Shown here one piece after another: positions 1 through 64,000 of a stretch of DNA of 64,000 nt; the stretch's first letter is position 1; the number at the start of each line of letters is the position of its first letter. Made by a program: the position numbers and the translations under genes. Below the pieces are notes generated by a model. That model ran no database searches. It worked only from the letters and a program-made list of their open reading frames with translations, and was not told the origin of the DNA. Source of the stretch: Xylocopilactobacillus apis (GTDB lineage Bacteria > Bacillota > Bacilli > Lactobacillales > Lactobacillaceae); assembly GCF_033095965.1 (NCBI RefSeq), contig NZ_AP026801.1, positions 62,001-126,000 of the forward strand. The letters are read 5' to 3'.

Positions 1-482
1 ATTTAAAGGCAATTTATCCCAAAGAATATCAATATGCTTTTAGGGCAGTAAAAAAGATTGAAGAGCGAACCCAATTAAACATTCCAGATCAAGAAGCAGC
101 TTTTATTGCTCTTCATTTCATTAATGCTCATTATGATGTCAAAGATATGGAAGAGACATTGATGAGCACTAAAATAATTCAAAAGGTGATTGATATTGTT
201 AACTATCATTATGGGCGGCAGATTGATCAGTCTTCGTATAGTTTTTCACGTTTTGTGACTCATATTAGGTATTTTGTGCTGCGTCAGCTGCACGGAGAGA
301 ACACCGAAGATTCGAGTTCGATTTTAAATTTTATTCAGCAAAAGTACCCGGATGACTATAATTGTGCGCTGAAGATTAAGAAATTTCTGGAAACCAGTTA
401 TCATTGGGATGTGAAAGATAATGAATTGTTATACTTAACCCTTCATTTAAATCGTTTATCAACAAATTTTAATGGATCGTGA
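1..482 (+). CDS. BglG/LicT-family transcription antiterminator, 3' part
   Basis: This is the end of a PRD-containing antiterminator; the 5' part with the RNA-binding domain lies outside the window. The open frame runs in from position 3. The first visible stretch is the end of PRD1, with the phosphorylatable histidine in FIALHFINA, followed by a complete PRD2 with histidines in VTHIRYF and LTLHLNRL. In this family PTS phosphorylation of the PRDs controls dimerisation and binding to an RNA antiterminator. The gene ends inside a RAT-like element just upstream of a beta-glucoside PTS gene, the usual arrangement of bgl/lic operons. Assignment is firm; the exact sugar is inferred from the neighbours. 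Confidence 0.9.
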   Translation, partial: LKAIYPKEYQYAFRAVKKIEERTQLNIPDQEAAFIALHFINAHYDVKDMEETLMSTKIIQKVIDIVNYHYGRQIDQSSYSFSRFVTHIRYFVLRQLHGENTEDSSSILNFIQQKYPDDYNCALKIKKFLETSYHWDVKDNELLYLTLHLNRLSTNFNGS

Positions 483-504
483 CTTATTAGATTAAGGCGA
501 AACC
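474..504 (+). promoter_or_regulatory. RAT (ribonucleic antiterminator) element for the LicT/BglG protein
   Basis: The segment starts GGATCGTGACTT and ends AAGGCGAAACC. It matches the two conserved arms of LicT-type RATs (GGATTGTTACTG and AGGCAAAACC) with a few differences and a slightly longer middle. Its 3' end overlaps the left arm of the terminator at 500-551, so protein binding and terminator folding are mutually exclusive. It overlaps the last codons of the antiterminator gene itself. Confidence 0.75.
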
Positions 505-557
505 TGACAAATTGTTTGGCAGCAGGACTGCTGGACCTTTTGGGCAGGTTTTTTTAT
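500..557 (+). terminator. Conditional terminator ahead of the beta-glucoside PTS gene
   Basis: The arms AAACCTG (500-506) and CAGGTTT (545-551) enclose a smaller GCAG/CTGC hairpin and are followed by a run of T. Overlap with the RAT element makes this the attenuator controlled by the upstream antiterminator. Confidence 0.8.
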
Positions 558-573
558 TTTTAGGAGGAAAATT

Positions 574-2397
574 GTGGTTAAAGAAGAATCATTAAATATT
601 TTGTCGTTAGTTGGCGGCACTAGAAACGTTAACAGCTTGGTGCATTGTGCAACGCGATTAAGGTTTTCGTTAAAAGACAATGCTAAAGCCGATAAGAGTA
701 AAATTGAGGAGTTGCCGTACGTCTTGAGTGTGGTAATCAGTGGGGGACAATTTCAGGTGGTGATTGGACCGAAAGTGGCGGATTACTACGATGTGATTAT
801 TTCTCAGCTCAATTCAACAACTGAAGACAAACATGAGAAGTTTTCGTTGTTGAAGGTAATTTCCGGTGCATTTACGCCATTAATTCCAATTTTAGCAGGC
901 GCGGGGATGGTCAAGGCGTTATTAACCGTTTTGACCACTCTCAACTGGCTTTCAGATAAAAGTACGCTCTATGCAGTTTGGTCAGCAGCGGGAAATAGTA
1001 TCTTTTATTTTCTGCCAATATTCTTAGGGATGACGCTTGCTAAGCAGTTTAAGGCTGATATGTTTGTCGGAGGTGCTTTAGGAGCAGCTCTATTAGAGCC
1101 TAATTTTACAGCCCTAATCGGCAAAAAAGGACTCAATCTTTTTAACATCAGCTTAACTCCCGTTGATTATGCAACGACCGTCTTCCCGATTTTCTTAATC
1201 GCGATCGTTTATGCGGGATTAAATAAGCTGTTAAAGAAGATAATCCCGCAGCAATTGCAGTTATTCTTAAATCCGATGATTTGTCTGTTAATCTTAGTTC
1301 CCGCAGCAGTAATTGTTTTTGGACCTTTTGGCACGGTGATCGGGAACGCCGTTTCAGCGTTCATTGCGTGGCTCTTTAGTGTTAGTCATGTCTTGGCAGG
1401 CCTTGTAATGGGAGCGACGTATCCATTTTTGACAATGTTAGGACTTCACTGGGGATTTACGCCAATAACATTACAAAATCTACACCAATTTGGCGGCGAT
1501 GTACTTGAAGGAACTGCCGTAGCAACCGTCTACGCTCAAATTGGAATTGCCATCGGTGCATATTTGAGAAGTAAGAAAAACTCTAAGATGAGGGGAATTG
1601 CGGGTCCGACTGTTTTGACTGGACTTTTAGCAGGAGTTACTGAACCGATTCTTTACGGAATTATTATGCGCTCAAAACGATTATTGGCAATTGTGGCAAT
1701 TTCAGGTGGTGTCGGCGGGGCAATCAACGGCTTGTTCCACGTTCAGATGACGTCATATGTATTTCATAATTTATTCTCTTTAATTTTCATGAGCTACAAG
1801 CCAATGCCGTTTATGATTTTAGGAGTTTCAGTATCCTTAATCTTAGGAGCTGTCTTAACGTATTTCTTTGGGGTCACTAAAGACGATGCCGATTATTTTC
1901 CAGTCAACAAATCAGTTGAAAAGGTTCCAGAACCATCGGATAAAGAGATTAAAGTTTATGCTCCGATTGTTGGGCAGGCCATTTCTTTAAAAGATGTAGA
2001 CGATGAAGTTTTTGCGAGTGAAAGTGTCGGTCAAGGGATTGCGATAATTCCGGCCAAAGGCGAGGTGAAATCACCATTTAACGGACAAGTTATTACCATT
2101 TTTCCAACCAAACATGCAATTGGTCTGCGCTCAGATACTGACGTAGAATTATTAATTCATATTGGTTTAAATACGGTTAATTTAAACGGTCAAGGATATA
2201 ACTTAATGGTTGAAGATGGGCAGAAGATTTCTCAAGGAGATCTACTTTTGACATTCGATTTAGAAGAAATTAAAAAGCAGGGTTATTCGATACAGACGCC
2301 AGTTATTGTTACTAACTATCAAGATCATTCAGTTGAAGTTATAGTTGAAAAAGATCAAAGTATCGATAATTCAAGTCAAATTATGTTAGTCAAATAA
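574..2397 (+). CDS. PTS beta-glucoside transporter, EIIBCA
   Basis: This three-domain permease takes up and phosphorylates beta-glucosides using phosphate from HPr. EIIB occupies about residues 1-85, with the phosphocysteine C25 in HCATRLRF. The multi-membrane EIIC covers about 105-455. Glucose-type EIIA is at the C-terminus with the active histidine H529 in LLIHIGLNTVNL. The 607-residue length is normal for BglF/BglP proteins. The start is GTG at 574, placed by an AGGAGG site at 562-567. It lies behind the RAT/terminator pair and 9 nt before a family-1 glycosidase, so the two form one operon controlled by antitermination. Confidence 0.95.
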   Translation: MVKEESLNILSLVGGTRNVNSLVHCATRLRFSLKDNAKADKSKIEELPYVLSVVISGGQFQVVIGPKVADYYDVIISQLNSTTEDKHEKFSLLKVISGAFTPLIPILAGAGMVKALLTVLTTLNWLSDKSTLYAVWSAAGNSIFYFLPIFLGMTLAKQFKADMFVGGALGAALLEPNFTALIGKKGLNLFNISLTPVDYATTVFPIFLIAIVYAGLNKLLKKIIPQQLQLFLNPMICLLILVPAAVIVFGPFGTVIGNAVSAFIAWLFSVSHVLAGLVMGATYPFLTMLGLHWGFTPITLQNLHQFGGDVLEGTAVATVYAQIGIAIGAYLRSKKNSKMRGIAGPTVLTGLLAGVTEPILYGIIMRSKRLLAIVAISGGVGGAINGLFHVQMTSYVFHNLFSLIFMSYKPMPFMILGVSVSLILGAVLTYFFGVTKDDADYFPVNKSVEKVPEPSDKEIKVYAPIVGQAISLKDVDDEVFASESVGQGIAIIPAKGEVKSPFNGQVITIFPTKHAIGLRSDTDVELLIHIGLNTVNLNGQGYNLMVEDGQKISQGDLLLTFDLEEIKKQGYSIQTPVIVTNYQDHSVEVIVEKDQSIDNSSQIMLVK

Positions 2398-3834
<1,437 letters not shown>

Positions 3835-3839
3835 TTTTG

Positions 3840-3863
3840 CGGGACAATAAGTCCTGTTTTTTT
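3840..3863 (+). terminator. Terminator of the beta-glucoside operon
   Basis: The stem CGGGAC / GTCCTG has one G-U pair, a five-base loop and seven T after it. Confidence 0.8.
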
Positions 3864-3891
3864 GTTTTATAATGTTAACGGAGGAAAACAA

Positions 3892-4326
3892 ATGGCATAT
3901 CATTTAAAAAGTGTTACCCTTAGGACGAATAATGATCGGATGACTGAAATTGATGAATTGTGGCAGGATGTGATGAACGGTAAGCTGCCGCTGATTTTTG
4001 ACCAAAACCACGAAGTGCAGTACGGTGTTTTTCCGATTTCAAGATACAGTAATTATGCAAGTGACGAAACAGAAGATTATGATCTGAGCATTATGGCAGT
4101 TACTTCGGAGTTTCTTAAAAAATTAGACGCTGGATCTTATCAAAAATATGATGCTGTTGCTGAAAATACTGGAACTTCTGCTAGACAGGCTTGGGGTAAA
4201 GTTTGGGAAGATAGCAAAAACGGAGTAATCAAGCGTAGTTTTACTCAAGATTATGAGGTTAGTTTAACGCCTTCAGTTAGTAGAGACGGGAAATTCCATT
4301 GTATTTTATACATTGCTGTAGTTTAA
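3892..4326 (+). CDS. GyrI-like / AraC-type effector-binding domain protein
   Basis: This 144-residue protein has no DNA-binding domain and has the look of the stand-alone GyrI-like small-molecule-binding fold. Visible features are the VTLRTNND start, the YGVFPISRYSN stretch, the central AVTSEFLKKLDAGSY segment and a C-terminal strand FHCILYIAVV. Such proteins bind hydrophobic ligands or act as effector sensors; its ligand is unknown. The start at ATG 3892 is chosen because GGAGG lies at 3880-3884; an in-frame TTG at 3862 has no site. It is a single gene, convergent with the LOG-family gene. Fold assignment is moderate. Confidence 0.65.
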   Translation: MAYHLKSVTLRTNNDRMTEIDELWQDVMNGKLPLIFDQNHEVQYGVFPISRYSNYASDETEDYDLSIMAVTSEFLKKLDAGSYQKYDAVAENTGTSARQAWGKVWEDSKNGVIKRSFTQDYEVSLTPSVSRDGKFHCILYIAVV

Positions 4327-4346
4327 AAAAACAGCTTGCGCTGCTT
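4325..4346 (-). terminator. Terminator of the LOG-family gene
   Basis: Read on the minus strand, AGCAGC-GCAA-GCTGTT is followed by a T run. It begins at the stop codon of the minus-strand gene. Confidence 0.65.
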
Positions 4347-4920
4347 AATTATTTTCTTTTGAAAAAAGATGAAAATTAGTTGGCCGATAATTTTTCAAAT
4401 ATTCATCAGCTTCTTTTAAATCAGTTATAAAGTGAATTCTTTTGCGGTCAGTTTTACTTAACAAATCGTGCTCAACCATGCTGTCGATGAATTCTTTTAA
4501 TGGTTCAAAAAAGTGATTAAAGTTGTAAAAAAAGTAAGGAGTTTGAATTTCGCCGATTCGATCCCAGCTCATAATTTCAGTGATTTCTTCTAGGGTTCCA
4601 ACGCCGCCTGGTAAAGCGATGCACACGTCAGCAAGTTCGGCCATTTTGGCTTTACGTTCATCCATTGTATCAACAACGTAAGTTTGGTCGTTTAACTCAG
4701 ACACGAGTCCTTCATTTTTCATAAATTCAGGAATCACTCCAATTACTTTGCCGCCAAGGTCATGAACATTTTGCGCGGTTACCTGCATTAATCCAGCGCT
4801 TGAGCCGCCATAAACCAAATTACCATGATGGGCGGTGATAAACTCGGCAATTTCTTTGCCGGCGGGATTAAAAGCAGTGCTTTCTGGTGATGCACTGCAA
4901 TAAACTGCAAAATTTGTCAT
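4345..4920 (-). CDS. LOG-family protein (nucleoside 5'-monophosphate phosphoribohydrolase-like)
   Basis: This Rossmann-fold protein of 191 residues belongs to the TIGR00730/LOG family, which cleaves ribose 5-phosphate from nucleoside monophosphates, originally described for cytokinin activation. The diagnostic PGGVGTLEE motif is at residues 104-112, and the upstream catalytic arginine pair region is MDERKAKMAE at about 87. GGSSAGLMQ at 39-47 is the nucleotide-binding loop. A good AGGAGG site precedes the ATG. In bacteria the physiological substrate is usually unknown. It is monocistronic and convergent with the preceding gene. Confidence 0.88.
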   Translation of the reverse strand: MTNFAVYCSASPESTAFNPAGKEIAEFITAHHGNLVYGGSSAGLMQVTAQNVHDLGGKVIGVIPEFMKNEGLVSELNDQTYVVDTMDERKAKMAELADVCIALPGGVGTLEEITEIMSWDRIGEIQTPYFFYNFNHFFEPLKEFIDSMVEHDLLSKTDRKRIHFITDLKEADEYLKNYRPTNFHLFSKENN

Positions 4921-5046
4921 TTGAGAACCTCCTTGTAATTCTTCATTTTACCATAAGTAAACATTTAACAAAATATGGTAAATGCGATTTAACTCGACTA
5001 CAATAAATGACGTAAAAGATTAATGCCTAAAGGCAAAAGGAGTATT

Positions 5047-6345
5047 ATGTTTAGATTAAAGAAGAGTTGGCGCAGATGGTTCACTGTTGCTGCCATCTTT
5101 AGTTTATTATTTATTTTTGTAGGTTGTTCTAAGAGTTCAAGCAGTAAGAGTGATAGTTCTTCGGCATCGAAAGATGCAACGTCATCTAAGAAAGTTCAGA
5201 TTGTTTTCTGGCATCGGATGACGGGAACCTGGAAGACTTCACTTGATAAAGTTATCGATGATTTTAATAAATCACAGGATAAATATGAAGTTAAAGGGAT
5301 CACTCAAGGTTCGATTGATCAGCTAAAACAAAAAGTTATGGCCGCAGCTCGTTCGAAGACGCTGCCAACGATCACTCAATTACCTTATACGAGTATTCCT
5401 GACTACATTACTCAAGGACTTTTAGAAAAAGTCAGCTTTACAGCAGATCAGAAGAGTGATATGTATCCCGCAATTTTGTCATCAACAGAATATAAAGGAG
5501 ACAATTATTCAGTTCCGTTTGCTGATTCAACCCAGTTACTTTTTATTAACGATCAATTAGCTAAAAAGTATAATTTAAAAACTCCGACAAGTTGGGATGA
5601 TCTTAAAACGATCGGTGCTCAATTGAAGAAGGACGGCGTTTACGCAATGAGTCTTGATCAGTCATATGACATGGTTCTTGAAAGTATGGCTAATGAAGCA
5701 GGTTATCCTTTTGTTACAAAAAATGGAAAAGCTAACCTTAGTAAACCTGAAGTTATTGATGCTGCGAAGACAATTCTTGATTTAAAAAAAGAAGGATTTT
5801 TAAAGACAGCAGAAGAAGATCAATACGGCAGTGTTGCAATGCTTAATAACAAAGCAGTCTATGGCATTGGATCTTCAGCTAACATTGGCGAATTTACTAA
5901 TCGGGCTAAGAAAGGTCAGACTTTCTCAACGGCTGCGATTCCTGCTTATAAAGGAAAGAATGGCGATGTAATTTCTGCTAATAACTTAGTTTTATTCAAG
6001 AGTTCATCAGCTGATCAAAAGAAAGGTGCCAAAGCATTCTTTAATTATATGCTTAAGCCGGAAGTTGCAGCTTATTGGGCAAAGAAATCTGGTTATGTGC
6101 CAACAACTAAGTCAGCAATGAAAGAAAAAGTTTATCAAGATTATGTTGCTGCTAATCCAAGTTATAAAGCAGTAGAAGAATCGATTGAAAGTGCTTATGC
6201 TTCTAATCAATTTGCCGGCTATGATAACTTTAGAACTAAAATGTTAAGTGCGGTTGATTCTACTTTGACCACTAACACCACAGCTCAAAAAGCGTTCACT
6301 TCTTTACAGAAAGACACCGAAGATATCTTAAAACAAAACAAATAA
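5047..6345 (+). CDS. Sugar/glycerol-3-phosphate ABC transporter substrate-binding lipoprotein (UgpB-like)
   Basis: This extracellular solute-binding protein family 1 member is anchored by a lipid-modified cysteine. The hydrophobic signal FSLLFIFVGC ends in a lipobox, then a Ser/Lys-rich linker. The mature part opens with VQIVFWHRMTG, the UgpB-type start, and continues through DSTQLLFINDQLAKKY, the usual binding-protein core. The start ATG 5047 follows AAAGGAG at 5036-5042; an earlier in-frame ATG at 5023 has no site. No permease or ATPase is adjacent. A UgpC-A-E set without binding protein lies at 20887-23663, so the two may belong together. Ligand is inferred only. Confidence 0.88.
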   Translation: MFRLKKSWRRWFTVAAIFSLLFIFVGCSKSSSSKSDSSSASKDATSSKKVQIVFWHRMTGTWKTSLDKVIDDFNKSQDKYEVKGITQGSIDQLKQKVMAAARSKTLPTITQLPYTSIPDYITQGLLEKVSFTADQKSDMYPAILSSTEYKGDNYSVPFADSTQLLFINDQLAKKYNLKTPTSWDDLKTIGAQLKKDGVYAMSLDQSYDMVLESMANEAGYPFVTKNGKANLSKPEVIDAAKTILDLKKEGFLKTAEEDQYGSVAMLNNKAVYGIGSSANIGEFTNRAKKGQTFSTAAIPAYKGKNGDVISANNLVLFKSSSADQKKGAKAFFNYMLKPEVAAYWAKKSGYVPTTKSAMKEKVYQDYVAANPSYKAVEESIESAYASNQFAGYDNFRTKMLSAVDSTLTTNTTAQKAFTSLQKDTEDILKQNK

Positions 6346-6361
6346 AACTTAATCAATTTAT

Positions 6362-6393
6362 AATATCCAATCGCATGGTTGGATATTTTTTTT
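6362..6393 (+). terminator. Terminator of the binding-protein gene
   Basis: The stem AATATCCAA / TTGGATATT has an eight-base loop and a long T run. Confidence 0.9.
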
Positions 6394-6420
6394 TACCTTA
6401 AATCGGTTTATACTATTGCT

Positions 6421-7265
6421 ATGAAAAAAAATAAAAATTTACAGTAGCTGCGTTAACGCTTCTTTTAACTCCGACACTTTTAGTAGGATGTGGAGATAAT
6501 AAAAAAGCAGATACTTCTGACAAGGACGCAGTTAATAAGTATAAAACTGAGCTCGCAAATAAATACGAAAAAGAGGCTAATGAATCTCTTACCAAAGGAA
6601 AGATTACTGAAGCTTCGGTATATTACAATTTAGCTGAAGATGAGGGTAAAACCTCTAATTCACTGCAAGACGATCTAAGTGCATGGAAGAAAGCAACGGA
6701 CTTCGAAACTGTCGGTAACTATAAGGAAGCTTTAAATAAATTTAAGGCAATCCCTAAAACTAGTAATAAGGGCTTTAACCGGATTTTAGATTTAAAGATT
6801 TCTGATCTAACTACGGTTGTGGGAAATATTAATAAATATAATAAAGGTTATCAACAAGCAGAGACCAGTTACAAAGGGAAGAATTATCCAGAGGCAATTA
6901 AACAGTTAAATGCACTTTTACAGGATCCAGCAATCAAAAATAAGGAATATACTGAAATATTTGCGAATGTTAATAAGTTGTTAGTAACTGCGACCGAAGC
7001 TCAATACAAGATTAGTTCTCAAAATACTCAGAGCCAAAATAATACTCAACAAAGTACACCGCCGAAGTTAACAAATGGCAAGCAAGTTACGCAGCAAGAT
7101 ATTGTTAAAGCGCGTCAGCAGATTGATCAGTTAAATGTTGATGGAATTAAAGCTCAAAATTGCAGTGATCCGGATGTTGTTAATGTAATCAATGCTGCGT
7201 TGAAGAATCATAACAGTAAAGACTTAACAGCAAAAGATATTAAAGATGGTTTACATCTCAAATAA
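6421..7265 (+). pseudogene. Lipoprotein with TPR-like helical repeats, frameshifted in the signal peptide
   Basis: The ATG at 6421 opens MKKNKN and then stops, while the body of the gene is open in the next frame from 6435 to 7265. Adding one A to the A5 run at 6433-6437 restores MKKNKKFTVAALTLLL and a lipobox ending LLVGC, giving a 281-residue lipoprotein. The mature part has TPR-like helix pairs (NYKEALNKF, NYPEAIKQL), then a Gln/Asn/Thr-rich linker and a short C-terminal helical domain. A TATACT box ends six bases before the ATG and no ribosome site is visible, so the mRNA may be leaderless. Function is unknown. The break may be a sequencing artefact. Confidence 0.7.
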
Positions 7266-7273
7266 CAAATATT

Positions 7274-7300
7274 CGTCAAACTTAAGGTTTGGCGTTTTTT
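7274..7300 (+). terminator. Terminator after the lipoprotein gene
   Basis: The stem CGTCAAAC / GTTTGGCG has one G-U pair, a five-base loop and six T. Confidence 0.88.
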
Positions 7301-7381
7301 GTTTTATTGATTATGATAAAAATTCTAGTAACTACGACTTTACAAAATATTGAAAGTATAGATTTAAACAATAAATTACGA

Positions 7382-7396
7382 TACACTTTCAGTGTA
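7382..7396. promoter_or_regulatory. Perfect palindrome upstream of the putative defence operon
   Basis: TACACT-TTC-AGTGTA lies 37 bases before the start of the first operon gene. A weak TTGAAA/TAAATT pair (7350-7377) lies just before it. It could be an operator; no regulator is encoded next to it. Confidence 0.35.
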
Positions 7397-7432
7397 AGTT
7401 ATCCGCTTAAAGCGTAGGGGGGTGAATTTTAT

Positions 7433-8308
7433 ATGACGAATAATAATAGAGCCATCAATTTGATTTTCACCCGTAGGGTATTGAATGATTTATTAGTTAA
7501 TGGAACAAGCGAAGTATTTAATTACGTTGTTCAGCGTTACGTAAATGACCCTCAAGATAAAACACATGGGCAGATATTTAGTGAAATTTATCATTCATTA
7601 GGTGAAGATAATCGTAATGAATATTATTATATGAATACTTTACTGAATAAACTTTTGGTAGGGATACATAGTGTTCATACAACAACTGCCCTTTCACAAT
7701 TACACATAGGTCAACATATAGCAGATTTTGTAATGCTGAATGGTGAAGGAAAAGTTTATGAAATAAAATCTGATCTTGACAATTTTGATCGATTACATGA
7801 TCAAATTCAGGATTACTTTTCGGCATTTAGTAAGGTTTCAGTTTTGGCTTCAATACATGAATATGACAGAGTTCAGAAGCTTCTTAAAGATTTTGGTGAC
7901 ATGGGCGAAGCTGTCGGCATATACGTTCTTTCTGAGGATGATACGATTTTCAGTAAATCACGCAGCAAGGAACCCCAACAGTATAATGAATATTTAAGTC
8001 ACACAAATATGTTTAAGATTTTGCGAAAGAAAGAATACGAAAATATAATATTAGACCATTTTGGAGAAATACCAGATGTGAAACCAGTATTTCATTTCAA
8101 AGCTTGTCTTAAAAAATTTGAAGAGATTCCAATACTAGAAGCTCAGAATTATCTTGTTCAAGAGCTTAAGAAACGAAATAAAATAACAAGAGTTATGTTT
8201 AACGACATTCCAACAGAATTGAGATCGGTTGTTTATTTTTCTCAAATGTATCGAAAATTACCCCAATTACAGGAATTACTTCAAACAAATTATGCGGAGG
8301 AAAAATAA
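7433..8308 (+). CDS. sce7726-family protein, probable PD-(D/E)XK nuclease
   Basis: This 291-residue cytoplasmic protein is recognised as sce7726-like by its overall sequence and by its sce7725-like neighbour. A nuclease core is visible: D98 in HIADFV, a strand, then E110-I-K112 in YEIKSD, which is the D...ExK signature of PD-(D/E)XK enzymes, with E51 as a possible first acid. The C-terminal third is helical and charged. The start follows a very strong AGGGGGGTG site. The stop overlaps the next start by one base (TAATG), so translation is coupled. The family has no settled function; nuclease activity is inferred. Confidence 0.75.
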   Translation: MTNNNRAINLIFTRRVLNDLLVNGTSEVFNYVVQRYVNDPQDKTHGQIFSEIYHSLGEDNRNEYYYMNTLLNKLLVGIHSVHTTTALSQLHIGQHIADFVMLNGEGKVYEIKSDLDNFDRLHDQIQDYFSAFSKVSVLASIHEYDRVQKLLKDFGDMGEAVGIYVLSEDDTIFSKSRSKEPQQYNEYLSHTNMFKILRKKEYENIILDHFGEIPDVKPVFHFKACLKKFEEIPILEAQNYLVQELKKRNKITRVMFNDIPTELRSVVYFSQMYRKLPQLQELLQTNYAEEK

Positions 8309-9225
8309 TGTATTTTCCCTATTTCAGAGGAAGAATGTACGAGCTTCTTGCTTTAAAAGAACTAGTTGCTGATGGTAAATTAAGTAATTCGATTATCCCT
8401 ATTATTGAACCTATAAAACTCACATCAACTTTTAATAACTTATTGACCACGTTTGACGCTGCTGATCATAAACTGGCTATAGTTTATAATCCCGAGGTCG
8501 GAGACCTGTCAGATAGCTCTGATGGGATTGAGCTAATGGATAACAATTGCGTAATTCCTTCCATTTTAGTTAATAAATCCGCCATTAGTACTGTTGCTGC
8601 ACTCAAAAGTCAAGGAATACAAGAAAAAGATATTTTAGCAGTGCTGAATAAAAGAGATTTTATCGAAACTTATCAGACTTTATTTGACACTGATTCTCCT
8701 AAATATACGATAGCAAGTAAAGATCGTCAAATACTTCGTAAAGCGAAAAGTCCAAAGGTTCTTTTTGATGATAAATTTAGTAAACGTGAGAAGAATGCAG
8801 ATTACTTAAAAGAAGATGATGAATTTTTTTCCGAAGATCATTTATATTACAGTGAGGAAGGTTTTGAAGGTTTCGGTGATTATTCAATAATTGGTAATGA
8901 ATACAATGAGGGAGGTTTTGCACCTAGAGCAGTGGCTATTCACATAGTTTACTTTGCCAAAAATAATGAACTAAGGATCCATCATTTTGTTTCTGATTCA
9001 AACTTCGATATTTCTGATGTTGCTGGGAAATTTAACGAAGCGGTCTTAAAGCTGCAAAAATGGTATAGTTCACAATCAGAAATTCAATTGACCTACGCTT
9101 TACAACTGTTATTAAATCATGCAGAAGAAGGGACTTATCCAGGGTTACCGACAATTAAAAAACTATCTATGATGCACCATATGGAATTAATTGGTAAATA
9201 CTTAGGTGGGAGCAAAAAAGGATGA
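8308..9225 (+). CDS. sce7725-family protein
   Basis: The protein begins MYFPYFRGRMYELLALKEL, the hallmark opening of sce7725-family proteins, which occur beside sce7726 genes. It has 305 residues, no signal peptide and no membrane segment. The central part is acidic (KEDDEFFSEDHLYYSEEGF), followed by a conserved-looking block with FGDYSIIGNEYNEGGFAPRA and AIHIVYF. No catalytic motif can be named. It overlaps its upstream partner by one base and its downstream partner by four, so the three proteins are probably made together. The function is unknown; context suggests a role in defence or toxicity. Confidence 0.75.
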   Translation: MYFPYFRGRMYELLALKELVADGKLSNSIIPIIEPIKLTSTFNNLLTTFDAADHKLAIVYNPEVGDLSDSSDGIELMDNNCVIPSILVNKSAISTVAALKSQGIQEKDILAVLNKRDFIETYQTLFDTDSPKYTIASKDRQILRKAKSPKVLFDDKFSKREKNADYLKEDDEFFSEDHLYYSEEGFEGFGDYSIIGNEYNEGGFAPRAVAIHIVYFAKNNELRIHHFVSDSNFDISDVAGKFNEAVLKLQKWYSSQSEIQLTYALQLLLNHAEEGTYPGLPTIKKLSMMHHMELIGKYLGGSKKG

Positions 9226-10265
9226 ACTGTTGTGTAAATTGCTTTAAAGACAGTGAAATTCGCTCAATAATCGACAGTTATAGAAACGTAGGAAAATGTG
9301 ATTTTTGCGGTTCAGATGATGTGTCAATTTATGATGTTAATAGCAAAGAAAATCCGATTGCTGATCTAATAATCGGAGTAATTGATATTTATAATATATC
9401 AACCAGTAATTATTCTAAACCGTTAAGGAAGGCTCTAAGTGAAGACTGGGATATTTTTAAACCGAATGAAGAATCCACGCTTTCACTCGTTAAAGAATTA
9501 TGTTCGTCTGATCCTGTAAGCAACAATAAATTTAAAGAAAATGTTGAGATTTTCAATTTAACCAGTAAAAATTTTTTGAAAAAGCACTCTATTATTGGAG
9601 ATAAATCTTGGCGTGACTTTTCAGAATATATCAAGAGAGAAAATAGATTTCACGCAAATATATTTAATGCAGAAAAGTTTGGCTTTTACATCAGTAAAGC
9701 TCAAGAAAAAATTTATAAAAATACTATAATGTATAGAGCAAGAATTTGCCCTCAAAAAGAAGGTTTTAAAAAGACAAAAATGGGGGCTCCCCCAATTGAT
9801 AAACGAATATCAGGGCGTGTAAATCCGGAAGGGATCGGAGTTTTATATCTTTCGCTTGATTCCGAAACAGTACTGAATGAGACAAGAGCTTCTTCATTAG
9901 ATTTCGTAAGCGTTGGTAGTTTTAAATCGAAGAAGGATATAAAAATTATTGATTTGACAAAGTTTTCTGAAATAAGTTTTACTTTCTTTGAAGATTCCTT
10001 GGAAGAGTTTGCCGTTAACAGTAAAGTTCTTAAAGATATCGCTTTGGAAATTGCAAAGCCATTAAGAAGAAACGATAGTCCGTTAGAGTACCTACCGACC
10101 CAATATATAACCGAATTTATCAAGAGCAAAGGGTATGACGGAGTAAAATACGCAAGTACTTTAAGATCGAAAGGTTATAATGTGGCTGTTTTTGATGAAA
10201 GCCTTTTGGAATGTTTTGATGTAAGAACTATTGAAATTACAGATGTAAAATACGATCATACATAA
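9222..10265 (+). CDS. HEPN/RES-type protein with C-terminal RES (NAD-degrading) domain
   Basis: The N-terminus has two cysteine pairs (C4/C7 and C26/C29) that look like a zinc ribbon, then a helical region to about 160 of the HEPN/RES N-terminal type. From about 165 a RES domain follows: MYRARICP with R172/R174, GRVNPEG at 199, LYLSLDSETVLNETR with E220, and KYASTLR with S312. The Arg-Glu-Ser set is that used by RES toxins to consume NAD+. No Xre antitoxin is adjacent, unlike the well-known Xre-RES pairs. The ATGA overlap with the preceding gene shows coupling. Enzyme activity is inferred from motif conservation. Confidence 0.78.
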   Translation: MNCCVNCFKDSEIRSIIDSYRNVGKCDFCGSDDVSIYDVNSKENPIADLIIGVIDIYNISTSNYSKPLRKALSEDWDIFKPNEESTLSLVKELCSSDPVSNNKFKENVEIFNLTSKNFLKKHSIIGDKSWRDFSEYIKRENRFHANIFNAEKFGFYISKAQEKIYKNTIMYRARICPQKEGFKKTKMGAPPIDKRISGRVNPEGIGVLYLSLDSETVLNETRASSLDFVSVGSFKSKKDIKIIDLTKFSEISFTFFEDSLEEFAVNSKVLKDIALEIAKPLRRNDSPLEYLPTQYITEFIKSKGYDGVKYASTLRSKGYNVAVFDESLLECFDVRTIEITDVKYDHT

Positions 10266-10330
10266 TCTGAATCGCTCTCTGTTTTTAAATTATAATGAGA
10301 TGTAAAATTTACAGAATACAAATAACAGTC

Positions 10331-10356
10331 AGCGTTCATAAACTGAGCGCTTTTTT
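10331..10356 (+). terminator. Terminator of the three-gene operon
   Basis: The stem AGCGTTCA / TGAGCGCT has one G-U pair, a five-base loop and six T. Confidence 0.9.
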
Positions 10357-10640
10357 GTTGCAGCAAAAAAGGATATTCTAATGAGGGGGGGATACGCTAA
10401 TTCCTATCTTTTTTTTAATTAAAAAAGCTTGATCTCCGCTACAAGTCCAACTTTTCTATTTTAGAAGATAACTCCTAAAAAATTACTTTTTACAATTACG
10501 ATATATTTCATGTTTTCAAAAGTCAAATTTTTCTACGTATATCAACACATTTTTAAAAATTTACATCTAATTTAAAATTAGTTTCTTCCACTATACAAGT
10601 ACAAGATTTTGATCTTTACTCCCTTTAATTGTAGGTAAAT
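10357..10640. other. AT-rich spacer without recognisable gene
   Basis: It has a G7 run at 10385-10391 and a T8AATTA6 palindrome near 10410. No coding frame of note was seen. Confidence 0.5.
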
Positions 10641-10669
10641 TTGGTACCTACTTGAAAATATTGTAAAAT
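10641..10669 (+). promoter_or_regulatory. Promoter of the Fst-like toxin mRNA
   Basis: TTGGTA, 17 bases, TAAAAT. The leader that follows can form CTCCCC/GGGGAG, and its ACCTCC could pair with GGAGGT in the ribosome site, as expected for a toxin mRNA with hidden translation start. Confidence 0.6.
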
Positions 10670-10753
10670 GACCATACCTCCCCAATTTGCACTTCAGGGG
10701 AGATCTGAACTTTCTTGAAAATCGGAGGAGGTGAGGAGAGAACACTATTTTTT

Positions 10754-10870
10754 ATGACCTTCATAATTGATATAGTCAAAATAGTAGTGACAGCCGTTGT
10801 CAAATTTTTATTTGATATTCTGTATGATTGGATTAAAGAACGTCACCAGAACAAGCTCAAAAAGCGGTAG
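10754..10870 (+). CDS. Fst-like type I toxin, small membrane peptide
   Basis: This 38-residue peptide starts MTFIIDIVKIVVTAVV, has one hydrophobic segment of about 18-20 residues and a basic tail ending KKR. This is the build of Fst/Ldr-type toxins, which damage or depolarise the membrane. A very strong purine-rich site (GGAGGAGGTGAGGAG) precedes the ATG. The first codons lie in a 20-bp direct repeat (10756-10775) repeated at 11030-11049 inside a convergent minus-strand RNA. A hairpin terminator follows the stop. The small size prevents firm family assignment by eye, but the whole arrangement matches par/Fst modules. Confidence 0.72.
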   Translation: MTFIIDIVKIVVTAVVKFLFDILYDWIKERHQNKLKKR

Positions 10871-10885
10871 TATCACGAGACTAAA

Positions 10886-10914
10886 AAGCAAGTATTAGAG
10901 GTACTTGCTTTTTT
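10886..10914 (+). terminator. Terminator of the toxin mRNA
   Basis: The stem AAGCAAGTA / TACTTGCTT is followed by six T. It is flanked by A on the left, so it could also work on the minus strand. Confidence 0.85.
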
Positions 10915-10917
10915 AAT

Positions 10918-11046
10918 AAAAAAACCCTGGAGTCATTTTTTATTAAAAAAATGACTTACACCAGAGTTTGTTATATAACACTAATCATTTGGCAACAATA
11001 TTAGAGGTATCATTGCGAGGAGATTTTAAGACCTTCATAATTGATA
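10918..11046 (-). ncRNA. Antisense antitoxin RNA of the Fst-like module
   Basis: On the minus strand TTGACT (11081-11076), 17 bases and TAATAT (11058-11053) form a near-ideal promoter; an overlapping TATAAT lies three bases further. The transcript would start near 11046, cross the direct repeat at 11030-11049 and end at a long hairpin (10918-10969) with seven T. It is therefore convergent with the toxin mRNA and shares a 20-bp repeat with its start region, as RNA II does in par systems. The RNA is inferred from signals only. Confidence 0.65.
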
Positions 11047-11049
11047 TAG
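11030..11049. repeat. Second copy of the 20-bp toxin-start repeat
   Basis: It is identical to 10756-10775 (GACCTTCATAATTGATATAG). It provides complementarity between the toxin mRNA and the convergent RNA. Confidence 0.85.
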
Positions 11050-11238
11050 ATTATATTATTCTATACCATCTAAAAAGTCAAATCGAACCAACAACTTGTA
11101 TGTGTCAAGTTGTTCTCGGTAGCCATTAATCTAATTTGAATATTCTTTTTAATTTAAATAATTATCTGCAGTAATTTATCTTGCTCCAAGGATGAACTTT
11201 ACGTTGAAAGTTGATTTTGGAAGCAAAATTGTTGTTAA

Positions 11239-11358
11239 TTAATAACTCTTGCCAGCCTTCCTATTGGACTGCTGCTTGCTCCATTTACCGAGATGATCTC
11301 TTCCTTTATTCCGAGGTGTTTTGTTTGAATATTTCTTAAAATATTCTGGATTAATCAT
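11239..11358 (-). CDS. Very small basic ORF, doubtful
   Basis: A 39-codon frame starting MINPEYFKKY is rich in Lys, Arg, Asn and Ser. No ribosome site is visible and no family was recognised. It may be the tail of a lost gene. The surrounding 11090-11470 holds nothing else that can be supported. Confidence 0.2.
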   Translation of the reverse strand: MINPEYFKKYSNKTPRNKGRDHLGKWSKQQSNRKAGKSY

Positions 11359-11470
11359 TAAGTAGATATTTCTTATTTATGGTGGAAAAAGATGAGATAC
11401 TTAAGAATAAAATATTAGTTTTGAACGTACAATTATCAAAGTTCTCTAATTAAGAAAATGTTGTCGCAGC

Positions 11471-11492
11471 AAAAAAGCGCCAATCGGCGCTT
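11471..11492 (-). terminator. Terminator of glnPQ
   Basis: On the minus strand AAGCGCC-GATT-GGCGCTT is followed by a T run, just after the glnQ stop. Confidence 0.9.
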
Positions 11493-11497
11493 TCGTC

Positions 11498-12244
11498 TTA
11501 AGCATTGATAATTTTATTAATAAATTCTTTTGCCCGATCACTGGTTGGATGCTCAAAAATAGTATCTGGCGCATCATCTTCTAAGATAACCCCATCATCG
11601 AAGAACACCACACGATCGGCAACTTGCTTCGCAAATCCCATTTCGTGAGTAACGATGATCATGGTCATCCCCTGTTTAGCCAATTTACGCATAACGTTTA
11701 ATACGTCACCAACCATTTCAGGATCAAGAGCGGAAGTTGGTTCATCGAAAAGCATGATATCTGGATTCATTTCAAGAGCTCTAGCGATCGCCAAACGCTG
11801 TTTTTGACCACCGGATAATTGAGCAACCGGTGAGGTTTCCTTTTCGGCGAGACCTACTGTATCAAGCAACTTGCGAGCTTTGGCGTTTGCTTCGTCTGGC
11901 GTCATGGTTTTAAGCGTCAGTGGCGCATAAGTGATATTTTCAATGACATTTTTGTTATTGAAAAGGTTAAAGTTCTGAAATACCATCCCAATACGCTGAC
12001 GAACAGCATTAATATCACTTTTTGGATCAGCAACGTTTACGCCATCGACGATAATCGTCCCTTCATTAATTTCTTCCAGCTGATTGATAGCTCGAAGAAA
12101 TGTTGATTTTCCAGAGCCAGAGGGGCCGATCATAACGACAACTTCGTTTTCATGGACGTCAAGTGAGATCCCTTTGAGAACTTCATGGCTGCCGAAAGAT
12201 TTATGAACATTTTCAGCATGAATTTTAAGTTGTTTTTCTTCCAT
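11498..12244 (-). CDS. glnQ: Polar amino-acid (glutamine) ABC transporter ATPase
   Basis: This 248-residue cytoplasmic ATPase energises glutamine/glutamate or similar uptake. Walker A is IGPSGSGKS starting at about residue 39, the signature is QLSGGQKQR at about 142, and Walker B is [15 protein letters not shown], followed by the H-loop VTHEM. Its start overlaps the stop of glnP by one base (TAATG), so both are translated together. It is followed by the operon terminator. The gene pair matches lactococcal GlnPQ in order and domain layout. Confidence 0.93.
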
Positions 12245-14406
12245 TAGTAGCCTAACCTCTTTTCGATAAATTTAGATAACCAAGTCAAAAGTGTAATAAC
12301 AATTAAGTAGATTAGAGCAACGATTCCGTAAACGATGAAACCTTGCTGAGTTCTTGCAACTAATAATTGTCCGGTTTGGGTAAGTTCGACAAAACCAATC
12401 GCAGAAATAATTGAAGTATCTTTTAACGTAATAATAAATTGGTTGATAAAAGATGGAATCATGATTTTAAGACCTTGCGGCATAATGATTCCCCGCATGG
12501 CTTTACCATATGGTACTCCTAGAGCACGGGCAGCTTCCATTTGCCCTGGATCGACTGCATCAAATCCTCCTTTAACAAATGCTGCAGTATACGCTCCCTC
12601 GTTTAGCACCAGGGTTAGAAGGCCAGCTGCAAAAGTAGAAATTTTTACACCAGTTACATTAGGAAGCCCGATATAAACGAAGAATGCTAAAACTAGAAGC
12701 GGCAAACCACGGAAGATGTAAATGACAGTGGAGTAAATTCCCCGGACAAATTTATGCTCTGAAACGCCCATTACTCCGAGAATAATTCCCCAAATCGAAG
12801 CAATTAAGATTGCAAAAACTGTCAGAGCTAAGGTATTTCCGAGCCCTGAGATGAACATGTTGCGGTTAGAAGAAATAAGACCCCAAAAAGACGTATCTTC
12901 TTTGGTGTTTCCCGTGATCTTCTTTTGATCACCGCCTAAATACTTATTTCTAATTTGATCAAAAGTCCCATTATCTTTGAGTTCTTTTAATCCATGATTG
13001 AAAGCTTGTAGTAAATCATTGTTTTTACCCTTTTGAACAGCAAAACCATAATGTCCAGTATTGGCTGGTTTTTGCTTCGGAATTGTAAGCTTAATGCCAT
13101 TTTTAATGGCATACTGCATGACCGGCTGGTCTTCAAAACAGGCAACTGAGTTACCAACCACTACATCGTTATACATTGTGTTGGAATCATTAAAGTATTT
13201 AATGTCAAAACCATACTTTTTCTGAATTGATTTAGCATAGTCAGCACTACCAGTACCTGTCTTTAAAGCAACGGTTTTACCTTTTAAGTCCTTTAGTCCT
13301 TTAATAGAAGAATCTTTCCTAACAGCCCAGATAAATCCACTTTCAAAATATGGCTCTGAAAAGTCAAATAGTTTCTTCCGTTCATCAGTAATTGTGAAAC
13401 CCGAAATAATAGCATCAGCTTGACCATTGGCTACAGCTTGAGTTTCTGAATTAAATGACATTGGTTTTAAGGTATAGGTGAATCCTTCATTAACTGAAAT
13501 TTGTTTTAAAATTTCCATATCGATTCCGACATATTTACCATTTTTGGCTTGGATTTCAAATGGTGGAAAAGTTGTGTCGGTCACAATTGTATAATGAGGG
13601 TTGTTCTTGAGAATTTTAGAACCCTTTTTCTCACCCGATGAAGTGCTCAAATAATTATCAACGATTTTCTGGTACTCGCCGCTAGCTTTCAGCTTCTTGA
13701 GACCATCGTTAAACTTGCTCATTAGTTCAGCATTTTTGCCTTTTTTAACAAAAAAGCCATAATATCCAGCATTAGCAGGTTTTTGCTTTGGAATTGTTAA
13801 TTTAACGCCGTTTTTAATGGCATACTGCATGACCGGAATATCCTCAAAGCAGGCATCAGAGTTACCAGCAGTTACGTCATTATACATGATATTAGAGTCA
13901 TTAAAATAACTGATCTTAAAACCATATTTTTTGCTGAGAGATGCAGCATAAGTTGCAGAAGCAGTCCCGGTCTTGGCTGCAATTTTTTTGCCTTTTAGGT
14001 CAGAGACCTTTTTAATCTTAGAGTCTTTAGCGACAGCAAAAACAGCTCCCGTTTTATAGTAGGGAGTGCTGGCATCGTATATTTTTTCCCGCTCGGGGGT
14101 AATTGTCATTCCGGCAATAATACCATCAGATTGACTGTTGGCAACAGCTTGGGCCGCTACATTGAAAGACATCGGCTTCACAGAATAAGTGAAGTTTTCA
14201 ATTTCAGAAATTCTTTTCAATAAGTCCATATCAATGCCGACATACTTCTCATTTTTGTTTTGAAATTCAAACGGCGGATAAGTAGTATCTGTAACAATTG
14301 AATAATGGGGCTTGGAATCTGCTGCCTGAGTTGGCGTGCTCGTTGGGATAATAATTCCAATGAAAGCCAGCATTATTACAGTAAAAATAGATAATTTCTT
14401 TTTCAT
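12244..14406 (-). CDS. glnP: Glutamine/glutamate ABC transporter, two substrate-binding domains fused to permease
   Basis: This large fusion carries a signal segment ([17 protein letters not shown]), two tandem family-3 binding domains at about 30-255 and 270-500, and a permease domain at about 515-720. The two binding domains are clear duplicates: each has a TDTTxPPFE start, a MSFN block and an [17 protein letters not shown]-type block. The permease has the [20 protein letters not shown] / EAARALG coupling loop. The start is ATG at 14406, eight bases after AAAGGAG; a GTG nine bases upstream is in frame. This is the architecture of GlnP of lactic acid bacteria. Confidence 0.93.
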
Positions 14407-14620
14407 AGTCCTCACTCCTTTGTTTAAAAGATTACCATAAAAAAAATATTTTCGCTCTTTTCTTGTTAGCTTTTATGACATTGAATTTTATCAGCGTAAC
14501 TATTTCTTAACCTTTTCTTCACTATTAGTTCACAAATTCAAGATAATATATCATTGTAGAATAAATTCTACAGATTAATAATATTTTTCGTATTATTATT
14601 TCTCCCCTATAAAAAAGAAG
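14407..14620. other. Upstream region of glnP
   Basis: AT-rich, with no coding frame. A minus-strand promoter for glnPQ is expected here, but no convincing -35/-10 pair was found. Confidence 0.5.
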
Positions 14621-14647
14621 CCGCTGCAATTTGTCGCAGCGGTTTTT
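14621..14647. terminator. Orphan bidirectional terminator hairpin
   Basis: The stem CCGCTGC / GCAGCGG is followed by five T and preceded by an A run on the other side. No gene ends here. It insulates glnPQ from treR or ends a short unseen RNA. Confidence 0.7.
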
Positions 14648-14756
14648 GTGTTGTTAAAATTAAATATAAAAAAGTTGTCTAGCCGTTTCATTCAGATGGG
14701 AGTAATCTTTTATTCAACATGACTAGTCAAATGCTGTAAGTAGCGCTTTAAAAGCG

Positions 14757-14785
14757 TTGAAAGCGTTAACTGTAGTAAATATAAT
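14757..14785 (+). promoter_or_regulatory. treR operon promoter overlapped by a CcpA cre site
   Basis: TTGAAA (14757-14762), 17 bases, TATAAT (14780-14785). The stretch TTGAAAGCGTTAACT (14757-14771) fits the cre consensus WTGNAANCGNWNNCW at every fixed position and contains the -35 box. This predicts strong catabolite repression of the trehalose operon. Confidence 0.85.
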
Positions 14786-14817
14786 GAAAAGGTAATTACG
14801 ATTTAGTTGAAGGTTAA

Positions 14818-15522
14818 ATGGAGAAGTATCGTTTAATATATCTAGATATTCTTAAAGCGTTAAATAATCATAAATATCAACCGGGAGATCTTTTACCAAG
14901 TGACAAACGTTATTCGATGAAATATCAAGTCTCGCGGGAAACCGTTCGTAAAGCAATGAAACTCTTAGCCAGTGATGGGTATATTCAACGCTTACAAGGT
15001 AAGGGATCAATAGTTATTGATCGAAGGCATTTTCAATTTCCACTTTCTCAAATTGAGAGCTATTCAGAAATTGTTAAAGGTGACGGCCTTGATTCTAAAA
15101 ATGAGGTTTTGGATATTTGTGATGCGATTGTGCCAGAAGTTTTTTCGCCAGTTAATGATCATGTGGCGGCAACAAAGATTTCCCGGAAGCGAGTTATTAA
15201 TGGAGAACCTTTAATCATCGACCATGATTATGTTTTAAAAGCAAAAGTTTTATCAATTCCGCGGGAATGGGCTGAACTATCGCTTTTTAAGTACTTAGAG
15301 GGAATCCGAAAATTTAAAATTGATTATGCGGTTAAGGAATTAACAGTTGAAAAAGCAAATGCTTTTGATCAAGAGCATCTCGAAGTTTCAAAAGAAATGT
15401 CAATGGTGGTGATTCGCAGTCGAACCCATTTGGTTGATAACTCAATCATTTCTTATACAGAGTCACGGCATCGGGCAGACCGCTTTTCAAGTGTTGTATT
15501 TGCGCGGCGTCATGTTTATTAA
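14818..15522 (+). CDS. treR: GntR-family trehalose operon regulator
   Basis: This 234-residue repressor has an N-terminal winged helix (DILKALNNHKY, then SRETVRKAMKLLASDGYIQRLQGKGS) and a UTRA ligand domain beginning FPLSQIESYSEI, as in TreR proteins, which sense trehalose 6-phosphate. The ribosome site GAAGG is modest and close to the ATG. It is first in an operon with EIIA, EIIBC and a GH65 phosphorylase, which supports the trehalose assignment. Other UTRA regulators of disaccharide operons look alike, so the ligand is inferred from context. Confidence 0.85.
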   Translation: MEKYRLIYLDILKALNNHKYQPGDLLPSDKRYSMKYQVSRETVRKAMKLLASDGYIQRLQGKGSIVIDRRHFQFPLSQIESYSEIVKGDGLDSKNEVLDICDAIVPEVFSPVNDHVAATKISRKRVINGEPLIIDHDYVLKAKVLSIPREWAELSLFKYLEGIRKFKIDYAVKELTVEKANAFDQEHLEVSKEMSMVVIRSRTHLVDNSIISYTESRHRADRFSSVVFARRHVY

Positions 15523-15536
15523 TTAAGGAGAATTTA

Positions 15537-16022
15537 ATGTTTGGTTTTGGAAAAAAGAAAGAAGTAGAGGCAGATCAGAATATTTATGCCCCAGTTGATG
15601 GAGAAGCAGTTGAGATTACTACCGTATCTGATCCGGTTTTTGCCCAAAAAATGATGGGCGAAGGTTTTGCAGTTACTCCAAGCGGCGGAGATATTGTAGC
15701 TCCAGTAGCTGGGACTATTACTGTTAATCAAGGACATGCAGTAGGAATTAGAAGAAGCGATGGACTTGAAGTTTTAATTCATATTGGAATTGACACGGTT
15801 TCATTAAAAGGGGCACCTTTTACTCAGCACGTTAAAATTGATGATAACGTAGCTGGCGGAGATCCGCTGGTAACAGTCGATTGGCAGCAGATTAAAGATG
15901 CTAATCTCGATCCAGTCGTAATGGTTTTAATCACTAATTCAAAGGACCAACTGGATCAATTTACAATTAATTATGGAGATACAAAGGCAGGAGCAGAGCT
16001 GGGCTTAGCAACTGCTAAATAG
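15537..16022 (+). CDS. PTS glucose-type EIIA component
   Basis: This soluble phosphocarrier of 161 residues passes phosphate from HPr to the EIIB domain of the next gene. The active histidine is H82 in VLIHIGIDTVSL. The domain begins with IYAPVDGEAVEI and ends near NSKDQLDQF. A strong AAGGAG site precedes the ATG, 14 bases after treR. It supplies the EIIA function missing from the EIIBC protein encoded directly downstream. Confidence 0.93.
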   Translation: MFGFGKKKEVEADQNIYAPVDGEAVEITTVSDPVFAQKMMGEGFAVTPSGGDIVAPVAGTITVNQGHAVGIRRSDGLEVLIHIGIDTVSLKGAPFTQHVKIDDNVAGGDPLVTVDWQQIKDANLDPVVMVLITNSKDQLDQFTINYGDTKAGAELGLATAK

Positions 16023-16030
16023 GGGGATAA

Positions 16031-17533
16031 ATGGCACAAGATTATAATAAGCTCGCTGATGATATTATTGCAGGCGTTGGCGGAGCGGACAACGTAGATA
16101 AAGTTATTCACTGTATTACGCGTTTACGGTTTTATTTAAAAGATGAGAAAAAAGCTGATACCGAAAAAATTTCTAATTTACCGGGGATTGCCGGAGCAGT
16201 ATACAATGCAGCTTTAGGACAATATCAGGTAGTAATCGGACCAGCAGTTAATGACGTATACGACGCGGTGGTTGCTAAACTTGGCAGCGAAGTTGTCGAT
16301 CAAGAGGCAACTGAAAAAGCATTGGAAGAAACTGGCGGTGCTCAGCCAAAAACAAATAGAACTGCTTGGGAAAATGTAACTCATGCTTTTCAGACTTTGA
16401 TCGGCACAATTACCGGCTCAATGATCCCAGTCGTTGGTCTGCTGGCCGCTAGTGGTATTTTAAAAGGGATCTTAACGTTAATTACTGAATTGAAGTGGGT
16501 TCAGGCTAATTCGTCGACGTACGTTATTATTAATGCGATGGGCGATGCAGTGTTCTACTTCTTACCAATTCTTGTTGGTTTTACGGCGGCGAAACAGTTA
16601 AAATCAGATCCAATTACAGTTGCTGCAATTGGCGGTTTATTGGTTCATCCTACAATTACCGCAATTTATGAGGGAACGTCAAAATTTGCATTAACTAATA
16701 TTTTAGGGGTTCAATTTAATGCCAATTTCTTTGGGATTCCGGTCAAGATTCCTCAATATACTTATTCAATTTTTCCAATTATAGTTGCTGCTTGGCTGGC
16801 ACGACCAATTGGAAACTGGCTGAAAAAAGTTTTACCGCTTAGTTTACGTTCAATTTTCCAACCATTATTTACCATTTTTATCGTTGGAACTTTAATTATT
16901 GTCGTATTTGGCCCAGTTATAACCTTGATTTCACAAGGATTTGCAACCTTCCTAAATTGGCTGCTGACCTTAAATGAAGCTGTTGCTGGCCTTATTATCG
17001 GCGGATTCTACCAGAGTTTAGTAATTTTTGGCCTTCACTGGATGGTTGTACCGCTTGTAGCAAATGATATTGCTAGCAGCGGGCATTCAGTTCTTAATGC
17101 TTTGATCAGTTATACCATGATTGCTCAAGCTGCCGGAGCATTTGCCGTTGCAGTTAAGACTAAGAACAAAAACTTGCGTTCACTGTCGATTGCTGGTGGC
17201 CTTTCAGGGTTTGCAGGAGTTACTGAACCAGCGATGTACGGGGTTAACCTGAAGTACGGTAAAGTCTTCTGGATGAGTAATATCGGAAGTGCTATTGGGG
17301 CTGCGATTGGTGGATTTTTCAAGATTGATATGTTTGGATTTACTGGATCTTGGATTGGTTTACCAAGTTACTTTGCTGGCGGAACTGGCAATACTTGGCT
17401 GTTTGTTGCCACTGCGGCAATTACGACAATTGTTTCCTTTGGCTGTGTTTACCTATGGGGATTCAAGGACTCTGACATTGATAAAGTTAAAAAAGCTGAA
17501 AAGAAGAACGTCTTCAAAGACGCTGTTGCTTAA
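16031..17533 (+). CDS. treP: PTS trehalose-type permease, EIIBC
   Basis: This membrane protein of 500 residues phosphorylates and imports the sugar. EIIB is at the N-terminus with phosphocysteine C28 in KVIHCITRLRF. A linker follows, then EIIC of about ten membrane segments from residue 115 to 480. It has no C-terminal EIIA, which fits the separate EIIA gene. Sucrose-, trehalose- and beta-glucoside EIIBC proteins are related; trehalose is favoured by TreR-type regulation and by the adjacent GH65 phosphorylase. It follows the EIIA gene by eight bases with a GGGGG site. Confidence 0.85.
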   Translation: MAQDYNKLADDIIAGVGGADNVDKVIHCITRLRFYLKDEKKADTEKISNLPGIAGAVYNAALGQYQVVIGPAVNDVYDAVVAKLGSEVVDQEATEKALEETGGAQPKTNRTAWENVTHAFQTLIGTITGSMIPVVGLLAASGILKGILTLITELKWVQANSSTYVIINAMGDAVFYFLPILVGFTAAKQLKSDPITVAAIGGLLVHPTITAIYEGTSKFALTNILGVQFNANFFGIPVKIPQYTYSIFPIIVAAWLARPIGNWLKKVLPLSLRSIFQPLFTIFIVGTLIIVVFGPVITLISQGFATFLNWLLTLNEAVAGLIIGGFYQSLVIFGLHWMVVPLVANDIASSGHSVLNALISYTMIAQAAGAFAVAVKTKNKNLRSLSIAGGLSGFAGVTEPAMYGVNLKYGKVFWMSNIGSAIGAAIGGFFKIDMFGFTGSWIGLPSYFAGGTGNTWLFVATAAITTIVSFGCVYLWGFKDSDIDKVKKAEKKNVFKDAVA

Positions 17534-17543
17534 AAGATTAATG

Positions 17544-17567
17544 GCTCTTCAGACGAAGAGCTTTTTT
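17544..17567 (+). terminator. Intra-operon terminator between treP and the GH65 gene
   Basis: The stem GCTCTT / AAGAGC with a six-base loop is followed by six T. The GH65 ribosome site comes immediately after, so it probably lowers downstream expression rather than ending the operon. Confidence 0.7.
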
Positions 17568-17583
17568 ATTGGAAAGGAAAGTT

Positions 17584-19919
17584 TTGACAACTGAAAATAT
17601 TTGGCACGTTGAATATAATCACACTTCTCAAGGGAAAAAATCTTATGGAGAAGAAGCAATTTTAACGCTTGGTAATGGCTATCTTGGCTGGCGGGGGCAC
17701 CAGTTTTTAGCCAATATAATGATGACCATTATCCTGGATTATATGCAGCGGGAGTTTTTAACCAAACAAAAACACCCATGGCAGGACGGGATGTAATTAA
17801 TGAAGATTTTGTAAATTTACCTAATCCCCAGCTTTTTAAAATTTATGTTGAGCAAAAAGAGATTGACTATCAAAAAATTATTCGTCGTTTCAGCCGTTTA
17901 GATTTAAAACAGGGTCAAGAATTCGACGAATATGATTTTCAAACTGAAAAAGGGATTCTACATTTACAAACAGTTAAAATTGTAGATCCCGTTAATTATC
18001 ATCTTTTTGGTCTTGAGCTTAGCTTGACGCCCGAATTCGATGCCCCAATTCAAGTTGATTCAATTGTAGATACGGCAATTTTAAATCAAAATGTAGAACG
18101 CTATCGAGATTTTGATTCACGGGAATTTGATGTTAAATCAATTGAAAATAAAAGTGTGATGGCCCAGACCCGTCAAAGTGAGATTAAGATTCATTTGTTT
18201 GTAAATACGACTAGTGAAGAAAATCTTGATGCAATTTTAATTCAAAATGATCAGGAGTTGATCGAAAGATTCAAGTTTGACGGCAAATCTGACGTCACTA
18301 ATCATTTTTCAAAAGTAATCGGGTTAACAACATCTAATGAATTAAATTATGAACCGCAAAAAGTTGCAGAACAAGTTCAGGATACTAATTTAGATCAAAT
18401 TTTCGCACGGGCAGATCTTTACTGGAGTCAGTTTTGGAAGTTTCATGATCTAATAGTAGAAAGTGACAATTCAGAATTACAGACTTTAATTCGACTGAAT
18501 ATTTTTCACTTACAGCAAGCTGCTAATCATAATGCCAATCAATACCTTGACGCTTCCGTTTCTTCAAGAGCACTGACTGGTGAAGGTTATCGCGGTCATA
18601 TTTTTTGGGATGAAATTTTCTTTATTCCTTATTATGCCAAAAACGATCCCGCAACAGCACGTGATTTAATTCATTATCGAATTCGCCGGTTAGCGGCTGC
18701 CAAGCAAAATGCTAGATTAGACGATGAGGCAGGAGCTATGTACTCATGGCAGTCAGGTATGTATGGTGATGAACAGGCTCAGGTTATCCATTTAAACCCA
18801 GTTGATAATAAGTGGGACCCTGATAATTCCCGGCTGCAGCGCCATATTTCTTTAGCGATTGCTTATGATGTTTGGTATTACTATCACGTGACTGGAGATG
18901 CGACAATTCTTAATGAAGGCGCATTGGAGATGATTCTTGAAATCTGTAAGTTTTGGCTGCATAAAGCAATTCTTGATGACCAGGGACGTTACGATATTAA
19001 CGGCGTAATGGGGCCGGATGAATTTCATGAAAAGTATCCCGGTGCTAAGAACGGTGGTTTTACAAACAATGCCTATACTAATATTATGTTGGCTTGGATT
19101 TTGGATTGGGTCAACAAGCTTGCTGAAGATCCAAAAGTTTCATTTGGGCGTATCAGCAAAGAAATTGGTTTTAGTTCTGATTTAATGAAAAAAGGTCAGG
19201 AAGTCAGCCGAAAATTAAACTTAGAAATCAAAGACGGTATCATTGCTCAATTCGCTGGATATTTTAATTTAAAACGCCTCGATTTTGCTGAATATGAGAA
19301 GAAATATGGTGATATTCATCGAATTGACCGGATTTTAAAAGCAGAAGGGAAGTCGCCTGATGACTATCAAGTAGCCAAACAAGCAGATGTTTTGATGACA
19401 ATTTATAATCTTGGTTCATCAGAGACAAAACGGATTATTAATCAGCTGGGATATGACTTGCCAGATGATTGGTTAGAGAAGAATACTAAATACTATTTAG
19501 AGCGAACCACTCACGGGTCCACTACTTCTAGACCTGTATTTGCAATTTCATTGGCAGATTTAGGTCAAAAAGAAAAGGCGGAAGAATTTTTAGAAACGGC
19601 AATTGGTTCTGATTATTATGATATTCAAGGCGGTACAACAGCAGAAGGAATTCACATTGGGGTGATGGGTGAAACTTTAGAAGTTATTACGAGCTGCTTT
19701 GCAGGAATTAATATTATGGGCGAAATTCTAAAAGTTCAGCCACAGCTTCCTCCAAAGTGGGACAAAGTACAGTTAGAAACTAATTTTAAAGAGGTTAGTT
19801 ATAATTTTGAAATAAGTTCCGACCAAGTACAGGTAATTGCTGATGATGACTGTCAGATTAATGTTTTTGGGCAAGATCGGCTTCTTAAGGGTCACGAAAA
19901 ATCAGTTTTTAAACGTTAA
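17584..19919 (+). pseudogene. GH65 disaccharide phosphorylase (trehalose-6-phosphate phosphorylase-type), frameshifted
   Basis: The N-terminal 38 codons (TTENIWHVEYNHTSQG to GYLGWRG) and the remaining frame are out of register. One more G in the G5 run at 17693-17697 joins them as WRGAPVFSQYNDDHYPGLY, giving 778 residues, normal for GH65. The general acid is E480 in VMGPDEFHE. With a trehalose PTS, the likely reaction is phosphorolysis of trehalose 6-phosphate to glucose 6-phosphate and beta-glucose 1-phosphate; maltose phosphorylase is the alternative. The start is TTG 17584 behind AAAGGAAAG. No beta-phosphoglucomutase gene follows. The frameshift may be a sequencing artefact. Confidence 0.85.
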
Positions 19920-20094
19920 TTTTAAACAATCACTTTCTTTTTGTAAGTATTCTTTCATGAAAAAATCATATAGTTTTCATGAAATATTTTCATTTTCTTT
20001 TCATTTTGATAATACTTTTTAGGTAAAATTTTTCAGATTGGACGAGAAGCCAAAGATAAAATTCGTAATTTTTATTTATCTGGAGGAATAATAA

Positions 20095-20766
20095 ATGATA
20101 GATACCAAAATTTTACCGTCATTGTATAGTTCAGATGTTGGTCAATGGCCAAGTACTTTTCAGACACTTCAAAGAAATAACACAGAACAATTACACTTAG
20201 ATGTTATGGACGGACACTTTGTACCAGATATGGCTTTTGGGCCGAGTTTAGTTGAAAATTTGAGAGCAGACACTGATTTTTATCTTGATGTTCATCTAAT
20301 GACTGATCAACCTGAATGTTTAGTAGAACGTTTTTTAAAAGCAGGAGCTGATGGAATAACTTTTCATATCGAATCTACCAGTCAAGCCTTAGATATCATT
20401 AAGAAAATTCGTTCTTATGGTAAAGATGCGGGAGTTGCATTAACTCCAGCAACTTCTGTTGCAAATCTAGAACCTGTTTTAAATATTGTTGATAGCGTCT
20501 TAGTAATGACAAATAATCCGGGAACTAGTGATCAAAATTTCTGGGCGCCAGCACTTGATAAAATTCAAGATTTAGCTCATCGGCGTCAGGCTAATAATTA
20601 CAAATATAGAATTGAAGTTGATGGCAATATAACAGCTGATAATATCATCGATTGTTATGATGCAGGAGCTGATTGGTTTGTATCTGGTGATTATATTTTT
20701 GCGGAATCTCAAGGTCAGGATGACCGCCTGCAAGAATTAAGTGAATTAGTCGGCAGCAATGAATAA
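20095..20766 (+). CDS. Ribulose-phosphate 3-epimerase family protein
   Basis: This TIM-barrel protein has 223 residues with the family blocks LHLDVMDGHFVPDMAFG, LDVHLMT, GADGITFHIE, YRIEVDGNI and GADWFVSGDYIF. The metal and catalytic residues (His and Asp in these blocks) are present. It deviates where normal Rpe has VMSVNPGFGGQ: here it is VMTNNPGTSDQNF. This suggests a paralogue acting on another ketose phosphate, for example allulose 6-phosphate, rather than the housekeeping enzyme. It has its own GGAGG site and lies 175 bases after the GH65 gene, with a terminator behind it. Confidence 0.85.
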   Translation: MIDTKILPSLYSSDVGQWPSTFQTLQRNNTEQLHLDVMDGHFVPDMAFGPSLVENLRADTDFYLDVHLMTDQPECLVERFLKAGADGITFHIESTSQALDIIKKIRSYGKDAGVALTPATSVANLEPVLNIVDSVLVMTNNPGTSDQNFWAPALDKIQDLAHRRQANNYKYRIEVDGNITADNIIDCYDAGADWFVSGDYIFAESQGQDDRLQELSELVGSNE

Positions 20767-20770
20767 AATT

Positions 20771-20797
20771 GAACTACATTCGTAGCTCTTTTTTTTT
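20771..20797 (+). terminator. Terminator of the epimerase gene
   Basis: GAACTAC-ATTC-GTAGCTC with one mismatch and eight T. Confidence 0.65.
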
Positions 20798-20886
20798 GAA
20801 TTTTTTTTCATCTGATAACGCAGTGAATCCTTAAAATTTTCTGCTATTTAGGGTATGATTATAATGTTTATTTTAAGGAGAAAATA

Positions 20887-21945
20887 ATGCAAGTCCGTTT
20901 TAGTCATGTTTCACTCGCTTTCACCCCTGGAAAAGATACTCTTCATGACCTAAACTTTACGATTAATGATGGTGAGCTAGTCTGTCTTTTAGGTCCATCC
21001 GGCGGCGGGAAATCAACTACTTTAAATTTAATCAGCGGCTTATTAGTCCCAACTGCTGGTGAGATATTTTTCGATGATCAAGATGTGACCCAAATGAGTC
21101 CCTTGGATCGCAAAATTGGCATGGTTTTTCAAAATTATTCCCTGTATCCTCATTTGAGCGTTGAAAATAATATTGCATTTCCTTTGAAAATAGCTCATTG
21201 GAACAAACAAAAGAGACTTGAACGAGCAGCTGAGCTCGCAAAGTTAGTTCATGTTGAAGACCAGTTGAAAAAAAGCGTCAATGAGCTTTCTGGTGGTCAG
21301 CAGCAGCGAGTAGCAATTGCGAGAGCCTTGGCAAAAGATCCTAATATTTTACTGTTAGATGAACCATTATCAAACCTTGATGCGCGTCTTAGAATGGAAA
21401 TGCGTGATGAAATTAGGAGAATTCAGCAGGAAACAAAAATTACGACTATTTTTGTTACTCACGATCAAAGTGAAGCAATGCACATTTCTGACTCAGTGAT
21501 GGTTCTCCATAATGCCCAAATTCAGCAGTATAGTAAGCCAAATGATCTTTACGATCATCCGGCAAACGAATTTGTTGCGAGCTTTATTGGTGATAATCCG
21601 CTCAATATTTTTGATCGCTCATTACTAGATGATACCGGTCTTAAAGAAGACTTGGGAAGTTCATATGATAAGGCAGTGAAAGTAGGAGTTAGAGCTGAAA
21701 ACATTGTCTTAACGAAGAGCGACGAGACGTTTGAGCACGGATTAAAGTGTAAACTGCTTAAGAGTGATCGTTATGGCTTAATATCGACGCGTCTTTATTC
21801 TTTTAAAGGAGTTGAGCTTGATGCGACCGGCTTAACAGAAATCCATGATACGAATGAGGATGTAACCATTTATTTTCAAAAACAAGGCTTCTTTTTGTTT
21901 GATGAAAAAGGTGATAATTTAAGTTTGGAGCCACGCCATGATTAA
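20887..21945 (+). CDS. Sugar/glycerol-3-phosphate ABC transporter ATPase (UgpC/MsmK type)
   Basis: This 352-residue ATPase has Walker A LLGPSGGGKST at about residue 34, signature ELSGGQQQRVAIARAL, Walker B ILLLDEPLSNLDARLR and the H-loop FVTHDQ. A C-terminal MOBE-like regulatory domain begins near 235 (VGVRAENIVL). It overlaps the UgpA-like permease gene by eight bases. A TATAAT box lies near 20856 and AAGGAG precedes the ATG. The operon has two permeases and no binding protein; the orphan UgpB-like lipoprotein at 5047 is a candidate partner. Confidence 0.92.
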   Translation: MQVRFSHVSLAFTPGKDTLHDLNFTINDGELVCLLGPSGGGKSTTLNLISGLLVPTAGEIFFDDQDVTQMSPLDRKIGMVFQNYSLYPHLSVENNIAFPLKIAHWNKQKRLERAAELAKLVHVEDQLKKSVNELSGGQQQRVAIARALAKDPNILLLDEPLSNLDARLRMEMRDEIRRIQQETKITTIFVTHDQSEAMHISDSVMVLHNAQIQQYSKPNDLYDHPANEFVASFIGDNPLNIFDRSLLDDTGLKEDLGSSYDKAVKVGVRAENIVLTKSDETFEHGLKCKLLKSDRYGLISTRLYSFKGVELDATGLTEIHDTNEDVTIYFQKQGFFLFDEKGDNLSLEPRHD

Positions 21946-22831
21946 TCAGAAAACTGGCTGGAAACAGACGCTTCATGCACTGATTTATTTAGCACCAATG
22001 ATGATTTTGCTATCTATTTTCTTTTTATATCCAATCATTTCAACTTTCTTACTGAGTGCCTTTAAAAAATATAACTTTTACACCAATGTTGGAGATGGCG
22101 TTGGATTTACGAATTTTATTTATCTTTGGCGCGATCCGCTTTTTCATAAGGCCGTTTTAAATACTTTTGTCTTTGTACTTGGAGTGGTCCCAGCATCGAT
22201 TATTATTTCGCTGGGCATTTCAATGCTTCTCAATCGTTTTAAAAAAGTGCGGGGATTTTTCCAGACTTTATATTTCCTTCCTTACGTCACGAGTACCGTC
22301 GCAATCGCAATGGTTTGGGTCTGGATTTATCACAGTGATTACGGAGTTTTGAACTTCATTTTAGGCCTTTTCCATATTAAACCGATCGGTTGGCTGACTA
22401 ATCCGCACTATACGATGCTAACCTTAATTATCTTTAGCATCTGGAAAAATTTAGGCCTTAACATTATTCTCTTTCTAGTAGCTCTTAATAGTGTGCCAAA
22501 ACAATATTATTTGAGCGCTAGTCTGGATGGAGCCAATTCCTGGCAGCAGTTTACTAATATTACACTGCCGTTAATTTCGCCGACAACTTTCTTGGTAACA
22601 ATTAATGCGATGATTGCCAGCTTCAAGGTTTTTGATCAGATTTATGTTTTTTATCATAATACTGCAGGACCCAATAATTCAGGCATCACGATTGTGTATT
22701 ATTTATATCAAAAATTTTACGTGGAAAATAATTATACAGTTGCATCAGCAGCGGGAGTGGTCCTATTTGTGATTATCATTATTGCGACGCTATTGCAAAA
22801 TTATGTTTCTAAGCATTATGTGCACTATTAG
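21938..22831 (+). CDS. ABC transporter permease, UgpA/MalF type
   Basis: This inner permease of 297 residues has about six membrane segments. The first is LIYLAPMMILLSIFFLYP, and the EAA coupling loop for the ATPase is SASLDGANSWQQFTNITLPLI. The start overlaps the ATPase gene by eight bases, so translation is coupled. The companion permease begins nine bases after its stop. It belongs to the carbohydrate-uptake CUT1 family. Confidence 0.92.
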   Translation: MINQKTGWKQTLHALIYLAPMMILLSIFFLYPIISTFLLSAFKKYNFYTNVGDGVGFTNFIYLWRDPLFHKAVLNTFVFVLGVVPASIIISLGISMLLNRFKKVRGFFQTLYFLPYVTSTVAIAMVWVWIYHSDYGVLNFILGLFHIKPIGWLTNPHYTMLTLIIFSIWKNLGLNIILFLVALNSVPKQYYLSASLDGANSWQQFTNITLPLISPTTFLVTINAMIASFKVFDQIYVFYHNTAGPNNSGITIVYYLYQKFYVENNYTVASAAGVVLFVIIIIATLLQNYVSKHYVHY

Positions 22832-22839
22832 GAGTTGGC

Positions 22840-23663
22840 ATGACAAAGAAAAAAGCGGCTAATATTTTATTCTTTTTAATTTTGGTACTGGGGCTTTTAT
22901 CATGGTGTTCCCATTTTTCTGGATGATCTCCACCGCAGTTAAAACACCAAGCGAAGCGGCAACTGTACCGCCGATTATGTGGCCAAAACATCCTCATTGG
23001 GGTAATTTTGTCAGTGCCTTTAATAGCGCACCTTTTGCCCGCTACTTGTTAAACAGTGTTATTGTGACAGTTCTCACAACAGTGGCGCAGATGTTTACCA
23101 GTATTTTGGCAGCATTTGCTTTTAGTAAGTTGAAGTTCTGGGGTAAAAATATCATTTTTATGATTTTTCTTTCAACGATGATGGTGCCGATTGAAATGTT
23201 AATTATTCCCAACTATGTGACGCTGTCAGAAGCTCATTTAATGAACACCTACTTTGCCTTAATTTTACCGTGGGCAGCGAGCTTCTTTACCGTATTTACA
23301 CTGCGGCAAGCATTTAATTCAGTTCCGCCGCAAGTTTACTATGCGGCCAAAATTGATGGGGCAACTGATTGGAAATATTTATGGACAGTTTTGGTGCCCA
23401 TCTGTCGTTCAAGTATTGTGGCATTGACGATTTTGGAAGTTATTGCCAGTTGGAATGATTTTCTTTGGCCGATGATTGTGACTAATGAACCAAATATGCG
23501 GACGCTGCCCGTAGCGGTTTCAAGTTTCACCAACGATGTTGGAACTAATTATCCATTTATGATGGCAGCTGCAACATTCGTCATTATTCCAATGATTATT
23601 CTGTATATTATCTTACAGAAATATATTATTCAGGGAATTAGTAAAGGCGGTTTGGTTGGCTAA
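22840..23663 (+). pseudogene. ABC transporter permease, UgpE/MalG type, frameshifted near the N-terminus
   Basis: From ATG 22840 (MTKKKAANILFFLILVLG) the frame stops after 29 codons, while the rest of the protein is open in the next frame. One extra G in the G4 run at 22890-22893 joins them as LVLGAFIMVFPFFWMIST, the normal first membrane segment of this family, giving 274 residues. The EAA loop is AAKIDGATDWKYLWTVLVPI. The start follows GGAG and directly continues the ugpC-ugpA operon. A shortened protein from ATG 22902 would lack part of the first segment. The break may be a sequencing artefact. Confidence 0.85.
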
Positions 23664-23684
23664 TGATAATTTTTCAAAAAATTA

Positions 23685-23713
23685 TTTACTTTTTAAACTT
23701 AAGCGCTTATAAT
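23685..23713 (+). promoter_or_regulatory. Promoter of the T-box/asnA unit
   Basis: TTTACT, 17 bases, TATAAT, placed just before the T-box leader. Confidence 0.75.
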
Positions 23714-23717
23714 ATTC

Positions 23718-23990
23718 CCCAAGATAAAAGACGCAGGAAAGACAAGTAAGTTTTGATAAACTGCCAGTGAGTTGGGGCTTAGTGGAAACCCAATCAGAAT
23801 TGTCACTACCGAATAACACTTTCCCAGTTGCAGACTGAAACATTTAGTTGGAGTAGGTCTCGCCGTTGACCGAAATGTTATCATCGGAAGAGGATGTTAG
23901 TCCTCTAATTGAGCTGGTCTTTTTTAGACAACTTGGGTGGTACCGCGAAAGCTTTTCGTCCCTTTGATAGAGATGAAAGGCTTTTTTCTT
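23718..23990 (+). promoter_or_regulatory. T-box riboswitch (asparagine) controlling asnA
   Basis: The leader contains the T-box core TGGGTGGTACCGCG (23934-23947) and a long stem I region. The specifier loop reads GAATAACA, with AAC (23815-23817) as the Asn codon followed by A. The terminator arms AAAGCTTTTCGTC (23948-23960) and GATGAAAGGCTTT (23972-23984) precede a T run. Uncharged tRNA-Asn would pair with the specifier and T-box and stop termination, so asnA is made when asparagine is scarce. Confidence 0.92.
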
Positions 23991-24019
23991 TTATCAAAAA
24001 AAAGCAAGGAGAAAAAACT

Positions 24020-25027
24020 ATGCATTTAATTATTCCAGATTCATATGAATCAAAATTATCAGTTCGTGAAACAGAAGAAGCAATTCGCTATATACGAGAA
24101 ACTTTTCAAAATGAATTTGGTAAAGAAATGAATTTATCTCGTCTTTCGGCGCCAATGTTTGTCGAAAAGAAAACAGGCCTTAATGACAACTTAAACGGCA
24201 TTGAGAAACCTGTTTCTTTCACGATGGCTGATATGGGTGATGAACAGATCGAAATTGTTCATTCTTTGGCAAAATGGAAACGAGTAGCTTTAAAGCGTTA
24301 CGGCTTTGGGCTGCATGAAGGGTTGTATACGAATATGAATGCGATTCGTAAAGACGAGGACCTTGATAATTATCATTCAGCATATGTTGATCAATGGGAT
24401 TGGGAAAAAGTGATCTCAAAAGATGAACGTAATTTAGATACCTTGCAATCGACGGTAAAAGAAATTTTTAAAGTAATTAAGCATATGGAACATGAAGTTT
24501 GGTATAAGTATCCCCAGTCCGTTCATCATCTGCCGGATGAAATCCATTTTATTACAACGCAGGAATTAGAAGACCGCTATCCAGATCTTAGCCCGGATGA
24601 AAGAGAAAACGAAATTGCTAAAGAACTTGGCGCAGTTTTTGTAATGAAAATTGGCGGTGCTTTAAAGAGTGGTGAACGGCATGATGGTCGAGCACCTGAT
24701 TATGATGATTGGGACTTAAATGGAGATATTATCTTCTGGTATGAACCGCTCAACCGTAAGCTTGAAGTTTCAAGTATGGGAATTCGCGTTGATGCCGAGT
24801 CTTTAAAACGCCAGCTAAAAATTGCTGGGGCTGAAGATCGATTGAATTTACCATATCATCAAATAGTCTTGAATGAAGAAGTGCCATTTACGATTGGTGG
24901 TGGGATCGGTCAATCAAGACTATGTATGCTTCTTTTAGGTAAAGCTCACGTTGGAGAAGTTCAAGCTTCAATTTGGCCGGATGAAATGATTGATAAGTGT
25001 GAAAGTAACGGCATCCATTTACTGTAA
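24020..25027 (+). CDS. asnA: Aspartate-ammonia ligase (asparagine synthetase A)
   Basis: This 335-residue class-II aminoacyl-tRNA-synthetase-like enzyme makes asparagine from aspartate, ammonia and ATP. Diagnostic blocks are [71 protein letters not shown] and [17 protein letters not shown]. The start is ATG 24020 behind AAGGAG at 24006-24011. The upstream in-frame codons belong to the T-box leader. Regulation by an Asn-specific T-box fits the biosynthetic role. Confidence 0.96.
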
Positions 25028-25053
25028 ATAAAAATGTTTCAGAAGGTGACTTA

Positions 25054-25269
25054 ATGACAACAGTGAGCTTGATAATTAACGACGAAGATATGAAGTTGAT
25101 AAAGAAATTTGTTAAAGTTCATAATCTAACTTTTTCCGATTTTGCACGTGAAGCAATGTTCGAAAAAATTGAAGACGAATATGATTTAAAAGAATTGAGA
25201 CAGGCGATGTTAGAAGATGAAGGAGAACATCTTAGTCACGCTGAAGTCATGAAGGAATTTGGCCTTTGA
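25054..25269 (+). CDS. RelB-like (DUF6290-type) antitoxin
   Basis: This 71-residue protein begins with a ribbon-helix-helix fold: VSLIINDEDMKLIKKFVKVHNLTFSDFAREAMFEKIEDE. The acidic C-terminal helix would bind a RelE-type toxin. It lies 26 bases after asnA behind AAGGTGAC. The toxin frame that should follow starts with TTG overlapping this stop codon but is gutted (25266-25368). The antitoxin itself looks intact and may persist as an orphan regulator or anti-addiction factor. Confidence 0.8.
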   Translation: MTTVSLIINDEDMKLIKKFVKVHNLTFSDFAREAMFEKIEDEYDLKELRQAMLEDEGEHLSHAEVMKEFGL

Positions 25270-25368
25270 ATTATTCAGTTATCTATTCCAAACAGGCAAT
25301 TAAATAATTGCAAAATCAGAACGATAATTTTTACGATTGGGAATCGAAGAGTTGTCTATAAACGTTAG
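25266..25368 (+). pseudogene. RelE-type toxin remnant with internal deletion
   Basis: The first part, TTG-started MNYSVIYSKQAIK, is a typical RelE/ParE N-terminus and then stops. The second part, in another frame, reads CKIRTIIFTIGNRRVVYKR and stop, matching the last strands of RelE toxins. About 50 residues between them are missing. Adding a single base would not repair it. It directly follows the RelB-like antitoxin, as in intact relBE loci. Confidence 0.75.
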
Positions 25369-25388
25369 GTGGAAGCTTAGCGTTTTTT
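25361..25388 (+). terminator. Terminator after the relBE remnant
   Basis: AACGTTA / TAGCGTT with one G-U pair and a ten-base loop, followed by six T. It overlaps the toxin-remnant stop and the 3' end of the convergent MerR gene. Confidence 0.7.
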
Positions 25389-25805
25389 ATTTTGATTTAA
25401 ATGTTCGTGATGAACATTTTTTTCAGTTCCATCTTGAACTGCCTGAGTATAATAGTCACATTTATACTCAATTGTATCTAGGGTGTTCTGCAATTCTTGC
25501 ATTTGAGCTAAAGTTTTATTTTTTAGATTTTGAAACATCTCAAGTCGTTTAGTTAAAGTAGAATCACCTAGATTGCACCACTCCATAAAAACTTTGATGT
25601 CTTTAATAGACATCCCCGCACACTTTAGACAGCCAATTAGATTAAGTGTTTCAATGTTTTGAGAAGTAAATTTCCGGATGCCAGACTTATTTTTATGAAG
25701 GTCAGGAATAATTCCCTCTTGATCGTAATAACGTAAAGTTGATGGAGATACATTAAGCATTTGGGCTGCTTCACTAATTGAATATGTAGTTTTTTCTTTT
25801 TGCAT
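25377..25805 (-). CDS. MerR-family transcriptional regulator
   Basis: This 142-residue regulator has a winged helix-turn-helix (YSISEAAQMLNVSPSTLRYYDQEGIIP) and a long dimerisation helix from about 75. It contains cysteines in GCLKCAGMSIKD and in EYKCDYY. The start is ATG 25805 because GGAGGGG lies just upstream; a longer frame has no site. No target operon is adjacent except the divergent adhesin gene at 25957. The effector is unknown. Confidence 0.85.
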   Translation of the reverse strand: MQKEKTTYSISEAAQMLNVSPSTLRYYDQEGIIPDLHKNKSGIRKFTSQNIETLNLIGCLKCAGMSIKDIKVFMEWCNLGDSTLTKRLEMFQNLKNKTLAQMQELQNTLDTIEYKCDYYTQAVQDGTEKNVHHEHLNQNKKR

Positions 25806-25956
25806 AAAACCCCTCCAATGATCAAATTTTAGCATAAAGAATATAACAGTTTATATAAATATAAAATTTTTTCAAAGTTTGAGTACTATTTCATTTATCT
25901 TGTTGCTAAAATTTATTTGGTATATAAAAAATTAGCTCTCTGAAGGATTATTCACG

Positions 25957-28900
25957 TTGAAAAATATTAAAAAAATTGTAATTTTTATATTATTAACACT
26001 TTGTTCGATAACAGTTGTGTTAGCAGCGACTCGAAAACAGGACAGTAAAGCTGCTGATTTTACTCCAGATATTTTATTGAAAACCAAGGACGAACAAAAA
26101 GATAAAAATAATCAATTATTTTTTGATCCTTTCAAACAGGAAACAGGTCTCCCGAAAAATCAAAATTATGGGATAACTCCCCGTATCGGAGCTCAATTAG
26201 TTCAGTATGGATCGTTTAGATTAACTGGAGACAGCCGTCAAGATGTGAATGGGAAAAATTCCGTCCATCTAGAGTGGGCAGCAGTTCCTGACCTTTTAGA
26301 TGGTTATGTAGTAGAACGAACTTTAAATTCATCGGCAACCGTTTGGGATAATCCGCCAGTCAATTATGGTAAACACGTCACAATTTTGAATATTTATCCT
26401 AACAACAGTAATTATTTAAAGTCTTGGATGGATCAAATTGACCCGAATACGGGTCAACCTGTTTCGATGGGCCTAATTTCAGTTGATGCAGTTTCTTTGA
26501 CAGAATTTAACAAAAATCCTGATTATTATCTTAAAAAAGGAACATCCAGCTATCAGTATGATGGAATTTATTTTGGATCCGAAGACGTTAATGGTGGATA
26601 TACACCCGGAGAGCATGATTTAACGGCATCATCTCAACCCGTTGTTGCGGCTTTTGGTGCGACTGGACGTTCAGTAATTTTTGGACATGATACAATCATG
26701 GGTGAAGGACATCCTTACTTTAATACGTTTGCTGGCAGTTTGGGGATTATTTTAAAGAATGCAATTCCAGCCGGTTACACTACTGACGGAGTGGTCAATA
26801 ACATTGGTTCTAATAAAGTTAAGTTCACAATGACGGGTACTTTAAATCAATTTCCGTATAAACTTGACCCTAATGCAATTTATAATATACAGCCAGCTCA
26901 TACTGTTGGGCAATTTTATATTTATAATAGCGGTGGTAAACGTTGGATGCAATTTGCCCCGCCAATAAGCCAAAACGGGATGGGGGATCAAATATATAGT
27001 GATTATAATCACTTATACAATAACGGAACTTTAGTTGGCGACAATAATTCGTACTTAGTTACGAAAAATAACTATGCTCAAATTCAGACCGGGCATACGA
27101 CTGGTTCTTGTTCGCCGGATGAAGCAAAAATTATTGCTAATATGATTTATTATACGACTACTTTAACAATGAACTCTCCTGGTGACGATTACACGGTTAA
27201 GGATGTTACTGCTCCAACAACACCAGTTGTGGCTGGTAATAGTTCTACTGGAGATCAAGTGAGTTTAACTTTGAATGCTCAGGACAATCCAACTGATTAC
27301 TTTTATCGTGTTAAGGCTAGAACGGCTTCTTCTACCCAATATTCTGATGTAATTAAATCATCAGTTTTGAGCGGGTTCAAAGGATATGTTTATCAAATGG
27401 ATAGTAATCCTACAGGCTCTCCAGTTATAAATCGAGATCCTAACACGGGAAATATTACAAATATTAATCTTAACCCTGTATCATCTACTAATAATCAGGG
27501 GACAATTACACTTAACCGAAGTGCTGCGGTAGGAAAATATTTACACATTGTAGCTGTGGACAAGGAAAATAACGTCTCTGCGGTCAAAACTGTAAATCTT
27601 TCTGATTACTTTTGGTGGAATGTTGACAGTAACAATGTATTGACAATCTATCCACATGAACTGAACTTTGATGTAGATCATGTTAGTTACGTTGACGTCG
27701 ATGGAAAAGTTGTATCTGATTGGCCTTGGTATCAAAAGGACAGTCAGATCGTCAAAACAGTTATTTCTCCTGGGGTAACAGCCAAGAATTCACTTTTTGG
27801 ACTTTTCAGCAGAATGAGTGCAATGACCTCAATTGAAGGACTAACTCAGCTTGATACCAGTCAAGTAACCAACATGGGTTCAATGTTTTCACAATGTTCA
27901 TCATTGCCGGCAGTAGACGTAACTCACTTTAATACCAGCAAAGTGACAGATATGTCAAGTATGTTTTCCTACTGCAGCCAGCTGCCTAATTTAGATGTGA
28001 CTCACTTTGACACCAGTAAAGTAGAAACCATGTCAGCAATGTTTAAGGAATGCAATAACTTAACAAATCTAGATGTGACTAACTTTGATACTAGCAAAGT
28101 AACTAATATGGCAGCAATGTTTACGAGCTGTAAGAAGCTGACCAGTTTAGATGTGACCCACTTCAATACAACTCAGGTAACAGATATGAGTTTAATGTTC
28201 TTTGAATGCAGTCTGCTTCCAACAATAAATTTGAGCAGTTTCGTTACCAGCAATGTGTTAGATATGCATTCGATGTTTGGGTTTAGTACAGCTTTAACGT
28301 CACTAGATCTAAAGAATTTCGATACAAGTAAGGTCACCAGTATGTCAGGGATGTTTTACTACTGCCGGTCATTAACAGATCTCAAGATGGATCCAGTGAA
28401 GTTTGATACAAGTCAGGTAACGGCAATGGATAATATGTTCAATCGCTGTACTGTACTGCCAGTTATTGATGTCAGTTTCTTTAAGACAGGTAATGTAACG
28501 AATATGAATGGGATGTTTGGGTCCTGTGCTGAGATCACAAGGTTAAACGTAAGCAATTTTGACACCGAAAAAGTTGCGAACTTTAATTCAATGTTCAGTG
28601 GGTGCAGCAAGTTAACGAGTTTGGACTTAACGAAATTCAACACGAAGCGGGTGTACAGCAGCTACCGCAAGGGGATGTTAACGAATACGCCGAAGCTGTG
28701 GAAGCTCACATTTGGCCCAAACTTTATTCTTGAAGATTATGTCAGCACGGATATGTTATCAAACCCGTCTGTTGGTGCTGCGATCAATGATGTTGATAAT
28801 CCGACCCCAGTATATTATGTAACTAATCCGCAGTGGCGGGAGGTTGGAGCAGGTTCACCGCACGAACCAAAAGGAGCGGAAGCAACAGTAACTAAAATGA

Positions 28901-29373
28901 TGAATGAATCGTCAATAAGAACTGATACGAGAACCTACGTGTGGGATCAGGTAGGAACTCAGACTTTAGCAGCGACTCCTGGGAGCATAGATCTCGGGAC
29001 ACATGCGGGGTATTTGAAGAATCAGGAGTATGTGAGTACGGCCCAGAATATAAGGAAAACCGACAACCGCAACAGCAATATTTCAAAGCAGTGGCATATT
29101 GAAGCAGCAGTAACGAAGCCGTTCACGTTAACGACAGACTCAACGAAGGTGATTAGGGGGAATCCGTTATATTATCACGATACAACAGCAGGGACAACGA
29201 CACATTTAACACCAACAGGGCAGACCATTTACAGCGGGACCAGAAGCAATAATCAGCCGGACACGAAAAACTATCCATGGACGTTAAGCTTTAAGGCGAG
29301 TCCTAGTGATATCCCCAAGGCTGGGAGATATAGTGCAACCGTAACATTTTCTTTGGTGAATGACACGCCTTAA
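25957..29373 (+). CDS. Secreted BspA-type leucine-rich-repeat protein with WxL-like C-terminus
   Basis: This 1138-residue protein has an N-terminal hydrophobic signal (IVIFILLTLCSITVVLAAT). Residues about 130-410 form a Rossmann-like domain with VTILNIYPNN, YDGIYFGSEDVNGG and GRSVIFGHDT blocks, resembling DUF5057-type domains. About ten DUF285/BspA repeats of the form LDVTHFDTSKVTNMSxMF span about 626-900. The last 145 residues contain QWHIEA and PWTLSF and end FSLVNDTP, resembling a WxL cell-wall-binding domain. The start is TTG 25957. A role in attachment to host or glycan surfaces is inferred; the ligand is unknown. Confidence 0.82.
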   Translation: MKNIKKIVIFILLTLCSITVVLAATRKQDSKAADFTPDILLKTKDEQKDKNNQLFFDPFKQETGLPKNQNYGITPRIGAQLVQYGSFRLTGDSRQDVNGKNSVHLEWAAVPDLLDGYVVERTLNSSATVWDNPPVNYGKHVTILNIYPNNSNYLKSWMDQIDPNTGQPVSMGLISVDAVSLTEFNKNPDYYLKKGTSSYQYDGIYFGSEDVNGGYTPGEHDLTASSQPVVAAFGATGRSVIFGHDTIMGEGHPYFNTFAGSLGIILKNAIPAGYTTDGVVNNIGSNKVKFTMTGTLNQFPYKLDPNAIYNIQPAHTVGQFYIYNSGGKRWMQFAPPISQNGMGDQIYSDYNHLYNNGTLVGDNNSYLVTKNNYAQIQTGHTTGSCSPDEAKIIANMIYYTTTLTMNSPGDDYTVKDVTAPTTPVVAGNSSTGDQVSLTLNAQDNPTDYFYRVKARTASSTQYSDVIKSSVLSGFKGYVYQMDSNPTGSPVINRDPNTGNITNINLNPVSSTNNQGTITLNRSAAVGKYLHIVAVDKENNVSAVKTVNLSDYFWWNVDSNNVLTIYPHELNFDVDHVSYVDVDGKVVSDWPWYQKDSQIVKTVISPGVTAKNSLFGLFSRMSAMTSIEGLTQLDTSQVTNMGSMFSQCSSLPAVDVTHFNTSKVTDMSSMFSYCSQLPNLDVTHFDTSKVETMSAMFKECNNLTNLDVTNFDTSKVTNMAAMFTSCKKLTSLDVTHFNTTQVTDMSLMFFECSLLPTINLSSFVTSNVLDMHSMFGFSTALTSLDLKNFDTSKVTSMSGMFYYCRSLTDLKMDPVKFDTSQVTAMDNMFNRCTVLPVIDVSFFKTGNVTNMNGMFGSCAEITRLNVSNFDTEKVANFNSMFSGCSKLTSLDLTKFNTKRVYSSYRKGMLTNTPKLWKLTFGPNFILEDYVSTDMLSNPSVGAAINDVDNPTPVYYVTNPQWREVGAGSPHEPKGAEATVTKMMNESSIRTDTRTYVWDQVGTQTLAATPGSIDLGTHAGYLKNQEYVSTAQNIRKTDNRNSNISKQWHIEAAVTKPFTLTTDSTKVIRGNPLYYHDTTAGTTTHLTPTGQTIYSGTRSNNQPDTKNYPWTLSFKASPSDIPKAGRYSATVTFSLVNDTP

Positions 29374-29393
29374 TAGCAAATAAAATATTTAAA

Positions 29394-29438
29394 AATAATT
29401 AATCTTAAGTCAATTAGACAACGGTTAATTATTTTTTT
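29394..29438 (+). terminator. Terminator of the first adhesin gene
   Basis: AATAATTAA / TTAATTATT followed by T; the loop is long (22 bases). Confidence 0.7.
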
Positions 29439-29532
29439 ATAAAAATTTTGTTTAAAATAAAATTTATAAATTTGACTTTTTGTTACAATTAATGTAGTTT
29501 TGCGTAGATAAGTTGATTTAGAAAGTGGATTT

Positions 29533-32500
29533 ATGAATAAGGTAGTAAAGAGATTAGGTTATTTAGTAGTGGTGCTGCTAGGTATTGCAGCCATTGGGTT
29601 GAACTTAAATAATAAACAATATAGTAAAGCATCAAATGTTTCTCAAAGTACTGTCCTTACAAAGAATAATAATCAAATTGGTAAAAACCAAGTTAATTCT
29701 TTTTTGACAGATCCTCTGCAGCTAAATGATTCACTGCCTAAAATTCAGTCACAATCTAAAATTCAATCACGCGGTGCTGGTCAAACCCCGGTTAGCATGG
29801 GACCAGGAGATAGTCAGAATTTCTTTGCCACTGTCGGTAGTGCGGTGGCCAAGGTCAATGACGACGGCACTTGGGATACTATCTCGATTAACGAGCCTAA
29901 ATATTACCAAGTAGGAGCAGTTACACTTAATGCGACGGTTGATATGACCAAAGATTTCAATTTTAGCTGGAATTTAAAAATTGATCGATCTTCGGTTGCT
30001 TTTTTAGCTGATGGATTGGGTTTTATCTTCCATCCATTATATAGTCCGGGTGAAACGATCACTGATTTACAAGGCGGGACATCTTATGTTTTACCGGGAA
30101 TATTTGGGCGCCACTCGGACACAACTGCGGTCACTAGTGCAACTGATCCAGATAATGGTCAAAATATTCATTCCATTGGGATCAATGGTGGAGATCTTGG
30201 AATCAGTGACATTATGAACGCCATCAGCTTTAAGATTGACACAGCATATAACGGAGTTATGGGAACTAGAACACCAAATACGCCATACGGTAGTCCTCGT
30301 CATTACTTAGATATAGATCGATATCCTGATGATTATTATGCGGGTACTACAGCGGGCGGTTCAACTAACGGTTCATTTGTAACGACCGATAACACTGGAT
30401 TTTCTTCGGCATCACAATATTCAGCACCGCTAAATGGGCTTACAGTGACTCCTAAAAGTGACGCGTTTGGTAGTGTTAGCGGAGCTGCAATTGTAGTTCC
30501 AGACAGCACTTGGCGTCCAATGCAAATTTTCTATACTGCGGCGACACATACCCTAAAAGTTACGATTGGTGATGGATCGACAGGACAAGTCACTTGGAAC
30601 AAAATTTTAAATGCTAATGAACAAGCGATAATTGCTAGAAAGCCTAGTTGGGCGTTTTCAATTTTAGGTTCCACCGGAGCGGGAGTTGAAGGCAACACAA
30701 TCAAAAATATCCGTGGCTCATTTACACCAGGGGATTCGGTAATTACAACTCGTTATATTGACGAAAATGGTAATGATTTGCAATCTCCTGTTTCGACGCT
30801 GGAAGCAAATTGGCAGGTGAGTCATCCTGGGTCAACACGGTTTACGGATTCAACGAGTCCAGCGACGATTGTGAAAAATGGAAAAACTTATCGGAGATCT
30901 CAGGTTAACGGGACTTTCTTTGATAACAATACCCGTACTAATAAGCGTTTAGGGGCACCTGGAACTGGAACAACAGTTAATAATATTGGTAGTAATGTAT
31001 CAGTTACGACTAGTTTTGGAAATATAATTTTTATTAATTATATCTACCGGCAGGAGTTATCAGCAGGGAGTACAGACGTAACATCAGATTTACAGGTAAG
31101 TACCGATGGAATTAACTATGCGAAGACAGTAAATCTTCATCCTGGACAGGACATTACGTTTAAGTATAGCGCTAAGAATAATAACCTCCCGGGAGTCTGG
31201 TCGAAAGTAACAGCAGTTCAGTCGTTAGGGGGACTGTTTGCACCAGTAAGCCCGCTGCCAAACGGGGTAACGCAAAACGGAGGTTTATTATACATTCCGT
31301 TAAACTTTGGGTCAATAAATGACCTAAGGCCGGGAGAAACAGGAACAAATACGATTAAGATGAAGTATCAGGGGGTTGAAAAAGTCAATTTAACTGCCAA
31401 TGATACGGGCCAGATTACCGTAACTAGTAACCCGGCAACACCTGGTACGGCAAAAGCATCCACTGTTGTATCAAAAGTGTCGATCTATGATCAGTCTAAT
31501 CAGTTGATCGATGATAATGGAGCCCCTATCTACGGATCATATTTCTATAACGCTGCAAACACACAAGCACCTTTAGCTAATACCGATACGCGTTACAATA
31601 CGGCCAACTACATCCCGACAACTGATTCAGTGACGGTCAACGATCAAGGTTGGTGGGACTATAATCCAACAAGTAAAGTTCTGAATATTTATCCGCATAG
31701 ATTAAATGCTTATAATGATGCGGTCGTAACTCCAACAAATATTCCCAACTTTCCAGATGTAGACTGGCCTTGGAAACAGTACTCAGCAGATATTACCAAA
31801 GTAGTGATTAATCCAGGGGTAACATCCAGCGGTTCAGTTTCTCATTTGTTTAACGGTCTAAGTGCAGTAACTGAATTTGTGGGGTTAAATAACCTTGATT
31901 TAACGAATGCGACCGACTTAAATAGTTTGTTTGCTGGATGTTCAAGCATTGAATCTTTAGACCTCTCGATTTTTAATACACCGAATGTAACGATAATGTA
32001 TCGATTAGTTCAAAAGTGTACAAATTTAAAGAGAGTAACATTCGGTCCAAATTTCATTACCAGTAATGTTGATGACTTTTCAGGAATGTTTGAAGGAGAT
32101 AAAAGTTTAACTGATCTCGATGTCAGCCACTTTGATACAAGTAAGGCAGAGAACACATATGCGATGTTTTCGATGTGTGAATCGCTAGAAGCAATTGACG
32201 TCAGTCATTTCGATATGAGCCATGTGACAAATGCAAATTGGATGTTTCTGCATTGCCTAAAACTTAAAGAACTCGACACTTCTAATTTCGTAACTTCCAG
32301 TTTAACCAATATGCAGTCAATGTTCTCCGATTGTCCATTGATCACTCATTTGGATCTTAGTAAGTTTGACGTTTCAAATGTGACAGATATGTCGTACTTA
32401 TTTGAAAAAAGTTCAGGTTTAACAGAACTTGATCTATCAAGTTTCAACATTAAGCCAACAGCTAATACCTTGAATATGTTTAATCTAGCTCCACCTAGTG

Positions 32501-33207
32501 TAACTGAACCTAATCGAATCTCAGCGCTGTGGAAGTTGACATTGGGATCGGGAACTAAGTTAGGAAGTCAAACTTTACTCCCTAATCCGAAACCTGGAAC
32601 GGCAATTAATGATATAGCGAATCCAGTTCCGCCAAATCCACAATATTATGCGACCAATGCGCAATGGCGGGAGGCATTAACGCCGACAACGGTTCATGCT
32701 CCAACGGGAGCAGCAAAAACTGCAGCTCAGATTGCAACAGATTCTTTAACAAATACGTCTGCTCACACTTATGTCTGGGATCAGAATGGGACGCAAACGT
32801 TAGCAGCAGCGCCAGGAAACATTAACTTTGGGACTCATGCAGGATATTTAAAAAATAAGGAATACAAGAGTGCATCACAGAATTTAAAAGTAACGGATAA
32901 CCGTAATGTCAAAACGGGTAAGAGGTGGCATGTGGAAGCGGCGGTAACGAGTCCGTTTAAGTTGAGTACGAATTCTACAAAAGTCATTAGAGGAAATCCG
33001 CTATATCATCGCAATACAACAACTGGGGTGGTAACGCACCTTCTTCCAACAGCTCAAACATTACATAGTGGGACAGCAACGAGTGGTTATCAAGATGTCA
33101 AGAACTATCCGTGGACTTTAAGCTTTAAAGCACAACCAAGTGATATACCACGTGCTGGGAGATACAACGCAACAGTAACCTTCACGTTAATTAATGACAC
33201 ACCGTAA
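29533..33207 (+). CDS. Secreted L-type lectin / leucine-rich-repeat protein with WxL-like C-terminus
   Basis: This protein of 1224 residues has a signal segment (LGYLVVVLLGIAAIGLNL). An L-type lectin-like domain at about 75-395 contains VAFLADGLGFIFHP and ISFKIDTAYNG. It is followed by a MucBP-like unit (VITTRYIDENGNDL) and a domain with a KYSAKNNNLPGVW block. About seven degenerate BspA repeats lie at about 770-975, and a WxL-like tail (RWHVEA, PWTLSFKA, FTLINDTP) ends it. The N-terminal two-thirds are very close to the protein at 45360. It has its own terminators on both sides. A carbohydrate-binding adhesin is the best reading. Confidence 0.82.
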   Translation: MNKVVKRLGYLVVVLLGIAAIGLNLNNKQYSKASNVSQSTVLTKNNNQIGKNQVNSFLTDPLQLNDSLPKIQSQSKIQSRGAGQTPVSMGPGDSQNFFATVGSAVAKVNDDGTWDTISINEPKYYQVGAVTLNATVDMTKDFNFSWNLKIDRSSVAFLADGLGFIFHPLYSPGETITDLQGGTSYVLPGIFGRHSDTTAVTSATDPDNGQNIHSIGINGGDLGISDIMNAISFKIDTAYNGVMGTRTPNTPYGSPRHYLDIDRYPDDYYAGTTAGGSTNGSFVTTDNTGFSSASQYSAPLNGLTVTPKSDAFGSVSGAAIVVPDSTWRPMQIFYTAATHTLKVTIGDGSTGQVTWNKILNANEQAIIARKPSWAFSILGSTGAGVEGNTIKNIRGSFTPGDSVITTRYIDENGNDLQSPVSTLEANWQVSHPGSTRFTDSTSPATIVKNGKTYRRSQVNGTFFDNNTRTNKRLGAPGTGTTVNNIGSNVSVTTSFGNIIFINYIYRQELSAGSTDVTSDLQVSTDGINYAKTVNLHPGQDITFKYSAKNNNLPGVWSKVTAVQSLGGLFAPVSPLPNGVTQNGGLLYIPLNFGSINDLRPGETGTNTIKMKYQGVEKVNLTANDTGQITVTSNPATPGTAKASTVVSKVSIYDQSNQLIDDNGAPIYGSYFYNAANTQAPLANTDTRYNTANYIPTTDSVTVNDQGWWDYNPTSKVLNIYPHRLNAYNDAVVTPTNIPNFPDVDWPWKQYSADITKVVINPGVTSSGSVSHLFNGLSAVTEFVGLNNLDLTNATDLNSLFAGCSSIESLDLSIFNTPNVTIMYRLVQKCTNLKRVTFGPNFITSNVDDFSGMFEGDKSLTDLDVSHFDTSKAENTYAMFSMCESLEAIDVSHFDMSHVTNANWMFLHCLKLKELDTSNFVTSSLTNMQSMFSDCPLITHLDLSKFDVSNVTDMSYLFEKSSGLTELDLSSFNIKPTANTLNMFNLAPPSVTEPNRISALWKLTLGSGTKLGSQTLLPNPKPGTAINDIANPVPPNPQYYATNAQWREALTPTTVHAPTGAAKTAAQIATDSLTNTSAHTYVWDQNGTQTLAAAPGNINFGTHAGYLKNKEYKSASQNLKVTDNRNVKTGKRWHVEAAVTSPFKLSTNSTKVIRGNPLYHRNTTTGVVTHLLPTAQTLHSGTATSGYQDVKNYPWTLSFKAQPSDIPRAGRYNATVTFTLINDTP

Positions 33208-33219
33208 TACAATAAAAAA

Positions 33220-33254
33220 AGTAGTGAATAAAATTAATCATCACTACTTTTTTA
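33220..33254. terminator. Bidirectional terminator between adhesin and aldo/keto reductase genes
   Basis: AGTAGTGA / TCACTACT with T on the right and A on the left; it serves both convergent genes. Confidence 0.88.
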
Positions 33255-33263
33255 TTTTTTAGA

Positions 33264-34127
33264 TTAATCGTCAGCATGAACATCAAAGTTAGCCAAAAGC
33301 ATCTCTCCTACGCCTGGTGCATCAGGATCGTGTCGACCATGTCCTTTGTCCAATGCTCTAATTTCTTCCATTTCATCATCAGTTAGTTGGAAATCAAAAA
33401 TTTCAAGATTACTTTTAATTCTTGCCGGATGAACTGATTTTGGAAAAATAATAATTCCTTCTTGATGTTCAAAACGCAAAATAATTTGTCCAGCGTCTTT
33501 ATCATATTTATCGGCTAATTTGTCAATGACAGGATCGTTTAGGAGCTCCTGATTTCCTTGGCCTAGTGGAGCCCAAGCTTCAATTTTGACATTTTCTGAA
33601 GCTAAGAGTTTTTGAAGTTCTTTTTGCTGAAAATAGGGGTTAAATTCAACCTGATCAACAGCAGGTATTGTATCAAATTGGGGCACGAACTGTTGCCAAA
33701 TTTTAGGAGTCATATTTGAAACGCCAATTGATCTGATTTTGCCTGCTTTTTTGGCATCTTCTAAAGCCCGCCAAGCACTAGGAACATCTCCGTAAGGTTG
33801 ATGAATTAAATAAAGGTCAAGGTAGTCAAGTCCTAATTTTGTTAAAGATTTATCGATTGATTTTTTTGCATCTTCATAGTCGTAATCCTGCAGCCAAAGC
33901 TTACTGGTGATCCAGAGATCGCTGCGAGGAATCCCAGAATCCTTAATTGCCTGTCCAACTTCTTCTTCGTTAAAATATGCGACAGCAGTATCAATATGGC
34001 GATAGCCAAAATTTAGCGCCTCTTTAACGGCTTTATAAGTTGAGCCGTCATTAGGAATTTGAAAAACGCCAAAGCCAATTGCTGGGATTTTATTACCATC
34101 ATTTAGCTCAATATTTGGAATTGTCAT
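33264..34127 (-). CDS. Aldo/keto reductase (AKR5-type), copy 2
   Basis: This 287-residue NADPH-dependent oxidoreductase of the 2,5-diketogluconate reductase group has the catalytic tetrad D46, Y51, K76 and H109 (HIDTAVAYFNEE, ITSKLW, LYLIHQP). It contains the NADP-binding block IIFPKSVHPARIKSNLEIFDF. It lies four bases after its paralogue and forms a two-gene unit with it, divergent from a LysR regulator. The two proteins share most motifs but have clearly different sequences, so the duplication is not recent. The substrate is unknown. Confidence 0.9.
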   Translation of the reverse strand: MTIPNIELNDGNKIPAIGFGVFQIPNDGSTYKAVKEALNFGYRHIDTAVAYFNEEEVGQAIKDSGIPRSDLWITSKLWLQDYDYEDAKKSIDKSLTKLGLDYLDLYLIHQPYGDVPSAWRALEDAKKAGKIRSIGVSNMTPKIWQQFVPQFDTIPAVDQVEFNPYFQQKELQKLLASENVKIEAWAPLGQGNQELLNDPVIDKLADKYDKDAGQIILRFEHQEGIIIFPKSVHPARIKSNLEIFDFQLTDDEMEEIRALDKGHGRHDPDAPGVGEMLLANFDVHADD

Positions 34128-34131
34128 GTAT

Positions 34132-35007
34132 TTACTCCTTATTATTAATTTGTTTTAAGCTGGAACCAAAAATTTGTTCAATTGTAATTGGATCGCGATG
34201 ATCAAAAAATTGACTTTCATTGCGGTCAAGACTTGCGATAGTTTTCATTTCTTCATCAGTCAACGAAAAGTCGAAAACATTAAAGTTTTCAATCATTCTT
34301 TCTTTGTGCACTGATTTAGGAATCACAATTATGTTGCGCTGAAGAAGCCAGCGCAGAATTACTTGCCCATTTGATTTATTGTATTTTTGAGCAATTTCAG
34401 CAAGCGTTTCGTTTTGGAAAATTTGATGTTTACCTTCAGCAAATGGTGCCCATGCTTCTACCGCAACATCATCTCTTTGATTGAATGTTACTTCTGAATT
34501 TTGTTGATACCAAGGGTTAATTTCAATTTGGTTTACGGCTGGTTTAATGTTCATCGTTAGTTCAAGATTTTTTAGCTGATCGGCGTAAAAATTAGAAACT
34601 CCGATTGCCCGGATCTTATGTTCTTGAACTGCTTCTTCGAGAGCCCTCCAAGCTCCCATTGTATCGCCATATGGTTGATGAAGAAGATAAAGATCCAAGT
34701 AGTCAAGATTTAGTTTTTCAAGTGAAGTTTCAATTCCTTTTTTTGCTTTTTCGTAAGAAAAGTCGGAAACCCAAAGCTTTGATGTGACAAAAATTTCATT
34801 TCGAGAAATCCCGCTTTTTTTAATTGCGGCACCAACCGCTTCTTCGTTTTGATATGCGGCAGCTGTATCAATTAGACGGTAACCGACAGATAATGCATCA
34901 CTTACTGCTTGTTCAGCTTCGTTTAGATCGGGGACTTGAAAAACTCCAAATCCTAGTTGGGGCATTTCGACCCCGTTGTTTAGTTTAATAGTTGGAATTT
35001 GCTTCAT
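34132..35007 (-). CDS. Aldo/keto reductase (AKR5-type), copy 1
   Basis: The first gene of the reductase pair encodes 291 residues with tetrad D47, Y52, K77 and H110 (LIDTAAAYQNEE, VTSKLW, LYLLHQP) and the NADP motif IVIPKSVHKERMIENFNVFDF. An AGGAGG-type site precedes the ATG. It is divergent from the LysR-family gene across about 100 bases, the usual set-up in which the regulator controls the oxidoreductases. The physiological substrate may be a reactive carbonyl or sugar derivative, which the sequence does not decide. Confidence 0.9.
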   Translation of the reverse strand: MKQIPTIKLNNGVEMPQLGFGVFQVPDLNEAEQAVSDALSVGYRLIDTAAAYQNEEAVGAAIKKSGISRNEIFVTSKLWVSDFSYEKAKKGIETSLEKLNLDYLDLYLLHQPYGDTMGAWRALEEAVQEHKIRAIGVSNFYADQLKNLELTMNIKPAVNQIEINPWYQQNSEVTFNQRDDVAVEAWAPFAEGKHQIFQNETLAEIAQKYNKSNGQVILRWLLQRNIIVIPKSVHKERMIENFNVFDFSLTDEEMKTIASLDRNESQFFDHRDPITIEQIFGSSLKQINNKE

Positions 35008-35051
35008 TTTGTTATCCTCCTTTTTTATTTATCTTAATCAGAAAAGAACAA

Positions 35052-35081
35052 TTTGAAAATTACTAAATAAACATGGTAGTA
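35052..35081 (+). promoter_or_regulatory. Candidate promoter of the LysR-family gene
   Basis: TTGAAA, 18 bases, TAGTAT, within the divergent region shared with the reductase genes. Confidence 0.5.
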
Positions 35082-35109
35082 TACAAATGATGTATGCTGA
35101 GGATCAACA

Positions 35110-35976
35110 ATGATTGATAATTATCTTTTAGAAGAACTAGTCACATTTAAAGAAACCAAAACGCTTGCTGCAACAGCAGAGAAGCTTAATTTAACTCAAC
35201 CTTCGGTTACACGTGGAATGCAGAAATTGGAATCTGTTCTGGGAGTCCAGCTTTTTGACCGTCAGCCCAACCGAATTACTTTGACTGAAATTGGCGAAGT
35301 GGCAGCTAAAGAGGCAAAGAAAGCTTTAAAAGCCAATCAAGATCTAGTCAATACGGTCCAAAATTTTGCTAGGAGCAAGGAAGTATTTCGAATTGGAATG
35401 ACAATTCCGGGCCCCATGCTCGCGTTAGAACAAGTGAAACTAACTACTAAAATTGAGATTGAACAAAATTTGCAAAGTAACGATGCGGTTGAACGGCTAT
35501 TAAAAGATCATATGTTTACGGCAATTTTTTCAAATCAAGAATTAATGACCAAAGACATTGAATCACGCTGTGTTGGGATTGAACGGCTGATTGTTAATCT
35601 TGATCAATTTATGTATCATGCGAATCAAGAGACGATTACTTTTAAAGAGCTTAAAGGGTTAAGTTTTATCGTTTTACGGGCAATTGGGCCGTGGAGTCAA
35701 ATGATTCAGGAATCAATTCCTGATGCGACTTTTATGTACCAAGAAGAGCAAAATGCGTTAGCTAAACTAACGAAGTATTCAAATTTTCCATATTTTACGA
35801 CTAATTTATCTAAGCTGAGTTCATTTTGGGTGAAACGCCTAGATTACGATGATCGAGTATCCATTCCAATTAGTGATGAAAGTGCTCAGATGCCAATATA
35901 TGTAAGCTATTTAAAGCAAGATCGAAAAAAGGTTCTGCCATTAATTAAAGCGGTCACTGATGAGTGGCCAAATTAA
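35110..35976 (+). CDS. LysR-family transcriptional regulator
   Basis: This protein of 288 residues has an N-terminal winged helix (LVTFKETKTLAATAEKLNLTQPSVTRGMQKLESVLGVQLFDR) and a periplasmic-binding-like effector domain from about 90. It is divergent from the two aldo/keto reductase genes and likely regulates them. A GAGGA site precedes the ATG. Its TAA is directly followed by the ATG of the broken Fic gene, which may share its transcript. Confidence 0.9.
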   Translation: MIDNYLLEELVTFKETKTLAATAEKLNLTQPSVTRGMQKLESVLGVQLFDRQPNRITLTEIGEVAAKEAKKALKANQDLVNTVQNFARSKEVFRIGMTIPGPMLALEQVKLTTKIEIEQNLQSNDAVERLLKDHMFTAIFSNQELMTKDIESRCVGIERLIVNLDQFMYHANQETITFKELKGLSFIVLRAIGPWSQMIQESIPDATFMYQEEQNALAKLTKYSNFPYFTTNLSKLSSFWVKRLDYDDRVSIPISDESAQMPIYVSYLKQDRKKVLPLIKAVTDEWPN

Positions 35977-36652
35977 ATGAAAATTACTGACCAGTACGAT
36001 TTACTAAAGAAGAAAACAAACGCTTTGCCCGAAGTAATTTTGTCTTACTAGTGCATACCGAAGCTCGATTTGAAGGGGTTAATACGACTTTGTCTCAAAC
36101 TCAAACGATTATGGATGGAATGAGTGTTCAAGGAGTTCCAATTTCTGATGTCTTAACCATTGTTAACCTTAAAAAAGCTTGGCAATTTTTTACAGAAAGC
36201 AAAGAAATATTAGATTTAAATTTTGAGAAAAAGGTTAATGCAATTGTGGCAATGGAAGATGCTTTAATTCCTGGTGAGTTAAGAAGTGGTCAAGGAGGTG
36301 TTGATTTAGGAAATGGTGAGAATTTTAAACCACCAAAGGTTAATGAAAAAGCGGAAATTGAATTTTTAAATCAATTACTAAATAGTAACTGTAGTGCTGC
36401 TGATCAGGCATTAACTTTAATGTATCACAATATGCGTAATCAATGTTTTGGGACGGGAATAAGAGAACTGCAATGTTAGTGGCGAACAAAATAATGATTG
36501 ATCATGGAGTGGGGTTAATTAATGTAGCACTTGATAAATGGGAGATGTGGAATCAGCTAATAAGTGATTTTTATCGAACTAATGAGATGACAGAAATAAA
36601 AAATTGGACGTATGATTATGCGATCCAAGGCCTTAGTGTAAGAAGAAAGTAA
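35977..36652 (+). pseudogene. Fic-family protein gene with two frameshifts and an altered Fic motif
   Basis: The reading frame changes twice: near 36046-36051 (SYL/VHTEARFEG) and at the T4 run 36446-36449 (NQCFWDGNKRTA). With one base added at each place a 225-residue Fic-type protein appears. Its N-terminal part has TEARFEG, and the helical core has NMRNQCFWDGNKRTAMLVANK. The canonical motif HxFxDGNxR has Gln where the catalytic His is expected, so AMP transfer is doubtful. It starts directly at the LysR stop. It may be a decayed gene, or partly an assembly artefact. Confidence 0.7.
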
Positions 36653-36684
36653 AGATAATTATTTGAAATATTAAATAAATCCGC

Positions 36685-36796
36685 AAAAAAATATTCCCCT
36701 CTAATGAGGAGAATACCAGCAGAGTCGGCGTACTTAAAATTACGCTTAATATTATCTATCGATTCACTGCTGTGGCCAGTGTATTAAATACCTGCG
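36685..36796 (-). ncRNA. Putative structured small RNA with its own promoter and terminator
   Basis: On the minus strand TTGCAT (36829-36824), 16 bases and TATAAT (36807-36802) form a promoter overlapping the end of the DUF3800 gene. A transcript from about 36796 would contain hairpins CACTG...CAGTG (36781-36765) and GCGTA...TACGC (36745-36728), with a possible CAGCAG/CTGCTG long-range pairing. It would end at a strong terminator hairpin (36715-36692) with seven T. There is no open frame. Size is about 110 nt. I do not recognise it as a known RNA family. Confidence 0.55.
36692..36715 (-). terminator. Terminator of the small RNA / DUF3800 transcript
   Basis: On the minus strand TATTCTCCTC-ATTA-GAGGGGAATA is followed by a T run. 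Confidence 0.85.
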
Positions 36797-36814
36797 AAGT
36801 GATTATATCAGATA

Positions 36815-37506
36815 CTAAGACAAATGCAAACTAACATGATTGGTAAATTCTCTTAATTCAGGCTTATTCCTCATATAAGAATTCCAAACCCTATTTGCTA
36901 AAATATCTGCAGATTGAATTAAATAATTTTGAGAAGAATCACAAAACTGAACATCTACTTTAACTTTAGAGTGCATCACTGGATTATGAAATGTGCCATA
37001 ATCAAAGTTATGAATTCCTTCAACCAATTCTTCATAAATTGAATCTTTTAAATTGTAGATCCCGTTAGTTGCAGTAGCTTGTTCATCTAAACAAATTGTT
37101 ATATACAAGTCATCAGTTTCTGTTAAAGAACCATCAAGAATATATTTTTGAATTTGTTTTTTTATTAATCGTTTTAAAACATAGTCTTTGTATCGATGAA
37201 TTGAATTCTTATCACCAAGAATATTACTATATACTTTTCTGATATTTACAGTAGCAGAAAGGCTGTTCTCCCGTCTCATTACACGAAAAAGTTTAGCTTT
37301 ATTATTTGCTTTTAATTTTGATGCTTTTACTTCGCCATGTATACAAGCGCAATCGTGGATTTTTTTCGATAAAAACTTATATCTACGTTTAGCGTCTTCT
37401 TTTTTTCATTGTTTATAAACGAATATCCGGCATACACAAAAATATCATTAGGAGCATTATGATGTAGAACCCCAGAGTCATCAATAAAGAACCAAACTTT
37501 CTTCAT
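36815..37506 (-). pseudogene. DUF3800-family protein, frameshifted
   Basis: ATG 37506 opens MKKVWFFIDDSGVLHHNAP, the usual DUF3800 start with the acidic DDSG motif. The frame breaks at an A7 run (37406-37400 on this strand). One more A gives NEKKEDAKRRYKFLSKKIHD and a continuous 230-residue protein through CLDEQATATNG and SADILANRVW. DUF3800 proteins have an RNase H-like acidic core and often occur near phage or defence genes; their role is unproven. A second member lies at 63243-63940. The break may be a sequencing artefact. Confidence 0.8.
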
Positions 37507-37579
37507 TTAAATATCCATTCTAAATTAATATAAACAATTATACATTAGGCATCTTTTTCTGACACCAATTTTATCTAAT

Positions 37580-37608
37580 TTAACATTTAACCTAAAAAGG
37601 ACTACAAT
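37580..37608 (+). promoter_or_regulatory. Promoter of the mgtC-phosphatase operon
   Basis: TTAACA, 17 bases, TACAAT, 38 bases before the start codon. Confidence 0.7.
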
Positions 37609-37646
37609 ATTCACTTACATATTTTTAGTAGAAGGAGGCTAGTTTA

Positions 37647-38315
37647 TTGAATATTGAATGGTTACTTAGAATTGTGCTAGCCGCTTGCTGTGGTGCCTTA
37701 ATTGGTTATGAAAGAGCTATAAAGCTGAAAAGTGCAGGGATCCGGACTCATATTATTGTAGCAATTGGTGCTGCTTTAACGATGATCGTATCCAAGTATG
37801 GCTTTGTAGATGTTATTGGACATTCAGGAGTTGACCTTGATCCATCACGAATAGCAGCACAAGTTATTAGCGGGATCAGTTTTATTGGAGCTGGCACAAT
37901 TTTAATTAGAGGCAGTGGAGTTAATGGACTAACAACGGCAGCTGGTGTTTGGGCAACTGCCGCAGTTGGTCTTGCCATTGGGGCAGGACTTTACGTAGTG
38001 GGAATTGTATCATCGGCTATTATGGTTTTAGTACAGTATGTCGTACGGCAAGATTTTCTGTTAACTTATCTTTTTCGCAAGAGGCATTTTCACTGTCAAT
38101 TAATTTTAAAAAATGAGAAAATGAATTCTGATCAAGTTTGCAATGGACTGGAAGAACAAGGATTTAAGAAAACTGATATAAGAATTCATAAAATTACGGA
38201 TAAAACCGTAAATCTCGAAGTAGACGGAATTTTAGATCAAAATTATAATATTGATGACGTTTTGTGGAAAATTTCCCAAGACCCTAACGTAATTGAAATA
38301 AAACGAGAAGATTGA
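37647..38315 (+). CDS. MgtC/SapB-family membrane protein
   Basis: This 222-residue protein has four to five membrane segments in the first 140 residues, with the family signatures LIGYERAIKLKSAGIRTHIIV and GISFIGAGTIL, then a soluble ACT-like C-terminal domain (about 145-222). MgtC proteins affect magnesium/phosphate homeostasis or ATP synthase activity in other bacteria. The start is TTG 37647 after AAGGAGG. A phosphatase gene follows after eight bases. The precise role here is inferred. Confidence 0.9.
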   Translation: MNIEWLLRIVLAACCGALIGYERAIKLKSAGIRTHIIVAIGAALTMIVSKYGFVDVIGHSGVDLDPSRIAAQVISGISFIGAGTILIRGSGVNGLTTAAGVWATAAVGLAIGAGLYVVGIVSSAIMVLVQYVVRQDFLLTYLFRKRHFHCQLILKNEKMNSDQVCNGLEEQGFKKTDIRIHKITDKTVNLEVDGILDQNYNIDDVLWKISQDPNVIEIKRED

Positions 38316-38323
38316 GGTAAAGG

Positions 38324-39067
38324 ATGACAGAAGAAATTACTAATTTGCGTTCCCTAGGAGGCTATAGCGGAACTAACGGCAGAGTGAAAGAAGGTTTCTT
38401 TTTTCGCAGTGGACAATTATTTGAATTATCCGATTCCCAGCTCCACTATTTAAGCGATGAACTTAAGATCAAGAAAATCTTTGATTTTCGCGGAACTGAT
38501 GAACGAAAAAGGTTTCCAGATGATCTATGGTCTGGTGCTGAATATGTAGTTTTGGATGTTTTAAAAGATGCAGTAACCAATCAAGCAAGTGTTGAAGAAA
38601 TAGTTTCTGGTGATGGTCAAGTCGATGAGAATATGCTGAAAACTTATGAAGAAATGGCTTTATGTGATTCCTCACGTCAAAGTTATCATCACTTTCTTCT
38701 TTCTTTAATAGAAGAGCCTGAACCAGTAATTTTTCACTGTTACGCTGGTAAGGACCGAACAGGAGTAGGTGCTGCCTTGATTCTCAAGAGTTTGGGTGTT
38801 AGCGATGATCAAATTTTCGATGATTATTTGAAAACGAATGTAATGCGCAAAAGTGCTAATCAAGAAATTTTAACTGAGCTGGAAGATAAGTTAACTCCTG
38901 AACAGTTAAAAGGGGTGGAAACAGCGCTATGCGTTAAACCAGATTATTTAAAACGGTACTTTTCCACAATTGACAAGCATTATGATAGTTTTGATCATTA
39001 TCTTGAAGAAGGTCTTGATTTGCCAAAAGATTTCAAGAAAAAGATGGAATCAATGTATTTAGAATAA
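38324..39067 (+). CDS. Tyrosine-protein phosphatase (Y_phosphatase3 type)
   Basis: This 247-residue protein has the P-loop HCYAGKDRTG with catalytic C139, preceded by the N-terminal NLRSLGGY motif and FFFRSGQL that mark this atypical dual-specificity/lipid-phosphatase-like family. The general acid is probably in the acidic stretch before the P-loop. It is translated with the mgtC gene eight bases upstream. Substrates may be phosphotyrosine proteins or phosphoinositides; the sequence does not decide. Confidence 0.9.
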   Translation: MTEEITNLRSLGGYSGTNGRVKEGFFFRSGQLFELSDSQLHYLSDELKIKKIFDFRGTDERKRFPDDLWSGAEYVVLDVLKDAVTNQASVEEIVSGDGQVDENMLKTYEEMALCDSSRQSYHHFLLSLIEEPEPVIFHCYAGKDRTGVGAALILKSLGVSDDQIFDDYLKTNVMRKSANQEILTELEDKLTPEQLKGVETALCVKPDYLKRYFSTIDKHYDSFDHYLEEGLDLPKDFKKKMESMYLE

Positions 39068-39110
39068 AAGTTCTAGCATTTAAAAAACAAATTATGGCTG
39101 GCTTAATTAA

Positions 39111-39138
39111 AACATCTGCTTAACGGTAGATGTTTTTT
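39111..39138 (+). terminator. Terminator after the phosphatase gene
   Basis: AACATCT / AGATGTT with a ten-base loop and a T run. Confidence 0.85.
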
Positions 39139-39189
39139 CGTTACTTTTTAAATTGTCATTCGTTAATAATATGAAAAGGAGGGAAACTT

Positions 39190-39678
39190 GTGAAATTAGA
39201 TAGTTATGAAGAAATAATCAAAGACTTGTCAATCGAACTGCGTAACTATCTAATTAGTCAGGGAGCAAGTTCTCATCTTGCCGAAGATGTAATTCAAGAC
39301 GTTTTTGTCAAAATCTTGGAGCTGGATTTAATCTTACCGCCTGACAAACTACGGCCGTATATGTATCAAATGGTGAAAAATAAATACATCGATCAGTATC
39401 GCCGAGATAAGAGACTTGAGAATCTTTTAGAAAAATATTTGGTGCCAGAACTTCAAAGGCCGCCGGATGATATTGATCCAAGAGAAGAACGGCTTGAAAA
39501 AGCCATGAATCAATTATCATCTGAAAATCGGGAGCTGCTAAATATGAAATATATTAATCATCAATCAATTGAAGATATTTCAGAGCAGTTAAAGATTCCG
39601 ACCTCAGCGGTAAAAATGAGACTATATCGACTTCGACATAAAGTTAAGAAAATAATGGGAGATAAAATTAATGAATGA
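39190..39678 (+). CDS. Sigma-70 family (ECF-type) RNA polymerase sigma factor
   Basis: This 162-residue protein consists only of sigma regions 2 and 4. Region 2 has HLAEDVIQDVFVKILE and YMYQMVKNKYIDQYRR; region 4 has LSSENRELLNMKYINHQSIEDISEQLKIPTSAVKMRLYR split over about 110-155. The start is GTG 39190 after AAGGAGGG. The stop overlaps the next gene by eight bases; that gene encodes a membrane regulator, so this is an extracytoplasmic-signal pair. Targets are unknown; none of the nearby promoters was matched. Confidence 0.9.
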   Translation: MKLDSYEEIIKDLSIELRNYLISQGASSHLAEDVIQDVFVKILELDLILPPDKLRPYMYQMVKNKYIDQYRRDKRLENLLEKYLVPELQRPPDDIDPREERLEKAMNQLSSENRELLNMKYINHQSIEDISEQLKIPTSAVKMRLYRLRHKVKKIMGDKINE

Positions 39679-40615
39679 AGAACAAAAATTTGAACGCTTA
39701 GCCCGCAAAGTGAAAGTTAAACGCTGGTTAGCAATGATTGGGCTATCGATTGTAACAGCGTTGGCAGTGCTTTTAATTACTTATCAAGTGATGAAAGGTT
39801 TAGTTAGAAATCAATCATCACATCTTTTTGAAGAAATGAGCATTCAATCGCAGATCATGTCTCCTAATATTGAGATAAGTGACCAATTATTAGCAGATGA
39901 TACGAACTTAAAAGGTAAAATCGTGAGTCATCGGTACAAAAAAATTGACGGTTATCGAGTTCCCTGGAGTAATTTTGAAGGAAGATATGGCTTATTTAGA
40001 AGGCGAATATTAGATGATTCTACAACTGACAGTGATAGTATGAATGGTGAGCAAGTTTTTGATCGGGTGACGCAAAACAAAATCCCCACATTTTATAATC
40101 GTAAGTATGTAAAATCAAGTAATAGTTTTACCCAAACTAAAGTTAATGAAATTTCTAAATTAAATCAAATGAAGGGTTATGTTGCAGAACTTGCAATCAC
40201 CTTCAAGAAGCCAATGACTTATGATGAAATTAAGAAGCTTTTCCCTAAGAACTTGCGAACTGAATGGTACTGGATTGGAATGAGTGGCACAGGTGCAGGA
40301 TCAAATCAAAGTGATCAATATATAGGATTTCAAGCGGATAATGGAGTTTTAAAATCAGATTATTACAAGTGGTTTTGTAAATATTTATTAGAAGCTCCAG
40401 CTTCTTTGCTCGGTAAACATAGTAATTTTAATGGATCTAAATTTGCTAAGGATTATGCAAAGAAGTATCCAAAGTTATCTGATGCTAAATTTGAGGGGGT
40501 TATTATAACGGGAAAGAGCGAAAACTTTAAGCAAATTGAAAACGCTGATTGGATTGAGAATAGTTCGATTGGCGTTACGATAAAAACCGTACCATATATT
40601 AAACCAGAATATTAA
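39671..40615 (+). CDS. Membrane anti-sigma factor (Sigma_reg_N/C type)
   Basis: This protein of 314 residues has a short cytoplasmic N-terminus, one membrane segment (WLAMIGLSIVTALAVLLITYQ at about 18-38) and a large outside domain. The post-membrane block HLFEEMSIQSQIMSPNIEI resembles the sigma-factor-regulator N-terminal family, and the C-terminal half (AELAITFKKPMTYDEIKKLF, then WYWIGM) resembles its C-terminal partner. It overlaps the sigma gene by eight bases. It probably holds the sigma factor at the membrane until an envelope signal is received. Confidence 0.82.
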   Translation: MNEEQKFERLARKVKVKRWLAMIGLSIVTALAVLLITYQVMKGLVRNQSSHLFEEMSIQSQIMSPNIEISDQLLADDTNLKGKIVSHRYKKIDGYRVPWSNFEGRYGLFRRRILDDSTTDSDSMNGEQVFDRVTQNKIPTFYNRKYVKSSNSFTQTKVNEISKLNQMKGYVAELAITFKKPMTYDEIKKLFPKNLRTEWYWIGMSGTGAGSNQSDQYIGFQADNGVLKSDYYKWFCKYLLEAPASLLGKHSNFNGSKFAKDYAKKYPKLSDAKFEGVIITGKSENFKQIENADWIENSSIGVTIKTVPYIKPEY

Positions 40616-40634
40616 AATAAAGGCGGAGGAAAAA

Positions 40635-41123
40635 ATGAAAAAAGAAGATTATATTAATCAATTAAAATTGGAACCTCATCAAGAAGGAGGCTGGTTTCGC
40701 CAAATTTATGCGAGCGATGAACAATTCTTTGATTCTGCCAGTAACGATCAGCGATATTATTACACTTCGATTTACTTTTTACTAGATGATAATAACTGTT
40801 CTCATTTTCATCGGCTTAATCATGATGAACTTTGGTATTACCATGATGGAGCACCGATTACAATTCATTGCATTTCCCAATCAGGCGAATATTATGCGGT
40901 GAAGTTAGGGAAAGACGTCCAAAATGGTGAAGTTTTGCAATTTAAAGTTCCGAAAAACACAATTTTTGCTTCTGAGGTTAATGAACCAGAATCTTTTTGT
41001 TTAGTCAGCTGCGTGGTTTCTCCGGGTTTTGATTATCACGATTTTGAATTGATGCATAAGGGTGATTTGTTAAAAGAATATCCTAAATATTCTCAAATTA
41101 TCGAACGCTTAGCGGTAAATTAG
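40635..41123 (+). CDS. Cupin-fold protein, DUF985 family
   Basis: This single-domain cupin of 162 residues has the opening LKLEPHQEGGWFRQIYAS and the barrel blocks YYTSIYFLLDDNNCSHFHRLNHDELWYYHDG split over about 48-77, plus VSCVVSPGFDYHDFEL. This matches the DUF985 (YML079-like) family. His residues in SHFHRL and the following E could bind a metal or ligand. It has its own GGCGGAGG site, 19 bases after the anti-sigma gene. Function is unknown. Confidence 0.85.
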   Translation: MKKEDYINQLKLEPHQEGGWFRQIYASDEQFFDSASNDQRYYYTSIYFLLDDNNCSHFHRLNHDELWYYHDGAPITIHCISQSGEYYAVKLGKDVQNGEVLQFKVPKNTIFASEVNEPESFCLVSCVVSPGFDYHDFELMHKGDLLKEYPKYSQIIERLAVN

Positions 41124-41322
41124 TTAATAACTATTTTAAGGCAAAATAAATACCCGACAAGGGAGGCTCATCGAGTAGCTTTGGGAGTTTGTAAGTTATT
41201 GTAGAGATTTGCTTCATTTCTTTGGGAGGAATTAACTAATTTCTACACTCTTTATATTAGATGGTAAAAATGAAGAAATTGTGATGAAATTAGTAATTTT
41301 ATTAGTGAATATTTAAATTAGA

Positions 41323-42117
41323 TTATTTGTTTTTAAGGTTAGCCTCTTCTTCTGCTTTAAACTTAAGAGATTGATCTATTAAACTTTGGACTGAATCATC
41401 AGGACTTATTTGCCAAGTGATCGAGTGAGTTTGTCCATCAAAATTGTCAGATGAAGTCCATGTATGAAATTCAACTTTCCCATCGACGATCGAATAAGGA
41501 ATTTGTTCAAGTTGAGAGCCAATTGTCAGAAATTTATCAGAAATATTATATTTTGTATCACTTGGGAAAAAGTATGCTGGGACACCTTTAACAGTTACTG
41601 TAGATTCATCTTTAAAAAGTAGAAGTTCAATTCCGTCGTGAGCTAAATTTTGAGGTGCTTTATTTTCGTTCATCGCTTGATCAGTATCTTCACCATCGAA
41701 AAGAATGGGATTAATTCTAAAACCATTTCCGATCAGATATTTTTTAACTATTTCTTTGTTACTTTGCTCATTAGACGAATCAGTTTCGTCTTTTTTTGTT
41801 GGTTCACTTGATTCTTCGGCTGGTTTTTCACTTGAACTGCTGCTTGCAGGTGCACTAAAAGATGATTTTTTTGACGTTTTATCTGAACCTTTGAAGTCAC
41901 TAAAAGTATAATTTACAGGAGAAATTTGATCACCAAAAAGACCAATGCCAATCAATAATACAAGCAGAAAAACAAGTGAAGCAAAAAGTCTTTCTTTTCT
42001 GCGTAAACTTCTGACCTCAATAAAATCGTCGTGCCATCTAGGATCATCACGACGTTCCTTATAAAATCGATATGTATGTTTCGAACCTGTTCGGTTATTT
42101 GAGTATAGTCTTGCCAT
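41323..42117 (-). CDS. Single-pass membrane protein of unknown function
   Basis: This protein of 264 residues has a basic cytoplasmic N-terminus rich in Arg and Lys, one membrane segment (LFASLVFLLVLLIGIGLFG at about 44-63), a long Ser/Glu/Lys-rich linker (about 80-125) and an outside domain ending in charged helices. The outside domain has KKYLIGNGFRINPILFDGED and FFPSDTKYNIS blocks. I do not recognise the family; the layout is common in cell-envelope proteins of lactobacilli. It is monocistronic, and the spacer of about 200 bases before it shows nothing. Confidence 0.6.
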   Translation of the reverse strand: MARLYSNNRTGSKHTYRFYKERRDDPRWHDDFIEVRSLRRKERLFASLVFLLVLLIGIGLFGDQISPVNYTFSDFKGSDKTSKKSSFSAPASSSSSEKPAEESSEPTKKDETDSSNEQSNKEIVKKYLIGNGFRINPILFDGEDTDQAMNENKAPQNLAHDGIELLLFKDESTVTVKGVPAYFFPSDTKYNISDKFLTIGSQLEQIPYSIVDGKVEFHTWTSSDNFDGQTHSITWQISPDDSVQSLIDQSLKFKAEEEANLKNK

Positions 42118-42331
42118 TTTTCTCGATCAGTTTTTTACTATAATTATAAAGCTTTCCTAAAGTTATTGTTTGCTTTACAAGTTTAATTGTAATTTATCTA
42201 TTAAACCTTTAGGCTAAGATAAGTAAAACAACACATTAAAAGTGGAGGATATTTCTTAACTTTAGACTTCTCGTAATAATAGAAAGAGGCCCAAAATAGA
42301 AAATAAATCAGATTCAATTATAAAATATTTT
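42118..42331. other. Non-coding spacer
   Basis: AT-rich, with no supported gene. It may hold the start of a short RNA ending at the strong hairpin that follows. Confidence 0.4.
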
Positions 42332-42393
42332 AACTCGCTGTTTGTCAAAGGCATCTTAAATTAGGATGCCTTTGACAGATGACGAGTTTTTTT
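42332..42393 (+). terminator. Large orphan terminator hairpin
   Basis: Inner arms GTCAAAGGCATC (42344-42355) and GATGCCTTTGAC (42365-42376) pair perfectly; outer arms AACTCG and CGAGTT extend it; seven T follow. No plus-strand gene ends here (the upstream gene is on the minus strand), which suggests an unannotated short transcript. Confidence 0.75.
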
Positions 42394-42492
42394 ATGAAAA
42401 TTTTTGTTAGTGGAAATGACTAAAGCTGTTTAAACTTTTTGTTTATTAATTAAAGATTATTACAGAATATTAAGATTGCAATTATTTTGTCC

Positions 42493-42531
42493 TCTAGAAT
42501 ATAAAGTTCAAGCTTGAATTTACAGTCTAGA
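42493..42531. promoter_or_regulatory. Nested palindrome upstream of the metal ABC operon
   Basis: The perfect 12-bp palindrome TTCAAGCTTGAA (42507-42518) sits almost centrally between two TCTAGA boxes (42493-42498, 42526-42531). It is a candidate operator for the operon starting at 42614; it does not match an MntR box that I know. Confidence 0.35.
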
Positions 42532-42613
42532 AGTAAAAATAAAGTTAATTTCATTCGCAAAAGTTCATTTACTAAACTCGGATTATATATTCTCAAGTTG
42601 GAAGGAGTGAACT

Positions 42614-43321
42614 GTGTTAAAAGTAAATAACCTTAGTGTCTACTACAACGATGTTTTAGCATTGGATGATGTTTCACTAGAAGTGGAAGACAAAGTTATA
42701 ACAGGGATTATCGGCCCCAATGGAGCTGGAAAATCCACAATGCTTAAATCAATTTTAAATATTATCCCACACGAAGGGAAAACATTAATCGATGGCAAAG
42801 ATAGTAAAAGCAGTTTAGACCAAATTGCATATGTTGAACAAAAAGCTGATATTGATCATACTTTTCCGATCAAAGTAAAGGAATGTGTTTCACTCGGAAC
42901 TTATGCTAATTTAAAACTTTTTCAGAAAGTTAAAAATAAGGAGTGGGAAAAGGTCTCTCAAGCTATAGACAAAGTAAATCTATCAGAATATTCAGAACGT
43001 CAAATAGGTGAATTATCGGGCGGTCAATTCCAGCGAGTACTATTAGCAAGGTGTTTAGTTCAAGATGCAAAGTATATTTTTTTGGATGAACCTTTTGTTG
43101 GGATTGATTCAATCAGTGAAAAAATTATTATGGAAACTTTGATGGATTTAAAAGCACAAGGGAAAACAATTTTGATCGTCCATCATGATCTAAGTAAAGT
43201 TAGAGATTATTTTGATGATGTCATTATTCTCAATAAAAGAACGATTGATTTTGGACCGGTTAAAGAAGTTTTCAATGAAAAAAATCTTAAAGTAGCCTAT
43301 GGGGATAGTATTTTTGTATAA
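42614..43321 (+). CDS. Manganese/zinc ABC transporter ATPase
   Basis: This ATPase of 235 residues has Walker A GIIGPNGAGKST at about 31, signature ELSGGQFQRVLLARCL, Walker B YIFLDEPFVGID and H-loop VHHD. It begins the three-gene cluster ATPase-permease-binding protein of the metal (cluster A-I, MntB/PsaB-type) group. The start is GTG 42614 after GAAGGAGTG. The permease follows after 14 bases. Mn2+ or Zn2+ is the cargo; the binding protein suggests Mn2+. Confidence 0.92.
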   Translation: MLKVNNLSVYYNDVLALDDVSLEVEDKVITGIIGPNGAGKSTMLKSILNIIPHEGKTLIDGKDSKSSLDQIAYVEQKADIDHTFPIKVKECVSLGTYANLKLFQKVKNKEWEKVSQAIDKVNLSEYSERQIGELSGGQFQRVLLARCLVQDAKYIFLDEPFVGIDSISEKIIMETLMDLKAQGKTILIVHHDLSKVRDYFDDVIILNKRTIDFGPVKEVFNEKNLKVAYGDSIFV

Positions 43322-43335
43322 AGGGGAGGGATCAA

Positions 43336-44181
43336 ATGATCCAAAATTTTATTAATGGTTTGTATGAGTTTCATTTTTTACAGAATGCTTTGATTACCGC
43401 AGTGGTTATTGGAATTGTTTCGGGAACCGTTGGATGTTTTATTATTCTCCGAGGAATGTCTTTAATGGGAGATGCAATCTCTCATGCCGTACTTCCAGGA
43501 GTTGCAATATCTTACATTTTGGGAATTAATTTTTTCATCGGCGCAATTTTATTTGGTCTATTAGCTTCGGTGATTATCACTTTTATTCAGAATAATAGTG
43601 TTATTAAAGGAGATACCGCGATTGGAATAACGTTCAGTTCATTTCTGGCTCTAGGGGTTATTCTGATTGGAGTAGCAAATAGCTCAACTGATTTATTTCA
43701 TATTTTGTTCGGAAATATTCTAGCGGTTCAGGATGTTGATAAGTGGATCACAATTGGTGTTTCAGTAGTTGTTTTGTTGATCGTGATCTTATTCTTTAAA
43801 GAGTTGCTGATTACGTCTTTTGATCCAACAATGGCAAAAGCAATGGGAATGAAAGTCAATTTCTATCATTATTTATTGATGATTTTATTAACCTTAGTAG
43901 CAGTAACTGCAATGCAGAGTGTTGGAACAATCTTGATTGTTGCAATGCTGATTACGCCTGCAGCCACAGCTTATTTATATGCAAATAGTCTAAAGATGAT
44001 GATTTTTATTTCTTCAATTCTAGGAGCGTGTTCATCAATTCTGGGACTATTTATTGGATACACATTTAATATTGCAGCTGGTTCAAGTATTGTGTTAACT
44101 TCTGCAGTAATTTTTGCTGTTAGTTTTTTGATTTCACCGAAGCAAAAATTTTTAAGAAAAGGAGCTAAAAAGACTGCATGA
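43336..44181 (+). CDS. Manganese/zinc ABC transporter permease (ABC-3)
   Basis: This protein of 281 residues has about eight membrane segments with the family signatures [26 protein letters not shown] (split about 30-55), [19 protein letters not shown] and [18 protein letters not shown] precedes the ATG. Its stop overlaps the binding-protein start (ATGA), showing translational coupling. It forms the membrane channel of the metal importer. Confidence 0.92.
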
Positions 44182-45110
44182 AAAAATGGAAAATTATAGT
44201 TTTGGGAATACTTTCAATGTTTTTATTAGTGGGGTGTTCTACTAGCAAAAAACAAACAAAAGATTCTAATCAGAAATTAAAGGTTGTTGTTACCAATTCG
44301 ATCCTAGCCGATATTACTAAAAATATTGCTCATGATAAAGTTGACTTGCATAGTATCGTACCAGTGGGCAAAGATCCGCATGAGTATGAACCGTTGACAG
44401 AAGATGTTCAAAAAACATCACGAGCGGATTTAATTTTTTATAATGGGATTAATCTAGAAACCGGTGGAAATGCTTGGTTTATAAAATTGGTCAAAAATGC
44501 CAACAAAAAAGACAATGTTGATTATTTTGCTGCCAGTGATGGTATTGATGTAATTTATTTAGAAGGTCAAGAGGGAAAAGGTAAGGAAGATCCCCATGCT
44601 TGGCTTAATTTAGAGAACGGAATCATTTATGCCAAAAATATCGAAAAGCAATTATCCAAAAAAGATCCCAAAAATAAGTCTTATTATAAGAAAAATTTAA
44701 ATAAATATGTTGAGAAACTGGGGGCTTTAGATAAGGAAGCAAAATCAAAATTTGCCAAAATACCAAAGAATAAAAAGCTAATTGTCACCAGTGAAGGATG
44801 TTTCAAGTATTTTTCTAAAGCTTATCATGTTCCGGCTGCTTATATATGGGAAATTAATACTGAAGAAGAAGGCACTCCTGATCAGATTAAAGATTTAGTC
44901 ACGAAATTGCGTTCCACTAAAGTTCCTTCGTTATTTGTTGAGAGCAGCGTAGATGAACGACCAATGAAGACTGTCTCAAAAGATACCAGTATTCCAATTT
45001 ACACCACCATTTTTACCGACTCTATTGCCAAGAAAGGGGCTAATGGGGATAGCTATTATTCGATGATGAAATGGAATCTTGATAAAATTGCTGAAGGTCT
45101 CGCAAAATAA
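44178..45110 (+). CDS. Manganese-type ABC transporter binding lipoprotein
   Basis: This 310-residue cluster A-I binding protein has a lipobox SMFLLVGC (lipidated Cys) after a short signal. The mature part starts [14 protein letters not shown]. Metal-ligand candidates are H in [10 protein letters not shown] in DPHAWLN, E/D in the [12 protein letters not shown] and VESSVDERP blocks. This pattern (His, His, Glu, Asp, no long His-rich loop) is that of Mn-binding PsaA/MntC proteins rather than ZnuA. It is the last gene of the operon, followed by a terminator after about 120 bases. Confidence 0.9.
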
Positions 45111-45227
45111 AATTGGTAGAGTTCTCTAAAAGTTACTTTAAATACTTATCAGTAATTAATTTAACAATCTGTAACGAAATTATATCTATATATTTGTGAA
45201 TGCTACATAGTTGGAAAACGCGAAAAG

Positions 45228-45266
45228 CAGCTAATACCAAGCATAATGGTAATTAGCTGTTTTTTT
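45228..45266 (+). terminator. Terminator of the metal transporter operon
   Basis: CAGCTAAT-ACCA and TGGT-AATTAGCTG pair with a small bulge, followed by seven T. Confidence 0.85.
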
Positions 45267-45359
45267 ATAAAAAAATTTTATAAAATTAAATATTAAATCT
45301 ATTCGATTTTTGTTATACTTAGAAAACATTCATCAAATCAGACGGGAGTAATGAATTTA

Positions 45360-48300
45360 ATGAACAAATATATCAAGTTATTAGGATCTTTATTAATTGC
45401 AATTGTAAGTATTACAACGATTGTTTTTGGATTAAACATTAAAGAAGGCAGTAAAGCAGCAGATTTTAAGCATAATTTAACCAGTGAAAATAATGGTAGC
45501 GATTTCAGGGGGGGGCGTTTAGCTAACAATGTTGGATCTAGTTTTGTAGATCCTTTTGAAAAAGATTCACTCCCTAAGATCAAGTCACAATCTAAAATTC
45601 AATCGCGTGGTTCTGGTGATTTAACTCCGGTAAGTATTGGGCCAGGAGACAGCCAGAATTTTTTTGCTACCGTCGGTAGTGCAGTAGCTAAAGTCAACGA
45701 TGATGGTACTTGGGATACCATTTCAATTAACGAACCTAAATATTATCAAGTTGGAGCCGTTACGCTTAATGCAACGGTCGATATGACCCAGGATTTTAAT
45801 TTCAGTTGGAATTTGAAAATTGAACGTTCTTCAGTTGCCTTTCTTGCTGATGGGTTGGGATTTATTTTTCATCCCATGTATAGTCCAGGTGAAACAATCA
45901 CCGATTTAAATGGTGGTGCACCCTACGTTTTACCAGCGGTATTTGGGCGTCACTCTGATACGACACCTGTAACTACTGCTGCGGATCCTGATCTTGGTCA
46001 AAATATTCATTCGATCGGGATTAACGGGGGAGACCTGGGAATCAGCGACATTATGAATGCAATCAGTTTTAAAATTGATACAAATTATAATGGCATTATT
46101 GGAACTCGAACTCCTAATACGCCTTATGGCAGTACAAGTCATCGTTTAGATATTGATCGTCATCCTGATGATTATTATGCTGGTACAGCAGCTGGAGGAG
46201 TATCTAACGGTTCTTTTGTAACGACCGACAACACCGGATTTTCTTCGGCTTCTCAATATTCAGCACCTTTAAATGGTCTTGCGGTGACTCCGAAAAGCGA
46301 TGCTTTTGGTGGTGTCAGCGGAGATTCAATTGTGGTTCCAGATAATACGTGGCGGCCGATGCAGATTTTCTATACAGCAGCAAGTCATACGTTAAAAGTT
46401 ACAATCGGTGATGCAGCAACGGGAGGTCAGGTCAGCTGGACCAAAATTTTAAATGCTAACGAACAGGCAATAATTGCCAGTAAGCCGAGCTGGGCATTTT
46501 CAATTTTAGGTTCTACTGGAGCTGGAGTTGAAGGAAACACAATCAAAAATATTCGCGGGACATTTACTCCCGGAGACCCGGTAATTACAACTCGTTATAT
46601 TGATGAAAATGGGAATGATTTACAGCCGCCTGTTTCGACTTTGGAAGCGAATTGGCAGGTAACTCACCCGGGTTCGACTCAATTTACGGATTCTACAAGT
46701 CCAGCCACAATTGTAAAGAATGGGAAAACTTATCGCAGATCGCAAGTTAACGGAACCTTCTTCGATAACAATACTCGGACCAATAAGCGTTTAGGAGCAC
46801 CTGGGAGCGGCTCAACTGTTGATACGAGCGGCGGTAATGTGAATGTTACAACTAATTTTGGCAATATAATATTTGTTAACTATGTTTACCGCCAAGAACT
46901 TCCTGCAGGCAGTACCGATGTGACATCGGATTTACAGTTAAGTACTGACGGGACAACATTCTCTAAAACCGCCAACATTCATCCGGGAGACGAAGTCACA
47001 TTTAAATATACAGCGAAAAACAATACTTTGCCGATTTGGCATAAAGTCACAGCGGTTCAGTCGTTAGGCGGCTTGTTTACACCAACAGGCACGTTGCCTG
47101 CAGGCGTAACTCAAAAAGCCGGCTTACTTTATGTTCCGATAAATGTGGGAGCAATTAATGATATTAGAGCTGGCGAGACTGGTACTAATACGGTCAAGAT
47201 GAAGTATCAGGGAGTCGAAAAAGCCAGCCTTACTGCTAACGATGCGGGACAAATTACGATCACTAATAATCCTGCAACACCGGGAGCAGCCAAAACGTCA
47301 ACTATTGTCTCAAAGGTATCAATCTACGATCAATCCAATCAGTTGATTGATGATAGCGGTAATCCAATTTACGGGTCATATTTCTATAATGCTGCTAACG
47401 CTAATGCACCTTTAGCTAGTACTGAAACAGTGTACAATACAGCCAATTACGTTCCGACAACTGATTCAGTGACAGTAAATGATCTGGGCTGGTGGGACTT
47501 TAATGAAACGACTAAAGTTCTGACGATCTATCCACATGAGTTGAATGCTAGTGCCGATTGGAAACCTTTCCCAAATCCTAACAGTACCTCTTATCGGGAT
47601 TGGCCGTGGAATCCTTACAAACGTCAGATAACCAAAGCAGTGATTAAACCGGGAGTAACAGCAAGAAACAGTCTATACGGGTTATTTGCTTTTATACCTT
47701 CACTTACAACAATTGAAGGTTTAGAAGGTCTCGATACTAGTCAAGTAATCAATATGGGTTCGATGTTTAATGAGTGTAAACTGTTAACTGATTTAAATGT
47801 ATCAAATTTTAACACTAGTAAAGTAACTGATATGAGTTGGATGTTTAGTGGTTGCGGGGCTTTAACAAATCTTGGAGCGAATAATTTTGATACAAGCAAA
47901 GTAACCAATATGAGTTATATGTTTAGTGGATGTGAGTCGTTAACATCTTTAGATGTCATTAATTTTAATACTAGCAACGTTGAAAATATGCCAAGAATGT
48001 TTTCTAAATGTAAGTCTCTAATAAATCTTGATGTCACACATTTTGATACGAGTAAGGTGGTATCTATGGGTTCAATGTTTTCAGATTGCGAGTCGCTTTT
48101 GAGTATTGATGTGACGCACTTTAATACCATTAATGTTGTGGACATGGATTCGATGTTTTCTAAATGTAAATCACTAACAAACCTTGATGTGACGCATTTT
48201 GATACAAGTAGGGTTACAGATATGTCAAATATGTTTGAGTGGTGTTCATCATTAGCAAGCCTTGACGTAAGTAACTTTGACACCAGTAATGTTACTGATA

Positions 48301-49427
48301 TGCATAGAATGTTTATGCATTGCGGATCGCTAACAAGTCTTGATGTTACTAATTTTGATACAAGTAAGGTTACAAATATGTCAGATATGTTTGATTGGTG
48401 TTCATCACTAACAAGTCTTGATGTAAGTAACTTTGACACTAGAAACGTTACTGATATGTCATATATGTTTTCATCATGTATGGCGTTGCCAAGCATAAAT
48501 GTGTCTGACTTTAAGACCGGAAACGTTACTAATATGTCAGAAATGTTTTCGCATTGTTACAAGCTCAAGACCCTTGACGTGAGTAATTTTGACACCAACA
48601 AGGTTACTAATATGTATAGAATGTTTCTTCGTTGCATAGAATTAACAGAGCTTGATTTAAGTAGTTTTGATCTCACTAATATTACTACGACCTCGGACGG
48701 AATTATGATTGTTGGAGGCTATGATGGCATTCTGTATGCAGAATACAGTCTCTGGAAGTTAAAGCTTGGACCAAACACTAAATTTCCTGATATAACCGTT
48801 GATGGATTTGTGAGTTCGGTTGGATTGGAAGATCCAACACCAGGAACGAAAATTAAAGATTTGGTTGATACTTCAACGGATTATTTTGCAACCGATGCTC
48901 AATGGCGAGAGGTTGGGGTTGGAGGAAGCGATCATGAACCAAAAGGAGCTGTTAAGACAGCAGCCCAGATTATGAGTGAGTCTGCAACTCGCAATGATGT
49001 CAGAACTTACGTTTGGGATCAGCGTGGACGCGTGTTGTTAGAAGTACCGACTGCGATTAATTTTGGTACGCATCGGGGCTCAATCAGAAATCATACTTAT
49101 ACGAGTGGAGCTCAAACACTCAAAGTGACAGATAATCGAAATTCTCGTAAGAACAAGAAATGGCAGATTTACGGGGAAACAACCCCGTTAACAAACGGCA
49201 CAAAGAGAATAGCTGGAAATCCTCTATTCTACAAAGATTCTAACGGCAAGAAGAATCTTAATTCAGTAGCCACGCTTTTGGCAGAAAAGAATATTCCAGG
49301 TGTCATTTATGAAGATATCTGGGAACAGCCATGGGAACTGTTATTTGAAACAAGTTCCAGCAGTATTCCTAAGGAAGGCAGATACAGCGGCACCGTAACG
49401 TATACCTTAATTAATGCAACCCCTTAA
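45360..49427 (+). CDS. Secreted L-type lectin / leucine-rich-repeat protein, largest paralogue
   Basis: This protein of about 1355 residues starts MNKYIKLLGSLLIAIVSITT. ATG 45360 is chosen by likeness to the paralogue at 29533; an ATG nine bases upstream leaves only two bases after GGGAG. Its domains are an L-type lectin (AFLADGLGFIFHP), a MucBP-like unit (VITTRYIDENGNDL), about twelve regular BspA repeats (LDVSNFDTSNVTDMxxMF) at about 785-1105, and a WxL-like tail (KWQIYG, PWELLFE, YTLINATP). A G8 tract at 45508-45515 lies about 150 bases into the gene. The SLAP-protein gene follows after 84 bases with no clear terminator between them. Confidence 0.82.
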   Translation: MNKYIKLLGSLLIAIVSITTIVFGLNIKEGSKAADFKHNLTSENNGSDFRGGRLANNVGSSFVDPFEKDSLPKIKSQSKIQSRGSGDLTPVSIGPGDSQNFFATVGSAVAKVNDDGTWDTISINEPKYYQVGAVTLNATVDMTQDFNFSWNLKIERSSVAFLADGLGFIFHPMYSPGETITDLNGGAPYVLPAVFGRHSDTTPVTTAADPDLGQNIHSIGINGGDLGISDIMNAISFKIDTNYNGIIGTRTPNTPYGSTSHRLDIDRHPDDYYAGTAAGGVSNGSFVTTDNTGFSSASQYSAPLNGLAVTPKSDAFGGVSGDSIVVPDNTWRPMQIFYTAASHTLKVTIGDAATGGQVSWTKILNANEQAIIASKPSWAFSILGSTGAGVEGNTIKNIRGTFTPGDPVITTRYIDENGNDLQPPVSTLEANWQVTHPGSTQFTDSTSPATIVKNGKTYRRSQVNGTFFDNNTRTNKRLGAPGSGSTVDTSGGNVNVTTNFGNIIFVNYVYRQELPAGSTDVTSDLQLSTDGTTFSKTANIHPGDEVTFKYTAKNNTLPIWHKVTAVQSLGGLFTPTGTLPAGVTQKAGLLYVPINVGAINDIRAGETGTNTVKMKYQGVEKASLTANDAGQITITNNPATPGAAKTSTIVSKVSIYDQSNQLIDDSGNPIYGSYFYNAANANAPLASTETVYNTANYVPTTDSVTVNDLGWWDFNETTKVLTIYPHELNASADWKPFPNPNSTSYRDWPWNPYKRQITKAVIKPGVTARNSLYGLFAFIPSLTTIEGLEGLDTSQVINMGSMFNECKLLTDLNVSNFNTSKVTDMSWMFSGCGALTNLGANNFDTSKVTNMSYMFSGCESLTSLDVINFNTSNVENMPRMFSKCKSLINLDVTHFDTSKVVSMGSMFSDCESLLSIDVTHFNTINVVDMDSMFSKCKSLTNLDVTHFDTSRVTDMSNMFEWCSSLASLDVSNFDTSNVTDMHRMFMHCGSLTSLDVTNFDTSKVTNMSDMFDWCSSLTSLDVSNFDTRNVTDMSYMFSSCMALPSINVSDFKTGNVTNMSEMFSHCYKLKTLDVSNFDTNKVTNMYRMFLRCIELTELDLSSFDLTNITTTSDGIMIVGGYDGILYAEYSLWKLKLGPNTKFPDITVDGFVSSVGLEDPTPGTKIKDLVDTSTDYFATDAQWREVGVGGSDHEPKGAVKTAAQIMSESATRNDVRTYVWDQRGRVLLEVPTAINFGTHRGSIRNHTYTSGAQTLKVTDNRNSRKNKKWQIYGETTPLTNGTKRIAGNPLFYKDSNGKKNLNSVATLLAEKNIPGVIYEDIWEQPWELLFETSSSSIPKEGRYSGTVTYTLINATP
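45508..45515 (+). repeat. G8 homopolymer inside the adhesin gene
   Basis: Eight G in an AT-rich gene, coding Arg-Gly-Gly just after the signal region. A change of one base would truncate the protein at its N-terminus. Confidence 0.9.
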
Positions 49428-49511
49428 TGATGAAGATACTAGTTAATTTTCCCCGTCCACCGTGAACGGAGGAGAATCGAAAGGGAAAGAAAAGAAATTA
49501 AGGAGAAACGA

Positions 49512-52500
49512 ATGAAGCACAAACTAACTAATGTAGTTAGCTCAGCACTTCTGATGCTGTCCCCGATAACTTCAGCAGTAACATCAACACAGGTAGTGAA
49601 AGCAGATGTAAATTGGGATTATGATGTTGAAAGTCCAGGCTTGGGAGATTATGATAAATTACTACAAAACGCCGGACCAAGTGATGGTACGGTAGATTGG
49701 TATCCAGCGAAAAATGGAGCGAGCACAAATGCGAGCGCCCAGGAAGTCGTCAAACAGTTAATCGATTTATCAATCGCAACGAATGATAAAGATTCAGAAG
49801 CAAGAAAAGCGCTGTTTAACGATACAACAGGGTCAAATGACAAATACAAAGAGGTCTATGACAAGTATAGTCTTGCTTTTGGGTTGATTGCTCAAATTCT
49901 TGATTTTAACAATGCCAAACCTGGAACAGGAGCATACTTGAAACAAGGTGCCCAAAGAGCAGAGGACCCAAATGACGATCCAGTAAATAGTCAAGGGTCA
50001 AACGTTTTTCATGATCGAGTAGTAGAGAGACCGAAACCGGGAGAAGGAAAGAATATTTCTGATGTCTTAGGCAAGGCGTTCTTTGGTGATGCAGATGATG
50101 GTTATGCTCAGATCTACGTGAATGGTTATGATAATGTAGCGCAGAACGAAGCCAATATGATTAGAGAGACGACCAGCAGTATTACGCTGGTTGCTCAAAG
50201 CAAGCAGACTGGTAAGAAAGCTACAGCGATCTTTAAACTGAATAACAAGACGCTGCCGAAGCCGATTAAGAACAGTAAGTTCAATAATTATGTTGATCAC
50301 AGTTTCTATGCAATGGACGGTGATGGAGTAAAGAACGTTGCGGGACTTAATATGACCACAGCACCGCAGTCCGTGATTGACAGCATAAAGTTTAAGAACA
50401 ATAGTACTTTCTGGGTCGAGGGGGCAGATGGAGCAGGGACAATAGTGGTTCCAAGAGGAACTACAGCCAAAGAGATAGCGAATCTGATCACGAAAAGGAA
50501 GTTGGCAAGTAATAATTCTTTTGAAGAAACCGTACCGATGAAAGCAGTTCAGGCGGCTAAAGCTTCAGGCGATGCGGGTGCAGGTAACAAGATTGTCGGG
50601 ACCGAAAAAACTTGGCATGATGTTTCTTATAGTCATCAGTATCAAGAGACAAGATCTTCTCATAACAGTGAGCATGACAAGCCTAATATGGGTCTTTCAA
50701 ACTTGGGGAATGATACTCTGGCAGGTCAATATAATCATGCACCTGCACTTTATGGATTAAATGGTCCAGATCAGAAAGGGAATGATAATTTTTTTCAGTA
50801 TCGCGAGTATAATAATGTCTTTAATTCAAAAGAGGGTTTCAATAGAACGATTGACGATTTTGATAAAGATTTAGTTTCTTCTCCATCGTTATACTACAAA
50901 TATAAATTTCCAGATGTAACAGGCCCTAAAAAAAATCCGACAACTGATGCATGGTTTGGAGGCGGTAGTCGTGATCTTCATATGATCGATACAAATGATC
51001 TTTTTAAAAATAGTTATCAAGCTAATACAGCTTCGAAATCTGCCGATTCAATTCCTAATGTTGAAGAATCAGAAGGGACACCGTATGATCAAGATCCAGC
51101 TGCTTCAAAGAATGCTGAAAATTTAAAAAAGTCTGATGGAACCCCATTGGACAGCAATCCGGCTGCAATTCCAGGTCAAAAATTCTCCTTTGGTGATGTG
51201 GATGCACCGAAGAAAGCTTTTCCGAACAAGGCTACCAATGTTGGGAAGGTGAAACATCTATTTCAGCCCTCATCATATTTTAAGGAAGCGTATGACGCTA
51301 ACCATTTTGTAGTTAACGATCCCAAAATAGAAAATAATAGCTATGATGAAATAGTATCTCAGATTTCTAATAATGGAAGTTTCACCAACGATGGAAAGCT
51401 TCAAAAGAGTTTCTCATATGATGCACCGGTATCATATTGGATGTATAAATCGTATAACAATCCTTATTCCACTGTAATGAGCAGTGGCGGAGCTTCTTCA
51501 ATTGATGGAAAGAAAGTAGAATATGATGAAGTAAATCACAAATCGAATTCAACAATTCAGCCGCAGGAGAAGTTGGATCTTAATAATCCTGATGATCCAA
51601 ATCCGACTCAAAAGGAAGGATCAAACATTATAGATTTGAAGTCGGAAACTGAAGCTAAACTAGTTGAAGAGGATCAAAACTCTAAAACATATGTTTTTAC
51701 CGGTGTTTATCCAGCAGGGACTAAGCCTCTCGATTCAGTCAACGGGAAGCCTAGTACTTCTAATTTAAAAATAAATATTCCTGGAACTCAAAAAACTATT
51801 GAAATGTTTCCTGCTCTTGGAAGTGTAATAAATGTATTTGGTGGCGTTGGCACCAACTATGATAAAAGCATCAGTGGAATGCCGTTGGATTTCACTAGAT
51901 CAATGATACTGTATGATGGCAATGCAGATATCAGTCGGAAAGTCGATAATATTTATTTTAATGATTTTAATAATCCTTTTGCAAAACCGGTGTGGAATTC
52001 CGATACCTCTACAACCTACTTAAGTGTCCCATACGATAAGTTAAAGATGTGGCGAAGAAGTGATTATTTTGTTCAGACTTGGGACAAGAATACGAGAGTA
52101 AAAGATAAAGATGGTAACTTTATCTCTAATCCGCAACCTTTGATTTATAATAAAAATATTTTGCCTAATAGTACATCTGACTTTTCAGAAGGTACGTTAG
52201 GTCAAGTAGATTCTCCAAACTTTGAAAGTAAGTACTACATGGTGGGAAGCGTTAAAGTTGATAATAGAAATAATACAATTCAAAAAGTAATTGTAACGCA
52301 TCGTCTTACTCAGGTTAATGAATCTAAACGTGCGTATTTTAACTCCAACCTTTACAACAATCCTAAAGGCGAGTTTTCTAAAAATGGTTCTCATAAAAAC
52401 AACAGCCGCTTCTTCGTATCACAAGACTTCTCAGTTGGTCCAGTATCCAGTGATATGATCAGCGATGCTGGTCCTGAAGGATCAGGCGTAACGATTGATG

Positions 52501-54290
52501 GAGTTTATTATCCATATGGCAAGAACGATCCTAAAGGTAAAAGCGCCGAAGACAATGCAGCGAAGATTCTTGAATTATCCGTTAAGCATAATAATCCAAA
52601 GCAGAACGCAAAAAATGGTGACGTAATCCCAGAATTCACCGACAAAGGGACTGACGGCAACGATTATGAAAGTAATGACGGTACCGGCTACAAGTTAATA
52701 AGTGTAGCTGAAGCAGCCAAGAAGCAAGAAATCAATGAAGATGAACTCGCAACAGAACTATCAAGAGTAACCCACAAAGATGTAGATTGGGTGAAAAGAA
52801 CGAAATGGGTTGAAGCAACCTTACCGCGTTTAAGAAGAAATACCTCAAACGGTCATGTTAGAATCAATGTTGTAACTTATGACAAGGCAGCAGTTTCTGC
52901 ACCAAGTAAGGAAACGACAAAGCCATCGTTCTCAACAACAGATATCAGCAGCGGTAATGATCCATTTAATGTTAAGTTTAGACCATATACGACAACATAT
53001 GATGATGGAGCGGTTCTAAAGGCCGGAGAAGTGCCGGAAACATTTAAGAATCTCCTAAGTCCAGTTTTAGTAGCAGGAAATCCAGATTTAATAGGCAGTG
53101 ATAATAAGCTGCAGCAGATATTAGTCAGTGCATTTTTAGACAGCTGGCAGCAAAATGACGGCAGCTTTAAACAAACGGACGGAGCTTTAGGAGTTAGTTC
53201 GCCGTTGTATCTGTATGGGGGCTTTGGGATCAGTAATTCAGATACCAAGCACTCATACATGCAGTGGCCAAAAGGATATACGGATAACAGCGGGGAGTAT
53301 CAGAATGCAGTTGCTCACTTCTCAGGTGACTTTTACCGAGGAGGCAGGGAATTAAAGACAGCAGGCAGCAGTATAATTGAGGGAATCCCAATGTCAGCGT
53401 TAAAAGCAGATACAAGTAAGGTCGATTTAAGCAAAGCCGGGATCTACCCAGTTGTTTATACGTATACTGATCCTAAGAACTCGAAGAACAGCGCAAGCAT
53501 TACCGTCCCAATCACCGTGAAAGATTCATCAGCGCCAGTATTTGTTTTTAAAGGGATGACTGATCAGACGATTAGTGTTGGCGAAGCATTTAAGCCGACG
53601 GAATATAAGGTTGTCGGATCCTGGTCGATTTTTAATAATTACAAAGGTGATTACGATAAATTGCCTAACTATGAAGGAATCGCCAAGAATGTTGACGGAA
53701 CTCCGCAGGTAACCGTAAGCGGTATTGTGGATACTAATACTCCCGGTATCTATCAGTTAACATATCGAGCGACCAGCACTAGCGGGGCAGTGACGACAAT
53801 GGTTAGAAATATCACAGTGCTGGCAAAGAACGGAAGTTCAGCTAATGAGTGGCAGACGACAGACTATAAGGCCGTTGGTTATATTAACTATGTCCCAGGA
53901 TACGGGATTTCAGTTTATAATGCTCCGGCAGGTAAATTTACGGGAAACCGCCTGAAGCATGGAACGGCTTGGAAGATCAGTCAGAAAGCCGTTAATTCAA
54001 AAGGTGAAATATCTTACCGAGTAGGTAAGAACCAATGGGTCAGCGGTAAATATGTAAGTTTCAGTCCAATTAAAAGTGTAATACCGCTTAAAGGCAAAGC
54101 AGTGATCGTGTATAAGAAAGGCTATGGGGTAAACCTCTGGAAGAGCGCAAGCACAACGGGGGGATACTATCCAGGGCGCAAGATGATGCACGGAAGTAAA
54201 TGGAAAGTGACCGGCAAGCAGAATGGTTTTTACCGAGTAGGCAAAGATCAATGGCTCGAAGGGCTATATGTCGGATTCACTGAAGATTAA
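49512..54290 (+). CDS. Giant secreted protein with Ig-like and SLAP-like C-terminal domains
   Basis: This 1592-residue protein has a signal peptide (VVSSALLMLSPITSAVTST) with an AxA-like site at VVKA. About 1300 residues are of unrecognised type, rich in Asn, Asp, Lys and Ser. Two Ig-like units follow (about 1300-1440, with AGIYPVVYTYTDP, then VSGIVDTNTPGIYQLTYRAT). Two SLAP-like repeats end the protein (about 1455-1515 and 1530-1592; YRVGKNQWVSGKYVSF and YRVGKDQWLEGLYVGF), which would attach it to wall polymers. AAGGAG precedes the ATG. It is probably co-transcribed with the lectin protein upstream. The ligand is unknown. Confidence 0.75.
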   Translation: MKHKLTNVVSSALLMLSPITSAVTSTQVVKADVNWDYDVESPGLGDYDKLLQNAGPSDGTVDWYPAKNGASTNASAQEVVKQLIDLSIATNDKDSEARKALFNDTTGSNDKYKEVYDKYSLAFGLIAQILDFNNAKPGTGAYLKQGAQRAEDPNDDPVNSQGSNVFHDRVVERPKPGEGKNISDVLGKAFFGDADDGYAQIYVNGYDNVAQNEANMIRETTSSITLVAQSKQTGKKATAIFKLNNKTLPKPIKNSKFNNYVDHSFYAMDGDGVKNVAGLNMTTAPQSVIDSIKFKNNSTFWVEGADGAGTIVVPRGTTAKEIANLITKRKLASNNSFEETVPMKAVQAAKASGDAGAGNKIVGTEKTWHDVSYSHQYQETRSSHNSEHDKPNMGLSNLGNDTLAGQYNHAPALYGLNGPDQKGNDNFFQYREYNNVFNSKEGFNRTIDDFDKDLVSSPSLYYKYKFPDVTGPKKNPTTDAWFGGGSRDLHMIDTNDLFKNSYQANTASKSADSIPNVEESEGTPYDQDPAASKNAENLKKSDGTPLDSNPAAIPGQKFSFGDVDAPKKAFPNKATNVGKVKHLFQPSSYFKEAYDANHFVVNDPKIENNSYDEIVSQISNNGSFTNDGKLQKSFSYDAPVSYWMYKSYNNPYSTVMSSGGASSIDGKKVEYDEVNHKSNSTIQPQEKLDLNNPDDPNPTQKEGSNIIDLKSETEAKLVEEDQNSKTYVFTGVYPAGTKPLDSVNGKPSTSNLKINIPGTQKTIEMFPALGSVINVFGGVGTNYDKSISGMPLDFTRSMILYDGNADISRKVDNIYFNDFNNPFAKPVWNSDTSTTYLSVPYDKLKMWRRSDYFVQTWDKNTRVKDKDGNFISNPQPLIYNKNILPNSTSDFSEGTLGQVDSPNFESKYYMVGSVKVDNRNNTIQKVIVTHRLTQVNESKRAYFNSNLYNNPKGEFSKNGSHKNNSRFFVSQDFSVGPVSSDMISDAGPEGSGVTIDGVYYPYGKNDPKGKSAEDNAAKILELSVKHNNPKQNAKNGDVIPEFTDKGTDGNDYESNDGTGYKLISVAEAAKKQEINEDELATELSRVTHKDVDWVKRTKWVEATLPRLRRNTSNGHVRINVVTYDKAAVSAPSKETTKPSFSTTDISSGNDPFNVKFRPYTTTYDDGAVLKAGEVPETFKNLLSPVLVAGNPDLIGSDNKLQQILVSAFLDSWQQNDGSFKQTDGALGVSSPLYLYGGFGISNSDTKHSYMQWPKGYTDNSGEYQNAVAHFSGDFYRGGRELKTAGSSIIEGIPMSALKADTSKVDLSKAGIYPVVYTYTDPKNSKNSASITVPITVKDSSAPVFVFKGMTDQTISVGEAFKPTEYKVVGSWSIFNNYKGDYDKLPNYEGIAKNVDGTPQVTVSGIVDTNTPGIYQLTYRATSTSGAVTTMVRNITVLAKNGSSANEWQTTDYKAVGYINYVPGYGISVYNAPAGKFTGNRLKHGTAWKISQKAVNSKGEISYRVGKNQWVSGKYVSFSPIKSVIPLKGKAVIVYKKGYGVNLWKSASTTGGYYPGRKMMHGSKWKVTGKQNGFYRVGKDQWLEGLYVGFTED

Positions 54291-54401
54291 AGCAGATAAA
54301 ATTTCATAATTTTTCCTTCCAATCAAACAATAAGTATGAACAAAAGCATAATCTGTAACATGACAAATCTTCAGTGGAATCATTATCCATTATCGAAGGA
54401 G

Positions 54402-54433
54402 GAGTCTGATTTAAGGGTCAGGCTCTTTTTTTT
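54402..54433 (+). terminator. Terminator of the surface-protein operon
   Basis: GAGTCTGA / TCAGGCTC with one G-U pair, followed by eight T. Confidence 0.88.
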
Positions 54434-54544
54434 GTTCTAAAAGGAAAATTTTAGTACAATTAAACAATAATTTGATGAATTTAAGAATTGGATCTTGTTT
54501 GCGTAATCTTTTATATAAGCCTAAAAAAGGAAGGATATATATAA

Positions 54545-55516
54545 TTGCGCAAAAGAGAAATTTTACCATCAAATGATTTATTATTTAAGAAACTATTTGC
54601 CTCACCCAAGAACCGTCATATTTTAATCGGCTTCATTCATGATATGATCGGTTTAAACGTTGTAGATGTAATAATCGAAAATCCATATAATATTAGAACC
54701 TTTAAAGTGACGGAAGATCAGCAGGAATTCTTAGAAACAGAGGTTGATGTATTAGCCCGGCTTGATGACGGAAGTCTGGTAACCATCGAACTGCAGGTAA
54801 GAAGAGAAGCGCATTTTATCGAACGTTCACTGCATTACCTGTCAGAGAAATATGTGTCGAATTATGCGAGAAGAGATCTAGAGAAATTAAAGGATGATAT
54901 TAAAGAGGATAAATATGGGTCATTGAGACCAGTGTATGGGATTAACATCGTGTACTTTGATTTATTTAAAGAAGACGACAAAGCGTATCATCGATTTACG
55001 ATGTATGATGTAAAGAATAAAATCGAGTTAAAGAATGAAGATGGCTTACCGCTGTTGAGTGTGGTATATTTTGATTTAACAAAGCCCCGAGACACGCTTG
55101 AAGGAGAGATGCCGTATTGGTACGATTATCTAAAGAGCAATAAAAAGGTCAAAGAAGCACCGGAATACCTGCAGGATGCATATAAAGTAACAAGTTATGA
55201 GAATTTAGAGATGGAGGAACGAGAGATGTTGGATGCAGTAGAGAGAGCGAGATCAAAGCTGGATGCACAGATGTTGTATGCCGAAGAAGAAGGCAGAAAA
55301 AGAGGCGAACGTGAAGGTTTAGAGCAGGGCTTAGAACAGGGCTTAGAGCAAGGATTAGAGCAGGGTTTAGAACAAGGATTAGAGCGAGGACTAGAACGAG
55401 GTATTAAACAGACTAAAATAGATACAGCGAAAAAGATGCTAAAAATGGGAATGAAAGTTGAAGAGATCCATGCTGTCACCGATTTAAGTGTCGAAGAGAT
55501 TGAAAAATTAAAATAG
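54545..55516 (+). CDS. Rpn-family recombination-promoting nuclease
   Basis: This protein of 323 residues belongs to the family often labelled PD-(D/E)XK transposase. It opens ILPSNDLLFKKLFASPKN. The nuclease core has D68 in ETEVDVLARLDD and E82-L-Q84 in TIELQVRRE, then RSLHYLSEKYVSNY. The C-terminus has a tandem GLEQ/GLER repeat (about residues 258-285) and a short helix-turn tail KMLKMGMKVEEI. The start is TTG 54545 after AAGGAAGG. Rpn proteins cut DNA and promote RecA-independent recombination; no inverted repeats mark it as an insertion sequence. Confidence 0.88.
   Translation: MRKREILPSNDLLFKKLFASPKNRHILIGFIHDMIGLNVVDVIIENPYNIRTFKVTEDQQEFLETEVDVLARLDDGSLVTIELQVRREAHFIERSLHYLSEKYVSNYARRDLEKLKDDIKEDKYGSLRPVYGINIVYFDLFKEDDKAYHRFTMYDVKNKIELKNEDGLPLLSVVYFDLTKPRDTLEGEMPYWYDYLKSNKKVKEAPEYLQDAYKVTSYENLEMEEREMLDAVERARSKLDAQMLYAEEEGRKRGEREGLEQGLEQGLEQGLEQGLEQGLERGLERGIKQTKIDTAKKMLKMGMKVEEIHAVTDLSVEEIEKLK
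55316..55403 (+). repeat. 12-bp tandem repeat coding GLEQ/GLER
   Basis: About seven copies of a unit like GGTTTAGAGCAG, with silent variation between copies. The repeat is inside the Rpn gene and in frame, so copy changes alter tail length without a frameshift. Confidence 0.9.
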
Positions 55517-55567
55517 AAACTTAATCCATTTTAAAATATCATCATAATTTATTTTTTATATTGTTAG

Positions 55568-55597
55568 AGACTGATTACAGTGATCAGTCTTTTTTTA
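55568..55597 (+). terminator. Terminator of the Rpn gene
   Basis: AGACTGAT / ATCAGTCT followed by seven T. Confidence 0.9.
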
Positions 55598-55607
55598 TAA
55601 ACAAAAA

Positions 55608-55644
55608 TAAAAACCCCCAGAAGTTTATTTAAACCTCTGGAGGT
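55608..55644 (-). terminator. Terminator of the MFS exporter gene
   Basis: On the minus strand CCAGAGGTTT-AAAT-AAACTTCTGG is followed by G and a T run. Its loop region contains the sequence AAGTTTATTTAA (plus strand), also present in the terminator at 57373. Confidence 0.8.
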
Positions 55645-55667
55645 ACCAGAATATTTCAGAATTTTAA

Positions 55668-57089
55668 TTAGTTTTCTTTTCTATACGATTTAGTAAATAT
55701 TGAAATCAGTAATGCGATGATTAAAAAGACAATTGGTAATAATAACGCAGTGTGAACACCGTCTGTGAAAACTGCATGAGCAGAAGCGGCATGACTGTTA
55801 GTTCTGCCAATTACTAATAAACTTGTCGCAAGAGCTGTCGAAATTGCGCCGACAATTTGTTCCATTGTATTTAAAATTGTACTTCCGTCTCCTGATTCAG
55901 GCCCTTTTAACGCATTTAATGCATGTGTTTGAGCGGGAGTCATTGCAAGCGGACAGCCAATCATCATAATAACGTGAGCTGCAATAATTATTCCAACGTT
56001 AGTATTAGCATTACTCATTAAGAGCATAAAAGCACCGATTAATGAAATGAAAAATCCAAGACGGGTCAGCCATTTCGCACCAAAGTTATCAAATAGACGA
56101 CCTGCAACTACTGAAACAATGGCATTCATTAATCCACCTGGCAGCATGATGATACCGGTCATTGCAACTACAATTCCAAGACCGTTTTGTAAATACATCG
56201 GTAAAATGTACATTGCTGACAGAATGATCCCAAAATCAAGCATTACCATTAAAGCACCATCACGAAATGCTGGATTAGCGAAAATTTTCAAATTTAAAAT
56301 TGGTTCTGCAATATGAACTTGCCGATAAACATAAATAGCTAAAGCAACAATTGCAACAACGAATAAGCCTAAAACTAATGGTGAAGTCCAACCTTTATCA
56401 CTGGCAAAGCTCACTGCCATAACGATGCCGGCAAAACCGACAACACTAGTAAAAACAGAAAGAACATCGACTTTTTGATGGGTTAATTCACCAACATTTT
56501 CCAATGAAGTTAAAGAAAAAATTAAAGCAATTGCTAAAAATGGAACAAATGACCAGAAAATCCAGTTCCAAGATAATTTAGCTAAAATTAATCCAGTTAA
56601 AGTTGGACCAATTGCAGGAGCAAACATGATTACAAGAGCACACATTCCCATGGCAGTTCCCAATTTTGATGGAGGGAATACCTGCATGGCAACAGTAAAC
56701 ATCAACGGCAAAAGCAATCCAGTGGCAATTCCTTGAATCATTCGCCCGACTAATAAAATACTAAATGTTGATGATAGTGCAGATATTACTGATCCCACAA
56801 TGAAGTCACAGAGACCAAAAATAACTATTTGCCGGGTTGTGAACCATTTAGTTAAAAGACTGTTTAAAGGCAAAATTACGCCAATTACCAGCATATATCC
56901 GGTTACCAACCATTGAACAGTTCCGTTTGAAACATTCAAATGTTTCATTAATTGAGGTAATGCGATATTAAGTGAAGTTTCACTAAACATTCCGACAAAT
57001 ACTCCAATTAGCATTCCTGCCATTGCGAGAGATGGATGTTTAATAGAAACTCGTGGTTTATCAGCACTCATTGCTGCTGTTTCATTCAT
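55668..57089 (-). CDS. MFS multidrug exporter, DHA2 (EmrB/QacA) family
   Basis: This protein of 473 residues has about 14 membrane segments. DHA2 marks are FSETSLNIALPQLMKHLNVS, VQWLVTGYMLVIGVILPL with a motif-A-like LLTKWFTTRQIVIFGL, and the motif-C-like MCALVIMFAPAIGPTLTGLI. It would export drugs or toxic compounds using the proton gradient. The ribosome site is weak (GTAGGTC about ten bases before ATG 57089). It is monocistronic, with no adjacent regulator. Confidence 0.92.
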   Translation of the reverse strand: MNETAAMSADKPRVSIKHPSLAMAGMLIGVFVGMFSETSLNIALPQLMKHLNVSNGTVQWLVTGYMLVIGVILPLNSLLTKWFTTRQIVIFGLCDFIVGSVISALSSTFSILLVGRMIQGIATGLLLPLMFTVAMQVFPPSKLGTAMGMCALVIMFAPAIGPTLTGLILAKLSWNWIFWSFVPFLAIALIFSLTSLENVGELTHQKVDVLSVFTSVVGFAGIVMAVSFASDKGWTSPLVLGLFVVAIVALAIYVYRQVHIAEPILNLKIFANPAFRDGALMVMLDFGIILSAMYILPMYLQNGLGIVVAMTGIIMLPGGLMNAIVSVVAGRLFDNFGAKWLTRLGFFISLIGAFMLLMSNANTNVGIIIAAHVIMMIGCPLAMTPAQTHALNALKGPESGDGSTILNTMEQIVGAISTALATSLLVIGRTNSHAASAHAVFTDGVHTALLLPIVFLIIALLISIFTKSYRKEN

Positions 57090-57372
57090 AAAAAATAAGA
57101 CCTACTTCCATTGATTTTTTTCCACAGAAGGTTACCTTAACAAAAAATTTAACTTTTCGTAAGCTTTTTCTGAAAAAAAATAATATTATGAAAAGTTTTC
57201 ATAGTATTTAAAGCATCAATCAAGTCTTAAACTTGTATTATAATGAAAAAAATCAAGAAAAATAATTTAGTTTACAGAAAAATATGGTTTTCAGTTGCTG
57301 AAATTATTACTTATAGACGTAATGTCCAGATTATATTGTTTAGATTTAATTTATTTATAAGTTTGAAACTAT
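57090..57372. other. Non-coding spacer upstream of the MFS gene
   Basis: AT-rich; no gene supported. It should carry the MFS promoter on the minus strand. Confidence 0.4.
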
Positions 57373-57407
57373 AAAAATACCCCGCAAGTTTATTTAACCC
57401 GCAGGGC
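57373..57407 (-). terminator. Terminator of the CsbD gene
   Basis: On the minus strand CCCTGCGGGTT and AACTTGCGGGG pair around AAATA and are followed by a T run. Confidence 0.8.
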
Positions 57408-57422
57408 ATTTTTTATAAGTAA

Positions 57423-57644
57423 TTATTTATCTTCAGATTTTTTTTCGAACTTGTCTTTTACATCATCAACTACATCTTCGACTTTATCTTTAGCCTCAGA
57501 TAATTTGTCTTTAGCTTTTCCCATTAGACCTTCGCCTTTACCTTGGGCTTCACGAGCTTTGTCACCAGTAACTTTGCCTTCAACCTCTTTGGCCTTACCA
57601 GATACTTTGTCTTTTGCATTATTAAATTTATCTTCTAAACTCAT
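57423..57644 (-). CDS. CsbD-family stress protein
   Basis: This 73-residue, highly charged protein without membrane segment starts SLEDKFNNAKDKVSGKAKEV and continues EGKVTGDKAREAQGKGE, the CsbD signature, with an extended Lys/Asp-rich helical tail. CsbD proteins are general-stress-induced in Firmicutes; their biochemical role is unknown. It is monocistronic with its own terminator and a GGGAGC site. Confidence 0.92.
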   Translation of the reverse strand: MSLEDKFNNAKDKVSGKAKEVEGKVTGDKAREAQGKGEGLMGKAKDKLSEAKDKVEDVVDDVKDKFEKKSEDK

Positions 57645-57807
57645 TTTAAAAAGCTCCCTTCTTTCTTATGATTGTATTATCGTCCAAAAGTAAAAAAAAA
57701 TCAAATCATTTAGTTTAAATAATTTTTTGATTTTTGACTCTAAAAGCCTAAAACAGTTAACTAATTTTAAAATTAATTGTTCGATTATTAAAACTATAAG
57801 TTTTTTG

Positions 57808-59427
57808 TTAAGTACGGATCCGAAAAGTTTTGGGAGCAAACCAATAGATAATAATTGTTCCAATGGCAACATAAATTAAAGTGAATACTCCAATAGTAAT
57901 TGCATAGCCATAACCAGAAAGTTTTCCTTCAAAAAAGTTATAAGAGATAATCCACATAAGTACAGTAATGATTTTGTAAAGTGGACTGACGACTCTTAGA
58001 TCACTGGTAAAAGGTTGAATAAGATAATAGATGAATAATTCATGAAAAGAAAAGAATAAAGTTAGAGCGAAGAGTTCTAAAATCAATATCAGATAAAACA
58101 TTAACGGAATTTTAAGTGGGGAAACCAGAGGGAACCCCATAAAAAGGACTAAAATAAGAGCAGCAATGATGCTGTTAAACTTTATAGTTTGGATAAATCG
58201 ATAATTAAAACCTTTTACAATTGCTTTTGGCTGTCGGTAAAATGGATAGTATAACATTGCTGAGTCACAGTTAACAAAGAGAACTTGAACAATTGTTTTG
58301 CCAAATGAGCAATTATAAAAGACAAAAAATAGAATTCCATAAACTTTTGTTATTTCTTTTTCAGTTATTAAATTATGGGGCATCAAAACCTTAATTCCAA
58401 TAAGACCTATAAGTCCAGCAGCTGCGATCAATAAAAGCCGATTTCGCAGCATTTTTTTCAATTGTGGTTGGTAGCGAGCAAATAATAAAGCATTCAAATA
58501 ATTTGATCCGGTAGCTTTAGGTGGTACTTTGATTTCATTATTTGCTGATATTTTCTTTTCGAGTGAAATTCCTTGACCAAGGTATTCATCAGTACCAGAT
58601 TTTTTCATTTTTAAAGCATCAGTAGACTTTTGAAGCTTCCAAATCATATTCTTAATGAATTCGCCTTCTAGAGGGAATTTTAACCAGTAATAAACAAAAG
58701 CAGCAGTAATTAACCAGCTAACAATTGCAGCAATGGGGTTAAATATCAACTTGCTTAAAATTTCTAATTTACCGCTCGCAAATAAAATTAGCGGCATGAC
58801 TGCAAAAATTAATAAATATCCAACAATGGAAATGTTACCAGCCATCTTATAACGCCACCGTAATCGGCAGATAAATTGAAACCAACTCAAGGTTACAGCA
58901 TAAAAACCGCTTCCAGCTAAGAAAATCCAAATGTTATTTTGAATAATGGATAATATTAAAAGCGGCAGCATAGAAGCTGTTAAATTTTGCCTTAAAAATT
59001 TGCCAAAAGAAAGAATTCGCAAAGAGTTTTGTTTACTGAGATTAAATTTGTCTGTTAATTTGAGGGCGTCATCATCAACAATTAAAAAATTTAGGGGGAT
59101 TGAATGGACGATTCCTAAAATGATAATCCAAATGGTAACAGTAAAAATAATTATATCTTTGTTTTGATGAATGATATTGTCTAGGTAAACCGCAGTTCCT
59201 ATACCAGCAATTAAAAATACTAAAGCACCAAAAAATAAATTCACAATGAAGCGGTAGATTCCATGGATAATTGTTAGAAAAGTTTTTAAACCGCGTACTT
59301 GGTAAATATGAGGTGTAATATTTTTACCGATTAAGGGAATTCGCCGAAAAAAATATAGTAGTCCATTAACTCGTTCGGTATTTTTAACCCGATAAGCAAA
59401 TAGATTGATTTTAAAGACATTATTCAT
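57808..59427 (-). CDS. ABC exporter membrane protein
   Basis: This protein of 539 residues has many membrane segments (about 12-13), including LTIIHGIYRFIVNLFFGALVFLI at the N-terminal side and a second set after a central cytoplasmic loop (about 265-330). The start is ATG 59427, behind GAGG; it overlaps the ATPase stop by eight bases, so the two subunits are made together. The family resembles large ABC-2-like permeases of lactobacilli without a firm name. Cargo is unknown; drug, peptide or lipid export are options. Confidence 0.75.
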   Translation of the reverse strand: MNNVFKINLFAYRVKNTERVNGLLYFFRRIPLIGKNITPHIYQVRGLKTFLTIIHGIYRFIVNLFFGALVFLIAGIGTAVYLDNIIHQNKDIIIFTVTIWIIILGIVHSIPLNFLIVDDDALKLTDKFNLSKQNSLRILSFGKFLRQNLTASMLPLLILSIIQNNIWIFLAGSGFYAVTLSWFQFICRLRWRYKMAGNISIVGYLLIFAVMPLILFASGKLEILSKLIFNPIAAIVSWLITAAFVYYWLKFPLEGEFIKNMIWKLQKSTDALKMKKSGTDEYLGQGISLEKKISANNEIKVPPKATGSNYLNALLFARYQPQLKKMLRNRLLLIAAAGLIGLIGIKVLMPHNLITEKEITKVYGILFFVFYNCSFGKTIVQVLFVNCDSAMLYYPFYRQPKAIVKGFNYRFIQTIKFNSIIAALILVLFMGFPLVSPLKIPLMFYLILILELFALTLFFSFHELFIYYLIQPFTSDLRVVSPLYKIITVLMWIISYNFFEGKLSGYGYAITIGVFTLIYVAIGTIIIYWFAPKTFRIRT

Positions 59428-60163
59428 GATCGACAACCTCATTAGATAATTTATCAATAACAGCATCTTCAAAGGCTTTTGAATGAATATCAAGGCCCGT
59501 TAACTCAACAAGATGATGGTCATGCAGTAGCACGACTTCGTCACAAATATCTTGAGCCAGCTGCATGATATGAGTTGAAAAAATGACAACTGAATCCTGC
59601 TTCATACTAATAATGAGATTTTGCATTTCGTGGGCCGCAACAACATCAACAGTTGTTAGGGGTTCGTCTAGTAACAGAACGGGTGGCTTTAGCATCAAAG
59701 CGACAACAAGCTGTAGTTTATTTAACATTCCTTGAGAATAATCGCGCAAAAGCTTGTTGGAATCATCAACACTTAGTCCTGCCATTTCTAAGTAATCGTC
59801 GGGTTTTTGTGATGAATGAACACCTGATAGACGCTCACCGTTAATTTCGATAAAAAATTTAACAAATTCTCTGCCAGTCATAAACGATGGAAGATGAGGC
59901 TGAGTATACACCATCTCTACATCAAGATCAGGATAATTGTCAGTCAAACCAACTCCTTGGTCAGAGTCAATCAAGATTTCTCCACCATCTAATGGAATGT
60001 TACGAGCAATCAGGTTAAATAACGTTGATTTACCTGAACCGTTACGACCTAGGAGACCATAGATTTTTCCTTGAATAAAATCAAACGAAGCATTTTCAAA
60101 AATTACTTGTTGGTCGAAATTTTTATAAAGATTGTGAATTTGTAATTGCTTCAATATTTTCAC
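59420..60163 (-). CDS. ABC exporter ATPase
   Basis: This ATPase of about 245 residues has Walker A GLLGRNGSGKST at about 34, signature DYSQGMLNKL, Walker B VLLLDEPLTTVD and H-loop FSTHIM. The signature deviates from LSGGQ in the way usual for ABC-2 exporters. The frame can start at GTG 60163 or at TTG 60154; the AGGTG sequence covering the GTG would serve the TTG. It overlaps and is coupled to its membrane partner. Confidence 0.88.
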   Translation of the reverse strand: MKILKQLQIHNLYKNFDQQVIFENASFDFIQGKIYGLLGRNGSGKSTLFNLIARNIPLDGGEILIDSDQGVGLTDNYPDLDVEMVYTQPHLPSFMTGREFVKFFIEINGERLSGVHSSQKPDDYLEMAGLSVDDSNKLLRDYSQGMLNKLQLVVALMLKPPVLLLDEPLTTVDVVAAHEMQNLIISMKQDSVVIFSTHIMQLAQDICDEVVLLHDHHLVELTGLDIHSKAFEDAVIDKLSNEVVDHE

Positions 60164-60448
60164 CTGATTTTCATTTTTCTTTATTTTAGCGAATTAACCG
60201 TTCATTTACTAATTTTTCTAGAATTATTTTTCAACCATCGAAAAAATTATGAGGCTAACAAAACAAGTAATTTGAAAACTAAAATCGAAGTACTAATTTT
60301 GTCAATTAAAAAGAAACATTGTTTAATCAATAATAATTGAGCTTTTTTTGATATCATAATCGTAATCGATCTTTTGATCTAAGATCACTTACGAAGAAGA
60401 CCTTTAAACTTTTTAACTAGTTTGTAAAGCATAATAGTTATTTTTTTC
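60164..60448. other. Divergent intergenic region
   Basis: AT-rich spacer between the ABC exporter and the MerR operon. No gene supported. It ends in the MerR-type promoter described next. Confidence 0.45.
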
Positions 60449-60479
60449 TTGACTTAGAGTATGCTCTAAGAAGTAAACT
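60449..60479 (+). promoter_or_regulatory. MerR-type promoter with 19-bp spacer and operator palindrome
   Basis: TTGACT, 19 bases, TAAACT. The spacer carries the palindrome CTTAGAG-TATG-CTCTAAG (60453-60470). Overlong spacing with a central dyad is the hallmark of promoters activated by MerR proteins through DNA untwisting; the MerR gene follows directly, so it is autoregulated. Confidence 0.88.
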
Positions 60480-60500
60480 CGCTTATGAAAGGAACATAAT

Positions 60501-60926
60501 ATGGACGAAATAACGGGACAAAAATTATCAATTGGGCAATTTGCTCAAGTTGTTGGTTTATCAGCTTACACTTTGCGTTATTACGAAAATGAAGGGTTGG
60601 TTAAACCTAAGCGTGATGAAGCTGACAGGCGTTATTATGATGAAATGGATGTTAGGTGGGTAAGATTTTTACTTCATTTAAAAGGAACTGGAATGTCCAT
60701 TGGTCAGCTTAAACGTTACGTTGAACTTCGAGCGATGGGTGATGAGACGATCCCAGAGCGTCTAGAGCTGCTGGGAGAAGTTAAACAAAAATGTCTTGAT
60801 GAGATTGCTCAAGTTCAAGAAAATCTTGCTGTTTTAAATCACAAGATGGATTGGTATGCGGGTAAACTTGACGGTCAAATTCCCGATGATGAAGACTTCG
60901 AACGTTATTTGAGTCAATTTAGATAA
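60501..60926 (+). CDS. MerR-family regulator of the cupin/CMD operon
   Basis: This 141-residue regulator has the N-terminal winged helix LSIGQFAQVVGLSAYTLRYYENEGLVKP, then the dimerisation helix (about 80-125). It is closest in style to AdhR/NmlR-type regulators of electrophile stress. It has one Cys (in QKCLDEI), so thiol sensing by that residue is possible. GAAAGGAAC precedes the ATG. It is first in an operon with a cupin and a carboxymuconolactone decarboxylase-like protein. Confidence 0.92.
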   Translation: MDEITGQKLSIGQFAQVVGLSAYTLRYYENEGLVKPKRDEADRRYYDEMDVRWVRFLLHLKGTGMSIGQLKRYVELRAMGDETIPERLELLGEVKQKCLDEIAQVQENLAVLNHKMDWYAGKLDGQIPDDEDFERYLSQFR

Positions 60927-60940
60927 TCAAGGAGGATGTT

Positions 60941-61360
60941 ATGGCCAAAAATGAAGATGTAAAAAATGGAGTTATTTTTCCAGTAGGTGAAAAAAATGAT
61001 GCGTTTGCTCAATATTTTATTGGACAAAGCTATTTAGCAAATTTAATTAAGGATCCAGAAGTTAGTGTAGGAGTAGGAAATGTTACTTTTGAACCAGGAT
61101 GTCGAAACAATTGGCATATTCACCACGATGGTTTTCAACTTCTTCTAGTTACTGGCGGCGAAGGCTGGTATCAAGAATGGGGTCAGCCAGCACGTCACTT
61201 AAAACCAGGGGATGTAGTAGTAACTCATGACGGTGTTAAGCATTGGCACGGAGCAACTATTGACAGTTGGTTTGAACATATCGCAATTACTGCAGGAACA
61301 CCAGAATGGTTAGAACCAGTAACTGATGAACAGTATGCAGCTGTTGAAGGAGATGCATAG
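60941..61360 (+). CDS. Cupin-domain protein
   Basis: This single cupin barrel of 139 residues has motif 1 NNWHIHHDGFQLLLVTGGEGWYQ (His, His, Gln pattern) and motif 2 LKPGDVVVTHDGVKHWHGA, which would bind a metal ion. It belongs to the cupins that travel with carboxymuconolactone decarboxylase genes. AAGGAGG precedes the ATG, and its stop overlaps the next start. It probably detoxifies or isomerises a small organic compound; the substrate is unknown. Confidence 0.9.
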   Translation: MAKNEDVKNGVIFPVGEKNDAFAQYFIGQSYLANLIKDPEVSVGVGNVTFEPGCRNNWHIHHDGFQLLLVTGGEGWYQEWGQPARHLKPGDVVVTHDGVKHWHGATIDSWFEHIAITAGTPEWLEPVTDEQYAAVEGDA

Positions 61361-61677
61361 TGAAAAAACAAACTGCAGGGCATGAACAGTTGGGAGATTT
61401 TGCCCCAAAATTTGCTGAACTAAATGATGATGTTTTATTTGGGGAAGTATGGTCAAGAGAAGACAAGTTATCTGCTCGTGACCGAAGCATGATTACTTGC
61501 GCTAGTTTAATGTCGCAGGGCTTGTTTCCTCAATTAGAATCTCACATGAAAATTGCAAAACAAAATGGTGTCACTAAAGATGAGATGGTAGAACTAATTA
61601 CTCATCTTGCCTTTTATGCTGGTTGGCCGAAAGCGTGGTCAGCATTTAGTTTGGCTAAAGAGATCTTTAAAGACTAA
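61360..61677 (+). CDS. Carboxymuconolactone decarboxylase-family protein
   Basis: This 105-residue, all-helical protein starts from GTG 61360, overlapping the cupin stop by one base and using AAGGAG inside the cupin gene. The CMD block is LSARDRSMITCASLMSQG with HMKIAKQNGVTKDEMVELITHLAFYAGWPKAW (about 45-90). The CxxC of AhpD-type peroxidases is absent, so a peroxidase role is unlikely. It works with the cupin and is controlled by the MerR protein of the same operon. Confidence 0.9.
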   Translation: MKKQTAGHEQLGDFAPKFAELNDDVLFGEVWSREDKLSARDRSMITCASLMSQGLFPQLESHMKIAKQNGVTKDEMVELITHLAFYAGWPKAWSAFSLAKEIFKD

Positions 61678-61687
61678 TTTTAAAATG

Positions 61688-61711
61688 ATCACTCGAAAGA
61701 GTGATTTTTTT
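61688..61711 (+). terminator. Terminator of the MerR-cupin-CMD operon
   Basis: ATCACTC-GAAA-GAGTGAT followed by seven T. Confidence 0.9.
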
Positions 61712-61735
61712 AAACCCTAATGATATGATTTTCCA

Positions 61736-62266
61736 ATGAAAATAAACATTGAACAATTAAAAAAAGAACAGGCAGCCGAATTCTGGCAGCTGGCATTTAG
61801 TAATCCAACTCCTGAATGGAAAAAGTGGGATGGACCATATTTTAACGATCGGTTTCCAAGTTTAGAAGAATTTTCAAACGATGATTATTATTATGAAAAT
61901 CCATTATTTCAAGTAATTATGGTTGATGATCAGATGGTCGGATGTGTGACAGCTTATTATGAAGACGGCGATTTAAAAAAATGGCTTGAGATCGGGATTG
62001 TAATTTATCAAAGCAATCAGTGGCAAAAAGGAATCGGGAAGGCTGCTTTAAGTAAGTGGATAAATCAATTGTGGACAACGACCGATCTGCCGCACTTGGG
62101 ACTTACTACTTGGTCAGGCAATACCCGGATGATCCATTTAGCCGAAAGTTTAGGAATGAAACAAGAAGCCTGTATTAGAAAAGTTCGATACTGGCAAGAT
62201 CAGTATTGGGATAGCGTGAAATACGGGATTCTTCGAGAAGAATCTAAATTATCTGATGTTGAATAA
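61736..62266 (+). CDS. GNAT-family N-acetyltransferase
   Basis: This 176-residue protein has the GNAT core: the strand FQVIMVDDQMVGCVTAYYE, a long strand LEIGIVIYQSNQWQKGIGKAAL carrying the acetyl-CoA loop Q-x-x-G-I-G-K, and the late GLTTWSGNTRMIHLAESLGM block of RimJ/RimL-type enzymes. The acceptor is unknown. An extended -10 box (TGATATGAT) ends six bases before ATG 61736 and no ribosome site is visible, so a leaderless mRNA is likely. Confidence 0.9.
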   Translation: MKINIEQLKKEQAAEFWQLAFSNPTPEWKKWDGPYFNDRFPSLEEFSNDDYYYENPLFQVIMVDDQMVGCVTAYYEDGDLKKWLEIGIVIYQSNQWQKGIGKAALSKWINQLWTTTDLPHLGLTTWSGNTRMIHLAESLGMKQEACIRKVRYWQDQYWDSVKYGILREESKLSDVE

Positions 62267-62297
62267 CATTTGTACAATTATTTTTCAAAATAAATAA

Positions 62298-62343
62298 GCA
62301 ATTCATTTTGAAAAATATTATTTCAAGAAGTAAATTGCCTTTT
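62298..62343 (+). terminator. Terminator region of the acetyltransferase gene
   Basis: GCAATT and AATTGC arms, with an inner TTGAAA/TTTCAA stem, are followed by five T. An overlapping 12-bp inverted repeat ATTTTTCAAAAT / ATTTTGAAAAAT lies at 62280-62316. Confidence 0.6.
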
Positions 62344-62440
62344 TGGTACTATCTAGATGAGAAAATTTGATTTAGTGCATAAAAATGGAAATATTAATTA
62401 ATTTCAATAAAAATTTATTTAATTGAAATAAGCGAATTAT

Positions 62441-62921
62441 TTAGCAACAAATCCTTCTTTTTTTAAAAAATCGGTAAATTTCAGTGATTTAATATTCAAA
62501 AAATTAACTACAAAAGGAATTTTTGGTTCATCACCTGAGGGTGACCCATTTGGTCCAGTATTTCGTTCCTCTGTTATAATTGTGTAATTATAATGTAAGG
62601 ATCATGCTATCAATCATGGATATGCTTTTTCGTTATCTTTCGTCCATTGTTCAAAGCCATCAGATTTCCATCGTATACTATCACTAACACAATTTACTAC
62701 ATCACCATATTCTTTATGAGTATGTATCGGCAGTTATTAAATAATTTTTTGTAATGATTTTTTGCCCAAGTGCTAATATTATCATTTTTTTAATAATTTC
62801 TTCGTAAACACGATCGATCATTAAAATTCGTGAAACGTTATTTTCAAATAAATTCCAAATACTTGGAAAAATGCTTCTAGGATAATGGCGTTCTAAATTT
62901 ATCGATCGTTTTATCCAGCAT
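62441..62921 (-). pseudogene. DUF4411 (PIN-like) toxin gene remnant
   Basis: Several frames on the minus strand give a recognisable order of blocks. These are RHYPRSIFPSIWNLFENN, then RILMIDRVYEEIIKK, SDSIRWKSDGFEQWTKDN and ITEERNTGPNGSPSGDEPKI, ending LKKEGFVAK and stop. This matches the PIN-like DUF4411 family, a toxin-type RNase fold, but the frame changes at least three times and the PIN N-terminus is poor. No functional protein is expected. It lies behind an ImmA-like remnant. Confidence 0.55.
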
Positions 62922-62967
62922 TTTTAAGCTAATACCAATTAATGAGGCGGTGTCCGTTGATCTAAGG

Positions 62968-63185
62968 TCACCGTTTTTTTTGTGCATACGTAACAGTACT
63001 CATAAATCTTTTATTATTTAGTCCTAAAACAGTATTATAGATGTTAAGTCGTTGATCTTTCGTAACTTTTACTCTAATTTCTTTTTGTGGATTAAGATCA
63101 TTAGCAGTTTTCACTAAATGGAGTTCTTGTGACCTGATTGCAGCAGCTTGAGGACTTACTCTGAAATAGTGTGCAGTTGATGAAG
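62968..63185 (-). pseudogene. ImmA/IrrE-type protein remnant, C-terminal part
   Basis: On the minus strand the frame reads TAHYFRVSPQAAAIRSQEL and continues about 50 residues to a stop at 62968. The FRVSPQAAAIR block is typical of the C-terminal part of ImmA/IrrE metallopeptidases; the HExxH catalytic half is missing. ImmA-DUF4411 neighbours are known as toxin-antitoxin-like pairs, so this is probably the partner of the remnant downstream. Confidence 0.5.
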
Positions 63186-63242
63186 TAAATAACGATTACT
63201 CTGTTTATAATTCAAGAACTGAGAATAAAACAAACAATAAAG

Positions 63243-63940
63243 TTAATTATTTGGAAATGTCGTTATTATAAAATTTTCCTTCTGTAGATCAGGAATTGTT
63301 TTTTGCTTAGCGCTATAAAGCAATTTATTTGCAATAATATCAGCAGATCTGATTAATATTTTTCTTTGAGAATTGCAATAGTCTAAGGAAATAGAGCTCA
63401 TTGAGGGAAAAATTGGAGGAAAAAATTTCGAGTAGTTCCAATTGTTCGTTCCAAACTTGAATTCTTGTTCAAGGCCTTCTGTTAATTCGTATTTTCCATT
63501 TGTTGCAGTAGAATGCTCATCGGCAAAAAAATAAATGTTTTCAACATTTTCAGGGTTCAACATTTCTTTATTTATAAGATCTTCAAATTTGCGTTTACAC
63601 AAATTTTAAAAATATAATCAAGATAACGCTGCTTTGATTTTTTATTTTCGAAAATATTATCAAGAACTTTTGGTTGATAAATTATTCCTCCAAATTTCTC
63701 AATCTTATTTAACGAACGAAAAAGTTTGTTTTTAGATTTATTGCTAATATTCGTTGCCTTAACTTCAGTGTCCTTGTCCAATTTCTCTATTTTTCTAATA
63801 GTTTGTTCGGCCTTTTTATATTTTCTTTTCCAGTCTTCATGATTTTTTGTTGTAAAAATTACTATTCCACCGTAAACAAAAAATTCATTATGATTTTTAT
63901 CAAAAACGCCAGATTCGTCTGAATACACATAAATGTTCAT
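63243..63940 (-). pseudogene. DUF3800-family protein, second copy, frameshifted
   Basis: ATG 63940 (MNIYVYSDESGVFDKNHNEF) follows GGAG and opens with the DESG acidic motif. The frame breaks at a T3 run (63603-63601 on this strand); one more T joins YIFKI to LCKRKFEDLINKE and gives 232 residues. The shared blocks ADEHSTATNGKYEL and LDYCNSQRKILIRSADIIANKL parallel those of the gene at 36815 (CLDEQATATNG, SADILANRVW). The two proteins are diverged paralogues. Function is unknown; an RNase H-like hydrolase is inferred for the family. Confidence 0.8.
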
Positions 63941-63950
63941 AATTTTCTCC

Positions 63951-63979
63951 AAAAAAAAACCACCACCCGAAGGTAGTGG
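63951..63979 (-). terminator. Terminator of a gene beyond the window edge
   Basis: On the minus strand CCACTACC-TTCG-GGTGGTGG is followed by nine T. A UUCG tetraloop makes it very stable. It lies upstream of the DUF3800 gene and so ends a transcript entering from the right. Confidence 0.88.
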
Positions 63980-64000
63980 CCTCATGGGTCGACGATATTA

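Follow-up and report, generated by a model that had tools for sequence, protein, structure and literature searches.

A mobile sce7726/sce7725/RES operon as a probable phage-defense relative of P4 gop-beta-cII

Three overlapping genes of Xylocopilactobacillus apis, found within the 64,000-nucleotide stretch of DNA analyzed here (the window), are probably a phage-defense system with an exchangeable killing part. Phage defense is considered probable because the product of gene 1 and, more distantly, that of gene 2 show kinship to anti-phage proteins of satellite phage P4, and because the product of gene 3 has the look of an NAD-destroying enzyme. In the best reading, the known gop-beta-cII defense is represented here by a variant in which a cII/beta-type core carries a RES effector. 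The original prediction of phage defense was plausible but incomplete; it missed both the cII kinship of gene 1 and the probable beta kinship of gene 2. The parts of it that stand are the conserved operon, the nuclease-type core, the RES domain, and the lack of Xre, while the HEPN assignment of gene 3 is not supported.

A three-gene operon without an adjacent Xre gene

Gene 1 (7433..8308), gene 2 (8308..9225), and gene 3 (9222..10265) all lie on the forward strand and, as first described, overlap by 1 base and 4 bases. They encode a 291-amino-acid sce7726 protein (cII type, PD-(D/E)XK-like), a 305-amino-acid sce7725 TIM-barrel protein, and a 347-amino-acid protein in which a zinc ribbon (read by eye) is followed by a middle region and a RES domain. 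The ribosome-binding site noted earlier is the G-rich AGGGGGGTGA (7416..7425, forward strand) before the ATG at 7433. Also on this strand is a weak promoter-like site, TTGAAA-16-TAAATT (7350..7377), which is a consensus match only (9/12) in a region where 20 such sites were found versus 15.6 expected. Terminator-like hairpins from a hairpin scan of the same strand lie upstream (7274..7294) and downstream (10331..10351) of the operon, and the region contained 5 versus 1.4 expected. The reported absence of an Xre antitoxin was confirmed, with no open reading frame of at least 60 amino acids in 10265 to 11498 and sce7725 as the upstream neighbor of the RES gene. Lack of an adjacent Xre gene ruled out an Xre-controlled toxin-antitoxin module.

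Gene 1 encodes a P4 cII relative with a predicted nuclease core

Gene 1 belongs to the NCBIfam family sce7726 (NF033832; 154.6 bits, cut-off 70), with its core at about residues 62 to 180. The residues originally proposed as a PD-(D/E)XK-like site, D98 and E110-x-K112, were kept in 88/88 aligned sce7726 rows, from which a length filter excluded broken copies. The expectation of a nuclease core was also borne out by the predicted model (pLDDT 94.2), whose VIA structure matches at Z 9.1 to 5 had PaqCI, McrC, Can2, NucS, and BamHI among the best, though Foldseek returned nothing at E 0.001 or better (best E, 0.04). Sequence comparison to PDB chains at E up to 1 gave only 22 helix-turn-helix (PadR) rows (E 0.3 to 1). 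With its D...E-x-K motif and the restriction-enzyme core fold of its model, gene 1 is PD-(D/E)XK nuclease-like and a predicted nuclease.

A more specific relationship emerged from the PADLOC 'cll' model, which matched gene 1 at 50.1 bits (E 7.7e-14) and P4 cII at 375.9 bits. Alignment of gene 1 with cII by hhalign gave a probability of 99.1 (E 6e-19), and by these sequence comparisons gene 1 is a relative of cII.

Gene 2 encodes a TIM barrel probably related to P4 beta

Membership of gene 2 in the NCBIfam family sce7725 (NF033831) was clear, at 332.7 bits for a cut-off of 60. Its predicted model (pLDDT 92.4) matched TIM barrels at Z 10 to 11.4, and any fold but a barrel was rejected. Sequence searches of PDB chains gave no match up to E 1. 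Among viral structures, an uncharacterised protein from a Gordonia phage ranked first (E 1.2e-8).

Profile comparisons make a distant kinship of gene 2 to the Beta_protein family probable. Local hhalign alignment of sce7725 with beta gave probabilities of 52 to 80 and E-values of 1.5e-4 to 1.5e-5, versus 0.12 or worse for five unrelated control pairs in local mode, the only mode in which controls were run; global alignment over 277 columns gave a probability of 66 (E 7e-6). The likeness was strongest over the first 55 to 125 residues of sce7725. Among viral contigs, a beta profile picked up 11 of 33 sce7725 loci (E 1.1e-4 to 3e-9), and no further open reading frame there reached E 1e-3, these E-values referring to small ORF sets. 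The link is remote, and counting against it, the best score of six sce7725 proteins against the Pfam beta model was 25.9 bits (cut-off 27), and a reverse search with a profile trained on trio sce7725 proteins found no beta protein. The window's own sce7725 matched neither the PADLOC beta model nor Pfam PF14350, nor, up to E 1, any other PADLOC model. PF14350 itself directly adjoins sce7726, in convergent orientation, in 11/11 Bacillota genomes carrying PF14350.

Gene 3 encodes a predicted NAD+-consuming RES protein

The RES assignment of gene 3 was upheld by Pfam (PF08808; 59.5 bits, gathering cut-off 23.2). Its catalytic region covers residues 172 to 336 (9735..10229, forward strand), where R172, R174, Y209, E220, and S312 were kept in 83/83 aligned RES rows and N320 in 82/83, so the proposed Arg/Glu/Ser set is intact; these counts come from length-filtered rows that leave out broken copies. 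Of the zinc ribbon, the conserved CxxC...CxxC cysteines stood (9231..9308, forward strand; C4 in 78, C7 in 82, C26 in 82, and C29 in 75 of the 83 rows), but no Pfam zinc domain matched, and the ribbon is read by eye. Since a RES toxin lowers NAD+ (PMC8065639), NAD+ loss would be expected from the RES domain of gene 3, which by its sequence probably resembles an NAD-destroying enzyme and is a predicted NAD+-consuming effector. Neither PDB chains, compared by sequence, nor PADLOC models, that for Gop included, matched gene 3 at E up to 1.

HEPN ribonucleases carry a conserved R-x4-6-H motif. The candidate histidine in gene 3, H144, was kept in at least 90% of the 74 genome rows and was F or N in 6/8 diverse rows (by eye), and no conserved Arg was seen by eye 4 to 6 residues ahead of it. 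No Pfam HEPN domain model matched at E up to 1, and the model HEPN_RES_NTD1 (PF18870) scored 11.2 bits in gene 3 and 23.1 bits in a Moraxella relative, below its cut-off of 27.4. This domain is described as a mostly helical region fused to HEPN or RES domains rather than as HEPN itself (PMC3710099). A HEPN RNase effector was not supported: no HEPN domain was found, H144 varies in diverse rows, and NTD1 is not itself HEPN.

The trio is conserved, patchy, and mobile

Searches with an alignment of nine trio members found 543 sce7725 genome loci, and 79 of the 80 best-matching ones contained all three genes, intact or partial, in one order, a count that includes broken and contig-cut copies and, because this set is biased by similarity, overstates the generality of RES. 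Spacing between genes was near zero in most of the 80, and among them 73 had RES open over its full length, 4 had it broken, 2 had it truncated by the end of the contig, and 1 lacked it. A fairer sample of 398 Bacillota genomes had a patchy distribution of sce7725 (9/398), with sce7726 adjoining in 9/9 loci and RES in 8/9 (window included; one RES split), and a p value of 2e-12 for sce7725-sce7726 genome co-occurrence. The co-occurrence of the three families on which the defense idea depended was found in both sets. Across 70 trios passing the length filter, distance matrices of the three proteins correlated at r 0.84 to 0.88.

The trio is a mobile unit present in many bacterial groups. An insertion of about 4.2 kb that contains it (7268..11498, exact ends not defined) is missing at the same place in 3/3 congeneric genomes, and trios occur on plasmids and next to genes of integrative elements. 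The proposed enrichment in defense islands found support among trio neighbors but not in the window, where neighboring genes look by eye like ordinary metabolic genes. Trio neighbors matched 123 PADLOC families versus 19 for an imperfect control set, figures that count models rather than genes. Trio neighbors were the two nearest genes per side (131/150 scanned; the 19 left out were mostly short), and control neighbors were taken at a distance of 2 to 5 genes in 19/24 non-trio loci (131/182 scanned), where the size limit excluded the final loci and several long helicase genes.

Relationship to known systems

The gop-beta-cII system of satellite phage P4 confers protection from lambda and P1, and its Gop protein is toxic when beta is missing (Rousset et al. 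2022, PMC9122126). The trio shares with it a cII-family nuclease-like protein, a beta-type partner (by remote homology), a third toxic or presumed toxic protein, and carriage on mobile DNA. The differences are that the third P4 protein is Gop (133 amino acids, membrane-like by eye) rather than a zinc-ribbon RES protein, that P4 cII is convergent to beta whereas the three genes here are co-directional and overlapping, and that the window's sce7725 is unmatched by the PADLOC beta model. By analogy, RES takes the effector slot held by Gop in P4.

A beta-type protein also functions in PD-lambda-2, an abortive-infection defense in which PD-lambda-2C, 'related to a P4 phage antitoxin', lies beside a toxin-antitoxin pair, is required for defense, and is not needed to neutralize the toxin (Vassallo et al. 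2022, PMC9519451). P4 beta is itself recognized by the PADLOC PD-Lambda-2_C models. Unlike the trio, PD-lambda-2 has a HigB-like and Xre-peptidase pair, and RES and a cII partner are absent from its description in that source; HigB-like and Xre-peptidase components were in turn absent from the three genes by Pfam, PADLOC, and NCBIfam. The RES-Xre modules, such as ResA/XreA of P. aeruginosa (PMC8065639), share the RES domain, whereas the trio has no adjacent Xre, an extra zinc ribbon and middle region, and the company of sce7726 and sce7725. Together, the cII kinship of gene 1 and the probable beta kinship of gene 2 provide a precedent for toxin control and defense and make sce7725 a candidate for the controlling role otherwise played by Xre.

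An additional zinc ribbon at the N terminus is noted for some NTD1-RES proteins (Anantharaman et al. 2013, PMC3710099), which is the layout of gene 3, but that account describes a protein layout rather than an operon, and NTD1 is below its cut-off here. As the original prediction supposed, open-licence PMC literature yielded no description of, experiment on, or mechanism for the sce7726/sce7725/RES trio; 'sce77' is absent from the accessible text of PMC13092281 and PMC12839542, as is 'RES domain' from that of the former. Papers retrieved there that mention sce7726 or sce7725 were, judging by title, genome or proteome reports.

Proposed mechanism and alternatives

The explanation we favor, and regard as fairly probable, treats the trio as a mobile cII/beta-type module for anti-phage defense whose core restrains RES and lets it cleave NAD+ upon infection. 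The sce7726 nuclease-like protein and the beta-like TIM barrel of sce7725 would together make up a core that detects or attacks incoming nucleic acid while keeping the third protein in check. Infection would release or activate the zinc-ribbon RES enzyme, which would cleave NAD+ with phosphate, and the cell would be arrested or killed before phage is made. Weighing against this explanation are the remoteness of the beta link, the absence of PADLOC matches for the window's sce7725 and RES proteins, the sce7726/sce7725 pairs and the RES proteins found apart from each other, the different partner of sce7725 in most loci of the window's relatives, the broken RES copies, and the metabolic look (by eye) of the neighboring genes in the window.

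If RES were instead constitutively active, with sce7725 as its dedicated antitoxin and sce7726 as an accessory, the trio would persist through addiction and defense would be a by-product. Such a simple toxin-antitoxin arrangement, which we judge unlikely, agrees with the toxicity of Gop without beta (PMC9122126) and with the pattern of broken genes: RES is broken beside an open sce7725 in five loci (L058, L066, L067, L117, and L140), a broken sce7725 stands beside an open RES only once (L078), and L096 and G305 have a broken sce7725 with no RES seen there. However, these counts are small, and some of the breaks are possibly assembly errors. Viral contigs, also a fairer sample than the 80 best loci, had RES beside the pair in 20/33 loci and the sce7726/sce7725 pair without RES in 12/33, 9 of them with full-length sce7725. 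This viral set is redundant: ten loci (L207 to L215 and L226) seem to represent a single element, the members of the pairs L222/L225 and L223/L224 are nearly identical, the Clostridioides contigs of L202 and L105 have equal length and seem to be one and the same, and L232 to L234 have a broken or short sce7725. Conversely, similar RES proteins without annotated sce7725 alongside were found at 8 plasmid loci (8 of 62 records, from a collection whose gene table is incomplete). Pairs without RES and RES without the pair suggest that sce7725 is probably not just an antitoxin, and PD-lambda-2C is likewise dispensable for neutralizing its toxin (PMC9519451).

The RES-less pairs could also mean that the two core proteins act directly on invading DNA, by cutting or blocking it and without killing the cell, leaving RES as a back-up or modifying enzyme instead of the main effector. 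One such pair (viral locus L217) adjoins a phage integrase, the D/E/K triad is invariant in all 88 rows, and among Lactobacillales, the window's relatives, 24/27 sce7725 loci have a different partner ('MKTKLT') and lack RES. This partner carries a D...ELK motif by eye and was rejected as a recognizable sce7726 homologue (hhalign probabilities of 0.4 and 1.8); in 14/24 of these loci a gene of about 790 to 800 amino acids is found two genes upstream, the single example scanned being an XPD/DinG-like helicase. Direct attack is nevertheless quite improbable for the trio itself, since the open RES genes in 73 of the best 80 loci and the conserved positions kept in 82 to 83 of 83 rows indicate strong selection on RES within the trio. 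A function in cellular stress or DNA repair that has nothing to do with phages, with mobility and defense-rich neighborhoods being incidental, would suit the metabolic look of the window's neighbors (by eye) and the repair-type helicase adjoining some Lactobacillales sce7725 loci, but is highly improbable for genes so patchily distributed, found on plasmids and next to genes of integrative elements, and missing from all three congeners.

Beyond the favored cII/beta-type module with a RES effector, a wider view can be advanced tentatively, and may well be wrong: cII-type nucleases and beta/sce7725 TIM barrels would be one ancient and widespread immune core with varied third parts and the barrel as a shared switch. 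The third part would be Gop in P4 and RES in the trio, while in some viral contigs none was seen; in PD-lambda-2 it is beta alone that would join a HigB/Xre-peptidase pair, and in Lactobacillales sce7725 would join the different ELK-motif protein. The barrel might read a small molecule or nucleic acid in a conserved pocket and so decide the release of the attached part. Whether cII/beta pairs act as a general switch for different attached toxins is now testable. Families named only by locus tags, sce7726 and sce7725, gain a testable role through an anti-phage system shown experimentally, and the trio offers a RES effector whose control would be Xre-independent. A small, self-contained unit of about 2.8 kb that occurs in several phyla, it is directly clonable.

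The trio is conserved and mobile

Scanning GTDB genome contigs with an sce7725 alignment built from nine loci gave at least 596 pattern matches, at least 543 of which were relatives, and the best 80 were retained. In 79 of these best 80 loci, counting broken copies, protein profiles placed sce7726 immediately before sce7725 and a RES gene immediately after it, all on one strand; in the sole exception (L096), sce7725 was frameshifted and RES was missing. RES was open at full length in 73 loci and missing from 1; a contig end cut it in 2, and in the other 4 (L058, L066, L067, and L117) it was broken and was the only damaged gene of the three. sce7725 was open in 78, sce7726 was broken in 1, and damage was confined to sce7725 in L078 and to sce7726 in L087. 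A Bacillota sample had sce7725 in 9 of 398 genomes, including that of the window, with sce7726 adjoining in all nine and RES in eight; one genome (G305) had both pair genes broken and RES not seen, and another (G335) had a split RES gene. For the 70 loci with all three genes unbroken, distance matrices of the proteins gave r values of 0.84, 0.88, and 0.88, against maxima of 0.13 to 0.15 in 1,000 shuffles. The three-gene operon originally described is real and conserved.

The trio is also mobile. By record titles, the best 80 are mostly Bacillota, with Pseudomonadota, Actinomycetota, Bacteroidota, Spirochaetota, Synergistota, Chloroflexota, and Gastranaerophilales among the others. Plasmids carry the trio in Moraxella, Shinella, Pseudorhizobium, and Rhizobium, and on a Salmonella houtenae contig it adjoins integrative-element genes. 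In a plasmid collection, 11 records had sce7725. A RES match adjoined it in 10 of them, which include several near copies; the other record is from Enterococcus faecium. A human-faecal contig filed as phage carries a trio (L053, 2163 to 5834) with a DUF2971 protein gene close behind, and L091 encodes two trio-type RES proteins, one upstream of sce7726 (5862 to 6956) and one at the usual place (8920 to 9972).

The window comes from a 2.27-Mb, single-contig genome. Its gene 1 (sce7726, 7433 to 8308), gene 2 (sce7725, 8308 to 9225), and gene 3 (RES protein, 9222 to 10265) are forward-strand open reading frames identified with curated models. Genes 1 and 2 overlap by 1 base and genes 2 and 3 by 4 bases, with a G-rich ribosome site upstream of gene 1 and terminator-like hairpins at 7274 to 7294 and 10331 to 10351. 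The operon lies in an insertion of about 4.2 kb, with approximate ends. All three congeneric genomes searched in addition to that of the window have the two flanking loci, one for a sugar-binding lipoprotein and one for an amino acid ABC transporter (named by eye), but no trio match and no sce7725 by profile. From the site-adjacent gene to the transporter gene, the empty site measures ~29 bases in G002 and ~105 in G001 and G003, compared to about 4.2 kb in the window. Operon G+C is ~32%; 1-kb windows as far as 6 kb and again past 11 kb have 34 to 42%, and the onset of this dip, near 5.5 to 7 kb, is already outside the insertion. Positions 6437 to 7265 hold an apparent relic of a lipoprotein gene of ~290 to 330 amino acids that is open in three congeners (L193 to L195); only its C-terminal part (6819 to 7265) is still open. 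Inside the insertion, 3' of the operon, ~1.2 kb at 30 to 31% G+C (10265 to 11498) contains no open reading frame of 60 amino acids or more.

Predicted activities of the three proteins

The AlphaFold model of gene 1 (pLDDT, 94.2) has a restriction-enzyme-like core. Foldseek returned nothing at an E value of 0.001 or better (best, 0.04). In VIA, where Z scores below 8 are common between unrelated folds, the top rows were uncharacterized 3dnx (Z, 9.1) and the restriction enzyme PaqCI (8.4), followed by XisH-type proteins, McrC, Can2, NucS, and others. This run of nucleases, together with invariant D98, E110, and K112, supports the PD-(D/E)XK-like core originally proposed. Gene 1 also matches the PADLOC model "cll" (7.7e-14), whose identity was set by scanning cII of satellite phage P4 itself (375.9 bits), and a profile of P4 cII with nine Bacillota relatives aligned to sce7726 with a probability of 99.1 over 178 columns.

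Gene 3 has the predicted RES domain (59.5 bits), with R172, R174, Y209, E220, S312, and N320 conserved, including the proposed Arg/Glu/Ser set; the HEPN domain once assigned to it was unsupported. According to PMC9503650, RES has Tyr and Asn in place of the Ser and Glu usual in its clade and yields ADP-ribose-1''-phosphate. Compared by residue type, gene 3 conserves a Tyr, an Asn, a Ser, and a Glu. A Pseudomonas aeruginosa RES toxin lowers NAD+ (PMC8065639).

Gene 2 is modeled as a TIM barrel (pLDDT, 92.4). The sole Foldseek match under an E value of 0.001 was a designed protein, tryptophan synthase alpha being next, and VIA gave many barrels at Z scores of 10 to 11.4. E34, N61, D155, D191, and H212 are kept in 96 to 100% of 113 rows, non-trio rows included. 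The first four lie at or next to predicted strand ends and H212 lies inside a predicted strand, and this conservation and placement suggest a functional pocket.

sce7725 is likely related to P4 beta

In the Bacillota sample, 24 of 398 genomes had sce7726: 9 with sce7725, 11 with Beta_protein (PF14350), and 4 with neither (1 of the 4 below the cutoff). A short sce7726 subfamily of Bacillota converges on a Beta_protein gene. PF14350 was present in 11 of 396 genomes, in every one immediately adjacent to sce7726 and convergent with it. Loci L150, L154, L155, L157, L158, L160, L162, and L167 have an sce7726 of ~200 amino acids that converges on the Beta_protein gene and overlaps or almost touches it. 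Such loci are candidate cII/beta systems of Bacillota.

Local profile comparison of sce7725 with beta gave a probability of 52 with 10 beta rows and 77 to 80 (E, 2e-5) with more rows; five unrelated control pairs, compared in local mode only, gave E values of 0.12 or worse. A global comparison gave a probability of 66 (E, 7e-6) over 277 columns. Intermediate sequences give a second link. A beta profile matched sce7725 loci on 11 of 33 viral contigs with E values between 3e-9 and 1.1e-4; the remaining open reading frames in those 33 loci gave none at 1e-3 or better. With Pfam's own beta model, six scanned proteins gave 25.9 bits for L221 (cutoff, 27), 16.2 for L227, and nothing for four. In reverse, a trio-trained sce7725 profile found no beta protein, and a profile from viral members found one at 8e-5. 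Distant homology of sce7725 to beta is therefore likely but not proven.

The pair also occurs without RES

In a set of 150 genomes related to that of the window, 26, including the window's own, carried 27 sce7725 loci, only three of them trios (the window, L024, and L026). In the other 24, RES was absent and a ~230-amino-acid protein of the "MKTKLT...GIVDTL...YELKVTK" type preceded sce7725; Lactobacillales loci L022 to L047 other than L024 and L026 (e.g., L025, 7983 to 11973) show close coupling of sce7725 to this D...ELK-motif protein. In 14 of the 24, sce7725 is preceded, two genes ahead, by a gene of ~790 to 800 amino acids, and the single such protein scanned was an XPD/DinG-like helicase with weak Cas4 similarity.

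On the 33 viral contigs, sce7726, at least partial, was always upstream of sce7725, and RES was present in 20 and absent in 12; in the remaining 1 the contig ends. sce7725 was full length in 9 of the 12 RES-less loci, and no RES remnant was found in the 10 of these 12 queried with RES proteins. A phage integrase adjoins RES-less L217. In L222 and L225 (4108 to 8322), the RES-less pair is followed by an AAA_21 ATPase (492 amino acids) and a 280-amino-acid protein without a Pfam family; these may represent an alternative effector or a defense system of their own.

A probable defense system

Neighbors of the trio (131 proteins from 40 loci) matched 123 PADLOC families at 1e-10, including PtuA, AriA, AbiLi, and type II and IIG restriction genes, versus 19 families for 131 neighbors at 19 non-trio Lactobacillales loci. 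These control neighbors lie at other distances and belong to another taxon, and several helicases were left out of them, so the excess is no more than suggestive. Among the 131 trio neighbors, Pfam identified resolvase (five members), recombinase (three), phage integrase (two), and AbiH (two) domains, and metabolic families as well. The window itself, by eye, has no defense island.

The trio is probably a defense system, and no description of it was found in the open-license literature searched. P4 gop-beta-cII guards Escherichia coli against lambda and P1, and in the absence of beta Gop is toxic (PMC9122126); the beta-type protein of the PD-lambda-2 system is needed for defense and not for neutralization (PMC9519451). 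By anatomy the trio is a variant of gop-beta-cII, but with RES as effector, and it is not a member by that system's models. That sce7725 is only an antitoxin is argued against by the existence of the pair without RES, and P4 offers a precedent that favors sce7725 having some control over RES; the number of broken copies is too small for a decision. The simplest reading is a core of sce7726 and sce7725 that would sense or attack invaders, to which RES would be attached as a suicide effector.

RES proteins covering 93 to 99% of gene 3 also occur on plasmids without an annotated pair, in Glutamicibacter, Priestia, Rhizobium brockwellii, Acetobacter, Enterobacter, Polaromonas, Roseovarius, and Sphingobium, several near genes annotated as CBASS, TIR, AbiEii, Shedu, or three-component ABC. 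At plasmid locus L200 (3944 to 8094), a RES-type protein of similar length is separated by a few genes from a nucleotidyltransferase and a CBASS phospholipase.
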